Of a DNA stretch of 48,274 nucleotides, positions 1 to 48,274 are shown in pieces (position 1 is the stretch's first letter; each line of letters opens with the position of its first letter). This stretch comes from Gammaproteobacteria bacterium. Lineage in GTDB: Bacteria; Pseudomonadota; Gammaproteobacteria; Thiotrichales; Thiotrichaceae. The position numbers and the translations under genes were made by a program. The DNA lies in the NCBI GenBank assembly GCA_018822845.1, contig JAHJJD010000012.1, positions 1 to 48,274 of the forward strand, given 5' to 3'. Below the pieces are notes generated by a model that did not search any database, was not told the origin of the DNA, and saw only the letters and a program-made list of their open reading frames with translations.

Positions 1-108
1 AAGGGATCGACAGGGTTTTACGAAAACGCAGGGTGCCGGGTTTCGGCAAGGGATACTGTTTCAGTCGCACGATTTTGCACAGGAGCCGTTTTTTGGGATC
101 ATTGATTA

Positions 109-537
109 TACAGGACTTTTTGGATCACCGGGAATTGCTGCCAGCTCGGCGTTTCCCGCACCAATGTCATTTGCGATACCGGATCAGGCAAAGTCACTGG
201 TTTCGTTTCCCTGACGGCTGCGGAAATCTGCCGCGAATTCCTGCCAGAATCCGAACAGCGCAATCGCCCCCGAACCGTTCCTGCCATCCTGCTTGGGCAA
301 CTGGCGGTTGATCCTGAGTATCAGGAACAAGGGTTGGAAAAGTCGCTGCTGTTCTTCGCTTTCAGGACAGCGGTGCAGATCAGCGAACAGATTGGCTGTG
401 GCTGTGTGATCACGCATCCACTAGATGATAGTGTCCGCACGTTTTCCGGAACTGTGGGTTTCAGGACACCCCCGTTTGACCGGAACCGTTCGATGGTAGT
501 GCGAATCAAGGATTTGCAGCAAAACGGATTTTGCTAA
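109..537 (+). pseudogene. GNAT acetyltransferase remnant, copy A
   Basis: The frame from 109 to the TAA at 535 encodes a recognisable GNAT core: a beta strand reading VTGFVSLTAAEI, then VPAILLGQLAVDPEYQEQGL, the acetyl-CoA binding region of the TacT-like toxin acetyltransferases. The last part (LDDSVRTFSGTVGF) corresponds to the usual C-terminal LDDxAxxFYxxFGF. In frame, a TGA at 106-108 blocks any longer product, no good start codon or ribosome site is present, and the arginine/glycine-rich pyrophosphate loop is degraded (QEQGLEKS). I read it as a decayed gene. A second copy of the same segment lies 1500 bp downstream in the same orientation. No companion RHH or DUF1778 antitoxin gene is visible, although it could lie before the window. 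Confidence 0.6.
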
Positions 538-560
538 TACTCCAGCCTTTACGCTATACT
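531..560 (+). promoter_or_regulatory. Candidate sigma-70 promoter for the small RNA
   Basis: TTGCTA at 531-536 and TATACT at 555-560 are separated by 18 bases. The promoter overlaps the stop of the GNAT remnant and points at the hairpin element 567-624. Transcription would begin near 567. Confidence 0.5.
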
Positions 561-566
561 TGCCTA

Positions 567-624
567 CAACACGGCCCCTTTCGGTTGAACTGCTTCGGCA
601 GGGAGATTGCTAAGGGGTTTTTTA
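567..624 (+). ncRNA. Predicted small structured RNA beside an AbiF-like gene
   Basis: Directly after the -10 box the plus strand carries a closing stem CCCCTT (575-580) with AAGGGG (612-617), an internal perfect hairpin CTGC-TTCG-GCAG (590-601), and a run of six T at 618-623. This gives a transcript of about 55-58 nt with its own promoter and an intrinsic terminator, containing no plausible reading frame. It is convergent with the Abi gene, whose 3' end lies 26 bp away. AbiF proteins are reported to be toxins paired with a conserved ncRNA antitoxin, so this is a candidate partner RNA. The pairing is inference; I cannot compare it with known AbiF RNAs here. The alternative is that it is simply a terminator for the decayed GNAT gene. 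Confidence 0.5.
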
Positions 625-649
625 TTATCTGCATGATAATATTCACCTT

Positions 650-1693
650 TTACCAACTCCACTGCTCCCACCCTGAAACGGTTCCCATCCCCTGAAGATT
701 CAAGTCCAGATGGTCTAACTGTGGAAAAGTCAGCAAATGTTCTTTCAAGCGTTGCCCCCAGCTTGAACTTGGATTGATCACATCCAGCAAATGTTTGGCA
801 ATGCAAAACAGCAAAAACGGGCGAGCCAAACCGTGAGCACTGTCTTGAAAATGGTCGACCCAGCAAACTTCTCCACGCGGTGAGCGTTTGGGCTGATCGA
901 CGATATTCCGGTTCCATAAACGGCTATGGTGAGCGCAAACATTGCGCAGGTAGTTCAAGCTCCTCAGCCAGGAGGCAAATACTCGCCCATTACTGACGCC
1001 ATATTTGATAGCGATAGCATCCTGATCCTCCTCTTTCATACCTTTGAACAGCATCGAAAGACAACCAAAATCCCAAACTTCACACGCTACCCAGATGGGC
1101 AATGGCAATCCATACTTTGTCTTGTTGTGTTTGATGAATTCCTCTTTCGAGCGGGAAATGAGGCTTGCATGTTTTGTCAGCCATTCATGGTATTCCGTCA
1201 GCCCGGAAACTGGATCCAATTTATGGGCGAAATCATCAAACAGCAGATCTGGCTTCAGATAAGCGAAGGGGTCTTTTTCTCCCAAGCGATGGCTAATATC
1301 GACTCGTAGGCCAATTTCAATGCGCTCCAGTGCATCCAGTACAAGCATTCGCAGTTTTTTATCAAATACATATAGGTCAACGGCATTCTCGAAGCTTGCT
1401 CCTGGCTTGAAGTCATCGAATAACAGCTTATCCGTATCACCACGCTTGAACTTCTTCCTGTTGATCGGTGCCTCTAAAGGGCAACAAACCTCGCTTCGTT
1501 CCCGGAAGGGAAACCAATAACCACTTAAGCGGTAATATCCAATTCGTTCCAGCTTATCGAGAGCTTTTGCTTCATCCGTGACAAGCATTCCACGTGACGT
1601 TAATTGCTCCAGTTGATCCTGATAGCTTTTCCATGGTTTGGTGTAACTCATCTTTATTGAGGGTTTTCCTTTGGCAAGTTTTCCATCTGGCAT
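650..1693 (-). CDS. Abi_2 family (AbiF/AbiD-like) HEPN protein
   Basis: A 347-residue protein of the Abi_2 family, linked to abortive infection and RNA toxin-antitoxin activity. Diagnostic segments are the N-terminal KALDKLERIGYYRLSGYWFP (residues about 45-62) and the C-terminal LNYLRNVCAHHSRLWNR. The latter holds the HEPN nuclease motif R250-x4-H255; a second R-x4-H (R130, H135) lies mid-protein. The length is usual for AbiF. The ATG at 1693 is given, but the ATG at 1651 (MSYTKPWK) fits family N-termini better; neither has a strong Shine-Dalgarno. The gene stands alone on the minus strand between two plus-strand GNAT remnants and converges with a predicted small RNA. The known family role is RNase-type toxicity held in check by RNA; phage defence for this copy is inference. 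Confidence 0.85.
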   Translation of the reverse strand: MPDGKLAKGKPSIKMSYTKPWKSYQDQLEQLTSRGMLVTDEAKALDKLERIGYYRLSGYWFPFRERSEVCCPLEAPINRKKFKRGDTDKLLFDDFKPGASFENAVDLYVFDKKLRMLVLDALERIEIGLRVDISHRLGEKDPFAYLKPDLLFDDFAHKLDPVSGLTEYHEWLTKHASLISRSKEEFIKHNKTKYGLPLPIWVACEVWDFGCLSMLFKGMKEEDQDAIAIKYGVSNGRVFASWLRSLNYLRNVCAHHSRLWNRNIVDQPKRSPRGEVCWVDHFQDSAHGLARPFLLFCIAKHLLDVINPSSSWGQRLKEHLLTFPQLDHLDLNLQGMGTVSGWEQWSW

Positions 1694-1749
1694 GCGTTAT
1701 TACAAACAAAATAAGTGAACCGTTGATTGTACCATTACTCATTTTATAG

Positions 1750-1992
1750 TGCGCATACCGCAATCGCCCCGAAGCCGTTCCCGCCATCCTGCTTGGGCAA
1801 CTGGCGGTTGATCTGGAGTATCAGGGGCAAGGGCTGGCAAAGACGCTGCTGTTCTTCGTTTTCAGGACAGCGGGGCAGATCAGCGAACAGATTGGCTGCG
1901 CCTGCATGATCACGCATTCTCTGGATGATAACGTCTGCGAGTTTTATCGGCAGTGGGATTTGCAGACACCCCGTTTGACCCGAACCGTTTGA
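1750..1992 (+). pseudogene. GNAT acetyltransferase remnant, copy B
   Basis: Open from just after a TAG at 1747-1749 to the TGA at 1990-1992. It encodes the same GNAT core as copy A (VPAILLGQLAVDLEYQGQGL, then LDDNVCEFYRQWDLQ), about 88% identical to 261-430 over 170 bases by eye. The glycine loop is better kept here (QGQGLAKT), but the N-terminal half is missing and no start codon is available. Homology between the copies begins abruptly at CAATCGCCCC (261 and 1761), where the sequence on the left changes. It is an N-terminally truncated fragment, probably left by a duplication or by insertion of the Abi unit. Confidence 0.55.
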
Positions 1993-2050
1993 TGGCTAAC
2001 CATTCCATCGGGCGTTCCACATCATTGTGGACGTTTTTGTAATCGTTAGC

Positions 2051-2059
2051 TGATATAAT
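2051..2059 (+). promoter_or_regulatory. Extended -10 promoter for the DUF4143 ATPase
   Basis: TGATATAAT is a perfect extended -10 element (TGnTATAAT), 36 bp before the ATG at 2096. No convincing -35 box is visible, which is typical of extended -10 promoters. GGAAG at about 2081 is the ribosome binding site. Confidence 0.5.
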
Positions 2060-2095
2060 TGGTGTAATATATCCAAAACCTGGAAGATTTACACC

Positions 2096-3286
2096 ATGAT
2101 CAAACGCTACATCACCGAACAAGTGAAAGATGCCCTGCAACGGCAAGCCGCCGTGGCACTCATTGGCCCCCGCCAAGTAGGCAAAACCACCTTGGCCCTG
2201 GAAATCGGCGAACAGCATAATGCCCTTTACCTCGACCTTGAAGACAGGGATGACCGCAACCGCCTCGATAACCCGGTGCTTTTCCTGGAGAGTGTGGAAG
2301 ACCGTCTGGTTATATTGGATGAAATCCATCGGGTTCCTGAGATATTCCAAACTTTACGCGGCGTCATCGACAAAGGCCGCCGCAAACAAAAAGGTAAAGG
2401 CCGCTTCTTGATTCTGGGTTCAGCTTCCATCGACTTGCTCCGGCAATCAGGGGAGAGCCTGGCCGGGCGTATTGCCTATATCAATATGTCCCCGTTGTCC
2501 GTCATTGAAATCGAAGATAACCGGGCCGCCAGGGAAACCCTGTGGTTGCGGGGAGGCTTCCCCGACAGTTATCTGGCAGAAAGCGACAAAAGCAGCTTGG
2601 CGTTGCGCAAGGACTTCATCCGAACTTACCTGGAACGCGATATTCCCCTGTTTGGCCCACGGGTTCCCGCGACCACCCTTGAACGCCTTTGGACGATGCT
2701 TGCCCACCGGCAAGGAAGTGTCCTGAATGCCGCAGAACTGGCCCGTGCCTTGGAGATCAGCGCCCAATCCGTAACCCGTTACATTGACTTGCTGGTTGAC
2801 TTGTTGCTGGTCAGGCGTTTGCTGCCTTATGCGGCCAATGTGGGCAAACGCCTGACCAAATCACCCAGGATTTACCTACGGGATAGTGGCTTGCTCCACG
2901 CACTGCTGGGTATAGAAAATCCCGTGCAATTGGCGGGCCATCCGGTAGTCGGCATGAGCTGGGAAGGCTTTGTGCTGGAGAACCTGCTGGCCGTCTTACC
3001 TTGGCGGTCATCCGCTTTCTTTTACCGGACAGCCAAAGGGGTCGAAATAGACTTGCTGATTGAACGGGCGGATGGCTCCCTATGGGCCATCGAGATCAAG
3101 CGTTCATTGTCGGCAAAGGTGGAACGCGGATTTTATGCGGCCTGTGAAGATGTCAAACCACAACGGGCTTTTGTGGTCTATGCCGGTGATGACCGCTACC
3201 CCATTGCTGAGGGGGTTGAAGCCATCAGCATCCGGGGAATGATCGGGGAGTTGCTCGCAGACAGCTCGCTGCCACCACCTTTCTAA
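2096..3286 (+). CDS. AAA family ATPase with DUF4143 domain
   Basis: A 396-residue protein of the common AAA_14/DUF4143 family. Walker A is GPRQVGKTTLA (residues about 24-34) and Walker B is LVILDEIHRVPE (about 71-82), followed by sensor-like LILGSAS. The C-terminal half carries DUF4143, with a winged-helix-like segment (LARALEISAQSVTRYIDLL) and a PD-(D/E)xK-like end (GVEIDLLIE...WAIEIK). The ATG has a GGAAG site and a TATAAT element upstream. The family is widespread and frequently transferred; the molecular role is unsettled, so no specific function is assigned. It stands alone and ends one base before a coding remnant on the other strand. Confidence 0.9.
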   Translation: MIKRYITEQVKDALQRQAAVALIGPRQVGKTTLALEIGEQHNALYLDLEDRDDRNRLDNPVLFLESVEDRLVILDEIHRVPEIFQTLRGVIDKGRRKQKGKGRFLILGSASIDLLRQSGESLAGRIAYINMSPLSVIEIEDNRAARETLWLRGGFPDSYLAESDKSSLALRKDFIRTYLERDIPLFGPRVPATTLERLWTMLAHRQGSVLNAAELARALEISAQSVTRYIDLLVDLLLVRRLLPYAANVGKRLTKSPRIYLRDSGLLHALLGIENPVQLAGHPVVGMSWEGFVLENLLAVLPWRSSAFFYRTAKGVEIDLLIERADGSLWAIEIKRSLSAKVERGFYAACEDVKPQRAFVVYAGDDRYPIAEGVEAISIRGMIGELLADSSLPPPF

Positions 3287-3402
3287 CTAATCATACTGAT
3301 TAATCTCTTCCAGACTAAACCCCTGATACTCAAACGCATACCCTGCATACGCCTGTTCCAGCTTCGCTGCCTTGTGCTGCAATGCGGCAACGAACCCAAG
3401 CC
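3287..3402 (-). pseudogene. Possible C-terminal coding remnant
   Basis: Read on the minus strand in a frame different from the adjacent UspA gene, this stretch gives a protein-like tail ending in FSLEEINQYD and a TAG at 3287-3289, with helix-like heptads (AALQHKAAKLEQAYAG) before it. No start codon or upstream body exists because the UspA gene begins immediately. It may be the end of a lost gene, or chance. I do not recognise the family. Confidence 0.25.
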
Positions 3403-3891
3403 TCAGCGGTTCGGCACCACCAGCACCGGCACCTTGCTGTGCTGCGTCACATAACGTGCCGCTGACCCCAGCAGCCCATCACCACCCATGCGGGTATGAC
3501 TGCCAATCACGATCAGGTCAGCGTTATGTGCATCGGCATAATGCACGATTACATCGCCCGGCTTGCCGGGGGCGACCACGATGTCTTCCACCAGCTCATC
3601 CTTGGCCTTACAGATATCGTCTTCCTCAGCGCAGTAGTTTTCCAGGCGCTTTTTCATGGTCTGGATCACTTCTTCCATGCTTTCCTGTTCAATGTCATGA
3701 ACCGGCTTGTCAGGCAGATACAGTGACAGCACGGTGTGGCCTGTGGTACCCATTGGCGCGACGGCGTGCAACATGATGATTTTGGCCTGATGCGTGCGCG
3801 CCATGTGAATGGCCTGACGGAATACCGGACGCATGTGTTCGCCCAGATTGGTTGCGTACAGGATGGTTTTGAAAGGTTTCACGTCGTTCAT
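3403..3891 (-). CDS. Universal stress protein, UspA family
   Basis: A single-domain UspA-type protein of 162 residues. It starts FKTILYATNLGEHMRPVFRQA, as in Usp proteins, and ends with the nucleotide-binding signature GSHTRMGG...GSAARYV...VPVLVV, matching the G-2x-G-9x-G(S/T) pattern of ATP-binding members. It lies 72 bp downstream of dctM on the same strand. Usp genes often follow TRAP transporter genes (the TeaD case in Halomonas), where they are thought to tune transport; a similar role here is inference from position. The protein is cytoplasmic, with no signal peptide or membrane segment. Confidence 0.92.
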   Translation of the reverse strand: MNDVKPFKTILYATNLGEHMRPVFRQAIHMARTHQAKIIMLHAVAPMGTTGHTVLSLYLPDKPVHDIEQESMEEVIQTMKKRLENYCAEEDDICKAKDELVEDIVVAPGKPGDVIVHYADAHNADLIVIGSHTRMGGDGLLGSAARYVTQHSKVPVLVVPNR

Positions 3892-3963
3892 AACAACCTC
3901 TGAAAAAGAAGCGCCCGGCTATAATGGCACAGGCGCAAACCACATAAAGACGATATTCCGGAA

Positions 3964-5373
3964 TCAGGGCGACGGCGTGTAACCGCGCAACTGATCCAGG
4001 TATTCCGGCATAAACAGCGAAATCTGCGGGATGTAGGTGATCAGCATCAGGAAGAAGATCAGCAGCAGTGTCCACGGCAGCGCGGCCTTGATTACCCAGC
4101 CCATGCTCTTGCCCGTTATCCCCGAGGTGACAAACAGGTTCAGCCCTACCGGCGGCGTCAACATGCCGATTTCCATGTTCACCACCATGATGATGCCCAG
4201 GTGGATCGGGTCGATGCCCAGCTTCATCGCAATCGGGAACAGGATAGGTGCCATGATCAGCAGGATCGCGGAAGGTTCCATGAAATTCCCCGCCGCCAGC
4301 AATAACAGGTTGACGATAATCAGGAAGCCCCAGGCAGGCAGACCCCAACTGACGATTGCTTCGGCAATATGGTGCGGAATCCGTTCAGTGGTCAGCACAT
4401 GCGCAAACAGCATGGCATTACCGATGATGAACAGCAGCATGATGCTCACTTTCGCCGCATCCATGATGACCTTGCGCACTTCCTCGTTACCGGCGGACAT
4501 GACCATCGCACGTGGGAAATACAACAGGTTACGCACCACCGCCGCACCCATGCTTTCACCATCCTTTGACCAGGGCTTGCCTTTTAGCGGGCCGATGTCA
4601 CGGTAGCCGTAGACGGCGATGAAAAACGCATACACCGCCGCCACCGCCGCCGCTTCCGTCGGGCTGGCCACGCCACCGTAGATGGAGCCAAGCACGATGA
4701 TAATCAGCATCATCCCGCCCAGTGCTTTTCCGCCAGTGATAAACAGTGTGCCAAAACCGGGGAATGGCTGGGAAGGCAGCTTTTTCACCCGCGCCACGAT
4801 GTAGATCGCCACCATCAGCAGGCCACCCATCAGGATGCCGGGAATAAACCCCGCCTCGAACATTCTCGCCGCCGAGACTTCGGTTGCCGCCGAATACACC
4901 AGCATGACGATAGAGGGCGGAATCAGGATACCCAGTGTCCCCGCCGTGGTGATGACACCCGCGCCGAAGGCCATTGGATACCCTGCCCGCACCATGCCAG
5001 CAATGACAATACCGCCGATGGCTGCCACGGTCGCGGGGGAGGAGCCGGAAACCGCCGCAAACAGCATACAAGCAAGTACAGACGCCATTGCCAGCCCGCC
5101 GCGCACATGCCCGACTGCCGCGATGGCAAAGTCGATCAGGCGGCGTGCCACACCTCCGGTGGAGAGAAACGCGGAGGACAGGATGAAAAACGGAATCGCC
5201 AACAAGGTATAGTGGTTGGATTGCGACTCGAAAAACTTCAGCGCAATCGACCCCAGCGAGTCGTTGGAAAACAGCAGGATGGTCATGATGCTGGCAAAAC
5301 CCAGCGAAATCGCAATCGGCATCCCGAGAAAAATCAGCACAAACAGCAGGATGAACAGGAAGGCAATGGTCAT
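3964..5373 (-). CDS. dctM: TRAP dicarboxylate transporter, large permease DctM
   Basis: A 469-residue very hydrophobic protein with about a dozen membrane spans, the ion-coupling channel subunit of a tripartite ATP-independent periplasmic transporter. It begins MTIAFLFILLFVLIFLGMPI and carries typical DctM signatures (AAVSGSSPATVAAIG, LGILIPPSI, EMGMLTPPVG-like EIGMLTPPVGLNLFV). Its start overlaps the end of dctQ by four bases (ATGA), so the two are translationally coupled. The length fits stand-alone DctM. It acts in the inner membrane with DctQ and the periplasmic DctP. The neighbouring DctBD system and malic enzyme suggest C4-dicarboxylates (malate, succinate, fumarate) as substrates. Confidence 0.95.
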   Translation of the reverse strand: MTIAFLFILLFVLIFLGMPIAISLGFASIMTILLFSNDSLGSIALKFFESQSNHYTLLAIPFFILSSAFLSTGGVARRLIDFAIAAVGHVRGGLAMASVLACMLFAAVSGSSPATVAAIGGIVIAGMVRAGYPMAFGAGVITTAGTLGILIPPSIVMLVYSAATEVSAARMFEAGFIPGILMGGLLMVAIYIVARVKKLPSQPFPGFGTLFITGGKALGGMMLIIIVLGSIYGGVASPTEAAAVAAVYAFFIAVYGYRDIGPLKGKPWSKDGESMGAAVVRNLLYFPRAMVMSAGNEEVRKVIMDAAKVSIMLLFIIGNAMLFAHVLTTERIPHHIAEAIVSWGLPAWGFLIIVNLLLLAAGNFMEPSAILLIMAPILFPIAMKLGIDPIHLGIIMVVNMEIGMLTPPVGLNLFVTSGITGKSMGWVIKAALPWTLLLIFFLMLITYIPQISLFMPEYLDQLRGYTPSP

Positions 5374-5906
5374 TTCGCACCTCCCGCGATTTCTTTTTGC
5401 AGGTGCAGGGCTTCTTCCACCTCATCGTGCGCGCCGATCATGGTCTGCTCACGCTTCCACACCCGCACGCCGATTTCCAGCATACGGATACCAATCAGCA
5501 CGAAGCCGACCAGCAGGATACTGTGCGCCTGCCATTTCTTGATCGACATGTCATTCAGCTCAATGCCAATCTTGTAAATCTTGCCCAGATATACCCATGC
5601 GCCATAGATGAACAGGGCGCAATACACCAGCGACGCCGCCACCATGATCAGGGTAATGATGCGTTGGGTTTCCGGCTCGAACTTTTTCACCAGGAAATCA
5701 ACGCCGATGTGCGCACCCACCCGCAGGCCGTAGGATGCACCAAACAAAACCAGCCAGGCCGACAGGTGCAGGGTCAGTTCCTCTGACCACATCAGCCCCA
5801 TGCCGAAACCGAAGCGCAGAATGGTCTCGAAGAAAACCAGCAGCGTCATGCCGACCAGTAGCAGCGCGATGATGTTTTCTTCGAGACGATGAATGAAATT
5901 GATCAT
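5370..5906 (-). CDS. dctQ: TRAP dicarboxylate transporter, small permease DctQ
   Basis: A 178-residue protein with four predicted membrane helices (starting IIALLLVGMTLLVFFETILRF) and the DctQ signature WSEELTLHLSAWLVLFGASYGLR. I chose the ATG at 5906 (MINFIHRLEENI) because an AGGAGGAGGA ribosome site sits 8-9 bases before it; a start at 5939 would add an arginine-rich tail and has no such site. The C-terminal tail is acidic and cytoplasmic. Between dctP and dctQ lies a GC-rich palindromic repeat (5931-6051), which may lower dctQM expression relative to dctP by processing or attenuation (inference). Confidence 0.93.
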   Translation of the reverse strand: MINFIHRLEENIIALLLVGMTLLVFFETILRFGFGMGLMWSEELTLHLSAWLVLFGASYGLRVGAHIGVDFLVKKFEPETQRIITLIMVAASLVYCALFIYGAWVYLGKIYKIGIELNDMSIKKWQAHSILLVGFVLIGIRMLEIGVRVWKREQTMIGAHDEVEEALHLQKEIAGGAK

Positions 5907-5930
5907 CGTCGTTGTCCTCCTCCTAAAGAT

Positions 5931-6051
5931 ACCCCTCACCCCCCGCCCCTCTCCCTCAAGGGGAGAGGGGTGCCAAGAGGATGACCGTTTTCTCCCTCTG
6001 CCTCTTAGTCCCTCTCCCCTTGAGGGAGAGGGGTTGGGGTGAGGGGTAAAA
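5931..6051. repeat. GC-rich palindromic intergenic repeat
   Basis: Two inverted arms built on CCCCTCACCCC...CCCCTCTCCCTCAAGGGGAG, with the mirror image CTCCCCTTGAGGGAGAGGGG...GGGGTGAGGGG about 60 bp later. The same family recurs at 31048, 32606 and 34104, with shorter relatives at 30203 and 35620. It lies inside the dctP-dctQ gap and would form a strong RNA hairpin. No reading frame of note is present. Confidence 0.75.
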
Positions 6052-6058
6052 ACGTGAC

Positions 6059-7198
<1,140 letters not shown>

Positions 7199-7218
7199 TC
7201 ATGCCACAACCGACAGAC

Positions 7219-7297
7219 GGCGGAATTCCGCCAGAATGCCTAACCACCACTGGCGGAATTCCGCCGTCTACAGGAAACTTCTAGCGGAAACCCCGCC
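7219..7297 (-). promoter_or_regulatory. Upstream activator sites for dctP (probable DctD enhancer)
   Basis: Two identical perfect 14-bp palindromes GGCGGAATTCCGCC at 7219-7232 and 7252-7265 are 33 bp apart centre to centre (three helical turns). A degenerate third copy GCGGAAACCCCGC lies at 7284-7296, again about three turns on. The first centre is 109 bp above the GG of the candidate -24 box, a normal distance for sigma-54 enhancers. The same motif occurs before maeB. Confidence 0.65.
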
Positions 7298-7356
7298 ATA
7301 TGCTATCGTTTTGGCTGGCTGGTTTTATTTCAACTGTGTCGTGGGGTGGGGAACGT

Positions 7357-7647
7357 ATGTGGCTTTTATGGATCAATACCGTCATCAGTATACTGGGCAT
7401 ACCGCTGGGTATTTTCATCGCTTCAGGTAGCGCCATCAGCATTGCCAACATGCAGGTTCCATGGGCGACCAGCCTGATGATCGCTGCGTTTGGCATCCCG
7501 CTGGCTTTCGGCATTTCCGGCATTGGCGCATGGCTGGTTCATCTGTTTGGTGCACCGCAACTCATACCTTATCTGGCCATCATGCCGTGGGCATATCTTG
7601 TACTTTTCATCGTTGCCATGGTACTGACGTTCAACTTTTTGTCCTGA
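7357..7647 (+). CDS. Small hydrophobic membrane protein, unknown function
   Basis: A 96-residue protein with three predicted membrane helices: WINTVISILGIPLGIFIASG, then a segment around TSLMIAAFGIPLAFGISGIGAWLV, and IMPWAYLVLFIVAMVLTF at the end. I chose the ATG at 7357 because GGGGTGGGGA sits just upstream; an earlier in-frame ATG at 7300 lacks a ribosome site and would lie next to the activator palindromes. I do not recognise a family. It is divergent from dctP and in line with maeB, between the two sets of activator palindromes, so it may be an accessory of the dicarboxylate module. That is inference from position only. Confidence 0.7.
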   Translation: MWLLWINTVISILGIPLGIFIASGSAISIANMQVPWATSLMIAAFGIPLAFGISGIGAWLVHLFGAPQLIPYLAIMPWAYLVLFIVAMVLTFNFLS

Positions 7648-7734
7648 GCGGGTAGTACAAACCTTTTCCGCACTGCAAAAAACTCAGGTAACATCGGAAT
7701 GAGGATGAAACCCGGCTTCACCCGGCAAGCGATC

Positions 7735-7761
7735 TGGCGGTTTTCCGCCAGCCAGTGGCGG
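7735..7761 (+). promoter_or_regulatory. Activator palindrome upstream of maeB
   Basis: TGGCGGTTTTCCGCCA at 7735-7750 is the same TGGCGG-N4-CCGCCA palindrome found twice before dctP, with an additional half-site TGGCGG at 7756-7761. Its centre lies 109 bp above the GG of the candidate -24 box at 7851, the same spacing as in the dctP region. Confidence 0.6.
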
Positions 7762-7848
7762 TGCATACGGGCGTCATCACTCTTACGATGAGAATAAATC
7801 ACAAAAGCATCATACAGTTAGACTAATGAGAGGCGCATTGTCTCCGGT

Positions 7849-7865
7849 TCGGCACGATTTTTTCA
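7849..7865 (+). promoter_or_regulatory. Candidate sigma-54 promoter of maeB
   Basis: CGGCACG-ATTT-TTTCA matches the -24/-12 consensus except for the first T and the -13 G. The predicted start at about 7876 leaves a 38-nt leader before the chosen ATG at 7914, the same leader length as predicted for dctP. Alone it is weak; its geometry relative to the palindrome at 7735 supports it. Confidence 0.5.
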
Positions 7866-7913
7866 TTAGTGTCAGGGCTATGTTTTGATAACTGCTTTAG
7901 GATCACAACCACC

Positions 7914-10193
7914 ATGAAAGACGAACTCAACCAGGCCGCGCTGGATTACCACCAGTTCCCCAACCCCGGCAAACTCGAAGTCACCCCGACCAAGAACATG
8001 CTCAACCAGCGCGATCTGGCACTGGCGTATTCCCCCGGCGTCGCAGCCGCCAGTCTGGCAATTGCCGACAACCCGGCTTGCGCTGCTGATTACACCACGC
8101 GCGGCAATCTGGTGGCGGTGGTTTCCAACGGGACGGCGGTGCTGGGCCTGGGTTCGATTGGCGCACTGGCCTCCAAGCCGGTGATGGAAGGCAAGGCGGT
8201 GCTGTTCAAGAAATTCGCAGGCGTGAATGCTTTCGACATTGAGCTGGATACGCTGGACGTGGACAAGCTGGTGGAAGCCGTCGCCCTGATGGAACCCACT
8301 TTCGGTGGCATCAACCTGGAAGACATCAAGGCCCCGGAATGCTTTGAGGTGGAAAAGCGCCTGAAAGAGCGCATGAACATCCCCGTCTTCCACGACGACC
8401 AGCACGGTACCGCGATCTGTGTGGCGGCAGCCATCCGCAACGGTTTGCGGGTAGCAGGCAAGCATATCTCCGAGGTAAAACTGGTCTGCTCCGGCGCGGG
8501 TGCGGCGGCCATTGCCTGCATGAACCTGCTGGTGGAAATGGGCCTGAAAAAGGAAAACATCACCGTCAACGACCGCTTCGGCATCATCTACAAGGGGCGT
8601 GTCGAGGAAATGAACCCGTACAATTCCGCCTACGCCATCGACACCGATGCGCGCACGCTGGATGATGTGATGAATGGCGTCGACATATTCCTCGGCCTTT
8701 CCGCCCCGCGCGTGCTGAAACAGCACCATGTGAAAGTGATGGCGGAAAACCCCCTCATTCTGGCGCTGGCCAACCCCGAGCCGGAAATCCGCCCGGAACT
8801 GGTGTACGAAGTGCGTTCCGACGCGATCATTGCCACGGGCCGCAGCGACTATCCGAACCAGGTCAACAACGTGCTGTGCTTCCCGTTCCTGTTCCGTGGC
8901 GCGCTGGATGTGGGCGCGACCGAAATCAATGAGGCAATGAAAATTGCAGTGGTAGAAGCGATTGGCGATCTGGCCATGCGTGAAGCCTCCGACGTGGTGG
9001 TGTCGGCCTACGGTGGGGCGGAATTCCACTTCGGGCGCGAATACCTGATTCCCAAGCCGTTCGACCCGCGCCTGATGACCATCATCCCGCCGCGTGTGGC
9101 GAAAGCCGCGATGGAAACGGGCGTTGCTACCCGCCCGATCAGCGATTTCGATGCTTACCAACGCCAACTGGAAAGCTTCGTGTTCCGCTCCGGCATGACC
9201 ATGAAGCCAGTGTTCGAACGCGCCAGGCAGAACCCGCAGCGCATCGTGTTTGCGGAAGGCGAATCGCAGCGCGTCATCAATGCCGTGCAGATTCTGGTCG
9301 ACGATGGCATTTGCAAGCCGATCCTGCTCGGCAACCCCGAACTGATCCAGCAGAACATCGATGCCTACGACCTGCGTCTGAAGATCGGTGAAAACATCGA
9401 AGTCATTGACCCGCGCAACAACCCCGATTTCGAGCGACATGTGGCTGAGCATTACGCCGTCATGTGCCGCAAGGGTGTGACCCCGACCTACAGCCGCCGC
9501 GTGATGGCTGCCCGCACCACCCAGATTGCCGCCGTACTGGTGCGTTGCGGTGATGCCGACGCCATGATCTGCGGTGTGGAAGGTAATTTCATTTCGCACC
9601 TGCATTACGTGCGCGACCTGATCGGCGCTCGCCCCGGCCTGTCGGATGTTGCTGCGGTGACCATGCTGATCCTCAAGCGTGGCACCTACTTCCTGACCGA
9701 CACCCATGTCGGCGAAAACCCAACCCCGGAACAGCTGGCCGACATCACGGCGCTGGCCGCCGAACTGGTCGCTGGTTTCGGTATGGAACCCAAGGCCGCG
9801 CTACTGTCGCATTCCAATTTTGGCAGCCGCATGAACGAATTCTCTGACAAGATGCGCCGGACGCTGGCCGTGTTGCGTGAGAAATATCCACACATCCCGG
9901 CAGAAGGCGAAATGCACGTGGACGCAGCACTGTCGCAGGAAGTTCGCGACCGCCTGTTCCCCCATGCCGCCTTCCAGGGTGAAGCCAATTTACTGGTGTG
10001 CCCGGATCTGAATTCCGCCAACATTGCCTACAACATGACCAAGATGCTGGCGGATGGCCTGCCGGTCGGGCCAATGCTGGTGGGAACCAATTATCCGGTG
10101 CATATCCTGACCGAAAGTACGACCGTGCGCGGGATTGTGAACATGGCAGCGTTTGCGGCGGTGGAAGCGGCCAGCCGTAAGCAGCAGGCGTAA
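7914..10193 (+). CDS. maeB: NADP-dependent malic enzyme with C-terminal phosphotransacetylase-like domain
   Basis: A 759-residue MaeB-type enzyme that oxidatively decarboxylates malate to pyruvate in the cytoplasm. The N-terminal malic domain shows LALAYSPGVAAASLAI and FHDDQHGTAICVAAAIRNGL; the NAD(P) domain has KLVCSGAGAAAIACMNLL (about residues 185-205). From about residue 430 the sequence is a phosphate acetyl/butyryltransferase domain (RIVFAEGESQRVINAVQILV, ALLSHSNFGS), which in this family is generally regulatory, responding to acetyl-CoA, rather than catalytic. The ATG at 7914 (MKDELNQAALDYH) matches family N-termini; a start at 7869 would add a non-conserved tail. Upstream are the palindrome at 7735 and a candidate sigma-54 box, so its expression is probably linked to dicarboxylate uptake. 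Confidence 0.95.
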   Translation: MKDELNQAALDYHQFPNPGKLEVTPTKNMLNQRDLALAYSPGVAAASLAIADNPACAADYTTRGNLVAVVSNGTAVLGLGSIGALASKPVMEGKAVLFKKFAGVNAFDIELDTLDVDKLVEAVALMEPTFGGINLEDIKAPECFEVEKRLKERMNIPVFHDDQHGTAICVAAAIRNGLRVAGKHISEVKLVCSGAGAAAIACMNLLVEMGLKKENITVNDRFGIIYKGRVEEMNPYNSAYAIDTDARTLDDVMNGVDIFLGLSAPRVLKQHHVKVMAENPLILALANPEPEIRPELVYEVRSDAIIATGRSDYPNQVNNVLCFPFLFRGALDVGATEINEAMKIAVVEAIGDLAMREASDVVVSAYGGAEFHFGREYLIPKPFDPRLMTIIPPRVAKAAMETGVATRPISDFDAYQRQLESFVFRSGMTMKPVFERARQNPQRIVFAEGESQRVINAVQILVDDGICKPILLGNPELIQQNIDAYDLRLKIGENIEVIDPRNNPDFERHVAEHYAVMCRKGVTPTYSRRVMAARTTQIAAVLVRCGDADAMICGVEGNFISHLHYVRDLIGARPGLSDVAAVTMLILKRGTYFLTDTHVGENPTPEQLADITALAAELVAGFGMEPKAALLSHSNFGSRMNEFSDKMRRTLAVLREKYPHIPAEGEMHVDAALSQEVRDRLFPHAAFQGEANLLVCPDLNSANIAYNMTKMLADGLPVGPMLVGTNYPVHILTESTTVRGIVNMAAFAAVEAASRKQQA

Positions 10194-10209
10194 TCAAACG
10201 TACAACCAC

Positions 10210-10299
10210 GGTAGGGTGGGGGGAGCGCACGCGATACCCACCATTTTTGATGATCAACTTCGTTACGGTGGGTATCGCTTGCGCTCCACCCACCCTACG
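10210..10299. repeat. Long imperfect inverted repeat between convergent maeB and dctD
   Basis: Arms of 33 bp (10210-10242 and 10267-10299) match with three mismatches around a 24-bp loop. Each arm combines GGTAGGGTGGG with GGAGCGCA and GCGATACCCACC. There is no terminal T run, but the cruciform sits exactly between two convergent genes and could block read-through both ways. Such GGGTGGGTATCGC-type units are commonly dispersed repeats; copy number cannot be judged from this window. Confidence 0.7.
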
Positions 10300-10320
10300 C
10301 CGGTCTTGCCATTGCGGGAG

Positions 10321-11676
10321 CTACCCCTCGAACCGTCCCCGCTCCAGCCCGTACTTCTTCATCTTGTCAGCCAGCGTCTTGCGCGGTAAATCCAGTACTT
10401 CCATCACCTCACGGGTATTGCCTTTGTGACGGTTGAGCGCCTGTTCGATCAGGGTTTTCTCGAAACAGGCAACCTGTTCGGCCAGCGACAGGCCGTCCAG
10501 CTTTTCGTCGGAATTCATCAGCGCGGCAAGATCGAAATTGTATGCCTCGCCCAGCAGCACGTAGCGTTCGGCAATATTGCGCAACTCGCGGATGTTGCCC
10601 GGCCAGTCGTGCCCGAGCAGCACATGCAGCGCCTTGCTGTTGAGCGGCGGGACTTCGGTTTCGCAGCGCGCCGCCGCTACCAGCACGAAATGCTGGAACA
10701 GTAACGGAATGTCTTCGCGGCGCGCCCGCAACGGCGGGATTTCCAGCGTCACCACGTTGAGGCGGTAATACAGGTCAAGGCGGAATTCCTCGCGTTCTGC
10801 CGCTTCCTTCAAATCCGTTTTGGTGGCGGCAATCACACGGATATTGAGCGGAACAGGCTTGTTGGAACCCAGCCGTTCGATGGTGCGTTCCTGCAATACG
10901 CGCAGCAAGGGTGCTTGCGTCGAGAGCGGCATCCCCTCGATTTCATCCAGAAACAGGGTGCCACCGTTGGCGTGTTCGAACTTACCAATGCGGCGGTTTT
11001 TCGCCCCGGTGAAAGCGCCCGCCTCGTGCCCGAACAGCTCGCTGTCGAGCAGGCTTTCGGGAATCGCCGCGCAGTTGATCGCCACATAATTGTGGTCACG
11101 CCGCTTGCTCTGTTCGTGCAGGGAACGCGCCACCAGTTCCTTGCCGGTGCCGGTCTCACCCATGATCAGCACATCCGCATCGACAGTGGCCACGCGCGAA
11201 ATCATCTTGCGCAAGGTCATGATCACCGGTGTCTGGCCAATGATGCGCGGGCCGGGACGGGTCTGGTTTTCCAGTGCTTCCTTGAGGGCGCGGTTTTCCA
11301 GCGTCAGGCGGCGCTTGTCGCTGGCGCGTTTGATCACTTCTACCAGTTGCGTGTTGGAAAACGGCTTCTCCAGCAGGTCGTACCCACCCTTGCGGATGGC
11401 CGCCACCGCTGTTGCCACATCGGCGTGCCCGCTGACCAGGATCACCGGCAGGTCGCGGTCGATATGCAGCACGCGCTGAAGGAATTCCAGCCCATCCATC
11501 CCCGGCATGCGGATATCGGAAATGATCACACCCTCGAATTCCGGCGTGACTTTCTGCAAGGCTGCTGCTGCGCTACCAAACGCATCCACCTCGTAACCCG
11601 CCAGCATCAACGATTGCGCGGTGGCGTCGCGCACCGCTTTTTCGTCATCGACCAGAATGATGTTGGCAGTGCTCAT
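10321..11676 (-). CDS. dctD: C4-dicarboxylate sigma-54 response regulator DctD
   Basis: A 451-residue NtrC-family activator. The receiver domain has phospho-acceptor D54 (VIISDIRMPGMDG) and K104 (LLEKPF). The AAA+ domain has Walker A GETGTGKE (173-180), the sigma-54 contact loop GAFTGA (220-225) and Walker B GGTLFLDEIEGM. A Fis-type helix-turn-helix ends the protein (NTREVMEVLDLPRKTLADKMKKYGL). The ATG overlaps the end of dctB by four bases. In rhizobia and pseudomonads DctD activates dct promoters with sigma-54; likely targets here are the palindromes at 7219-7297 and 7735-7761. Confidence 0.95.
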   Translation of the reverse strand: MSTANIILVDDEKAVRDATAQSLMLAGYEVDAFGSAAAALQKVTPEFEGVIISDIRMPGMDGLEFLQRVLHIDRDLPVILVSGHADVATAVAAIRKGGYDLLEKPFSNTQLVEVIKRASDKRRLTLENRALKEALENQTRPGPRIIGQTPVIMTLRKMISRVATVDADVLIMGETGTGKELVARSLHEQSKRRDHNYVAINCAAIPESLLDSELFGHEAGAFTGAKNRRIGKFEHANGGTLFLDEIEGMPLSTQAPLLRVLQERTIERLGSNKPVPLNIRVIAATKTDLKEAAEREEFRLDLYYRLNVVTLEIPPLRARREDIPLLFQHFVLVAAARCETEVPPLNSKALHVLLGHDWPGNIRELRNIAERYVLLGEAYNFDLAALMNSDEKLDGLSLAEQVACFEKTLIEQALNRHKGNTREVMEVLDLPRKTLADKMKKYGLERGRFEG

Positions 11677-13484
11677 GGCTGGCTCCCGGTGGCAGATTGT
11701 TGCAGGCTGAGGGTGAACATCGCACCACCTGCCGGGGCATTGCGCACGCTCAGGTTGCCGTGCATGTCGCGGGCGAGGCGGTAGGAAATCGACAAACCCA
11801 GCCCCAGCCCCTTGCCGATGGTTTTGGTGGTGAAAAACGCTTCAAATACATGCGGCATGGCCTGTTCGCTGATGCCGGGGCCGTTGTCGCGCACCGATAC
11901 GCATACCTGCCCATCGGCCTGTTGCAGGGCAATCCAGATGCGCTGTTCCTCCTGTTCCTGTACTGCTTCGGCAGCGTTGCTCAGCAGGTTGACCAGAATC
12001 TGTTCCAGCCATACCAGATCAGCCTGCACGTAACGGGTATCGGTGGCACGGCGTTGTTCCAGTACGATGCGGGTTTGCGCCAGTTTGGGCTGGACGATGC
12101 CGAGGGCGGAATCCAGCGCGTGGTGCAGGTCACAGGTTTCGATTTGCCCGGCACTTTTGCGTGAAAACGTTTTGAGCTGGCGGGTAATCGCCGCCATGCG
12201 TTCGGTCAGGCCGACGATTTCTATCAGGTTGCTGCGGGCAATGTCCGGCTTGCCGATGTCAAGGAATTGTGCGGCGTTGTCGGCGTAGGCACGGATTGCG
12301 GTCAGTGGATTGTTGAGCTCGTGGTTGATCCCGGCGGAAAGCTGCCCGAGTGCGGCCATTTTCGCTGCCTGTACCAGTTCTTCCTGGGCGTGGCGCAGTT
12401 CGCGGGTGCGCTCCTCGACCTTGGCTTCGAGTTCTTCACGTGCCTTTTGCTCGTACTCGCGGCGCTGGCGCTGGTTTTTCCACAGCAAATACAGCAGCAG
12501 CAGGGTCAAGGCCAGCATGAAGCCTGTCAGCAGCATGGTCAGGACAACGCTGCGGGTGACGCTGGCCCTGTCGTTGAGGATGTAGACAGTCCAGCCAGCC
12601 GATTCCATGCCGGTACGCTGCGCCAGATACTGGCGGCTGCCATCCCTTGCCTGCTGGAGCGGCGCAGCAAGGTCGAGATGTAGATTGGCCAGTGGGATTT
12701 GCCGGTCAGCGTAGCGGTGGTTTTCCTGCAAGCTGGCCTGTACCACAGGTGCCAAGGTTTGCAGGGAACGCAGCCGCCACGCCGGGTTGCTGGACAGGAA
12801 CACCACCCCGTCAGGGTCAGCCACGATGAAATGCGCTGCGTCCTGTTGCCAGCCGGTTTCCTGGATGGTGATATTGATCTTGACGACCATTACGCCAATC
12901 ACTTCGCCCGTACCATTCCTGACTGGGGAAGCGAAATAATAGCCGCGCTCACCCGAGGTGGTTCCCAGCGCATAATAGCGCCCCAGCGTACCCTTGACCG
13001 CCTGCTGGAAATAGGGGCGGAACGCAAAATTCTTGCCGACAAAAGACGCCTGGCCTTGTTGCCAGTTGCTGGCTGCGATGGTCAGTCCATCCGGGCGCAT
13101 CAGGTAAATGTCGGAGGTGCTGGCGATGCGGTTGGCCTTTTCCAGAATGTGGTTGAGCTGCGAGACCGCTTGCGGATCAGGTGCGGAAGCTTGCAGCAGA
13201 AGCCGGGCATCCGGGCTTTCCGCCAGCAATGCGGGCAGGTATACGTGCCGGGTCAGTACTGCTTCCAGTTGATCCGTGAATTGCTGTGAAAGGGCGGAGG
13301 TTTCTTCCTGCAAGCGCTGTTCTGCATTCTGCAACACCGCATAATAGACCGTCAGCAGGGTAATGCCACTGAACAGCGCCGCCAGCCACACGACCAGCAC
13401 GCCACTGCTGGGTGCCGAAGCTCTCAGGTAATCATGCGGCAGGCCGTTGGTGCTGGGTTTCATGCTCTGGTTTGCGCTGCTCAA
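11673..13484 (-). CDS. dctB: C4-dicarboxylate sensor histidine kinase DctB
   Basis: A 603-residue membrane kinase. A first membrane span (SSGVLVVWLAALFSGITLLTVYYAV, residues about 26-50) is followed by a periplasmic double-PDC sensor region of about 260 residues, with the PDC signatures SDIYLMRPDGLTIAASNW and FVGKNFAFRPYFQQAV. A second span (VVLTMLLTGFMLALTLLLLYLLW) leads into a coiled coil, the H box AGINHELNNPL (H about 388) and an ATPase domain with NLLSNAAEA, DNGPGI and GKGLGLGLSI. There is no receiver domain, as in classical DctB. It overlaps the upstream deaminase gene by four bases and dctD by four bases, so the three are probably one transcript. Confidence 0.94.
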   Translation of the reverse strand: MSSANQSMKPSTNGLPHDYLRASAPSSGVLVVWLAALFSGITLLTVYYAVLQNAEQRLQEETSALSQQFTDQLEAVLTRHVYLPALLAESPDARLLLQASAPDPQAVSQLNHILEKANRIASTSDIYLMRPDGLTIAASNWQQGQASFVGKNFAFRPYFQQAVKGTLGRYYALGTTSGERGYYFASPVRNGTGEVIGVMVVKINITIQETGWQQDAAHFIVADPDGVVFLSSNPAWRLRSLQTLAPVVQASLQENHRYADRQIPLANLHLDLAAPLQQARDGSRQYLAQRTGMESAGWTVYILNDRASVTRSVVLTMLLTGFMLALTLLLLYLLWKNQRQRREYEQKAREELEAKVEERTRELRHAQEELVQAAKMAALGQLSAGINHELNNPLTAIRAYADNAAQFLDIGKPDIARSNLIEIVGLTERMAAITRQLKTFSRKSAGQIETCDLHHALDSALGIVQPKLAQTRIVLEQRRATDTRYVQADLVWLEQILVNLLSNAAEAVQEQEEQRIWIALQQADGQVCVSVRDNGPGISEQAMPHVFEAFFTTKTIGKGLGLGLSISYRLARDMHGNLSVRNAPAGGAMFTLSLQQSATGSQP

Positions 13485-14062
13485 TCCGAATGGGCGTTAT
13501 AGATCATACCATTGGCGGCAACATAGCGCTGGAGAACCGCAACAGCCTCGGCCCGGTGCACGCCGGTTTGCACCTTGATGCCGCGCGCCTCCAGTTCCGC
13601 CTGCCAGTTGGCCGGTTTCGCCCCTTCATCGAAACCGATGGCACGGGCGTCTTCGTCCAGCGCGCCGCACACGACATGCTTTACCCCCGACCAGGGTATC
13701 GCTCCCAGGCACATGGCGCACGGCTCGCAGGAGGTAACAAGTTGATGTGGAGGAAGACCGGGGCTGGCAAGATCGTGGGTGCCGAGTTGCTGTTGCGCCA
13801 GTGCCAGCGCAACCATTTCGGCGTGGGCGTGGGAACAGCGGCTGGTGATGACGGCATTGACGCCGACAGCGACCAGCAGCCCGGAATCACGCTCGAAAAC
13901 GGCAGCACCGAACGGGCCGCCGCTGCCATTTTCCACATTGTGGCGGGCGAGACGGATGACAAAAGCCATGCGTGCTTCCACATCAGGAAAACGCGCAGCC
14001 TCGGTTTGCAGAAAATCATCTACCCAGGCGGGCAACAGGTTTTGCAGATTAAACATGCTCAT
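13481..14062 (-). CDS. Nucleoside deaminase (CMP/dCMP deaminase superfamily)
   Basis: A 193-residue zinc-dependent deaminase. The motif SHAHAEMVAL supplies the zinc histidine and catalytic glutamate, and TSCEPCAMCLGAIPWSGV supplies the two zinc cysteines (PCxxC). Together with ENGSGGPFGAAVFE near residue 45 this resembles the guanine deaminase and tRNA-adenosine deaminase branch. It is longer than TadA, which is normally about 150-170 residues, so it is more likely a guanine/cytosine deaminase-like enzyme than TadA itself. It is the first gene of a transcript with dctB and dctD through a four-base overlap; no functional link is obvious. Confidence 0.85.
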   Translation of the reverse strand: MSMFNLQNLLPAWVDDFLQTEAARFPDVEARMAFVIRLARHNVENGSGGPFGAAVFERDSGLLVAVGVNAVITSRCSHAHAEMVALALAQQQLGTHDLASPGLPPHQLVTSCEPCAMCLGAIPWSGVKHVVCGALDEDARAIGFDEGAKPANWQAELEARGIKVQTGVHRAEAVAVLQRYVAANGMIYNAHSD

Positions 14063-14086
14063 GCCAAGAGGATAGCAGAGCCACTC

Positions 14087-14899
14087 TTATTCCAGCACCT
14101 CAATCTGAACTTTGGCCGTGCCAGTGTTCAGCATGCCGATTTCCTTCGCCGCCGCTTTGGACAGGTCGATGACCCGCCCGTGCTTCTGGAAGCCTCCCCG
14201 GTCATTGACCTTTACTTCCACCGACTTCTTGTTGCGCAGGTTGGTGACGCGAATCTTGCAGCCGAATGGCAAACTGCCATGGGCGCAGGTGAGGTCATTC
14301 TGGTCAAAGCGTTCGCCACTGGCGGTTTTCTTGCCGTTGAAAGCATTGCCATAGTAAGAGGCCGTGCCAACTTGATAGGCTTTGGCTTTGTTGTCAGCCT
14401 GTTGTTGCTGGGGGGGGGCCGCCGGGAAAGCAACCGGCTGCGCAGCTTGTACAGACTTGCTGGCCGCCCCAGACACCGTTGGCATAATGTAATACGCCTG
14501 TTTTGGCTCACTGGAGGGTATCCAGACATACTGATCCTGCCGCTGTTGACGCCTGGTCGCTTTTTTGGTGGATTTGTTGGCTCGTTTTGCCTTGCCAGAC
14601 TTTTTGGCTACTTTACTGCTTTTGGCAGATTTGGCTTTGCTGGCGGACTTGCCTGAAGATTTTTTCCTGCTGGTTTTCTTGTCGCCTTTAACAGCCTTTC
14701 GGAACGATGCTTTTTTCGCCGACCTCTTTTTGCTGCTTATTTTTTTATCTGCTTTTTTGCCAGAAGTTGTCTTTTCAACAGTATTGCCTTTGGCCTCAGC
14801 TCGCTCCGGAATTGCGCAAAGGCTGACGGAAAACCCCAGCAAAATCCCCAAAGCCCAGCGCTGTACAAAGCCAGAGAGCACGTTTACGGATGTTTTCAT
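14087..14899 (-). CDS. rlpA: RlpA-family septal ring lytic transglycosylase with Lys/Ala-rich linker
   Basis: A 270-residue exported protein. The start at 14899 (MKTSVNVLSG) has GGAGA upstream and gives a signal peptide ending near AIPERAEA. Residues about 40-110 are a very basic Lys/Ser/Ala-rich stretch resembling histone H1 tails, followed by a Gln-rich spacer. The C-terminal 95 residues are the double-psi beta-barrel: VGTASYYGNAFNGKKTASGE, LPFGCKIRVTNLRNKKSV and VNDRGGF, with the catalytic Asp of the NDRG segment. There is no SPOR domain, so it is a short RlpA-like enzyme that cleaves peptidoglycan. A run of nine G/C at 14410-14418 lies inside the coding region (the APP-Gln junction) and could slip. 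Confidence 0.88.
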   Translation of the reverse strand: MKTSVNVLSGFVQRWALGILLGFSVSLCAIPERAEAKGNTVEKTTSGKKADKKISSKKRSAKKASFRKAVKGDKKTSRKKSSGKSASKAKSAKSSKVAKKSGKAKRANKSTKKATRRQQRQDQYVWIPSSEPKQAYYIMPTVSGAASKSVQAAQPVAFPAAPPQQQQADNKAKAYQVGTASYYGNAFNGKKTASGERFDQNDLTCAHGSLPFGCKIRVTNLRNKKSVEVKVNDRGGFQKHGRVIDLSKAAAKEIGMLNTGTAKVQIEVLE

Positions 14900-15067
14900 C
14901 CCGATAATCTCCAAAATGGTAAATACAACTAAGCACAAGAATAATCATCAGTGATGACATTGTCGAGTATCTTGGTTACCCTATTATCTGTGAGTAGTGG
15001 GAAACATTTTCCCCGGAATTAAGTCTGTATTTACTGATAGCCTGTTAATTTGGCTACCAGAATGGGC

Positions 15068-15097
15068 TTGACACTTGTGTTTTATTACGTCTACTTC
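15068..15097 (+). promoter_or_regulatory. Candidate promoter of dacB
   Basis: A perfect -35 TTGACA (15068-15073) is followed after 18 bases by the weak -10 TACTTC (15092-15097). The rest of 14900-15144 between the divergent rlpA and dacB genes is AT-rich, with no further element I can name. Confidence 0.35.
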
Positions 15098-15144
15098 TAC
15101 GCTAAACGTAAGTTTTATGTGGGATCACCACGTGAGGGGGGTTT

Positions 15145-16626
15145 ATGCTGGCTTGGCGCATTGCTGCGATAGTCGTTCTATCCATTTCCATTTCTGCGTG
15201 CAGTTCACAACCGGCGGAAACCGGTGGCTCACATTCAGCAACCAGTACGGCATACGCCAGTTCCGGGGCAGCCCGGCCAGTGGCTCGCGACAGTGAGTCG
15301 CAACGTCAATACCCGCAGGCTCTAGCACTTGGTGGCAGCCCTGTCTCCATTCAGCCTACGCATCTGGCCTCCGCAGGGGGCGACAAAACCTATCGTGGCT
15401 CCGGCAAACTGAACCGCCTGCCAGACAGCATTGCCAGCAGCCTGCGCCTGCGTGGCTTGCCTGAACAGAATATGGGTGCATATGTACGACCAGTCAACGG
15501 TGGGCAACCCCTGCTGGTTGCCTATGCTGACACCCCGCGCAACCCGGCTTCCACCATGAAACTGGTAACCACCTATTCCGCCTTGGGTGTGTTGGGGCCA
15601 GATTACCGCTGGCCGACAGAAATCTATACCACTGGTAGCGTAGCGGGCGACACCTTACAGGGTGATGTCGCCATCAAAGGCTACGGCAATCCCGATTTCC
15701 GCGAAGGCGATTTCCGCCAGTTGCTGCAAACCCTGCGTGCACGTGGCATCCGCAACATCGCGGGCAATTTCATTATCGACAAGACCTATTTCAACGTGCC
15801 TTTCCAGGCAGCGATTGACGCAAATACCGATGCGGCCTATAACGCCCAGCCGGAAGCCGTGCTGTATAACGAGCGTGGTAGCTGTTACGAAATGCGTAAC
15901 AAGGCCGGGCAAATCCAGCGCATCTGCCCGATTGCGCCACGCAATGCCAGTGACCTGAGTGCCAACCTGTTTGGCGATTTCTGGAAAATCTGGGTGGGTG
16001 AAATGGGTGGCCGCCTGAATGGTGGCATGCAAATCCGCCCAACGCCACAGGGTGCACAGTTGGTTCATACTCATCATTCCGCGCCGTTGCGCAATATCAT
16101 CGTGGAAATCAACAAGGACAGTAATAACGTCATGGCTCGTCAGTTGCTGCTGACCATGGGGGCCAAACAGCACGGCGCGCCGGGCACTACCCAGAAAGGG
16201 GCCGCTGCTGTTGGTCAGTTCCTGGAAAGCCGTGGCCTGCGTTTCTCCAGCCTGAAAATTGAAAATGGCTCCGGCCTCAGCCGTGTCGAGCGGATTTCAG
16301 CCCGTGAAATGGGTGAGATGCTGGTGGACATTTACAACAGCCCGTTCCGCAGCGACCTGATGAATTCCATGGGCGTGCTGGGCGTGGACGGCACTGTGAA
16401 AAACCGCCTGAAGAATCTTGCCGGGCGCGGCAAGTTCAAGACCGGCACACTGCGAGACGTGCGCGCCCTGGCAGGTTACCTGACGACTGCAAACGGCCAG
16501 CCTTATGTGGTCGCCATCCTGCACAATGACAGCAGCATCCGCGCTTCCGCCAAGGCGACTCATGATGATCTGGTTGAGTGGGTCTATTACGGCACGAACA
16601 ATCGTGTAGCCAGCGCAGCCTGGTAA
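15145..16626 (+). CDS. dacB: D-alanyl-D-alanine carboxypeptidase/endopeptidase, PBP4 (DacB) family
   Basis: A 493-residue class C penicillin-binding protein. The three active-site motifs are present: STMK (in RNPASTMKLVTTY, about residue 134), S-x-N within KDSNNVMARQLL, and KTGT near the C-terminus (GKFKTGTLRDVRALAGYL). The N-terminus MLAWRIAAIVVLSISISAC followed by SS looks like a lipoprotein signal with a lipobox-like ISAC, so the enzyme may be membrane anchored rather than free as in E. coli. A Ser/Ala-rich linker of about 60 residues follows. It trims peptide stems in the periplasm. The ribosome site is GAGGGGGG just before the ATG. The neighbouring divergent gene rlpA also acts on peptidoglycan. 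Confidence 0.93.
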   Translation: MLAWRIAAIVVLSISISACSSQPAETGGSHSATSTAYASSGAARPVARDSESQRQYPQALALGGSPVSIQPTHLASAGGDKTYRGSGKLNRLPDSIASSLRLRGLPEQNMGAYVRPVNGGQPLLVAYADTPRNPASTMKLVTTYSALGVLGPDYRWPTEIYTTGSVAGDTLQGDVAIKGYGNPDFREGDFRQLLQTLRARGIRNIAGNFIIDKTYFNVPFQAAIDANTDAAYNAQPEAVLYNERGSCYEMRNKAGQIQRICPIAPRNASDLSANLFGDFWKIWVGEMGGRLNGGMQIRPTPQGAQLVHTHHSAPLRNIIVEINKDSNNVMARQLLLTMGAKQHGAPGTTQKGAAAVGQFLESRGLRFSSLKIENGSGLSRVERISAREMGEMLVDIYNSPFRSDLMNSMGVLGVDGTVKNRLKNLAGRGKFKTGTLRDVRALAGYLTTANGQPYVVAILHNDSSIRASAKATHDDLVEWVYYGTNNRVASAAW

Positions 16627-16636
16627 CACATGCCTG

Positions 16637-16680
16637 CCAGCCAATAAAAAACCCGCCGATGCGGGTTTTTTATTGGCTGG
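16637..16680. terminator. Bidirectional intrinsic terminator
   Basis: A perfect 20-bp stem with a CGAT loop. Each arm contains CCAGCCAATAAAAAACCCGC or its complement, giving a T-rich tail on both strands. It sits between dacB and the convergent CBS-domain gene and can serve both. Confidence 0.9.
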
Positions 16681-16681
16681 C

Positions 16682-17080
16682 TTACCGGCAACTGGATAAC
16701 ACCATGTCGGCGTAACTGAGAACCCCGATAATCTCCCCGTCTTCTACCACGGGCGCATGACCGATGCCAAAACGGTCGAACATGCGCGCGCAATGCCGCA
16801 CAGCCATGTTGGCGGGCACGCCCAGCACTGGCTTGGACATGATTTCATACACATTGACCCGATCTGGCGAACGGTTTCTGGCCAATACCTGGCGGGCGAT
16901 GTCGGCCAGTAACACGATTCCGTATTCATCATCAGGGTGACGTCTGTCGATGATCAGCACGCTGGTTTCCGGGTGCTCCATCCGAGCCAGTGCCTGCCGT
17001 ACAGTATCCTTGCCATCGATGATGTCGAAACCGGTTTTCATCACATCCCGGGCGCGCAAATCTTCAGGGGCAATGCTCAT
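16682..17080 (-). CDS. Small two-CBS-domain protein
   Basis: A 132-residue protein made of a CBS pair: the first repeat includes ARDVMKTGFDIIDGKDTVRQALARM and ends with YGIVLLADIA; the second includes VYEIMSKPVLGVPANMAVRHCARMF and ends with IGVLSYADMV. Such stand-alone pairs bind adenine nucleotides and regulate partners. Its ATG overlaps the end of the PII-like gene by four bases, placing it last in a four-gene unit with two DUF1538 membrane proteins, where it probably senses energy state for the transporter (inference). Confidence 0.9.
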   Translation of the reverse strand: MSIAPEDLRARDVMKTGFDIIDGKDTVRQALARMEHPETSVLIIDRRHPDDEYGIVLLADIARQVLARNRSPDRVNVYEIMSKPVLGVPANMAVRHCARMFDRFGIGHAPVVEDGEIIGVLSYADMVLSSCR

Positions 17081-17427
17081 AGGGATTCCTCCACCTGTTC
17101 CGCCAACAGCTTGACCTGATGGGAAACGCCCACGGCGTCCTCGACATCAATCTGGAAGGCGATGCCTGCGCCGCTACTGGTGTCCATTTCACCCGCTTCG
17201 GCAATGATTTCCAGCACCTTGCGGCTTAAGTGCTCTTCCACCAGAAGCAGCACCAGATCGCGCTGGGTTTCCAGACTCAGGCCGAAAAAGGTGCGGGTCT
17301 GCTTGACCCCTTCACCACGGGCATTGCCGATAATGGTAGCGCCAGTTGCACCACCCTTGCGTGCTGCGTCAATAACCCGCTCGGTCTGATCATCACTGAC
17401 CAGCGCTATGATTAACTTGAAATGCAT
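17077..17427 (-). CDS. P-II-like signalling protein
   Basis: A 116-residue protein with the PII fold pattern: MHFKLIIALVSDDQTERVIDAARKGGATGATIIGNARG at the start, a T-loop-like region at about 38-55, then LVLLLVEEHLSRKVLEII. It differs from GlnB/GlnK in lacking the usual uridylylated T-loop tyrosine context, so it is a PII-like rather than a classical nitrogen regulator. It lies between DUF1538 transporter genes and a CBS gene on the same strand, 19 bp after the previous one. PII-like proteins typically bind to and gate neighbouring transporters in response to nucleotides or 2-oxoglutarate; that role here is inference. Confidence 0.85.
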   Translation of the reverse strand: MHFKLIIALVSDDQTERVIDAARKGGATGATIIGNARGEGVKQTRTFFGLSLETQRDLVLLLVEEHLSRKVLEIIAEAGEMDTSSGAGIAFQIDVEDAVGVSHQVKLLAEQVEESL

Positions 17428-17446
17428 GTTGCATCCTCCAAATCTG

Positions 17447-18229
17447 TCACCCGGCCTTGCGTTTTGCCCGCGCTGTCATCCATGCCGACAGTTGCGCGTA
17501 AGCCATCACTGTCATTATGGGGAACAGGCTGGCAAAAGCAATCAGGCCGAACCCATCCAGCAGGGGACTACGCCCCGGTATCGTTTCCGCCAGCCCCAGA
17601 CCAAGTGCCGCCACCAATGGAACGGTCACGGTCGAGGTAGTGACGCCACCCGAATCATAGGCCAGCGGCACAATCATGCGCGGCGCGTAAAACGTCTGGA
17701 TAACTACAATAATATAGCCTGCAATAATGAAATAATGCAGCGGATAACCGGTCACGATCCGCCAGCTTCCGAGTGCAATGCCGATCGCCACGCCGATGGC
17801 GACCGCTATCCGCAAGCCCCAGACACCGATGCCCCCGCCAGAAACCTCATGTGCCTTGAGGGCGACCGCCATCAGGGAAGGCTCTGCAATCGTGGTGCTG
17901 AAACCGATCGCAAACGCAAAGATATAGACCCAGTAATAATCGCTCCAGTGGATCAGCTCCGGCAGCTTTTCCAGCCCGTAGATGAACTGGACGGCAGTAA
18001 GCTGTTCCGCCATCAGCCGCCCGAGTGGAAACAGCGCCTGCTCCAGCCCTTGCAGGAACAGCGCCAGCCCGACCAGCACATACACAAAACCGGTCAGCAC
18101 CCGTTTGAGGTTGGGAACGGGCTTGCGGATTACCAGGAACTGGAAGCCGAAAATGATTCCCGCAATCGGCAATACGTCACGCAGGGTGGCCAGCAAGGTC
18201 TGGGCAAAACTCCACAGGACTTCCATCAT
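17447..18229 (-). CDS. DUF1538 membrane protein, second subunit
   Basis: A 260-residue membrane protein of about seven spans, from the DUF1538 family. The signature [51 protein letters not shown] is nearly the same as in the upstream gene, so the two arose by duplication. A mid-protein segment [15 protein letters not shown] matches [15 protein letters not shown] in its partner. A DUF1538 pair from Halomonas (UmpAB) has been reported, from memory, as a two-component Na+(K+)/H+ antiporter; that is the best functional guess. Its start overlaps the partner gene by four bases. Confidence 0.85.
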
Positions 18230-18963
18230 GACACTACCAACCCATACAGCATGACGAAAATCATCGGCGTCAGCGAGGCAAACGCAATCAGGCCGAAACC
18301 ATCAATCATCGGGTTGCGCCCCTTGATGCTGGACGCCAGCCCCACCCCCAGCGCCGTCACCAAAGGTACGGTAATGGTAGAGGTCGTAACCCCGCCAGAA
18401 TCATAGGCGATGCCGATAATGAACCCGGGCGCAAACGCGGTCATGATGACCACGCCGATATAGCCCCCCATGATGAGGTACTGGATAGGCCAGCCCTTGA
18501 GGATGCGTAATACGCCAATCACGATTGCCACGCCGACCGACAGGGCAACCGTCAGGCGCAGGCCGTTGGCGTAGGAACGGGTACTTTCCTCATCCTTGCC
18601 AATCACGCCGCCTTCCGCCGCGACTGTAGCCGCCTCGTTGGAAACCGCAATCAGCGCCGGTTCCGCCACTGTCGTCCCAAACCCGAGCGCGAAGGCGAAT
18701 AGCAGCAGCCAGAACACGCTACCCTTGCGCGCAAACGCATACGCCATGCTTTCCCCGATCGGAAACAGGCCCATTTCCAGCCCGAAGATGAAAAAGGTCA
18801 GCCCGACAATGACCAGCACCACGCCGCCCAGCAGATTCAACAAATCAGGAATGGGCTGTTGCAACACCACCAACTGGAAAAAAATGATAACGGCGAGAAT
18901 GGGCAGCAAGTCACGCAGACTGCCCAGCATCGATGAAAATAATGCCCTGAGTGCCCTGATCAT
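18226..18963 (-). CDS. DUF1538 membrane protein, first subunit
   Basis: A 245-residue multi-span protein of the DUF1538 family and the first gene of a four-gene unit (DUF1538, DUF1538, PII-like, CBS). Key segments are [22 protein letters not shown], and [48 protein letters not shown], repeated in the next gene. The small-residue motifs beside conserved Glu and Asp in membrane segments are typical of ion translocation. It may form a heterodimer with the 17447-18229 product and exchange Na+ or K+ for H+ (inference from the reported UmpAB pair). Confidence 0.85.
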
Positions 18964-19061
18964 AAGAATTTCGCCGCCTGGAAGTTATTTTTTAGTCAGA
19001 CAGAAGCCCTGTCAGTTCCCCCCTTGCAGGATAAAAAACCCATGGTCACAAAACAAGCTGA

Positions 19062-20387
19062 TTAATGGGAATCAGGCAATATTTCCGCCCACAGATCGTG
19101 TTCATCTGCGTGGGTAATTCTTACTTGTGCAAACTCGCCAACCGCTAATTCCGCACCTTCGATGATCACCTGCCCGTCGATTTCCGGCGCATCACGGTGG
19201 CTGCGGGCAATGCTCTGGCCTTCTCCGGCCTCATCCACCAGTACAGTCATGCTCTTGCCGATCAGGCGGCTGAGTTTGGCTGCGCTGATGTCAGCCTGCA
19301 CTTCCATGAAACGTTCCAGACGCTCTTCCTTGACCTCTTCAGGTACGGCACCCGCTAGCTCATTGGCAGGTGCACCTTCTATCGCGGAATAGGTGAAAGC
19401 ACCTACCCGGTCGAGTTCGGCTTCCTGTAAAAAGTCGAGCAGGGTTTCGAAATCATCTTCCGTCTCGCCGGGGAAGCCGACGATGAAGGTGCTGCGCACG
19501 GCAATTTCCGGGCAGGTTGTGCGCCAGTTTTGCAGACGATCCAGCACCTTTTCTGCGTGGGCCGGGCGGCGCATTTCTTTCAACACTGACGGACTGGCGT
19601 GCTGGAAGGGAATATCCAGATACGGCAGAATTTTGCCTTCCGCCATCAACGGGATCAGCTTATCGACATGCGGGTAGGGGTAAACGTAATGCAGGCGCAC
19701 CCATACGCCCATGTCACCCAACGCTTCGGCAAGTTGCTGGGAATGGGTTTTGACCGGGCGGCCTTTCCAGAAACCGGTGCGGTATTTGGTGTCGATACCG
19801 TAGGCACTGGTATCCTGCGAAATCACCAGCAATTCCTTTACACCTGCATTCACCAGGTTTTCCGCTTCCTGCAATACGTCGCCGATCGGGCGCGACACCA
19901 GATCGCCGCGCAAGGCAGGGATGATGCAGAAGGAACAACGGTGGTTGCAGCCTTCGGATATTTTCAGATAAGCGTAATGGCGTGGTGTCAGGCGCACACC
20001 CTGCGGCGGAACCAGATCGGTATAAGGGTCGTGCAGCGGTGGCAGATGCGTATGCACGGATTGCATCACGGCTTCATAGGCATGCGGGCCGGTTACTGCC
20101 AGCACATTGGGGTACGCGCTCAACACTTTGTCAGCATTCGCCCCCAGACAGCCGGTGACGATCACCTTGCCATTTTCATCCAGCGCTTCGCCAATCGCTT
20201 CCAGCGACTCGGCCACGGCGGAATCAATGAAGCCACAGGTATTCACCACCACCAGATCGGCTTCATCATAACTGCCGCTGATTGCATAGCCTTCGGCGCG
20301 TAACTGGGTGAGGATGCGTTCGGAATCGACCAGTGCCTTGGGGCAACCAAGACTGACAAAACCGATGCGGGGCTGGAGCTGTTTCAT
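19062..20387 (-). CDS. rimO: Ribosomal protein S12 methylthiotransferase RimO
   Basis: A 441-residue radical-SAM methylthiotransferase that modifies an aspartate of ribosomal protein S12. The N-terminal UPF0004 domain ([43 protein letters not shown]) holds the three cysteines of the first cluster; the radical-SAM motif is CNHRCSFC in [20 protein letters not shown] (about residues 144-160). The C-terminal TRAM domain ends in [26 protein letters not shown]-type wording and PALRG distinguish RimO from MiaB. A weak hairpin (19058-19075) follows the stop. The gene stands alone. Confidence 0.96.
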
Positions 20388-20877
20388 GACAATATCTGGG
20401 TGACTAATGGGAAATCAGCAATGATAGCGTATCCCTGCCGATTATGCTGCCTGGACACTCAAATCATCAGGACACAAGATATTGTGTCAAGGCTTTTCTT
20501 AAGCGCCACTCAGTTATGCACATGCATCCATATGTGGGGAAAGCGTGGCAGCGCCATGCACGAAAAGCTTCCATAAAACCCAAATAACAAACAAGTGATT
20601 GATTATTATGTGATATTGTTACGCTTGTTTTCTGGCTAGGCGAAGGATAGGCACTAAAGTACAAGGATTACCCAAGGTGGCCCGAAAAACTTTCCACATA
20701 CTTATCCACAGGTACAGGGGGATAACTGTGGAAAGTCATGATTCCCCCTGAATCTGGCTGAAAACACTTACATACATTCCGGACTCTATCAAAAAAGGCA
20801 TATATGGCGCATTTGCCGGTTTCGCTAGAATGTTGCCGGATTGCGCATTCACATATATTGAGAGAGGAGAGTCTCCC
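20388..20877. other. 490-bp intergenic region between rimO and phosphoribulokinase
   Basis: No convincing gene is present. It holds an 18-bp palindrome (GACACAA-GATA-TTGTGTC, 20471-20488), an AT-rich stretch around 20580-20630, and the DnaA-box-like inverted repeat at 20691-20735. The start region of prk carries GAGGAGA at about 20863-20870. A CbbR-type operator could lie here but I cannot point to a clear one. Confidence 0.6.
20691..20735. promoter_or_regulatory. DnaA-box-like inverted repeat
   Basis: TTTCCACA (20691-20698) and TTATCCACA (20702-20710, a perfect DnaA box) are mirrored on the other strand by CTTTCCACA (20727-20735) and TTATCC (20720-20725). The whole is an imperfect dyad of about 45 bp, 140 bp before the prk start. 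It may bind DnaA or another dyad-recognising regulator. Confidence 0.4.
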
Positions 20878-21795
20878 ATGTCTAAAAAGCACCCGGTTAT
20901 CGCTGTAACAGGTTCCTCTGGCGCTGGCACCACCTTCGTCAAGCGTGCCTTTGAACACATTTTCTTCCGTGAAAAAATTACTGCGGCAGTGGTTGAAGGC
21001 GACAGCTTCCATAGCGTTACCCGTACCGAGTTCAAGCAGCGTTCTGCTGTTGAAACCAACTTCAGCCATTTCGGCCCTGAAGCCAACGATTTCCATTCGC
21101 TGGAAGCCCTGTTCCAAAGCTATGGCGAGACAGGCAGCGGCAAAAAGCGTTACTACCTGCATAACGATGCAGAAGCAGTTCACCACCAGCAACGTCTGGC
21201 TGCCATGGGCGTGACTTGTACCGCTGGTTCCGGTGATTTCACCCCGTGGGAAGACACTGAAGCCAACACCGACATCCTGTTCTACGAAGGTCTGCACGGC
21301 TTGGTGCAAGACACCACGGAAGACAAGAAATACGGTGGTTATAACGTGGCACAGCACGTTGACCTCGGCGTTGGCGTTGTGCCCAGCATCAATCTGGAGT
21401 GGATCCAGAAAATTTCCCGTGACCATGCCGAGCGTGGCTACTCACCGGAGGCGACGGTGGAAACCATCCTGCGCCGCATGCCGGACTACATCCACCACAT
21501 TACGCCGCAGTTTTCGCGTACCCACATCAACTTCCAGCGGATTCCGACCGTGGATACGTCCAACCCGTTCATTGCGCGTGACATCCCGACGCCGGACGAA
21601 AGCCTGGTGGTTATCCGTTTCGCTGATCCGAAGCGTTTCAACGTCGACTTCCCAGCCCTGCTGGCGATGATCCATGACTCCTTCATGTCTCGCCGCAACA
21701 GCATTGTGGTGCCGGGTGGCAAGATGATGCTGGCGATGGAGCTGATCCTGAACCCGATCATTCATGACATGATTGAGGCGAAGAACAAGGCGTAA
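20878..21795 (+). CDS. prk: Phosphoribulokinase (type I, proteobacterial)
   Basis: A 305-residue cytoplasmic kinase that phosphorylates ribulose 5-phosphate to ribulose 1,5-bisphosphate in the Calvin cycle. Walker A is TGSSGAGTT (about residues 11-19), followed by VEGDSFHSVTRTEF with the catalytic aspartate, and ILFYEGLHGLV. Length and wording match the allosteric type I enzymes of autotrophic proteobacteria. I chose the ATG at 20878 (MSKKHPVIAVTG), preceded by GAGGAGA; a start at 20830 would add an unlike tail. No RuBisCO or cbbR gene is in the window. It points to autotrophy in this organism. Confidence 0.95.
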   Translation: MSKKHPVIAVTGSSGAGTTFVKRAFEHIFFREKITAAVVEGDSFHSVTRTEFKQRSAVETNFSHFGPEANDFHSLEALFQSYGETGSGKKRYYLHNDAEAVHHQQRLAAMGVTCTAGSGDFTPWEDTEANTDILFYEGLHGLVQDTTEDKKYGGYNVAQHVDLGVGVVPSINLEWIQKISRDHAERGYSPEATVETILRRMPDYIHHITPQFSRTHINFQRIPTVDTSNPFIARDIPTPDESLVVIRFADPKRFNVDFPALLAMIHDSFMSRRNSIVVPGGKMMLAMELILNPIIHDMIEAKNKA

Positions 21796-21820
21796 GGGGC
21801 GTTTTACCCCTCACTCTCCT

Positions 21821-21868
21821 CTCCCGTCCCTTCGACTTCACTCAGTGCAGGCGCTCAGGGAACGGGAG
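21821..21868. repeat. Hairpin repeat after prk
   Basis: CTCCCGTCCCT (21821-21831) pairs with AGGGAACGGGAG (21857-21868). The loop holds CTTCGACTTCACTCAGTGC, a wording common in dispersed repeats. No T run follows, so it is not a classical terminator, though it is correctly placed to end the prk transcript. Confidence 0.5.
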
Positions 21869-21935
21869 GGGGGCTATTTCGCAAATTATAATAATCACCC
21901 AGGCAATATATCACAGAATTGTTACAAAAAATCGA

Positions 21936-21964
21936 TTGACTGAAATTCAATCAACCGATATAAA
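21936..21964 (+). promoter_or_regulatory. Strong sigma-70 promoter of the small secreted protein
   Basis: TTGACT (21936-21941), a 17-base spacer and TATAAA (21959-21964) form a near-consensus promoter. AAGGA lies before the ATG at 22029. TTGTTACAAA at 21919-21928 just upstream resembles arms of the dyad at 36438. Confidence 0.75.
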
Positions 21965-22028
21965 TAAAAATAGTGGTCAGCAATCAAACAAACCACTACC
22001 CCTGTAACATTTAAAAAGGATATTCCCC

Positions 22029-22310
22029 ATGGCTAACAAGATTACCCGAGTATTTGCAGCTCTCATTACAGCTTCCGGTATCTTGGCAAGTGTAAATGCG
22101 CTGGCCTGTAGCGAAAATGACTATAAAGGCTCTGTTTGCCTTATGGCAGCCACTTATTGCCCTGATGGATTTGTGCCAGCAGATGGCTCGCCAGTAACGG
22201 ATCCAATGTTGCCGTCTATTTTAGGTTCAAACAAGCTTCCATCATTACAGGCTCCTGCTGGAACCACATATTGTGTATCCATAAGTGGGCGTTATCCTCA
22301 ACGCCCTTGA
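22029..22310 (+). CDS. Small secreted protein resembling the end of phage tail-collar proteins
   Basis: A 93-residue protein with a clear signal peptide (MANKITRVFAALITASGILASVNALA, cut before C). The mature part contains CPDGFVPADGSPV and ends in TTYCVSISGRYPQRP. These two segments resemble the start (CPxGWxxCDGQ) and end (YCIALQGxFPSR) of the short tail-collar/microcystin-dependent protein family, with the central part reduced to a short loop (LPSILGSNKLPSLQAPAG). Four cysteines could form two disulphides outside the cell. Its own strong promoter and double terminator suggest high expression. No function is known; display on the surface or in the sheath is possible. It lies upstream of a two-component locus. 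Confidence 0.75.
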   Translation: MANKITRVFAALITASGILASVNALACSENDYKGSVCLMAATYCPDGFVPADGSPVTDPMLPSILGSNKLPSLQAPAGTTYCVSISGRYPQRP

Positions 22311-22318
22311 TTTTTTCG
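22287..22318 (+). terminator. Intrinsic terminator overlapping the end of the secreted protein gene
   Basis: GGGCGTT (22287-22293) and AACGCCC (22300-22306) form a stem followed by TTGATTTTTT. The stem is made by the last codons of the 22029-22310 gene, so coding and terminator overlap. Confidence 0.8.
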
Positions 22319-22344
22319 CATAATTTATCGATTTTTATGCAGTA

Positions 22345-22710
22345 TTAGCCCGGCCATGTCTCATGGTCGGGCTTTTTTAATCGGATTTTCCTGTGCAGCC
22401 AGCTTTCAATTCCCGCTAGCACTTCGTCAAGGGTTCTCTGTAAATTCTGTTGGAATATTGCTTGTCTGATTGCTGTTATTTCCTGCCGCTCAATGCGGTC
22501 AAGCAAATGCTCCAGCACGCCATCATCATAGCCCCGTACCGTACCAAGGGTTTTGTGCGCCAGTGCGGCTGCCTCCCGCCAGTTTTCCTGCGCCAACAGC
22601 CGCAGTAACGCATCACGCCGTTCGGCAAGATGCGGCAGGATGAAACGCGCGAAAGATACCGCCTCTTCCCTGCCCAAATCCTCAATCAGGCTATCCAGTG
22701 GATGTTTCAT
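22345..22710 (-). CDS. HPt-like phosphotransfer protein
   Basis: A 121-residue helical protein. The segment ENWREAAALAHKTLGTVRGY (about residues 42-62) fits the HPt pattern with a phospho-accepting histidine in AHKxxGT, preceded by helix FARFILPHLAERRDALLRLL and followed by VLEHLLDRIERQEI. It is divergent from the hybrid histidine kinase at 22862, which ends in a receiver domain and therefore needs an HPt partner to pass phosphate on. The regulator at 25280 may be the acceptor. Its last codons lie in a hairpin that also acts as a terminator for plus-strand transcription. The assignment rests on one motif and on context. Confidence 0.7.
   Translation of the reverse strand: MKHPLDSLIEDLGREEAVSFARFILPHLAERRDALLRLLAQENWREAAALAHKTLGTVRGYDDGVLEHLLDRIERQEITAIRQAIFQQNLQRTLDEVLAGIESWLHRKIRLKKPDHETWPG
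22347..22378 (+). terminator. Second terminator inside the 3' end of the HPt gene
   Basis: AGCCCGGCCATG (22347-22358) pairs with CATGGTCGGGCT (22362-22373) around a three-base loop, followed by six T. It backs up the terminator at 22287 and also encodes the C-terminus of the HPt-like protein on the other strand. Confidence 0.75.
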
Positions 22711-22861
22711 TGCTTTTATTGCCCATACTGTATTGTTTCTGTTGAACCTGCCGGGGCATTATTGCGCCAAACCCGCAGTATATAAAATTTCGCTAACTTT
22801 GCTGATACTACCGATACCATCCATTATGTGCGAGGGAAGGTTCGGGGAAAACGATGCCAAT

Positions 22862-25189
22862 ATGCCATTTTTTAAACACAAAGTCATTGCTACGCTACTG
22901 GTGCTACTGGTTTCTTTCAGCGCACAGGCTGCTGTGCGCGTACTTGTCGGTCAGGAAACGCAAAACATCAGTCTTGCACCCTACCTTGAATTGCTGGAAG
23001 ATCCGAGCGGGCAACTGGATATTGCGCAAGTCAGTTCCGCAGCGTATTCCCATCGCTTTGTCGCGAATACTGCCGATGTGCCGGATTTTGGGCATACCCG
23101 TTCGGCGTGGTGGGTGCGTTTCCAGTTAAGGAGCAATACGCCGTTGGAACGCTATCTGCTATTGGATCGCCCCATTGGTGGTTCGGTGGAGGCATTTGTC
23201 CTGCCTGCGGGGACAAAAACAGATTTGCAGCGGCTGAAAGATTACCGCTTTCCAGCCTTCCACCTGCAACTGGCGGCAGGTGAAACCGTCAGCGTATATC
23301 TGCGCGTGAGCAACGGTAAAGCCCTGCTGACCCTGCCGCTGAAACTGCTGGCAGCGGAACAATTAATCAGCAGCAGCAATACGGAAACGCTGGTGTTTGC
23401 CGGGCTGTTTACCGGGATGCTGGTGCTGGCGCTCTATAACCTGCTGCTGTTTTTCAGCCTGCAGGATTACAGCTACCTCAGTTTGGTGGGTTTTATCTGC
23501 GCGACGGGCATGATGTTTTTCCGTGACAGCAATTTGTTCCCAACCTTTTCCTGGCTGAGTGATACACAACATTATTTTTATGCTGTACCCCTTACACTGA
23601 CAATCGCCAGCGCCTTCCAGTATTGGGGGTATATCAACCAAGGGGGAAACCCGTTGTTGGGGCGGCTGTGTCAGTGGATACCCCCCCTGATGCTCGCCAT
23701 CATTCCCCTTACTGGCTTACTATTCTCGGTAGAAACCCTGCTTTTTGGGTTTGCGTTAGCCCTGATACCTATCCTTATTGTGCTTATCAGCATGGCAGCC
23801 CTCAGCGGACACCGCCCCACCCGTAATACTTATTGGGCAGCATTGATATTGATCATCGGCGCGTTACCTTATGTTACTACACAGGTAGGCTGGCTCACGT
23901 ATGAGCGGCTATTTGTCTACCTCGCCCAAGGCGGCATTTTGTTGTCCATGCTGCTGCTGTCATTTGCACAGGCGGAGCAGACCCGCTGGTTGCGCGAGGA
24001 AAATGGGCGTATTGAGGCCACCAGCAAAGCCAAGGATGCCTTCCTCACCACCATGAGCCACGAGTTGCGCACCCCCATCCACGCCATCATCGGGCTGGCT
24101 GACCTGCTACGCAAAACGACCCGCCCGGAAGAACAATCCGTGTATCTGGAAAAGTTGCAGTCCTCATCCCACCATTTGCAGGGGTTGGTGGATAATGTCC
24201 TCGATCTGTCACGGATTGGCGCAGGGCGGCTGGAACTGGAAACCACCACTTTCCGGCTGGACGAGGAACTGGACAAACTGCATCAGATGTTCAGTCATAC
24301 TGCCAAACAAAAGGGCTTGATATTATCGGTCATGCAAGCCATACCTCCCCGATTACAGCTGCTAGGCGACCCGGTACGGCTGAAACAAGTGCTGATCAAC
24401 CTGCTGGGGAATGCCTTGAAATTCACCGCACAGGGCAGCATCACACTGTCTGTCCGCGCTGAAACCGGGGCTGCGGACGGGCATATCCGCCTGTGCTTCG
24501 CAGTAGCCGACAGCGGGATCGGCATTGGCATCCGCCAACAGCGCGACCTGTTCCAACCTTTTACCCAGGCCGACAGTTCCACCGCCCGACGTTATGGCGG
24601 ATCAGGGCTGGGTTTGGCAATCAGCCGCCAACTGGTGCACCTGATGGGTGGCGAACTGGAGGTCGAAAGTGAGCCAGAAAATGGCAGCCGCTTCTTTTTC
24701 ACCCTGGACTTCCCAACCCAAACCACCTCCCCTGTAGGAGCTTGCCCTGCAAGCGATTCTTCCTTCCCATCGACCGCAAAAGAATCGCTTGCAGGGCAAG
24801 CTCCTACAGAAGAAGGTTTCCAGGGTTTGCATGTGTTGTTGGTGGATGATGATGAACTCAACCGTTATCTGGGGGAACGGATGCTGAAACGCCTGGGCGT
24901 CAAGGTAACTTTGGTGGAAAGCGGGCAAGCGGCATTGGCACTGTTGCAACAGCAGCGCTTTGATCTGGTGATGATGGATGTAAGTATGCCGGAAATGGAT
25001 GGTTACACCACGACCCGCCTTATCCGGCAGGCAGGGCATACAGCGCTGCCCATCATTGCGGTGACCGCCCATGCCATTGCAGGGGAATGGGAGCGTTGCC
25101 GGGCAGCAGGAATGGATGCTTACTTGGGCAAGCCATTCGGGCTTGAAGCACTACAAACCACATTGATTAATTTCATGCCAAAAGCGTAA
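22862..25189 (+). CDS. Hybrid histidine kinase with 7TMR-DISM sensor and receiver
   Basis: A 775-residue inner-membrane kinase. A signal peptide (MPFFKHKVIATLLVLLVSFSAQA) is followed by a 7TMR-DISM extracellular beta-sandwich (to about residue 165), seven membrane helices (about 175-375), a HisKA domain with MSHELRTPIHAIIG (H about 400), an ATPase domain (NLLGNALKFT, DSGIGIGI, YGGSGLGLAISRQLV) and a C-terminal receiver (VLLVDDDELNRYL, MMDVSMPEMDG, GKPF). I chose the ATG at 22862 because it opens the signal peptide; an in-frame ATG at 22826 is possible. The linker at about residues 624-650 is encoded by a palindromic repeat inserted in frame (24732-24809). DISM sensors often bind carbohydrates, which would suit regulation of the nearby lectin cluster (inference). 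Confidence 0.93.
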   Translation: MPFFKHKVIATLLVLLVSFSAQAAVRVLVGQETQNISLAPYLELLEDPSGQLDIAQVSSAAYSHRFVANTADVPDFGHTRSAWWVRFQLRSNTPLERYLLLDRPIGGSVEAFVLPAGTKTDLQRLKDYRFPAFHLQLAAGETVSVYLRVSNGKALLTLPLKLLAAEQLISSSNTETLVFAGLFTGMLVLALYNLLLFFSLQDYSYLSLVGFICATGMMFFRDSNLFPTFSWLSDTQHYFYAVPLTLTIASAFQYWGYINQGGNPLLGRLCQWIPPLMLAIIPLTGLLFSVETLLFGFALALIPILIVLISMAALSGHRPTRNTYWAALILIIGALPYVTTQVGWLTYERLFVYLAQGGILLSMLLLSFAQAEQTRWLREENGRIEATSKAKDAFLTTMSHELRTPIHAIIGLADLLRKTTRPEEQSVYLEKLQSSSHHLQGLVDNVLDLSRIGAGRLELETTTFRLDEELDKLHQMFSHTAKQKGLILSVMQAIPPRLQLLGDPVRLKQVLINLLGNALKFTAQGSITLSVRAETGAADGHIRLCFAVADSGIGIGIRQQRDLFQPFTQADSSTARRYGGSGLGLAISRQLVHLMGGELEVESEPENGSRFFFTLDFPTQTTSPVGACPASDSSFPSTAKESLAGQAPTEEGFQGLHVLLVDDDELNRYLGERMLKRLGVKVTLVESGQAALALLQQQRFDLVMMDVSMPEMDGYTTTRLIRQAGHTALPIIAVTAHAIAGEWERCRAAGMDAYLGKPFGLEALQTTLINFMPKA
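24732..24809. repeat. REP-like palindrome inserted in frame within a kinase gene
   Basis: Perfect 30-bp arms (24732-24761 and 24780-24809) begin CTGTAGGAGCTTGCCCTGCA and enclose an 18-bp loop. The total of 78 bp is exactly 26 codons and stays open, encoding GACPASDSS...ESLAGQAPT between the ATPase and receiver domains. The wording GTAGGAGCTTGCCCTGCAAG resembles REP elements best known from pseudomonads. Confidence 0.9.
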
Positions 25190-25279
25190 CAGGTCAATGA
25201 CACAAAAAATGCAGGCAGCGTCTATTTTTAGCGCTATTATTAATCACTTGCCGATAAAGAACACAAAACTGTTACGAGT

Positions 25280-25996
25280 ATGAACAAACTTACAAACTGC
25301 CAGGGACATATTTTACTGGTCGAAGATGACGAGCTGTTATCAGAATTGCTGGAAAAATACCTGAGCTCACACAACTACACAGTGACAACCCTCCCCAATG
25401 GCGAACAACTTGAGGCCAGCCTGCGCCATCAACCCATCGACGCCATTTTGCTGGACATCATGCTGCCCGGCCAGAATGGTTTGCATTGGCTGGAATGGCT
25501 GAAGGATAACCACCCCAACCTGCCTGTACTGCTGTGTTCCCGCCGCGCCGACGCTGAAGACCGCGCCATTGGCCTCAGTCAGGGTGCGGCGGATTACATA
25601 GTCAAACCATTCCACCCCAAAGAGGTGCTGTGTCGCCTGCATAATCTGCTGAATTTGCGTAACCAGCAGGAAAAAAGACATTACCGGATCGGGGGGCGCT
25701 ACTTCGATGCCGAACGTTCCGGACTGGTGGGCCAGCGGGAAGGCAGGGATGCAACACTGATCAGGCTATCGCAGCAGGAAGCTGTGCTGCTGAAATATTT
25801 GTATCAGAACCAGCGGCAGATCATCACCCGCGACCATATTGCTGAAGTGTTGTACGGTTTCGAACATGATCCCAACCGTCGCAATATCGATATGCTGATC
25901 AACCGTTTGCGCAAGAAACTGGGGGATTCCAGCGAAACTCCCCGCTATTTGCATACGGTGTGGGGGCGCGGCTACCGCTTTACCCCCGATGCCTGA
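25280..25996 (+). CDS. OmpR/PhoB-family response regulator
   Basis: A 238-residue regulator. The receiver domain has HILLVEDDELLSELL, the phospho-acceptor in ILLDIMLPGQNG (D about 58) and K in IVKPFHP. The winged-helix domain contains LSQQEAVLLKYLYQNQRQIITRDHIAEVLYG and ends NIDMLINRLRKKLGD...YLHTVWGRGYRF, the classical OmpR DNA-binding end. It follows the hybrid kinase by 90 bp and converges with the barrel protein gene 9 bp away. With the HPt protein it may complete a kinase-receiver-HPt-regulator relay. Candidate operators with GTTAC half-sites occur at 36438-36476. Confidence 0.93.
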   Translation: MNKLTNCQGHILLVEDDELLSELLEKYLSSHNYTVTTLPNGEQLEASLRHQPIDAILLDIMLPGQNGLHWLEWLKDNHPNLPVLLCSRRADAEDRAIGLSQGAADYIVKPFHPKEVLCRLHNLLNLRNQQEKRHYRIGGRYFDAERSGLVGQREGRDATLIRLSQQEAVLLKYLYQNQRQIITRDHIAEVLYGFEHDPNRRNIDMLINRLRKKLGDSSETPRYLHTVWGRGYRFTPDA

Positions 25997-26004
25997 ACAC
26001 AAAT

Positions 26005-29000
26005 CTACAGCAACTTGTCATTGCCCAGCGGGCTTTCCTGTGGCTGGATGGCCTTGAACATCTGTTCACCAATCTTGCCTTGCAGCCGCAGATAAGGCCC
26101 TTCTGCATTTTGCTTGCCGGGGTCGAGATCCTTGTCTTCAAATCCGGTGGCGTTATAGCCGACCCCCAGCCGCCAGTCTTCCGCGACATTGACGTTGACG
26201 CCCGCTCCGGCTGAGTAACGGGTTTCGCCGCCGTCGCTATGCATGATGCCGCCGCGCAGCTCCGTATCCACCTTGCTGGTCAGCGCAACATTGAGGCTGG
26301 CGTCCGCCAGACCGGTGCGGGTTTTCAGCCTGATTGCCTGTTCGTTTTGCTGCTGGAATTTGCCCGCAACCCGTCCACTGACGCTAGTGTTGTTGCTCAC
26401 ACGGTAGTTTTGCCAGGTGGACAGGATATGGGTATTGCGCTTGCTGCTGACCTCACCGTCTGTCTTGCCATTTTTCCACTGGTACAGGTACTGGCTGTTG
26501 AGTTTGCCATCCCCGGCGGGGCGGTGTGCCGCGCCCAGGGTCAGGGTGTTGTCGAAGGTGGCACCAACAGCGCTGGAATCCCTGTGCAATTCCTCACGTA
26601 CCACACCGGTCCAGTCCTCGCTCATTTTGGCGATGTAACTGCCAGTGACACCGTAATAATCGCGCTGGTCGCCGTCGCGGCCTTCCACTTTCAGGTATTT
26701 CTGGCGATTGGTATTGCGGTTGTCAGCAACGGCGATGGAAGCGGCAGTGGTGTTTTCCAGCACATCGCCGCTGTTGACCTTCACCACTTCCAGCGTGGGG
26801 CTGATGATGAGGTTGTCATCCACCACGTAGTTGCCTTTGACGCCAGTGGCAGTTTCAGCATTGAGGCTATCATGGTTGCCGAACAAGCCTTCGGAACGGT
26901 ATTCGGTATACAGCTCGGTGTCCTTTTTCACCTTGGTTTTGGCACCGACGCTGAGCACGCTACGGCGCTGTTCATCAGTCAGCCCCTGCGTGCCGAGCAT
27001 GTCATTGCCATGATCGTATTTGGCGTAGATGGAAGAATCCTTGCCCACCAGCAATTCCGCATCGGCATAAGCATGGTTGAAAGCCGGGTCGCGGATGTCC
27101 TGCTCGTATTCCGCTGCCACCCGCCCGCCGCGCCCGAACACCTTGATATTGCGTTTGGCGGCGACCAGTGCGGTGTTGCGGGAAGAGGATTCATCAGCCG
27201 CCTGTTGTTCGATATGGCGCATCCCGCCCGCTACGCGCCATTCGCCCACGCGGGTTTCCACCCGTGCGCCGACCGCCTGATGGATGGTTTCACTGCTGAT
27301 GTTTTCGGAATGGATGCCTTCCAGTTTCAGGTCGGTATCCTTGTTCAGCGCCTGGGTGTGGTCGATGCGGGCCTCACGGCGGTCAGCGCCGATGCCCGAG
27401 CCGCTGCTGGTGAAACCCTTGTCAGCCTGGGCGAAGGTAACGGCGGTATTGGCGTCTTGCGACCAGCGGTGGCTGGCCTGCACCCGCTGGGCTGTGCCGC
27501 CCTCATCGCCGTTGGCGTGTTCCATTTGCGCGCTGCTGACGCTGACACGGGTATCCTTGTCCGGCTGGTAATCGACATAGGCACCAGACAGGGTATGCCC
27601 ATCGGTGGGGTGGTCATCCTGGGTGTAACTGCCACCCACGCTGATGGTTTCAGTGATGGCGCGTTTCACCCGCACCCCGGCAACGGTGTAGGGCTGCTCG
27701 CCGTCACTGTTTTCGCGGTCATAACTGATGCGCACCAACACCGGGTTGAGGTTTTCATCGAAAGTCGGAATGACCCGGTGGAAACGGAGGTCGCCCGATA
27801 CATCGTCCAGCGTGTAATCCACCACCCGTGTCAGGGTCGTGCTGGAAACGATCAGGCCGGGGTTGCTTTTATCCCGCACCAGCAATTCGACCACCGCACT
27901 GTTGGGCAGGATGTCGCCTTCCCCGACGCGAAAATTCATGCTGGTGCCATTACCGGGAATGAGTTCCACGAAGCGGCGGTTTTCCTGGCGGGCGGCGAAT
28001 ACATCCACTTCGGTCTTGCTGTCGCCGTAATGCGCCAGCGCCCCGGTCAGGTAACGCGGGTCACGCGCCAGATCGAGCCGGGCAGTGTCAAGGTCGACTC
28101 CTGCCTCGGTATTGTCCAGTTCGTAGTCACCGTACATGACGCTGTGCTGGCCTTTTTCCAGCTTGAGATAGAGCTTGTCCTTGCTGCGCGCGTCCTGGTC
28201 ACGGATCGAGCCATCACCCCGCGCCGGGGCGTAGCGGTCGTCGTTTTCATCCTGCAAATACGTGTTGTAATTGTAAGTGTCGTCGTTGTGCTTGGTGCTG
28301 TCGTAGGCAAAGGTCAGGTGCAAGCCGCCCTTGATCTTGCCTTTCATGAACACTTTGCCTTGCTTGCTCAGCCGGTCATCAGCCAGGTCGCCACCGTGGG
28401 CGGTAATGTCCAGATAGCCAGTAGCGATCAGCGGGCGCATGTAAACCACCTGTGCCAGCCTGGATTCACCCACCATTTGTTCCGAGATGATCTTGATGCG
28501 AACCTTGCCGGTGCGGTGGGAACTGCGCAAATGCACCACGCCTTCGCCATTGCTGATCCTGACCTGATGACCGGGAGTCGAGTCCTGGATGTCGGCCTCC
28601 ACCCAGCGCCCATCCGACGCTTCCAGCGTGAGGAAGTAATCACCCGCCGCAAGGTTGCCGTTGTTGTCCACGATGCGCACTTTGAGCGGCACTTTGGAAG
28701 CACCCCCATCGGCGGGCAGTTCCTCCAGTTCCGGGGTGATTTCGAGGTGTGTGCCACGTCCGGGGTTGATGAAGGTGGACTTGAGGGCGACGTTTTGCTT
28801 GCCTGTGGCATCCTTGCTGCGCACTTCAACCGTGTTGTTGCCTTTTTCCAGTGGAACGCCGTACCAGCTTGCCACCTGCACCTGTTTGGCTTCATCGCCA
28901 AGCTGTTCGCCCAATTGGGTTTCGGGAATGGCGTTGCCGTTGACGTACAGGGTGACGTTGCTGGCGGCTAATGGCAGCGCTGCCATGAAACGCCCGTCAG

Positions 29001-30171
29001 TGCTGGTGTTTTGCTTGGGCCACAGCCATGCGCCATTGCCGACTGTTTCCTTACCCACCTCCTTGAGGGCATCGCGTGATGACCAGACTGGTTGCTGTCC
29101 TGCTTCAGCTGCTGGCTGGGCGGCTTCGTCATCCAGCAGCGGGCCGATGTGGTCGGGGGAAACCTTGCGTTCGCCCTGCTCGAATACATCGGTATCCTTG
29201 AGCTTTTCGTTGAACTTCCTGACGGTGGCAAACACTTTCTGCTCGTCCTGTTGCGGGCATTCCGCGCTGAAATCGACGCGCTGGAAGCCGCCATCCGGCA
29301 TTTCCGCAAACTGGCTGGAGGCATCGCCAAGTTGCTGGTTGGAGCTAATGCGCAGCTTCGAACCTTTGGGTAGGGTCAACTGGTCGAGCTTGACGGTGTG
29401 CATCCCCGGTTTGACCGCATGAAAATTGTAATCGCCGCTTGCATCGGTAATGGCGTAACGCCCGTCTTCCAGATAGATGCGCACCCCGCCGATGGGTAGC
29501 AAGGTATTGGCCTGGCATTCCGCCGGAAAGCTGACCTTGCCGAAAAGTGCGCCTTCGTCTGACACCACACCCTGCCTGACGGCCCGCACTTTGACTTGCA
29601 CAGGGGCGGATGACAGCGTGGTGTTATCGTCGCGGGTAGCGCTGGCGTAGGCGGTGCTAAGGCTGTCGCCGTCACTGCTGGCGGAGACGCGCACGGTGTA
29701 GGTCAGGGTGCGGACTTGTTCCGCCGCCAGATCAGACAGCACGAAATTGACCCGCCCGTTGCTTGTCTCAGACACGCCGATGAAACGTTCGCCATCCAGC
29801 AGGGCGGAGCCTGCCACCAGCTTGAAGCCTTGCGCCAAACGCGCATTGATGCTGTAACGCGGTAAGGTTGCGCCGGTGTGGTTGGCAAAGCTGAAAGTAA
29901 AGGTCAGCAGGTCGCCGATTTCGGCCTCGCGCTGACTGGCACTGAAGCTGAGCGCCAGCGGTTGTTCCGCCGCCTGCGTGGTTTTGGCCGTCTGCTTTTT
30001 GCTAACCGCCAACGTAAGTGGTTGGGATTGGGCCGATTGCACCCGCTGGGTGGCGGGGTCGGTAAACTGCACCGTCATGGGTGCGCTGATTTCCACGGCG
30101 GCTGACGCTTTCGCTGCGATGAGCAGCATTGGCATCAGGGAACGTGGCAGTGCTTGAGGTAACTGCGGCAT
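26005..30171 (-). CDS. Giant predicted outer-membrane protein with DUF11-like and SdrD_B-like domains
   Basis: A 1388-residue exported protein. After a signal-like start (MLLIAAKASA) come a DUF11-like domain (about 70-200; SFANHTGATLPRYSINARL), an SdrD_B/CarboxypepD_reg-like domain (about 205-260; GGVRIYLEDGRYAITDASGDYNF), a region of about 120 residues without a clear domain, Big_1-like Ig folds (about 395-580), and from about 610 to the end hundreds of residues of alternating polar/aromatic strands (YLKLEKGQHSVMYGDYEL, RVSVSSAQMEHANGDEG, YRVSNNTSVSGRVAGKF) as in large beta-barrels. The terminal residue is not the usual Phe. It is last in the minus-strand surface cluster after VapBC. I infer an outer-membrane anchor or export pore for the DUF11/lectin proteins. 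A G11 tract and a possible TACAAT -10 lie just upstream of the start. Confidence 0.85.
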   Translation of the reverse strand: MPQLPQALPRSLMPMLLIAAKASAAVEISAPMTVQFTDPATQRVQSAQSQPLTLAVSKKQTAKTTQAAEQPLALSFSASQREAEIGDLLTFTFSFANHTGATLPRYSINARLAQGFKLVAGSALLDGERFIGVSETSNGRVNFVLSDLAAEQVRTLTYTVRVSASSDGDSLSTAYASATRDDNTTLSSAPVQVKVRAVRQGVVSDEGALFGKVSFPAECQANTLLPIGGVRIYLEDGRYAITDASGDYNFHAVKPGMHTVKLDQLTLPKGSKLRISSNQQLGDASSQFAEMPDGGFQRVDFSAECPQQDEQKVFATVRKFNEKLKDTDVFEQGERKVSPDHIGPLLDDEAAQPAAEAGQQPVWSSRDALKEVGKETVGNGAWLWPKQNTSTDGRFMAALPLAASNVTLYVNGNAIPETQLGEQLGDEAKQVQVASWYGVPLEKGNNTVEVRSKDATGKQNVALKSTFINPGRGTHLEITPELEELPADGGASKVPLKVRIVDNNGNLAAGDYFLTLEASDGRWVEADIQDSTPGHQVRISNGEGVVHLRSSHRTGKVRIKIISEQMVGESRLAQVVYMRPLIATGYLDITAHGGDLADDRLSKQGKVFMKGKIKGGLHLTFAYDSTKHNDDTYNYNTYLQDENDDRYAPARGDGSIRDQDARSKDKLYLKLEKGQHSVMYGDYELDNTEAGVDLDTARLDLARDPRYLTGALAHYGDSKTEVDVFAARQENRRFVELIPGNGTSMNFRVGEGDILPNSAVVELLVRDKSNPGLIVSSTTLTRVVDYTLDDVSGDLRFHRVIPTFDENLNPVLVRISYDRENSDGEQPYTVAGVRVKRAITETISVGGSYTQDDHPTDGHTLSGAYVDYQPDKDTRVSVSSAQMEHANGDEGGTAQRVQASHRWSQDANTAVTFAQADKGFTSSGSGIGADRREARIDHTQALNKDTDLKLEGIHSENISSETIHQAVGARVETRVGEWRVAGGMRHIEQQAADESSSRNTALVAAKRNIKVFGRGGRVAAEYEQDIRDPAFNHAYADAELLVGKDSSIYAKYDHGNDMLGTQGLTDEQRRSVLSVGAKTKVKKDTELYTEYRSEGLFGNHDSLNAETATGVKGNYVVDDNLIISPTLEVVKVNSGDVLENTTAASIAVADNRNTNRQKYLKVEGRDGDQRDYYGVTGSYIAKMSEDWTGVVREELHRDSSAVGATFDNTLTLGAAHRPAGDGKLNSQYLYQWKNGKTDGEVSSKRNTHILSTWQNYRVSNNTSVSGRVAGKFQQQNEQAIRLKTRTGLADASLNVALTSKVDTELRGGIMHSDGGETRYSAGAGVNVNVAEDWRLGVGYNATGFEDKDLDPGKQNAEGPYLRLQGKIGEQMFKAIQPQESPLGNDKLL

Positions 30172-30202
30172 GACACTCTACCTGTTTTTATTATTGTAAG
30201 AG

Positions 30203-30256
30203 CACCCCCTCCTAACCTCCCCCCCCCCCGCAAGGGGTGGAGGGGACAAGAGGACG
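30203..30256. repeat. GC-rich repeat with C11 homopolymer upstream of the barrel gene
   Basis: A short member of the cluster repeat family (CACCCCCTCCTAACCTCC, then GCAAGGGGTGGAGGGG) contains eleven consecutive C at 30219-30229, read as G11 in the direction of the barrel gene, whose ATG is 48 bp downstream. A TACAAT-like -10 on the minus strand at 30198-30193 would put the -35 region against this tract. Confidence 0.7.
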
Positions 30257-30306
30257 GGTTTTCTATTGTCACAGCGGTTTGGGTTTGGGGCTGCGACTAT
30301 TATTTT

Positions 30307-30714
30307 TTAGGGGTTGACTGGCAAGCAGTGCAGCCCGTAAGCGCGAAAATCACTGTCAATGGCAATCGCCGTTCCAATCTGGAGGCGTTGCGTCACAATA
30401 AAGCTGGTGCAATCCGTAAAACTGAAACAATGGTCACTGTATTTCAGGAACAATGCCCAAGCCTTCTGTTGATCGGCTTTAGTGATGTACTCAAGACGAC
30501 AAAGCGTTCCTGAATACAGCAACTCGCCAAACCGGACAGCAGCATTCCGACCCGCCCGATAACGCAGCAAGGTCAATGCTTCATCGGCAATAAAATCCGT
30601 TGTCAGTAGTAACGGATAGTGTGCTTCCAGCACTTCCGCGACCCGTTCATGGTCTGGGTCGTCTTTATCCATGTAGGCATACCATGCACCTGTATCAACC
30701 AAAATGTGCTGCAT
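30307..30714 (-). CDS. vapC: VapC-family PIN-domain toxin
   Basis: A 135-residue PIN-domain ribonuclease. Acidic active-site residues are in place: ILVDTGAWYAY (first Asp), DFIADEALTLLRY (Glu), FSFTDCTSFIV (Asp) and AIAIDSDFRAYG (last Asp). It follows the RHH antitoxin gene by two bases, the standard antitoxin-first order. The VapC family cleaves tRNA or rRNA when released from its antitoxin; the specific target here is unknown. The pair lies inside the surface cluster between the lectin genes and the barrel gene, on the same strand. Confidence 0.93.
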   Translation of the reverse strand: MQHILVDTGAWYAYMDKDDPDHERVAEVLEAHYPLLLTTDFIADEALTLLRYRAGRNAAVRFGELLYSGTLCRLEYITKADQQKAWALFLKYSDHCFSFTDCTSFIVTQRLQIGTAIAIDSDFRAYGLHCLPVNP

Positions 30715-30716
30715 GG

Positions 30717-30971
30717 TTAATCCTCATTCCAACGTTTTTCATGTGTATACAGAAAATCGTTGTGGTTTCTGCCTGTCGTTTTACCTTTCCCAGACACAAT
30801 GCCCTTTAACGCCAGCAGTGGGTTTTCTGCTGCCTTGGGTTGTGCCGCAACGGGAATATGCGCGTCCAACAACTCACGGATCACAGCGGAAATGCTGCGG
30901 TTCTTGAGTTTGGCGTAGCGTTGCAGGTTACGGTACTGCTTATCTTCCAGAGAAATTTGTGTCCTGTGCAT
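30717..30971 (-). CDS. vapB: Ribbon-helix-helix antitoxin (VapB-like)
   Basis: An 84-residue protein whose N-terminus MHRTQISLEDKQYRNLQRYAKLKNRSISAVIRELLDAH is a CopG/RHH DNA-binding domain. The C-terminal half (residues about 45-84) is the toxin-binding tail. The ATG at 30971 is preceded by GGGAG; an in-frame ATG at 30989 is inside the operator and less likely. A promoter and palindrome at 30989-31033 indicate autoregulation together with VapC. Confidence 0.9.
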   Translation of the reverse strand: MHRTQISLEDKQYRNLQRYAKLKNRSISAVIRELLDAHIPVAAQPKAAENPLLALKGIVSGKGKTTGRNHNDFLYTHEKRWNED

Positions 30972-30988
30972 TGTGTTCGCTCCCAACA

Positions 30989-31033
30989 TTACATGATGTA
31001 ATTATTATAGTGATGTAAGTCTATGGTAGCCAA
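30989..31033 (-). promoter_or_regulatory. vapBC promoter and operator
   Basis: On the minus strand TTGGCT (31033-31028), 18 bases and TATAAT (31009-31004) form the promoter. A 13-bp palindrome TTACATGATGTAA (30989-31001) plus a TGATGTAA half-site at 31011-31018 overlap the -10 and the start region, as expected for an RHH operator. Confidence 0.7.
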
Positions 31034-31047
31034 TTCTTTTGGAAGAT

Positions 31048-31152
31048 GCCCTCACCCCAACCCCTCTCCCAAAGGTGGAGGAGCTTAAGAAGGGGGAGTT
31101 CTCCTGTTCCCCCTCTACCGCTTGGCGGGAGAGGGGGCTAGGGGGTGAGGGC
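31048..31152. repeat. Cluster palindromic repeat, unit 1
   Basis: CCCTCACCCCAACCCCTCTC at 31049 is mirrored by GAGAGGGGGCTAGGGGGTGAGGG ending at 31151, with inner text CTCCTGTTCCCCCTCTACCG shared with the unit at 32606. It lies between vapBC and the first lectin gene and ends six bases before that gene's stop codon. Confidence 0.8.
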
Positions 31153-31157
31153 CTTTC

Positions 31158-32561
31158 TTAGTCAATCTTCACACTAAACTGTGCATCCGGGCTGGTTGCA
31201 CCGACAGCTACGTCACCAACGGTGGCTGACACAGTTTTGCTGGCGGCAGTGTAAGTACCGGTGTCAGCATCAGCCGCATCCGTTTGGGCAACGCCATCAA
31301 TGCTCAACGTATCTGGCTGGTAAGTGGCGTATTGTGGGACGGTGTAGTTCAGTACGATGCCTTTCGCCAGCGACTCGCCGTTGTTAGTGGCGCGGCTGCG
31401 CATGATGGCGCATTCACCGGAACCCATTTCTTCCAGACGTACTGTGCCAAATACGTCATCCGCTGTGCCGTCGCAGGCAACGTCTTTCGCGCCTTCCAGC
31501 TCAACCGCAACACTTGGCAGGTCACAATCAGTATCAAATTCAACAATGTACATACGGCGGTTATCAGCCAGTGTACCGTAAGCATCGCCCCACTTGCCTA
31601 ACCCCCAGCTCCATTCAGCAACGGAGGCTGTCATGGCGATGGCATCAGTCGTCTGGTCTCCATCTGGATTACCGCTGGCCCAGTTGGTATAGGAGAATGC
31701 TTCCCCTGTTACCCATGCAAAGCTGCTCCCGACGCCTTCCAAACCTATCCATGCGACACCACCACTGGTTGTGGGAATCTTTCCAGCGACGTAGGCATTT
31801 TCTTCCGCACTGGTTGGCGTGACCAAATGCCCTGTTTTGCCTTGATAGAGCAATGTTGCTGCCTGTGTTTTGGCATTAGCCCAAGTAATCGCCGCTCCCG
31901 GCTGGATAACGGTGTACGCATGGCAGTTACCACCTGATAGCTGGTCCCAAACATGGAGAGGCGTGGTGACGTTGGTGTCTTGGAAGGTGATATTGACCGT
32001 ATTGGTGCTGCTGGCTACCGTGCTTGTGGAGTCGGTGGCATCCAAGGTCACTTTCAAGGTATCACTAGCTGCAATCGTGGCTGGCAGAACCGTTTCCACG
32101 ATCAATTTGGCGGACGCGCCCGCCGTCAATCCCTGCGAAGTGATGGGTGTTGTTTCCTCAGTATCCAGTGCGCCATTGCCGTTGGCATCCAGATAGATTT
32201 TGATGTCTGCTGCATCCAGCGTATCGCCACCACCTGTGACGTTAGCCGCTGCCAGTGCGTAAGTCTCGGCGACGTTACCGTTATTGGTCAGGGTGTGGAC
32301 GCTGTAGACCTTGCTACCGGAAACCATTGGCACTTGCTGGTTTTCACCGGAAGTGATGGTCAGGGTCGCAGTACGCACTTCGCGGATACTGATTTCCACG
32401 ATATTGGATTCAGCCGTGTAAGCCTTGCCGCCGATGTCGGTGTACGTGACGGTCACTTTGTTTTGCAGGACTGCGCCACCGGGGGGGGCAGCAACGGCAA
32501 TGCCAGTCAGCAGCGACAGGGCTACGGAACTGGCAAGGGGTTTTAATTTGAACATTTTCAT
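31158..32561 (-). CDS. Secreted C-type-lectin protein 1 (NPD type)
   Basis: A 467-residue exported protein. The signal peptide (ending AVAA) is followed by a DUF11-like beta-sandwich with repeated EIS and calcium-loop-like YLDANGNGALD (about residues 30-200), a C-type-lectin-like core (about 204-346) opening GGNCHAY and closing EFDTDC, and a C-terminal DUF11-like half domain with CAIMRSRATNNGESLAKG. The core has WVTGEAFSYTNWASGNPDGD: the position of the sugar-selecting EPN/QPD triplet reads NPD, and the WND site reads KWGD. Most of the sequence outside the core is shared with the two paralogues downstream in coordinate. A run of eight C at 32481-32488, near codon 26, is absent from the paralogues and could slip. 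Confidence 0.88.
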   Translation of the reverse strand: MKMFKLKPLASSVALSLLTGIAVAAPPGGAVLQNKVTVTYTDIGGKAYTAESNIVEISIREVRTATLTITSGENQQVPMVSGSKVYSVHTLTNNGNVAETYALAAANVTGGGDTLDAADIKIYLDANGNGALDTEETTPITSQGLTAGASAKLIVETVLPATIAASDTLKVTLDATDSTSTVASSTNTVNITFQDTNVTTPLHVWDQLSGGNCHAYTVIQPGAAITWANAKTQAATLLYQGKTGHLVTPTSAEENAYVAGKIPTTSGGVAWIGLEGVGSSFAWVTGEAFSYTNWASGNPDGDQTTDAIAMTASVAEWSWGLGKWGDAYGTLADNRRMYIVEFDTDCDLPSVAVELEGAKDVACDGTADDVFGTVRLEEMGSGECAIMRSRATNNGESLAKGIVLNYTVPQYATYQPDTLSIDGVAQTDAADADTGTYTAASKTVSATVGDVAVGATSPDAQFSVKID

Positions 32562-32605
32562 TTTTATGACTCTCTGTTTTTGTATTGTTGGGTTTGAAAG
32601 CGTTC

Positions 32606-32706
32606 CATCACCCCAACCCCTATCCCAGAGGTAGAGGGGCTTAAGACGGGGTGTTCTCCTGTTCCCCCTCTACCGCTTGGCGGGAGAGGGGGCTAGGGGG
32701 TGAGGG
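32606..32706. repeat. Cluster palindromic repeat, unit 2
   Basis: Arms CATCACCCCAACCCC and CTAGGGGGTGAGGG enclose a core almost identical to unit 1, including TTCCCCCTCTACCGCTTGGC. It lies between the second and first lectin genes. Confidence 0.8.
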
Positions 32707-32712
32707 TATTTT

Positions 32713-34068
32713 TTAGTCGATCACCACACTGAATTCCGCATCCGGGCTGACAGCACCTACCGCCAGATCACCCGCATTGAATTGCACCTTTTTGGTGGCT
32801 GCCACATACGTGCCGTTGTCAGTGTCAGCCGCATCGGTTTTCGCAGTACCATCAAACTTCAGTGTGTCGGCCTTGTAGGAGGCGTACTCCGGCACGGTGT
32901 AGCTCATCAGCACACCTTCGGCGAGGGATTCGCCATTGTTGGTGGCGCGGCTGCGCATGATCGCGCATTCACCGGAGTACATATCCGCCAGACGTGCCGT
33001 GCCGAAAGCAGCATCCGCCGTGCCGTCACAACCTACGTCTTTCGCGCCTTCCAGCTCAACCACCACGCTTGGCAGCGCACAATCCGTGTCAAATTCGATC
33101 AGGTAAGTGTTTGACCCTGATATATCATCCCACTTACTGGCATCCACATGACCCATCACCATGAATGAACCACTGCCATTGGGTTCTCCAGGATACCAGT
33201 TGGTGTAACTGAACAGTTCACCCGTTATCCACTCAAATTTACCTGTGCCCGTATTCTTTTTACCACCCAAAAACGCGCTACTTGATGGTTTCACATTAGC
33301 GAAAATGAAAGCATTCTCCCCTGCCTCAGTGATAGTCGCCAGATGCCCGATTTTACCGTTATGCATCTGAGTTTCTGCTTCAGCTTTAGCCTGATCCCAT
33401 GTCAATGTTTTCTGAATCCAAGCGTAAGCATGGCAGTTACCACCAGCCGTTTGCTCCCAGACTTTCGGCACATAACTGATGTTGCTGTTGGTGAAGGTGA
33501 TGTTGACCGTATTGATGCTGCTGGCGGTTGTGCCTGCGGAATCGGTCGCGTTCAGTGTGACTTTCAGGGTGTCGCTGGCTGCCATTGTCGCAGGTAGGAC
33601 GCTTTCTACGATCAGTTTGGCGGACGCACCTGCTGCCAATGAAGTGGAGGTAAGCGGTGTGTTGCCTTCTGTGCCATTCAGGACACCATTACCGTCAGTA
33701 TCAAGGTAGATTTTGATGTCTGCTGCATCCAGCGTATCGCCACCACCTGTGACGTTAGCCGCAGCCAAGTCATAGGTTTCGCCGATGTTACCGTTGTTGG
33801 CGAGGGTGTGGACGCTGTAGACCTTGCCGCCCGGAAGCATAGCCACCTGTTGGTTTTCACCGGAAGTGATAGTTAAGGTAGCACCGCGCACTTCGCGGAT
33901 GCTGATTTCAACGATGTTGGACTCAGCGGTATAAGTCTTGCCGCCGATGTCGCTGTACGTGGCAGTGACTTTGTTTTGCAGGATTGCGCCACCGGGGGCA
34001 GCAGCAACGGCGATGCCAGTCAGCAGCGACAGCGCGATGGAACTCGCGAGGGGTTTCATTTTGAACAT
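32713..34068 (-). CDS. Secreted C-type-lectin protein 2 (EPN type)
   Basis: A 451-residue paralogue of its neighbours with the same order: signal peptide, DUF11-like domain with YLDTDGNGVLN, lectin core (about 203-330) and DUF11-like end. The core reads WITGELFSYTNWYPGEPNGSG, so the triplet is EPN, which in animal C-type lectins goes with mannose/glucose-type ligands, and KWDD stands where WND would be. The opening NCHAY and closing FDTDC cysteines are kept. The flanks are nearly identical to protein 3 (AAAPGGAILQNKVTATYSDI), whereas the core residues between the fixed landmarks are largely different. The start follows AGAGAGTCAT, a leader shared by all three genes. Ca2+ and sugar binding is inferred. 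Confidence 0.88.
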   Translation of the reverse strand: MFKMKPLASSIALSLLTGIAVAAAPGGAILQNKVTATYSDIGGKTYTAESNIVEISIREVRGATLTITSGENQQVAMLPGGKVYSVHTLANNGNIGETYDLAAANVTGGGDTLDAADIKIYLDTDGNGVLNGTEGNTPLTSTSLAAGASAKLIVESVLPATMAASDTLKVTLNATDSAGTTASSINTVNITFTNSNISYVPKVWEQTAGGNCHAYAWIQKTLTWDQAKAEAETQMHNGKIGHLATITEAGENAFIFANVKPSSSAFLGGKKNTGTGKFEWITGELFSYTNWYPGEPNGSGSFMVMGHVDASKWDDISGSNTYLIEFDTDCALPSVVVELEGAKDVGCDGTADAAFGTARLADMYSGECAIMRSRATNNGESLAEGVLMSYTVPEYASYKADTLKFDGTAKTDAADTDNGTYVAATKKVQFNAGDLAVGAVSPDAEFSVVID

Positions 34069-34103
34069 GGTTATGACTCTCTGTTTTTATATTGTTGGAA
34101 GAA

Positions 34104-34207
34104 ACCCCTCACCCCCTCGCCCCCTCTCCCTCAAGGGGCGAGGGGGAAGAAGAAAGTGGGTTTCTTAGCCCCTCTCCCCTTGAGGGAGAGGGGTTGGGGT
34201 GAGGGGT
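34104..34207. repeat. Cluster palindromic repeat, unit 3
   Basis: ACCCCTCACCCCCTCGCCCC and its mirror GGGGTTGGGGTGAGGGGT bracket CTCTCCCTCAAGGGGCG and CTCCCCTTGAGGGAGAGGGG. It is closer in wording to the dctP-dctQ unit at 5931 than to units 1 and 2. It lies between the third and second lectin genes. Confidence 0.8.
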
Positions 34208-34220
34208 TTCTTGGTCTTTC

Positions 34221-35585
34221 TTAGTCAATCACGACACTGAATTCTGCATCCGGGCTGGTCACGCCCACATCTACATCACCTGCATTGAACTGCACCTTTT
34301 TGGTAGCTGCCACATACGTGCCGTTGTCGGCGTCAGCCGCATCAGTTTTTGCAGCGCCGTCAAACTTCAGCGTGTCTGCCTTGTAGCTGGCGTATTGCGG
34401 GACGGTGTAGCTCATCAGCACGCCTTTGGCGATGGATTCGCCATTATTGGTGGCACGGCTGCGCATGATGGCGCATTCACCGGAGTACATGCTTTCCAGA
34501 CGTACCGTACCGAAAGCGTCATCCGCCGTGCCATCGCAATCTACGTCTTTCGCACCCTCCAATGCCACCGCCACCTCTGGTTGTGGGCAGTCAATATCAA
34601 ACTCGATGACGTAAAATGCTGAGGCGCTGCTCGTTACATCGTGCCATACGCCGTCATACCGCCAAGCAAGTGCATCTTCCCCTGCATTGTCAGGTTGTCC
34701 TGACATCCAGTTGGTATAAGAGAATGCCTCACCCGTTACCCATGCAAATGGGGAGGTAGCACCACCTGTACGTTTTGCACCAATCCAGTAGTTATTGTTG
34801 CTACTATTGACGGCATTTTTGATAAATGTATTCTCTGCTGCACTGGTAATGGTTGCCAAATGCCCCATTTTACCATTGAACATCGAAGCTTCTGCATCAG
34901 CTTTTGCTGGCAAATACGACAGTGCTTTATTGACTCCGGCGTAAGCATGGCAGTTACCGCCTGCGGCTTGTTGCCAAATGACCGGGGTATAGCTGACATT
35001 GCTGTTTTTGAAGGTAATGTTGACCGTGTTGAGACTCGCAGCATCCGTACCTTCGGAGTCAGTTGCCTTCAGTGTGACCTTCAACGTATCACTGACGGCG
35101 ATGGTAGCAGGCAGAACACTTTCCACAATCAGCTTGGCAGATGTGCCAGCCAGCAGCGAGGTGGAGGTAATGGCGGTTGCACCTTCTGTACCGTCCAATA
35201 CACCGTTACCGTTTACGTCGAGGTAGATTTTCAGAGCTGATGCATCAAGAGTATCAGCACCGCCTGTGACGTTATCCGCTGTGAGCGTAAAGGGTTCAGT
35301 AGTGTTACCGTTGTTGGTCAGGGTGTGGACGCTGTAGACCTTGCTAGACGGAATCATCGCCACTTGCTGGTTTTCACCTAGCGTGATGGCCAAGGTGGCA
35401 GTGCGCACTTCGCGGATGCTGATTTCAACAATGTTGGACTCAGCGGTATAAGTCTTGCCGCCGATGTCGCTGTACGTGGCAGTGACTTTGTTTTGCAGGA
35501 TTGCACCACCGGGGGCAGCAGCAACAGCAATACCAGTCATCAGTGATAGCGCGATGGAACTCGCGAGGGGTTTCATGTTGAACAT
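34221..35585 (-). CDS. Secreted C-type-lectin protein 3 (QPD type)
   Basis: A 454-residue exported paralogue, nearest to the start of the cluster. The signal peptide and DUF11-like N-terminus are almost the same as in protein 2. The lectin core (about 202-333) reads WVTGEAFSYTNWMSGQPDNAGED, so the selector triplet is QPD, which in animal lectins marks galactose-type binding; VWHDVT stands at the WND site. GGNCHAY and EFDIDC mark its ends, and the DUF11-like end with SGECAIMRSRATNNGES follows. Small differences also occur in the N-terminal domain (TADNVTGGADTLDASALK). It is probably co-transcribed with, or controlled in parallel to, the small DUF11-like protein at 35762. Confidence 0.88.
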   Translation of the reverse strand: MFNMKPLASSIALSLMTGIAVAAAPGGAILQNKVTATYSDIGGKTYTAESNIVEISIREVRTATLAITLGENQQVAMIPSSKVYSVHTLTNNGNTTEPFTLTADNVTGGADTLDASALKIYLDVNGNGVLDGTEGATAITSTSLLAGTSAKLIVESVLPATIAVSDTLKVTLKATDSEGTDAASLNTVNITFKNSNVSYTPVIWQQAAGGNCHAYAGVNKALSYLPAKADAEASMFNGKMGHLATITSAAENTFIKNAVNSSNNNYWIGAKRTGGATSPFAWVTGEAFSYTNWMSGQPDNAGEDALAWRYDGVWHDVTSSASAFYVIEFDIDCPQPEVAVALEGAKDVDCDGTADDAFGTVRLESMYSGECAIMRSRATNNGESIAKGVLMSYTVPQYASYKADTLKFDGAAKTDAADADNGTYVAATKKVQFNAGDVDVGVTSPDAEFSVVID

Positions 35586-35619
35586 TTTTATGACTCTCTG
35601 TTTTTATATTGTTGGAAAA

Positions 35620-35677
35620 AACCCCTCCTAACCTCCCCTTGTCAGGGGAGAGACAAGAGGAGGGTTGGGGAGGGAGT
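35620..35677. repeat. Cluster palindromic repeat, short unit
   Basis: ACCCCTCCTAACCTCCCC and its mirror GAGGGTTGGGGAGGGAGT lie upstream of lectin gene 3. Just beyond it, TGACTCTCTATTTTACC (35681-35697) resembles the leader of the lectin genes without a gene attached, and CCGGGAC/GTCCCGG (35696-35702, 35721-35727) forms a further hairpin. Confidence 0.65.
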
Positions 35678-35761
35678 TCTTGACTCTCTATTTTACCGGG
35701 ACGAGATATCCCCTCCGGTTGTCCCGGCAGCAATACGGAAGGGGGTCGAAGGAAAGGGGTT

Positions 35762-36262
35762 TTACTTCACTTTTACGCGGTAGCTGTAAACCTGCTCCGC
35801 ATTGCCGGGAATGCCATCAGTCGGCATCCAGCGCACGTGGGTGTATTGGGCAGGCGGAATGACGGCTTCCACTTCCTGGCCAGTTTCATCTTTCACCATG
35901 CGCTTGACCGGCTCGCCTTCAAAGGTCTTGCCGCCGTCAATGCTGACTTCAAAGTTGGCAGCTACTGGAGCCTGGTTAGTGCCAGCTTGATATTCAGTGG
36001 TTTTGGGGATGGGGCCGGTGACAATCACGCCAGACAGCGGGTCTGCACTATTGTTTTTGTAGACGGCGCGGAATTCAACCGTTTGTTTAGGGTCGACTTC
36101 CTTGGTCTGGGTGGCAACTTCATTACCTTGCGCATCGGCGGTGATGGCGTAGGCATTCATGGTGATTTGCAGCGGGCCATTGTCGGCGGCGAAGGCGGCA
36201 GCAGCGGAGATGGCCAGCGCGCTGGCAACAAAAAGACTGGCAAGTTTGGTTTTGATATTCAT
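35762..36262 (-). CDS. Small secreted DUF11-like protein
   Basis: A 166-residue exported protein. The signal peptide MNIKTKLASLFVASALAISAAAAFA is cut before ADNGPLQ. The mature part is one beta-sandwich of the DUF11 kind: ITMNAYAITADAQGNEVATQTKEVDPKQTVEFRAVYKNNSADPLSGVIVTGPIPKTTEYQAG, ending RWMPTDGIPGNAEQVYSYRVKVK. It is first in the minus-strand surface cluster and lacks a lectin core. It may be a linker or cap for the larger DUF11/lectin proteins, or a minor structural subunit (inference). Its upstream region is AT-rich and holds the GTTAC dyad. Confidence 0.85.
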   Translation of the reverse strand: MNIKTKLASLFVASALAISAAAAFAADNGPLQITMNAYAITADAQGNEVATQTKEVDPKQTVEFRAVYKNNSADPLSGVIVTGPIPKTTEYQAGTNQAPVAANFEVSIDGGKTFEGEPVKRMVKDETGQEVEAVIPPAQYTHVRWMPTDGIPGNAEQVYSYRVKVK

Positions 36263-36519
36263 ATTGTATTGACCCTGTTGTTATTGGTTTTTTCAATTAC
36301 GGTTACTAATTCCGTGAACAAAAAATACCATTAATTACATCAGGGATACAACGCCACCCGTCGTTAATTCACTTGTTTTCGATGTACGGATTTTTCTTTA
36401 AAATCAATTACAAGGGTGGTTATATGTTTGTTCTTTTCGTTACAAATTAGCTCGCTTTTTCAACCTGTTTGTAACGATAAAATTGTCTTACGTAACAAGT
36501 CCGTTTCATTTGCCGTGAC
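36263..36519 (-). promoter_or_regulatory. AT-rich control region at the head of the surface cluster
   Basis: No gene is visible. It contains an inverted repeat CGTTACAAA (36438-36446) and TTTGTAACG (36468-36476), 30 bp centre to centre, and a further ACGTAAC at 36491-36497. The spacing of about three helical turns suits two dimers of a transcription factor. It lies about 180 bp above the start of the cluster's first gene, and downstream of the HIT gene. No strong -10/-35 pair could be fixed. Confidence 0.4.
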
Positions 36520-36936
36520 TTATGCCTGCAATGCTGCCTGCATGGTACAGACGTGCCGCGCGGCAACCTCGGTTGTATAAGCTTGCGGCGCAAATTTTCC
36601 CCACACGGGCGCAGGCCAGGCTGCATCCGTCTGGAAACGGGCGATATGGTGCAGGTGCAATTGCGGAACCATGTTCCCCAACGCAGCCAGATTCAGCTTG
36701 TGCGGCTGAAACAGTGCCATCAAGGCGCGGCTGAGCTGATCCGATTCCTGCCACAACTGCTGGCGGTCTGCCAGTTCCAGTTCATGAATTTCACGGATAG
36801 CTGCCCGCCGGGGCACCAGAATAAACCACGGATAGCGTGATTCATTCATCAGCAACACCCGGCACAGCGGCAGGTCGGTTACGCAATGGGTATCCTGCGC
36901 CAGTTGCGGGTGCAGGTTGAAATCGGCTTCACTCAT
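36520..36936 (-). CDS. HIT-family hydrolase
   Basis: A 138-residue histidine-triad protein. The catalytic stretch NMVPQLHLHHIARFQTD (about residues 87-103) matches the HIT-like branch with QLHxHxIAR wording; upstream CRVLLMNESRYPWFILVPRR and AALGNMV are also typical. HIT proteins hydrolyse nucleotide phosphoramidates or dinucleotides in the cytoplasm. Its ATG overlaps the end of the reductase gene by four bases, so they share a transcript. Confidence 0.9.
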   Translation of the reverse strand: MSEADFNLHPQLAQDTHCVTDLPLCRVLLMNESRYPWFILVPRRAAIREIHELELADRQQLWQESDQLSRALMALFQPHKLNLAALGNMVPQLHLHHIARFQTDAAWPAPVWGKFAPQAYTTEVAARHVCTMQAALQA

Positions 36937-37973
36937 GCCTTGTCTTCCTGCATGGCCTTGAGGGTGTCAGGGCTGTATTCGAAGGAATCGTAATACAAAT
37001 GTGCTTCCGCCAGGCCCTGCGCCAGGAACGCTTTTTTCGCCGCATTGATCATCGGCGGCGGGCCGCTCATGTACACGTCGTAAGCGGACAAATCGGGGAA
37101 ATCGGCAGCGACAGCTTCATGCACCCAGCCAGTACGCCCTTGCCAGTTATCTTGCGGCTGCGGTTCGGAAAGTACCGGCACATAAGTCAGTCGCGGGTGA
37201 CGGGACACCCAGCTACGCACCACGCTATCCATGTACAAATCAGGCTTGGCGCGCACGCCCCAGTAGAGATGGACAGGCTTTTCCAGCCCCTGCGCCATCA
37301 TCTGTTCCAGCATCCCTTTCAGCGGGGCAAAACCGGTGCCGCCGCCGATCAGGATGATGGGCCGTTCCGATTCGTGGATGTAGAAACTGCCCAGCGGCCC
37401 ACGAATGCGCAACAGGGCTTTTTCCTTCATCTCGTTGAATACATGGGAGGTGAAAAAGCCACCCGGCACATGGCGGATGTGCAATTCCAGAAAGCTGTCA
37501 TCCAGCGGCGAATTCGCCAGTGAAAAGCCACGCTGCTTGCCGTCTTTCAGCAGGATGTCGACGTACTGCCCGGCGAGGAAGCGCAAGCGTTCGGACGCTG
37601 GCAATTTGAGCGTCAGCTCCATCACGTCAGCAGCCAGCTTGCGCATCTTTTCCACCCGCACCGGCAGGGTTTTGACTTCGATGTCTGGCTCGGCACCCAC
37701 TTGCGGGGAATCGATTTCCAGATGGCTGAGCGCAGCCGCCATGCATAACAGCGCCTTGCCGTTTTCCATTTCGGCAGGCGTCAGCCCCTGCGGCTCGCCA
37801 AACGGGTAATGCACCTGACCGCTCAGGATGGTTGCTGCGCAGGAACCACACATCCCGCCCCGGCAACCATAAGGCAAAGCCACCCCCTGGCGTAAACCGG
37901 CGTCCAGCACCGTTTCGTTTTCTTCCGCCCAAAACGTATGCCCGGAAGGCTTTACCGTCACCTGATAAGTCAT
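36933..37973 (-). CDS. 2Fe-2S ferredoxin-FAD/NAD(P)H reductase (AscD/CDP-6-deoxyglucoseen reductase type)
   Basis: A 346-residue single-chain electron-transfer flavoprotein. The N-terminal plant-type ferredoxin domain has cysteines C37, C42, C45 and C77 (YGCRGGMCGSC...LLCMAA). The FAD domain follows (RFLAGQYVDILL, RGFSLANSP), then the NAD-binding domain (IILIGGGTGFAPLKGMLEQMM, YWGVRAKPDLY, YMSGPPPMINAAK). This order matches phenol hydroxylase reductase and CDP-6-deoxy-delta-3,4-glucoseen reductase; the latter name is often given to housekeeping proteobacterial copies whose true partner is unknown. No deoxysugar or aromatic pathway genes are adjacent. Confidence 0.92.
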   Translation of the reverse strand: MTYQVTVKPSGHTFWAEENETVLDAGLRQGVALPYGCRGGMCGSCAATILSGQVHYPFGEPQGLTPAEMENGKALLCMAAALSHLEIDSPQVGAEPDIEVKTLPVRVEKMRKLAADVMELTLKLPASERLRFLAGQYVDILLKDGKQRGFSLANSPLDDSFLELHIRHVPGGFFTSHVFNEMKEKALLRIRGPLGSFYIHESERPIILIGGGTGFAPLKGMLEQMMAQGLEKPVHLYWGVRAKPDLYMDSVVRSWVSRHPRLTYVPVLSEPQPQDNWQGRTGWVHEAVAADFPDLSAYDVYMSGPPPMINAAKKAFLAQGLAEAHLYYDSFEYSPDTLKAMQEDKA

Positions 37974-38075
37974 GCTGTTTCCTGTTAAATCGTTAAGTGT
38001 CTGGATTGTAACTTGCGCATCCGGCTTGTGCTATTCTCCAGAGTTTTCCAAGATTTGTAGCCGGAGAGAATACCC

Positions 38076-39272
38076 ATGCGCATCGGAACCCCGCTTTCCC
38101 CTTCAGCCACCCGCGTGATGCTGCTCGGCAGCGGCGAACTTGGCAAGGAAGTCATCATTGCCCTGCAACGTCTGGGGGTGGAGGTGATTGCCGTCGACCG
38201 TTACCCGAACGCACCGGGGCATCAGGTGGCACACCGTTCCCACACCATCAACATGGCCGACCCGCAAGCCTTGCGCGCACTGGTCGAGCAGGAAAAACCA
38301 CAACTGATCGTGCCAGAAATCGAAGCGATTGCCACCGACGAACTGGCCCGCATCGAAGCTGACGGGCTGGCCGAAGTCATCCCCACCGCGCGCGCCACCC
38401 AACTGACCATGAACCGCGAAGGCATCCGCCGTCTGGCCGCCGAAGAATTGGGCTTACCCACCTCACGCTACCATTTCGCTTCCAGCCTCGCCGACATGCA
38501 GGCCGCAGCCGATGACGTGGGCTACCCCTGTTTCGTCAAGCCGGTCATGTCTTCCTCCGGCAAGGGCCAGTCTATGCTGAAAAGCGCGGATGAAGTCGAG
38601 GCAGCGTGGGAATACGCCCTCTCCGCCGGGCGCATCAACCACGGGCGCGTGATTGTGGAAGAATGCATCCATTTCGACTACGAAATCACCCTGCTCACAG
38701 TACGTGCGCGTGGCGCGAAAGGCGAGATCGAAACGCATTTCTGTGCCCCCATCGGCCACCGTCAGGTCAAGGGCGATTACGTCGAAAGCTGGCAAGCGCA
38801 GCCGATGAGCGACGCAGCACTGGCCAAGGCACAGGATATTGCCGCCCAAGTCACCGCCAACCTCGGTGGACGTGGCCTGTTTGGGGTGGAACTGTTCGTG
38901 CGTGGCGACGAGGTGTATTTCTCCGAAGTCAGCCCGCGCCCACACGACACCGGCATGGTAACCATGGCGACCCAGTTCCAGAACGAATTCGAGCTGCACG
39001 CGCGCGCCATCCTCGGCCTGCCGGTCGATACTTCCATGCATTCCACCGGGGCCAGCGCGGTCATTTACGGCGCTATGGAGGCTGAAGGCATCGCCTTTGA
39101 AGGGGTGGAACATGCCCTGCAAGTGCCGGAAAGCGACATCCGCCTGTTCGGCAAACCGGTTTCCTTCGAGCGCCGCCGCATGGGTGTGGCACTGGCGCGT
39201 GGCAAGGATAGCGACGAAGCCCGCGCCCGCGCCGCCGAAGCTGCTAGCCGGGTCAAGCCGGTACAAGGCTGA
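38076..39272 (+). CDS. purT: Formate-dependent phosphoribosylglycinamide formyltransferase PurT
   Basis: A 398-residue ATP-grasp enzyme that makes formyl-GAR from GAR, formate and ATP in purine synthesis. [26 protein letters not shown] is the PurT opening; ATP-grasp motifs include [16 protein letters not shown] and [10 protein letters not shown]...[17 protein letters not shown]. The length agrees with E. coli PurT. GGAGAG precedes the ATG. It is followed after 11 bp by cobO. Confidence 0.96.
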
Positions 39273-39283
39273 GTGATCATTCC

Positions 39284-39883
39284 ATGACCGATCAAAACCA
39301 GCACCACAAGCAGCGCATGGAACGCAAGAAAGCCGTGATCGACGCCAGCATTGCCCAGGCCAGCGCCGACAAGGGGCTGCTGCTGGTGCTGACCGGTAAT
39401 GGCAAGGGCAAATCCAGCTCCGCCTTCGGCATGGTCGGGCGGGCGCTGGGGCATGGCCTGAAGGTCGGCGTCTGCCAGTTCATCAAAAGCCGCACCGATA
39501 CTGGCGAGGAAGCCTTTTTCGGCAAGCAACCAAACTGCGAGTGGCATGTGCTGGGCGACGGCTTCACCTGGGATACGCAGGATCGCGAACAGGACATCGC
39601 CACTTCCCAACGCGGCTGGGAAATCGCCCGCAAGATGCTGGCCGACCCCGCTTACGATCTGGTGGTGCTGGACGAGCTCACCTACCTGCTGAACTACGCC
39701 TATCTGGATGCGGAACAGGCGCTGGCCGACATCGCCGCCCGCCCACCGATGCAGCATGTGGTCGTGACCGGGCGCGCCGCCAGCCCCGCCTTGCGCGAAC
39801 TGGCGGATACGGTGTCAGAGATTGTGGATGAGAAACATGCTTTCCGTGCTGGGGTGCAGGCGCAGAAGGGCATTGATCTTTAA
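39284..39883 (+). CDS. cobO: Cob(I)yrinic acid a,c-diamide adenosyltransferase
   Basis: A 199-residue CobO/BtuR (CobA-type) enzyme that adenosylates the cobalt of corrinoids. The P-loop GNGKGKSSSAFGMVGRALGHG (about residues 36-56) and the end VVLDELTYLLNYAYLD...HVVVTGRAAS are diagnostic. The N-terminal basic helix HHKQRMERKKAVIDASIAQA is usual for the family. It lies 11 bp after purT. The histidine phosphatase beyond the restriction module may be its cobalamin-pathway partner. Confidence 0.95.
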   Translation: MTDQNQHHKQRMERKKAVIDASIAQASADKGLLLVLTGNGKGKSSSAFGMVGRALGHGLKVGVCQFIKSRTDTGEEAFFGKQPNCEWHVLGDGFTWDTQDREQDIATSQRGWEIARKMLADPAYDLVVLDELTYLLNYAYLDAEQALADIAARPPMQHVVVTGRAASPALRELADTVSEIVDEKHAFRAGVQAQKGIDL

Positions 39884-39886
39884 GAT

Positions 39887-41071
39887 TTAGGCAATCTTTT
39901 GGACAGCATTTACAACAGAATTTTGCTGCCAAATTTCATAAGCGGGTTTCAGCACATGCTTTGACAAATACTGAATGGCAGGAACGCAAACTGCATCACC
40001 CATTGCAAAATATCCTTTGTTGTCATTATCCGGCATCCAGAAACTGTCGCGGACGCCCTGTAAACGTGCATATTCCCGTGGAGTCATTAAACGCGCCTTC
40101 CAGACCCCCTTCCCTGCTCGTACCAGTATTTGCTTGCTGGATCCGCCTCTAGGTGTCCGCAAGCATCCTGCAATACCATCAGATCTCAGCTCGGCCATGG
40201 ACTGGCCTTTGCGCATCCGTCGGTAAACCGTGCCGTAGAAATATTCCGGTTCGTTGAGCTTTTCCCTGATGACCGTCTGATGCCCTGGACTCATCTGGTT
40301 GAACAAGTATTGCTGCTTTTCAGTGTTCCACCACAAAGGTGAGTTTTCTGGTAACTGCTCAACGAGCTGGGTGAGTTTGAGAATGGTTTTCTCCGGCTCT
40401 GGTATGTCAAACAGGCCCCAATTCAAATCAGGGTTGCTTTGAATCAGATCGCGTAATTTACTGGAGCGCAGTTGCGGGGATTGGTGGAAGTGAGTCCACC
40501 AGCTATCCAGAATATGCTTTTTGTTTTTGAGCTTCATGACTTGTTGGGCAAGTGAGTCTTCAACGGCAATTACGAAGACTCGCGGCCTGCTTTGCGGGGT
40601 GAACATTACCGCATCCAGCTCAATAATGTCGACGGTATAGCCCAAGGTGTTGAGAGCTTTCACCGTATTTCTGATGTCTTTCCCCTGATGGGATGTCAGG
40701 AAGCCTTTGACGTTCTCTAGCAATACAATATGAGGTTGGGCATTAGCCTGCTTCTTTTGGGCAAGGATGTTTAGCAAGGCATTGAGGGTTCCGGATTCTT
40801 CCCCGGCCAGCCCCGCCCGATCACCCGCAACTGATAGGTCGGTACAGGGAAAAGAAGCGGTATAAAGGAAAACGTCATCTGGTACCTGTTTCGGCTGTTG
40901 GGCAATATGCCAAATATCACCTAGAACAAAGTCGCCTTTGCCGAAGTTTGCCGTGTAGGTTTCCTGCTTATCCGGGGCAATGTCATTGGCCCAGGCGCAT
41001 GACCAGCCGTCTCCGGCAAGACCCTCGCGTACCAGACCAACACCCGCAAAAAACTCAGCAAATCTCATCAT
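39887..41071 (-). CDS. DNA cytosine-5 methyltransferase of a type II R-M system
   Basis: A 394-residue C5-cytosine methyltransferase. Motif I is FAEFFAGVGLVREGL, motif IV carries the catalytic C76 (ASFPCTDLSVAGDRAG), motif VI is LLENVKGFL, motif VIII is PQSRPRVFVIA, and the final motif is GDAVCVPAIQYL, with D in place of the usual N of GNAV. The target-recognition region lies between about 195 and 330. It is last in the order C-R-M, its ATG overlapping the endonuclease stop by four bases. It protects host DNA at an undetermined site. Confidence 0.93.
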   Translation of the reverse strand: MMRFAEFFAGVGLVREGLAGDGWSCAWANDIAPDKQETYTANFGKGDFVLGDIWHIAQQPKQVPDDVFLYTASFPCTDLSVAGDRAGLAGEESGTLNALLNILAQKKQANAQPHIVLLENVKGFLTSHQGKDIRNTVKALNTLGYTVDIIELDAVMFTPQSRPRVFVIAVEDSLAQQVMKLKNKKHILDSWWTHFHQSPQLRSSKLRDLIQSNPDLNWGLFDIPEPEKTILKLTQLVEQLPENSPLWWNTEKQQYLFNQMSPGHQTVIREKLNEPEYFYGTVYRRMRKGQSMAELRSDGIAGCLRTPRGGSSKQILVRAGKGVWKARLMTPREYARLQGVRDSFWMPDNDNKGYFAMGDAVCVPAIQYLSKHVLKPAYEIWQQNSVVNAVQKIA

Positions 41072-41625
41072 GAAACTGACCTGTTTAATGTAACAATAAT
41101 CGTATCGTTTCTTTCAACTAATGCACCATCCCGGATTTCCAGTATCAGTACACCGTTTGTTTTCACAAAACCGGCAGGGATGTTACGGCGAAACCGTTGC
41201 CGTCGTTGGGTGCTGGGAACCGATTTATCATAGTTCGTCTGGTACTCCGGTTGCCACTTGCTGAAGTAGCTTGCCAACTCCAAGCCTTGCATCGCCCTGA
41301 CAACCACATCGGTGTATGTATCGGAATATGTGCAAAACAGGTGGTTTACCTGTAAATCTTCTTCCAGCTTATGGGTTCCAGTGTTGAGGTGATACTGATA
41401 CTCGTATGAAGCTCCTGTTTTTGCCGACTTGATTTCCCATCCAGACAAGTCGGCACCTGTAACACCGGTACTGGATCGACCTGTCAATATTGCTCCGAAC
41501 AACTCCCAAATCACTGAGGGCACCGAGCCTGTCACCTTGAGGTTATGAGCCTTCAGCAGGCCAAGCTTTTCCTCATCAAGGATATGCCGCTGATAGAACT
41601 GGAACGCTTCATCAATCCCGCTCAT
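41068..41625 (-). CDS. Putative type II restriction endonuclease
   Basis: A 185-residue protein between a controller gene and a methyltransferase gene, overlapping both by four bases. The segment TGADLSGWEIKSAKTGASYEYQY supplies D59, E64 and K66, a PD-(D/E)xK nuclease core with the E-I-K form. The preceding VPSVIWELFGAILTGRSSTG looks like a substrate-binding helix-turn. I cannot assign a recognition sequence, and do not recognise a closer named relative. The function follows from the motif and from gene order. Confidence 0.8.
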   Translation of the reverse strand: MSGIDEAFQFYQRHILDEEKLGLLKAHNLKVTGSVPSVIWELFGAILTGRSSTGVTGADLSGWEIKSAKTGASYEYQYHLNTGTHKLEEDLQVNHLFCTYSDTYTDVVVRAMQGLELASYFSKWQPEYQTNYDKSVPSTQRRQRFRRNIPAGFVKTNGVLILEIRDGALVERNDTIIVTLNRSVS

Positions 41626-41852
41626 GATTTTTCTTCCTGGTTAGGAAAAAGTTCATGAGGCGGACATTTCAGTACCGTCATCAGTTTGTAGATGTTAATC
41701 AGGCTGACATTCCGTTGCCCTCTTTCCACCGAACTGATGTACGTTCTGTCCAGGTTGCTCAGTTCGGCCAGTTTTTCCTGACTGAAGCCTTGCTGTATTC
41801 TGATTCTTTGGACTTGCGATCCAAAGAAACTGAGCAACTGACTGTCCTGCAT
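41622..41852 (-). CDS. Restriction-modification controller (C) protein, XRE family
   Basis: A 76-residue helix-turn-helix regulator: RIRIQQGFSQEKLAELSNLDRTYISSVERGQRNVSLINIYKLM is the XRE domain in C-protein wording. I chose the ATG at 41852 (MQDSQLLSFF), with AGGA 11 bases upstream; a TTG start at 41882 is possible. Its ATG-proximal DNA holds two C-boxes at 41898-41923. C proteins delay nuclease expression until the methyltransferase has acted. The stop overlaps the endonuclease start by four bases. Confidence 0.88.
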   Translation of the reverse strand: MQDSQLLSFFGSQVQRIRIQQGFSQEKLAELSNLDRTYISSVERGQRNVSLINIYKLMTVLKCPPHELFPNQEEKS

Positions 41853-41897
41853 GATCAAGCGTTTCCTGTAAACAAAGCTCAATCATTTTGTTTTGTT

Positions 41898-41923
41898 GAC
41901 TATGAGTCTACGGACTATAAGTC
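41898..41923 (-). promoter_or_regulatory. Paired C-boxes (controller operator)
   Basis: Two 11-bp palindromes GACTATGAGTC (41898-41908) and GACTATAAGTC (41913-41923) are separated by four bases, the classical GACT-N3-AGTC tandem operator of C proteins. TATAGT on the minus strand inside the distal box could be the -10 element. Confidence 0.85.
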
Positions 41924-41977
41924 ACATCAGGCATCTAAATAATGCTCAAAGGCAATTACTCGAACCAAACGGAATAA

Positions 41978-42667
41978 TCAGGCATGCGGCAACCCATGCC
42001 CCAGCAGCGAAGTCGCCCCGTCCGGATACGTCCGCACGCGGGTAATCTGTGCATACCCCACTTCAAATTTCAGGCTTTTCTGGTAAAGGATGTCCAGCAC
42101 CCGCGCCAGCACCACCCGGATCACGCCTGCATGGGTCAGCAGCAGCACATGCTTTCCTGCGTAACAGGTTTGCAACTCGTCCCACGCGACCTGTATACGG
42201 TTGATGAAATTATCCATCGCCTCGCCCTGTGGAGCGATGAAACGGCGTGGTTGCAACCATAGCTGTTGCATCAGTTCCGGCGCTTCTTCCCAGATGGCTT
42301 CCTGGGTCTTGCCTATCCATGTGCCGAAATCCAGCTCGCCAAAGCGTGCGTCGACCTCGAACGGGCAATCCAGCCGTTGTGACAGCATGCGGGCGAAGTC
42401 GTGGCAGCGGCGGCTGGGCGAGGTAATTACCGCATCCCACTGGCCCGGCTGGGTAGCGCGGGTCAGTTGTTTCCAGCCGTTAATACCGAGCGGTTCATTG
42501 GCTGGTGCGCAAAACAGGTTGGGGGTCGCCACCTGCCCATGCCGTAACAAATCCACGGTTGTAGGCGTGGAGACAGGTGGGGTTTCCGGCAGCATTTCCC
42601 CGCTGGTTTCCGGAGTGTCAGGCTGCTGTTTTTTGTTATCCTGATCCTGTGTTTCTGTCATGGTCAT
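41978..42667 (-). CDS. Histidine phosphatase family protein (possible alpha-ribazole phosphatase)
   Basis: A protein of about 229 residues of the phosphoglycerate mutase-like superfamily. VDLLRHGQVATPN holds the catalytic RHG, SPSRRCHDFA the second arginine, and LLLTHAGVIRVVLARVL the second histidine. FGELDFGTWIGKTQEAIWEE resembles the CobC (alpha-ribazole phosphatase) branch. The N-terminal 50 residues are low-complexity Thr/Pro/Glu and probably disordered. Several ATGs are possible (42700, 42679, 42676, 42667); 42667 has AAGGA 11 bases upstream. With cobO on the far side of the R-M module, a role in cobalamin synthesis is plausible but unproven. Confidence 0.85.
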   Translation of the reverse strand: MTMTETQDQDNKKQQPDTPETSGEMLPETPPVSTPTTVDLLRHGQVATPNLFCAPANEPLGINGWKQLTRATQPGQWDAVITSPSRRCHDFARMLSQRLDCPFEVDARFGELDFGTWIGKTQEAIWEEAPELMQQLWLQPRRFIAPQGEAMDNFINRIQVAWDELQTCYAGKHVLLLTHAGVIRVVLARVLDILYQKSLKFEVGYAQITRVRTYPDGATSLLGHGLPHA

Positions 42668-42773
42668 TGTTTTCATCATCCTTGTAATGCCCGTAAGCAT
42701 AGCCGAACCGGCAAAACCCGGCAGTATTCACTATGATTAAAGGCAAGACCAAATCGAATAGGGGAGTAATATC

Positions 42774-43451
42774 ATGAGTACCACCGGATATTCGCTGGCA
42801 GCGTCGCCCATCGTGGTCGACGGCATCAGCCTGCTTGAATCCATGCCGCCGCAATGTCAGGTCAACTTTCACATTGATGTGGTCGGCGCAGGTCATGTGC
42901 TGGAAACTTCGCACAGCATTGATGGCCACCACATCACTATTTTCGTTACCCACATCCGCCCGGAACGCATCCGCGAGAAGTCGCTGCAACGCCTGAATGA
43001 GGCGGTCAATCTGGGTGTGCTGGAACCTGGCCCTTACGTGGTGACGTTCTTCAACCGGGGCGATGATGGCAACTTCAGCCCGGTCAAGGCACTGGTGTTG
43101 CGGGCGCTGGGTGAAGAAGATGCGCAGATTCCGCCCGACCATTCACACGACTGGCACGCCTGGGTGAACGCCATGCCGCCGGGGCCGAGTGCCCTGCACG
43201 TCAGTGGCACGGTCACAGTTCCCAACGGCGATACGCTGGTGAAGCTGGTAAGGGCGGTTCCGCAGGGTTTCAATCCGCGTATCCTGATCCTTGATCTGGA
43301 AAGGCACGATGCCACTGCATCCACTTCCAGCGATACCGAGGTGAGGGTGCACTACAGCGAAGCGGCGAGTGTGGACAGCTTTGACAGCATCCACATCCGC
43401 TTCCCCAATGGCGGTAATGTGTTCATCGACAACATCATCGTCGCCTATTGA
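42774..43451 (+). CDS. Uncharacterised soluble protein
   Basis: A 225-residue protein with GGGGAG before the ATG. No signal peptide or membrane span is visible. The sequence alternates short beta strands (CQVNFHIDVVGAGHVLETSH, HHITIFVTHIRPERI, GPYVVTFFNRGDDGNF, ALHVSGTVTVPNGDTLVKLV, RILILDLERHDAT), suggesting an all-beta or mixed fold of two similar halves. I do not recognise the family. It is convergent with the membrane protein at 43455, three bases away. Confidence 0.75.
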   Translation: MSTTGYSLAASPIVVDGISLLESMPPQCQVNFHIDVVGAGHVLETSHSIDGHHITIFVTHIRPERIREKSLQRLNEAVNLGVLEPGPYVVTFFNRGDDGNFSPVKALVLRALGEEDAQIPPDHSHDWHAWVNAMPPGPSALHVSGTVTVPNGDTLVKLVRAVPQGFNPRILILDLERHDATASTSSDTEVRVHYSEAASVDSFDSIHIRFPNGGNVFIDNIIVAY

Positions 43452-43454
43452 GGC

Positions 43455-44018
43455 TCAGAAAAAGGCCAGGAACAGTAGCACGACGCCGACCAGCACCAGC
43501 AGCAGCACGAACAGCAGCGCCAGTACGCCCAGAATCAGGGAAAACGGATTGGCCAGCGTGCCGATGCTGATGTAGGAACCCAGCAGTTCGCGGGCTTCGC
43601 CTGCGAGTGAGCCGAGTGTCCAGAGCTTTCCCACCGAACCGAGCAGGCCGACCTTTTGCCGGTCGCCTGCGCGGATGCCTTGCACGGTCGTCTGGAATTC
43701 CTGTTTGGCGTCACCCACCATGCCGCCGACGATTTCCGGCAAGCCTTTCAGCTCCTCCAGCGCCCACCAGAACCGCAGGATGACCAGCAGCGGCAGCAGC
43801 GCCACGCCCGCCACGATCAGCGCAGTATTGAGGGAAAAACCCTTGAGGAAAAACAGCCAGACGAAAATCCAGCCAACCAGCCCTATGCCGAGCATCAGGG
43901 CAAAACGCAGCTTGTCGGCTACGCTATCCACCAGCGGCAGCAATTTCTGGAAGATTTCCAGTGCGCGCGCTTGCAGGTTGGCGGGTTGCGCCGCCGGAGT
44001 CTGTTCTATTTCTGACAT
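43455..44018 (-). CDS. Uncharacterised membrane protein
   Basis: A 187-residue protein with two membrane spans near residues 42-80 (LMLGIGLVGWIFVWLFFL, TALIVAGVALLPLLVILRF) and a long C-terminal hydrophobic stretch (FSLILGVLALLFVLLLVLVGVVLLFLAFF). Between them lies a soluble helical region (GLPEIVGGMVGDAKQEFQTTV). Its start overlaps the end of rlmI by 13 bases, so it is translated from the same transcript. The family is not recognised; no link to rRNA methylation is implied. Confidence 0.8.
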   Translation of the reverse strand: MSEIEQTPAAQPANLQARALEIFQKLLPLVDSVADKLRFALMLGIGLVGWIFVWLFFLKGFSLNTALIVAGVALLPLLVILRFWWALEELKGLPEIVGGMVGDAKQEFQTTVQGIRAGDRQKVGLLGSVGKLWTLGSLAGEARELLGSYISIGTLANPFSLILGVLALLFVLLLVLVGVVLLFLAFF

Positions 44019-45193
44019 ACCAGTCCTTTCAGATAATAGCCTTCGGGAAATGCCAACCGGGTAGGATGGTCGATGGCCTGATCCAGCTTGCGCAGAATGC
44101 GCGCATCGCAGCCAGCGTCAACCGCCGCATCCGCCACGATTTTCTGGAACAGCCCGCTTTCCATCAGGCCGGAACAGGAAAAAGTGAACAGCAGGCCACC
44201 CGGCCTGAGCAGCTTGAAGCCGAGCAGGTTGATGTCCTTGTAACCGCGCGCGGCCTTGTCCAGTTGCTTGCGGTTCTCGGCAAACTTGGGCGGGTCGAGC
44301 ACCACCATGTCGAATTGGCGGCCTTCGTTACGGTATTCACGCAGCAGTTTGAATACGTCGCCGCAAATGTTTTCCATGCGCTCCGGCTGGAAACCGTTCA
44401 GGGTGGCGGTTTGCGCGGCAATATCCAGCGCGGGCTGGCTGGCATCGATATTGATGGCCTTTTCCGCCCCACCCTGCAACGCGGCGATGGAAAAACCGCC
44501 GGTGTAGGAAAAGCAGTTCAGCACGGTTTTGCCTTGCGCATAGTGTTGCAACACGCTGCGGTTGTCGCGCTGGTCGAGGTAGAAGCCGGTCTTGTGGCCG
44601 TTGAGCACGTCCACGCGGTAGTGGCGGCCCTCTTCCACGATGTCGATGTGGGCAGGTGGTGTATCGCCTTTGAGGATGCCGATGGTGGTTTCCAGCCCTT
44701 CCTTCTTGCGCACCTCCACGTCGGAACGCTCATAGACGCCTTTGGCCGGAATCACTTCCAGCAGGGCGTCGGCAATGGTGTGTTTCCAGTATTCCGCGCC
44801 CGTGGTGAGCGCCTGCATCACCAACCAGTCGCCGAATACGTCCACTACTACGCCGGGCAGGCCGTCAGACTCAGCGTTGAGCAGGCGGTAGCCGGAATTA
44901 CGCTGCGGAATGCCAAGCTGCTGGCGATATTCCAGTGCTTGCCGGATTTGCTGCACAAAGAATTCGTGGTCGATTTTCCCGTCGGCAACAGTCCATAGCC
45001 TTACCTGTATCTGCGAATCGGGTGACCATGCGCCCAAGCCCAGCAGATCGCCATTGGCCGCACGCACTTCCACCGTTTCGCCGGATTGCGGCTTGCCCTT
45101 GACGTGCTGGACAGCGCCGGAAAACACCCACGGGTGACGGGCGCGCACGTTCTTGTCGCGCCCTTGTTTGAGAACTACGGTTCCATTTACCAC
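44006..45193 (-). CDS. rlmI: 23S rRNA cytosine-5 methyltransferase RlmI
   Basis: A 395-residue class I SAM-dependent methyltransferase. The N-terminal PUA domain (VVLKQGRDKNVRARHPWVFSGAV...VEVRAANGDLLGLGAWSPDS) is followed by an EEHEE-like middle and the Rossmann domain with VLNCFSYTGGFSIAALQGGAEKAINIDAS (SAM site), MVVLDPPKFAENR (catalytic region) and LFTFSCSGLM, the last carrying the cysteine of m5C enzymes. It corresponds to E. coli RlmI, which modifies C1962 of 23S rRNA. It overlaps the preceding SDR gene by seven bases. Confidence 0.93.
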   Translation of the reverse strand: MVNGTVVLKQGRDKNVRARHPWVFSGAVQHVKGKPQSGETVEVRAANGDLLGLGAWSPDSQIQVRLWTVADGKIDHEFFVQQIRQALEYRQQLGIPQRNSGYRLLNAESDGLPGVVVDVFGDWLVMQALTTGAEYWKHTIADALLEVIPAKGVYERSDVEVRKKEGLETTIGILKGDTPPAHIDIVEEGRHYRVDVLNGHKTGFYLDQRDNRSVLQHYAQGKTVLNCFSYTGGFSIAALQGGAEKAINIDASQPALDIAAQTATLNGFQPERMENICGDVFKLLREYRNEGRQFDMVVLDPPKFAENRKQLDKAARGYKDINLLGFKLLRPGGLLFTFSCSGLMESGLFQKIVADAAVDAGCDARILRKLDQAIDHPTRLAFPEGYYLKGLVCQK

Positions 45194-45885
45194 GGAATGT
45201 TTGCTCCGTCGATGTCGATGAACCGTCCGGAATCTGCCGCTGTCAGCGCATTCAGGTTGCGGCGCAGGGCGCTGGCGGATTCTTCCACCGACATTTCGCC
45301 GTTTGGCCCTCCCATGTCGGTGCGTACCCAGCCAGGATGCAGGGCAACTACCGCAATGCCCTTGCCTGCCAGATCGCGGGCGGCGCTCATGGTCACCGCG
45401 TTGAGGGCTGCCTTGCTGGAGCGGTACAAATAGCTGCCGCCGGAACTGTTGTCCGTCATGCTGCCCATTTTGCTACTCACGTTGGCGATAACTTTGCGTC
45501 CACTGGCGGCGACGTTGTCGGCGAAGGCTTCCATCATCTGCATGGGGGCAATGGTGTTGATCATGAAGGTTTTTTCCCACTCTTTGGCGTTGGTTTTGCC
45601 GAATTCCTGGCAATTCCAGTCGCCGTAGACAGCTGCGTTATTGAGCAGGATGTCGATGGGTTCACCCTGCAACTGGGCAGCGAGGGCTTCGCGCTGGATG
45701 CCGTGGGTCACGTCCAGCAGATGCATCTGGATCGCACCGCTGGATTTGGCTGCCAGCTTGCCCAGCTCATGCGCGTTTTCGGGGGAACGGCAGCAGGCGT
45801 GGACTGTCCAGCCGTCGGCTGCATACTGGCGAGTGAGTTCGAGGCCGATGCCACGGTTGGCTCCGGTGATAAGGATGGTGGGCAT
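45187..45885 (-). CDS. Short-chain dehydrogenase/reductase
   Basis: A 232-residue classical SDR. The cofactor motif is TGANRGIGLELTRQYA (TGxxxGIG, residues 7-14), NNAAVYG follows (NNAG position), the active site shows serine in NVSSKMGSMTDN and Y-x3-K in YLYRSSKAAL, and HPGWVRTDMGG lies after. I chose the ATG at 45885 (MPTILITGANRG), preceded by AGGAAGGAGA; a start at 45963 would add 26 unrelated residues. The wording is close to carbonyl reductase-like C-factor proteins; the substrate is unknown. It is the first gene of the unit with rlmI. Confidence 0.92.
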   Translation of the reverse strand: MPTILITGANRGIGLELTRQYAADGWTVHACCRSPENAHELGKLAAKSSGAIQMHLLDVTHGIQREALAAQLQGEPIDILLNNAAVYGDWNCQEFGKTNAKEWEKTFMINTIAPMQMMEAFADNVAASGRKVIANVSSKMGSMTDNSSGGSYLYRSSKAALNAVTMSAARDLAGKGIAVVALHPGWVRTDMGGPNGEMSVEESASALRRNLNALTAADSGRFIDIDGANIPW

Positions 45886-46007
45886 GGTTTTCTCCTTCCT
45901 TGTTGGATTAGAGATTATACCTTGCCCAACGGGCTGGCGCATGGTGGGAACAAGTTGATGCACTGGTTGCTTGAATTCACAAGTCTATGATCACTCATAT
46001 CGTGACT

Positions 46008-47138
46008 TTAATATTCAATAGTATTCATCTCTCGTATTTTAGCAAATGCTTTAGATTTCCGGATTATTTCCAGTTCAGGATCATGTAGATCAGAATAAAA
46101 TGTCTTATACCCGGCATTTTCCATTTTTTTGTTTATCTCTAACATTAGATCAGAATAACCATTATCTTTAAGTATGTTGAATTCTATTCTTGTTATATTT
46201 CCCATTGATCTAATAAAAGGAATGCAATCCTCAATAATATTTATAGTATCTGTAATGCTTTTTGCAATTGCCTCATCTCCACCTTTGTTATCAATATAGT
46301 GACTTACTGTTCTTTCTAAAGTACCCAGCCATGTATTCCTTAACTTAGGGTGAGCTTGCAAGTTTTGAGCGTTCATATACTCGTCAGCTTTTTCTGAAGT
46401 AATGAGTAAAACCTTCTCGTTGAATTTTTCAATTCGCTTTTTAGCTGATGTATTTTTATCAATAAGTCTGAGTATTAGACCAAACTCCTTCATACAAAAT
46501 GGTGAGGTGAAGAATTTTTCATTAATAATCATGAGAATATAATCTGCTTGGGCAACTCTCTCAAGATTATTCTCTACAATACTACTTTTTTCAAAACAAG
46601 TATAGTCTTTGCAGGGGGTTATATTAGGAAATAGAGATTTAAAACATAATTCTATTTCTTCTATAATCTCTCGGGCACTGTTTCCTAACTCAACTTTTCC
46701 TTTCTCATTTCCGTAAGAAAAAAAGAAGATGGGCGGGAAAAATATAAATTTAATAATTGATGCCAATGATTCTTTTGAAGAGTTCAATAGATTCTTATCT
46801 ACTGAAAAATAATTCCTCTCCGCATCATGTATTATTTTTCCACCAGCGTCTAAATAATTTGATGGTAATTTCTCGAATAATAGCTTTATTCTTTTATTTT
46901 TTTCAGTTGGGGTTGGTATTACCTTCAATAATGCGGAGAAATAGTCAAGTTCATCGCGATCAGTAAAAAATATGTATGCATTAAATTTAGAGTTCTTTGC
47001 CATTCTAAAAGAATCCTCGCAACCAATACACTCATGGAAAGTAGGCAATAGATTTAGATCTTTAAAGGCATCCATTAGTTTGCCCTTTATAAGACTCATT
47101 TCTTCATTTGTAGAAGCATAAAGGAAAATGTTTTGCAT
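46008..47138 (-). CDS. TIR-domain protein
   Basis: A 376-residue protein in strikingly AT-rich DNA. From about residue 135 it shows a TIR fold: PPIFFFSYGNEKGKVELGNSAREIIEEIELCFK (strand A and helix), YTCFEKSSIVENNLERVAQADYILMIINEKFFTSPFCMKEFGLIL, the last with SPxCxxE at E218, the position of the catalytic glutamate in NADase TIRs. The first 130 residues (MQNIFLYASTNEEMSLIKGK...FNAYIFFTDRDELDYFSALL) look like another alpha/beta sensor domain, perhaps a diverged TIR or receiver. I chose the ATG at 47138; a TTG at 47156 is also in frame. It follows the kinase-receiver gene by 14 bp. Bacterial TIR proteins are often NAD+-consuming defence effectors; that role is inferred. Confidence 0.75.
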   Translation of the reverse strand: MQNIFLYASTNEEMSLIKGKLMDAFKDLNLLPTFHECIGCEDSFRMAKNSKFNAYIFFTDRDELDYFSALLKVIPTPTEKNKRIKLLFEKLPSNYLDAGGKIIHDAERNYFSVDKNLLNSSKESLASIIKFIFFPPIFFFSYGNEKGKVELGNSAREIIEEIELCFKSLFPNITPCKDYTCFEKSSIVENNLERVAQADYILMIINEKFFTSPFCMKEFGLILRLIDKNTSAKKRIEKFNEKVLLITSEKADEYMNAQNLQAHPKLRNTWLGTLERTVSHYIDNKGGDEAIAKSITDTINIIEDCIPFIRSMGNITRIEFNILKDNGYSDLMLEINKKMENAGYKTFYSDLHDPELEIIRKSKAFAKIREMNTIEY

Positions 47139-47152
47139 AACTTTTCTTTTGG

Positions 47153-48142
47153 TCAATAAATTAAATCATCGATATATGACAGGAAGTCATTCTTTGTTAT
47201 GACATCACCTTTTGAATTTACTTTTTTTATAAAATCAATATCTGTGACATATTTGTTATCTCGACTTTCGCTATCTGTCATTAAAGCGATCTTGGGCCTT
47301 GGAAGTAATGAGTCATTTATAAAATCGATAAGTGATAATCCTGCGACACTTTCCGAGCCGGAAGAACCTAAAGCAACATCAATTAGAATAAGTCTAGGAA
47401 TGTCATTTCTACCTAAAAGTTTTTTTGCACTTTCCTCATTTGATGCAACTTCAACATCGAAGCCAGCCTGTTCGAGCCATCTTGAAAAAAGGCTTCTCCA
47501 TATTTTCTCATCATCAATTATGTATACTAACTTACTATTACTTTCTCTAGGTAATTCAATAAAAAAACAATCGAAGTCACTTTCTCTGGAAAAAGTCAAA
47601 CTTCCATTTGATTTTGTGATATAATTATGCGCTCGCCATAATTCATAACCTTCCTCGCTTTCAGTAAAATGTTTGAAGCTGAAAAGCTCAGTTCTTTCTT
47701 TTTCAGAAATGGGTAGTCCGTTGTGCATTGTTTTAATAAAAAAAGTATGCTCCTTTTGTCCGACGATTACTTCAACTCTTCCTTTCTTGCTAACTGCAAT
47801 TGCTTGGCAGGCAAAATGAATTATGGTGTAAACTGCTTTTGAAAATAGTGAATAGTTTTGTCTGGATGAAATATTATTGTCATCAAAATGATAAACTAAC
47901 TTTTCGTTTGAGAGTCTATTTTCAATTTTTATTTTTTTAATGATATCTGCAATAACAGCATTTGCTTCGATTGTTCTTTTTTCTAAATCTGTTAATTTGT
48001 AAATTTTCTTTAAAAGATTGCTGCTTTCATTTTTTAAATAAGTAAGCGTTTCAATAGTTTCTGAAATAATGGGTTTTTGGCTTTTGCTTTCGAGTTTTTC
48101 AAGCTGATTTATGCTGTCACCTAGACTTGCAACCCCTATGTG
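47153..48142 (-). pseudogene. Degenerate histidine-kinase/receiver protein, 5' end cut off by an IS element
   Basis: An open frame of 329 codons runs from the IS boundary to a TGA at 47153, with no ATG before 47728. It begins with a coiled-coil region (SINQLEKLESKSQKPII), then an ATPase-like domain in which the N box (HFACQA), G1 (TMHNGLPI) and G2 (SEEGYELWRAHN) lack the canonical Asn, Asp-x-Gly and Gly-rich residues, so ATP turnover is doubtful. A receiver domain follows (LVYIIDDEKIWRSLFSRWLEQAGF, LILIDVALGSSG, about the last 125 residues), with D at the phospho-acceptor place. The 5' part is missing at about 48,141. A product from the internal ATG at 47728 (191 residues) could still be made. 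It is linked to the TIR gene downstream. Confidence 0.7.
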
Positions 48143-48274
48143 TCAAGCTGACCTGAGACCACCCCGATCTTGAAATAAATGTAGAATTGGGGCAAGACAC
48201 AGGAAGCAACAGAATGCCGAAACCAACCCATGAACTGCCGGACAACCAAGTAGTGCCCAACCCGCAACATGAAA
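48141..48274 (+). mobile_element. Left end of an IS3-family-like insertion sequence, running off the window
   Basis: The AT-rich sequence stops at 48140 and a GC-richer segment starts with TGTCAAGCTGACCTGAGACC, a TG-starting end of the IS3 type. An orfA start follows at 48214. The right end and target duplication lie outside the window. Confidence 0.65.
48214..48274 (+). CDS. IS3-like transposase OrfA, N-terminus only
   Basis: ATG at 48214 with AGGAAG eight bases upstream opens MPKPTHELPDNQVVPNPQHE and runs off the window end. This wording resembles the start of IS3-family OrfA proteins, which continue with a helix-turn-helix of the RRRFSAEYK type; that part is beyond the end. It reads away from the interrupted kinase gene. 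Confidence 0.6.
   Translation, partial: MPKPTHELPDNQVVPNPQHE

Follow-up and report, generated by a model that had tools for sequence, protein, structure and literature searches.

In animal C-type lectins, sugar preference follows a known code, EPN favouring mannose-type and QPD galactose-type sugars. In adhesins of the intimin/invasin type, a C-type-lectin-like tip is carried on Ig-like domains and displayed at the outer membrane, barrel and tip being part of one polypeptide. The MAT fibre adhesins of Bdellovibrio bacteriovorus are described (PMC10769870) as closely alike in their constant part with tips exchanged in evolution; the fibre regions of Bd2133 and Bd1334 are 75% identical and the tip of Bd2740 has a C-type-lectin fold. 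DUF11 is named as a stalk domain of fibrillar adhesins in PMC9210967. Modular adhesin tips are already known as a kind, and the set of proteins analyzed here would be a variant of that kind. The titles and beginnings of abstracts among the matches listed in our search of the open-licence literature described neither this protein set nor lectin-bearing flagellins, and PMC9455678 made no mention of rosette, holdfast, lectin, gonidia or polysaccharide. Our analysis of the window (the whole 48,274-nucleotide stretch of DNA that was analyzed) makes it probable (about 0.7) that interchangeable lectin-fold tips are presented on a DUF11-like scaffold, which is exported along with a 166-aa partner and a putative outer-membrane protein of 1388 aa.

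The genes A, B and C are tandem paralogues on the minus strand, spanning positions 31158-35585 (Table 1). In each encoded protein, a core of 134-149 residues is flanked by an N part (about 200 residues) and a C part (about 120 residues); the original prediction had the right length for the N part but had placed the C part at 110. The proteins had also been called secreted, and their N-termini do resemble signal peptides when judged by eye. As predicted, the core is bracketed by GGNCHAY and FD[IT]DC in all three proteins, and the triplets QPD (residue 297 of A), EPN (residue 295 of B) and NPD (residue 298 of C) each lie two residues past SYTNW. There are four cysteines per paralogue, two at the ends of the core (212 and 333 in A) and two in the C part (350 and 371 in A). 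Scans for promoters (6 found, 6.1 expected) and terminators (10 found, 14.3 expected) yielded no excess over chance.

Table 1. Features of the lectin gene cluster and its neighbours (positions in the window)
Feature	Position	Strand	Remarks
Exported partner (predicted), 166 aa	35762..36262	-	upstream; TIGR01451 at cut-off, 24.0 bits (weak DUF11-type)
CTLD gene A, triplet QPD	34221..35585	-	454 aa; Lectin_C 40.1 bits (cut-off 22.6)
Exchanged core tract of A	34582..35003	-	residues ~194-335, two-breakpoint fit vs G010 gene
A-B spacer	34069..34220	-	C-rich/G-rich palindromic repeat, REP-like by eye
CTLD gene B, triplet EPN	32713..34068	-	451 aa; Lectin_C 27.8 bits
Core of B	33079..33480	-	
B-C spacer	32562..32712	-	repeat of same kind as A-B spacer
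CTLD gene C, triplet NPD	31158..32561	-	467 aa; Lectin_C 31.8 bits
Core of C	31524..31970	-	
Ribbon-helix-helix protein, antitoxin-like, 84 aa	30717..30971	-	RHH_1 24.6 bits, cut-off 20.5
PIN-domain protein, toxin-like, 135 aa	30307..30714	-	
Putative outer-membrane protein, 1388 aa	26005..30171	-	DUF11 27.2 bits, cut-off 24.6

This arrangement resembles that of the Bdellovibrio MAT fibres in having a near-constant part with exchanged tips. However, those fibres are trimeric beta-helices with a C-terminal tip, whereas the present core is held between two constant domains of what would be a DUF11-like scaffold, and the sequences give no sign of a trimeric fibre. The two-sided scaffold, the tandem arrangement and direct evidence of transfer of a core between species further distinguish the present locus. 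Unlike in the intimin/invasin type, the lectin protein and the putative barrel protein are encoded by separate genes. DUF11 matches in the partner proteins and in relatives that lack a C-type-lectin-like domain (CTLD) recall the stalks of fibrillar adhesins, whereas the N and C domains of the CTLD proteins themselves gave no Pfam match over cut-off.

The cluster is conserved. The lectin genes of G010, G003 and G008 are flanked by homologues of the 166-aa and 1388-aa proteins, the former adjoining the CTLD gene, and the order partner, CTLD protein, outer-membrane protein recurs in these three genomes. The ribbon-helix-helix and PIN genes (30307-30971) form a VapBC-type pair inside the cluster of the window, downstream of the lectin genes. 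The 166-aa partner scored below the cut-off of Pfam DUF11. The 1388-aa protein had only sub-threshold Pfam matches to a C-terminal beta-barrel, no OmpA match up to an E-value of 1 and no relatives among PDB sequences up to the same value. We found CTLD-less clusters in the genome of the window (L040) and in G012, G019, G011 and G008 (L069-L072), in which a protein of about 1000 aa matches the N and C parts of the lectin proteins with its N-terminal end and its C-terminal domain, respectively. A homologue of the 1388-aa protein, 2006-2065 aa long, lies alongside (the L040 copy is cut by the contig end), and the small partner is present in four of the five clusters, being absent from the list of open reading frames of L069. 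The long homologue of L069 carries an OmpA domain (46.8 bits) in a part that is missing from the 1388-aa protein according to the alignment. Homology to these relatives, together with one sub-threshold TIGR01451 match, suggests that the scaffold is DUF11-like. In our view the lectin cluster is a shorter version of the CTLD-less one, with the lectin core in place of about 690 residues.

The prediction of C-type-lectin cores was borne out by three kinds of search. All three cores scored above the curated cut-off of Pfam Lectin_C (PF00059). A phmmer search of B against PDB sequences returned 99 distinct sequences up to an E-value of 1, with surfactant protein D as the best match (E 2.3e-8). A model of core A, made with the three window cores as input and of modest quality (mean pLDDT 60.9, pTM 0.60), gave 59 Foldseek matches with E up to 0.001, the best being CEL-I (E 7.8e-6, TM about 0.6), with CD23 also matched; by title, the best 50 of them were all C-type-lectin-like proteins or complexes with one. 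The full-length model was poor (mean pLDDT 50.2, pTM 0.37) and was not used. The cores share WIG-like, EPN/QPD/NPD and W-x-D landmarks with the Lectin_C family but differ from it in the ligands of the Ca2+ site and in having two cysteines each, at the ends of the core, in place of the animal cysteine pattern.

Since residues 73-109 and 113-119 of the core A model, the region expected to hold the Ca2+ site, had a pLDDT below 50, the site was judged from a hand alignment of the sequences. At the positions that we take to be the Ca2+ ligands of animal lectins, A has Q, D, E, H and D, B has E, N, S, D and D, and C has N, D, T or D, G and D, so that the site appears to depart from the animal one in each core and none appears canonical. 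These departures agree with a rival reading that we rate at somewhat below even odds, according to which the cores keep the fold and bind proteins, ice, minerals or other ligands without Ca2+, the triplets having no sugar meaning. A precedent is the Bdellovibrio fibre tip of C-type-lectin fold, which binds no calcium according to PMC10769870. Against this reading, four of the five ligand positions are retained in core A (Q, D, E and D) and in core B (E, N and two D), so a Ca2+ site may exist in both. The split sugar specificity that had been proposed on the basis of EPN and QPD is unproven. Among 22 other lectin loci scanned with a pattern that allowed a limited set of triplets, eight fitted it, five with EPN and three with QPD. 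Both triplets are thus common in bacteria, and their pairing at this locus is by itself no sign of split specificity.

Comparison of A, B and C confirmed that their outer parts are alike and their cores divergent. Amino acid identity was 81% (A-B), 74% (A-C) and 79% (B-C) in the N part (about 200 residues) and 84%, 74% and 71% in the C part (122 residues), versus 50%, 46% and 44% in the core (125-128 aligned residues). Divergence is not evenly spread along the proteins; the best two-breakpoint fit for B and C placed the limits at residues 192 and 321 of B, with 111/573, 187/376 and 101/392 nucleotide differences to the left, inside and to the right, respectively. The middle tract was fitted more widely for A-B (residues 61-344 of A) and A-C (94-342 of A) because similarity is highest at the start of the N region (9 differences in 183 nucleotides between A and B). 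In a permutation test on polymorphic sites, arrangements as clustered as the observed one arose in 0 (A-B), 2 (A-C) and 2 (B-C) of 2000 permutations; as the test ignores differences in rate between domains, these results show uneven divergence and not recombination. The same test gave 0 of 2000 for the two lectin genes of G010 and values of 20-380 for the five remaining pairs out of ten.

The history of core A is different from that of its scaffold. Of the 16 genus genomes searched, four carry the locus, including that of the window, with two lectin genes each in G010 and G003 (the second G003 gene is not intact in the assembly) and one in G008. In both G010 and G003, the first of the two lectin genes contains the QPD core nearly unchanged. 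Near-identical core A DNA is present in three of the 16 genomes. Between A and G010_A, the core has 98% amino acid and 96% nucleotide identity and a dS of 0.14 (codon bootstrap 0.07-0.23), whereas dS is 0.81 (0.56-1.19) in the N part and 1.88 (lower bound 1.01) in the C part, and the bootstrap range of the core overlaps neither. The comparison of A with G003_A gave similar values (core 97% amino acid and 96% nucleotide identity, dS 0.17; N part dS 0.92; C part dS 1.79), and the C part of A is 66-67% identical in amino acids to those of the two orthologues. Background dS was 1.16 for the 166-aa gene, 1.20 for the 1388-aa gene and 3.09 for a response-regulator gene, and three stretches of the window between 36520 and 39883, which map elsewhere in the G010 and G003 genomes, have 82%, 73% and 79% nucleotide identity to G010 and 81%, 72% and 78% to G003. 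The low dS of the core against this high divergence of the outer parts and of the background is what separates the two histories.

The limits of the tract coincide with the domain edges. The breakpoints were at nucleotides 583 and 1004 (residues 194 and 335) for A and G010_A, with 120/579, 14/421 and 119/359 differences to the left, inside and to the right, and at nucleotides 571 and 1004 for A and G003_A, each tract resting on one genome per species. None of 2000 permutations was as clustered as the A-G010_A pair (segment with 270/285 matches versus 451/704 overall), and this is the only permutation result that is evidence of exchange by itself, because its pattern is reversed. AU tests on DNA rejected the grouping of A with its orthologues for the N part (p 0.0007) and the C part (0.035), and rejected the grouping of the three window genes for the core (0.024). 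On protein, the grouping of A with its orthologues was likewise rejected for the C part (0.004), and neither tree was rejected for the N part (0.183) or the core (0.154). Cassette exchange, one of the origins first suggested for the diversity of the cores, is supported by the breakpoints and by the comparison across relatives for core A, which is the one dated exchange; no close donor of cores B and C was found in the genomes of the family.

We consider it improbable that the cores are instead old paralogues inherited vertically, with outer parts homogenized by gene conversion within genomes. The DNA trees of the N and C parts do group the window genes together, the 5' tract of A and B is nearly identical and the two lectin genes of G010 resemble each other most in the N part (dS 0.52). 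However, a vertically inherited core should show the dS of its neighbours (about 1.2), not the 0.14 of core A, and the outer parts of A and B are no recent copies of each other (dS 0.78 and 0.65). The few differences at the 5' ends of A and B point to some homogenizing conversion within the genome, a process that probably also operates but leaves core A unexplained.

It is very unlikely that the genes were duplicated and their cores then driven apart by positive diversifying selection, with no exchange. The dN values of the window pairs are higher in the cores (0.48-0.56) than in the outer parts (0.10-0.18), but synonymous sites of the cores are saturated too (dS of 4.11, 2.11 and undefined for the three pairs), which indicates cores that are older or foreign and not just faster. 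This saturation makes dN/dS unreadable between the window cores, so we make no claim of selection from it, and dN/dS of core A between species (versus G010 and G003) is about 0.07-0.08. The earlier suggestion of diversification by selection is left unsupported by these values.

It is highly improbable that a diversity-generating retroelement (DGR) mutagenized these cores, although PMC6328139 presents proteins of C-type-lectin fold as typical DGR targets and variable scaffolds and although the genome of the window contains DGR loci (three reverse transcriptase matches, two of them over cut-off, in real DGR loci). The longest likeness of the cores to the three reverse transcriptase loci, which were the sequences compared, is a 16-base stretch with one mismatch, and no template repeat was found there. 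Adenine bias is absent as well (45 of the 167 A-B mismatches have an adenine in A and 47 in B), whereas in the genuine repeats of L001 and L003 the differences fall on template adenines at 16/17 and 18/18 positions. What distinguishes the present locus from DGR variable proteins is the exchange of a whole domain. An origin of the whole protein from a phage or plasmid was also rejected. No relative was confirmed among 66 pattern stretches in viral contigs; phage records gave four matches, all to Flavobacterium phages and covering 26% of the query, and none of 11 matches in plasmid records covered 80% of it.

We also determined how widely such cores occur. The protein sequence of core A had matches in 6 of the 63 genomes of the family, the core alignment in 11 of 369 genomes of the class (E 1e-8) and Lectin_C in 5 of 299 genomes of the phylum, that of the window included (E 1e-6), with 0 of 14 control genomes matched by Lectin_C. 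In a first scan of contigs from named genomes, none of 69 stretches encoded a relative, and a second scan yielded one Saprospiraceae locus with 28% identity. Another genome (L086) encodes two tandem flagellins made of Flagellin_N, Lectin_C and Flagellin_C, one with an EPN and one with a QPD core, and these lectin-bearing flagellins show the same design as A, B and C.

In the preferred reading of a scaffold with interchangeable tips, the N and C domains would together form a two-sided scaffold that holds the C-type-lectin-like domain between two conserved cysteines. The large putative outer-membrane protein most likely exports or anchors the lectin proteins, whose lectin domains may face outwards and bind sugars or other surface molecules, presumably for adhesion to cells, polysaccharide or surfaces. 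The lectin core would be an exchangeable cassette of which several versions are kept in tandem in each cell, and recombination ending at the domain edges has carried at least the QPD core between species, the outer parts retaining their own history. A more far-reaching interpretation, which we offer only tentatively, is that of a dedicated lectin-cassette system in which the scaffold keeps tandem tips and the cores circulate independently among species, the flagellins having a separate origin.

The locus provides a clear natural case in which a binding domain is transferred whole from species to species and its scaffold remains local. It allows the EPN/QPD code to be tested in bacteria, together with the swapping of specificities among relatives, and the lectin flagellins, likewise in tandem, suggest that this design is also used in other settings. 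If the cassette system is real, related bacteria would trade binding specificities, and a C-type lectin held between the constant ends of a surface polymer would be a recurrent bacterial solution.

The DNA of the RHH-PIN gene pair located within the lectin cluster was 94% identical to that of the genus relatives G003 and G010, and the pair was present in 3 of the 16 genomes of the genus. The PIN protein was identical to that of G010 (100% of amino acids) with a dS of 0.18, a value far lower than those of the neighbouring genes in the same comparison. The RHH-PIN pair is, on these sequence comparisons, a second tract of recent sharing within the lectin locus. The palindromic repeats found in the spacers of the cluster could be recombination sites. 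The second lectin gene of G003 contains, in the assembly, a frame change and an internal stop; its G010 counterpart is intact and nearly identical.

Coordinates of the features (window positions unless a locus is named)
Feature	Location	Strand	Remark
RHH-PIN (VapBC-like) gene pair	30307-30971		within lectin cluster
Spacers with C-rich/G-rich palindromic repeats	34069-34220, 32562-32712, 30972-31157, 35586-35761, 30172-30306		REP-like by eye
Second lectin gene of G003	L037, about 6100-7700		not intact as assembled
Two tandem flagellin genes	L086 (G501:C47:4000-18000), 5161-6459 and 7256-8548	minus	Pfam

Diversity-generating retroelements are present in the host genome at loci L001 (G000:C39), L002 (G000:C3) and L003 (G000:C16). 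Where the two copies of a repeat differed, the second copy had an adenine at 16 of the 17 mismatched positions at L001, whose target is a protein with an FGE-sulfatase domain, at 18 of 18 at L003, where the RT match is weak, and at 2 of 2 at L002, where the repeat compared spans only 33 bases. Gene content suggests that the host, which may be a Thiothrix, oxidises sulfur: L040 holds an ATP-sulfurylase match over the cut-off with an adjoining flavoprotein gene, and a relative encodes a cysteine-rich protein with a CCG domain (L071).

Both flagellins of L086, which belongs to a different genome within the phylum, showed the domain order Flagellin_N, Lectin_C and Flagellin_C, every match being over the Pfam cut-off. 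The amino acid identity of the pair was 74% and 83% at the ends versus 45% in the cores, which carry the triplets EPN and QPD. Among the open-licence papers listed by a literature search on lectin-bearing flagellins, none described them in its title or the opening of its abstract. These flagellins are another instance, apart from the lectin cluster, of the design in which a lectin core is held between constant ends.
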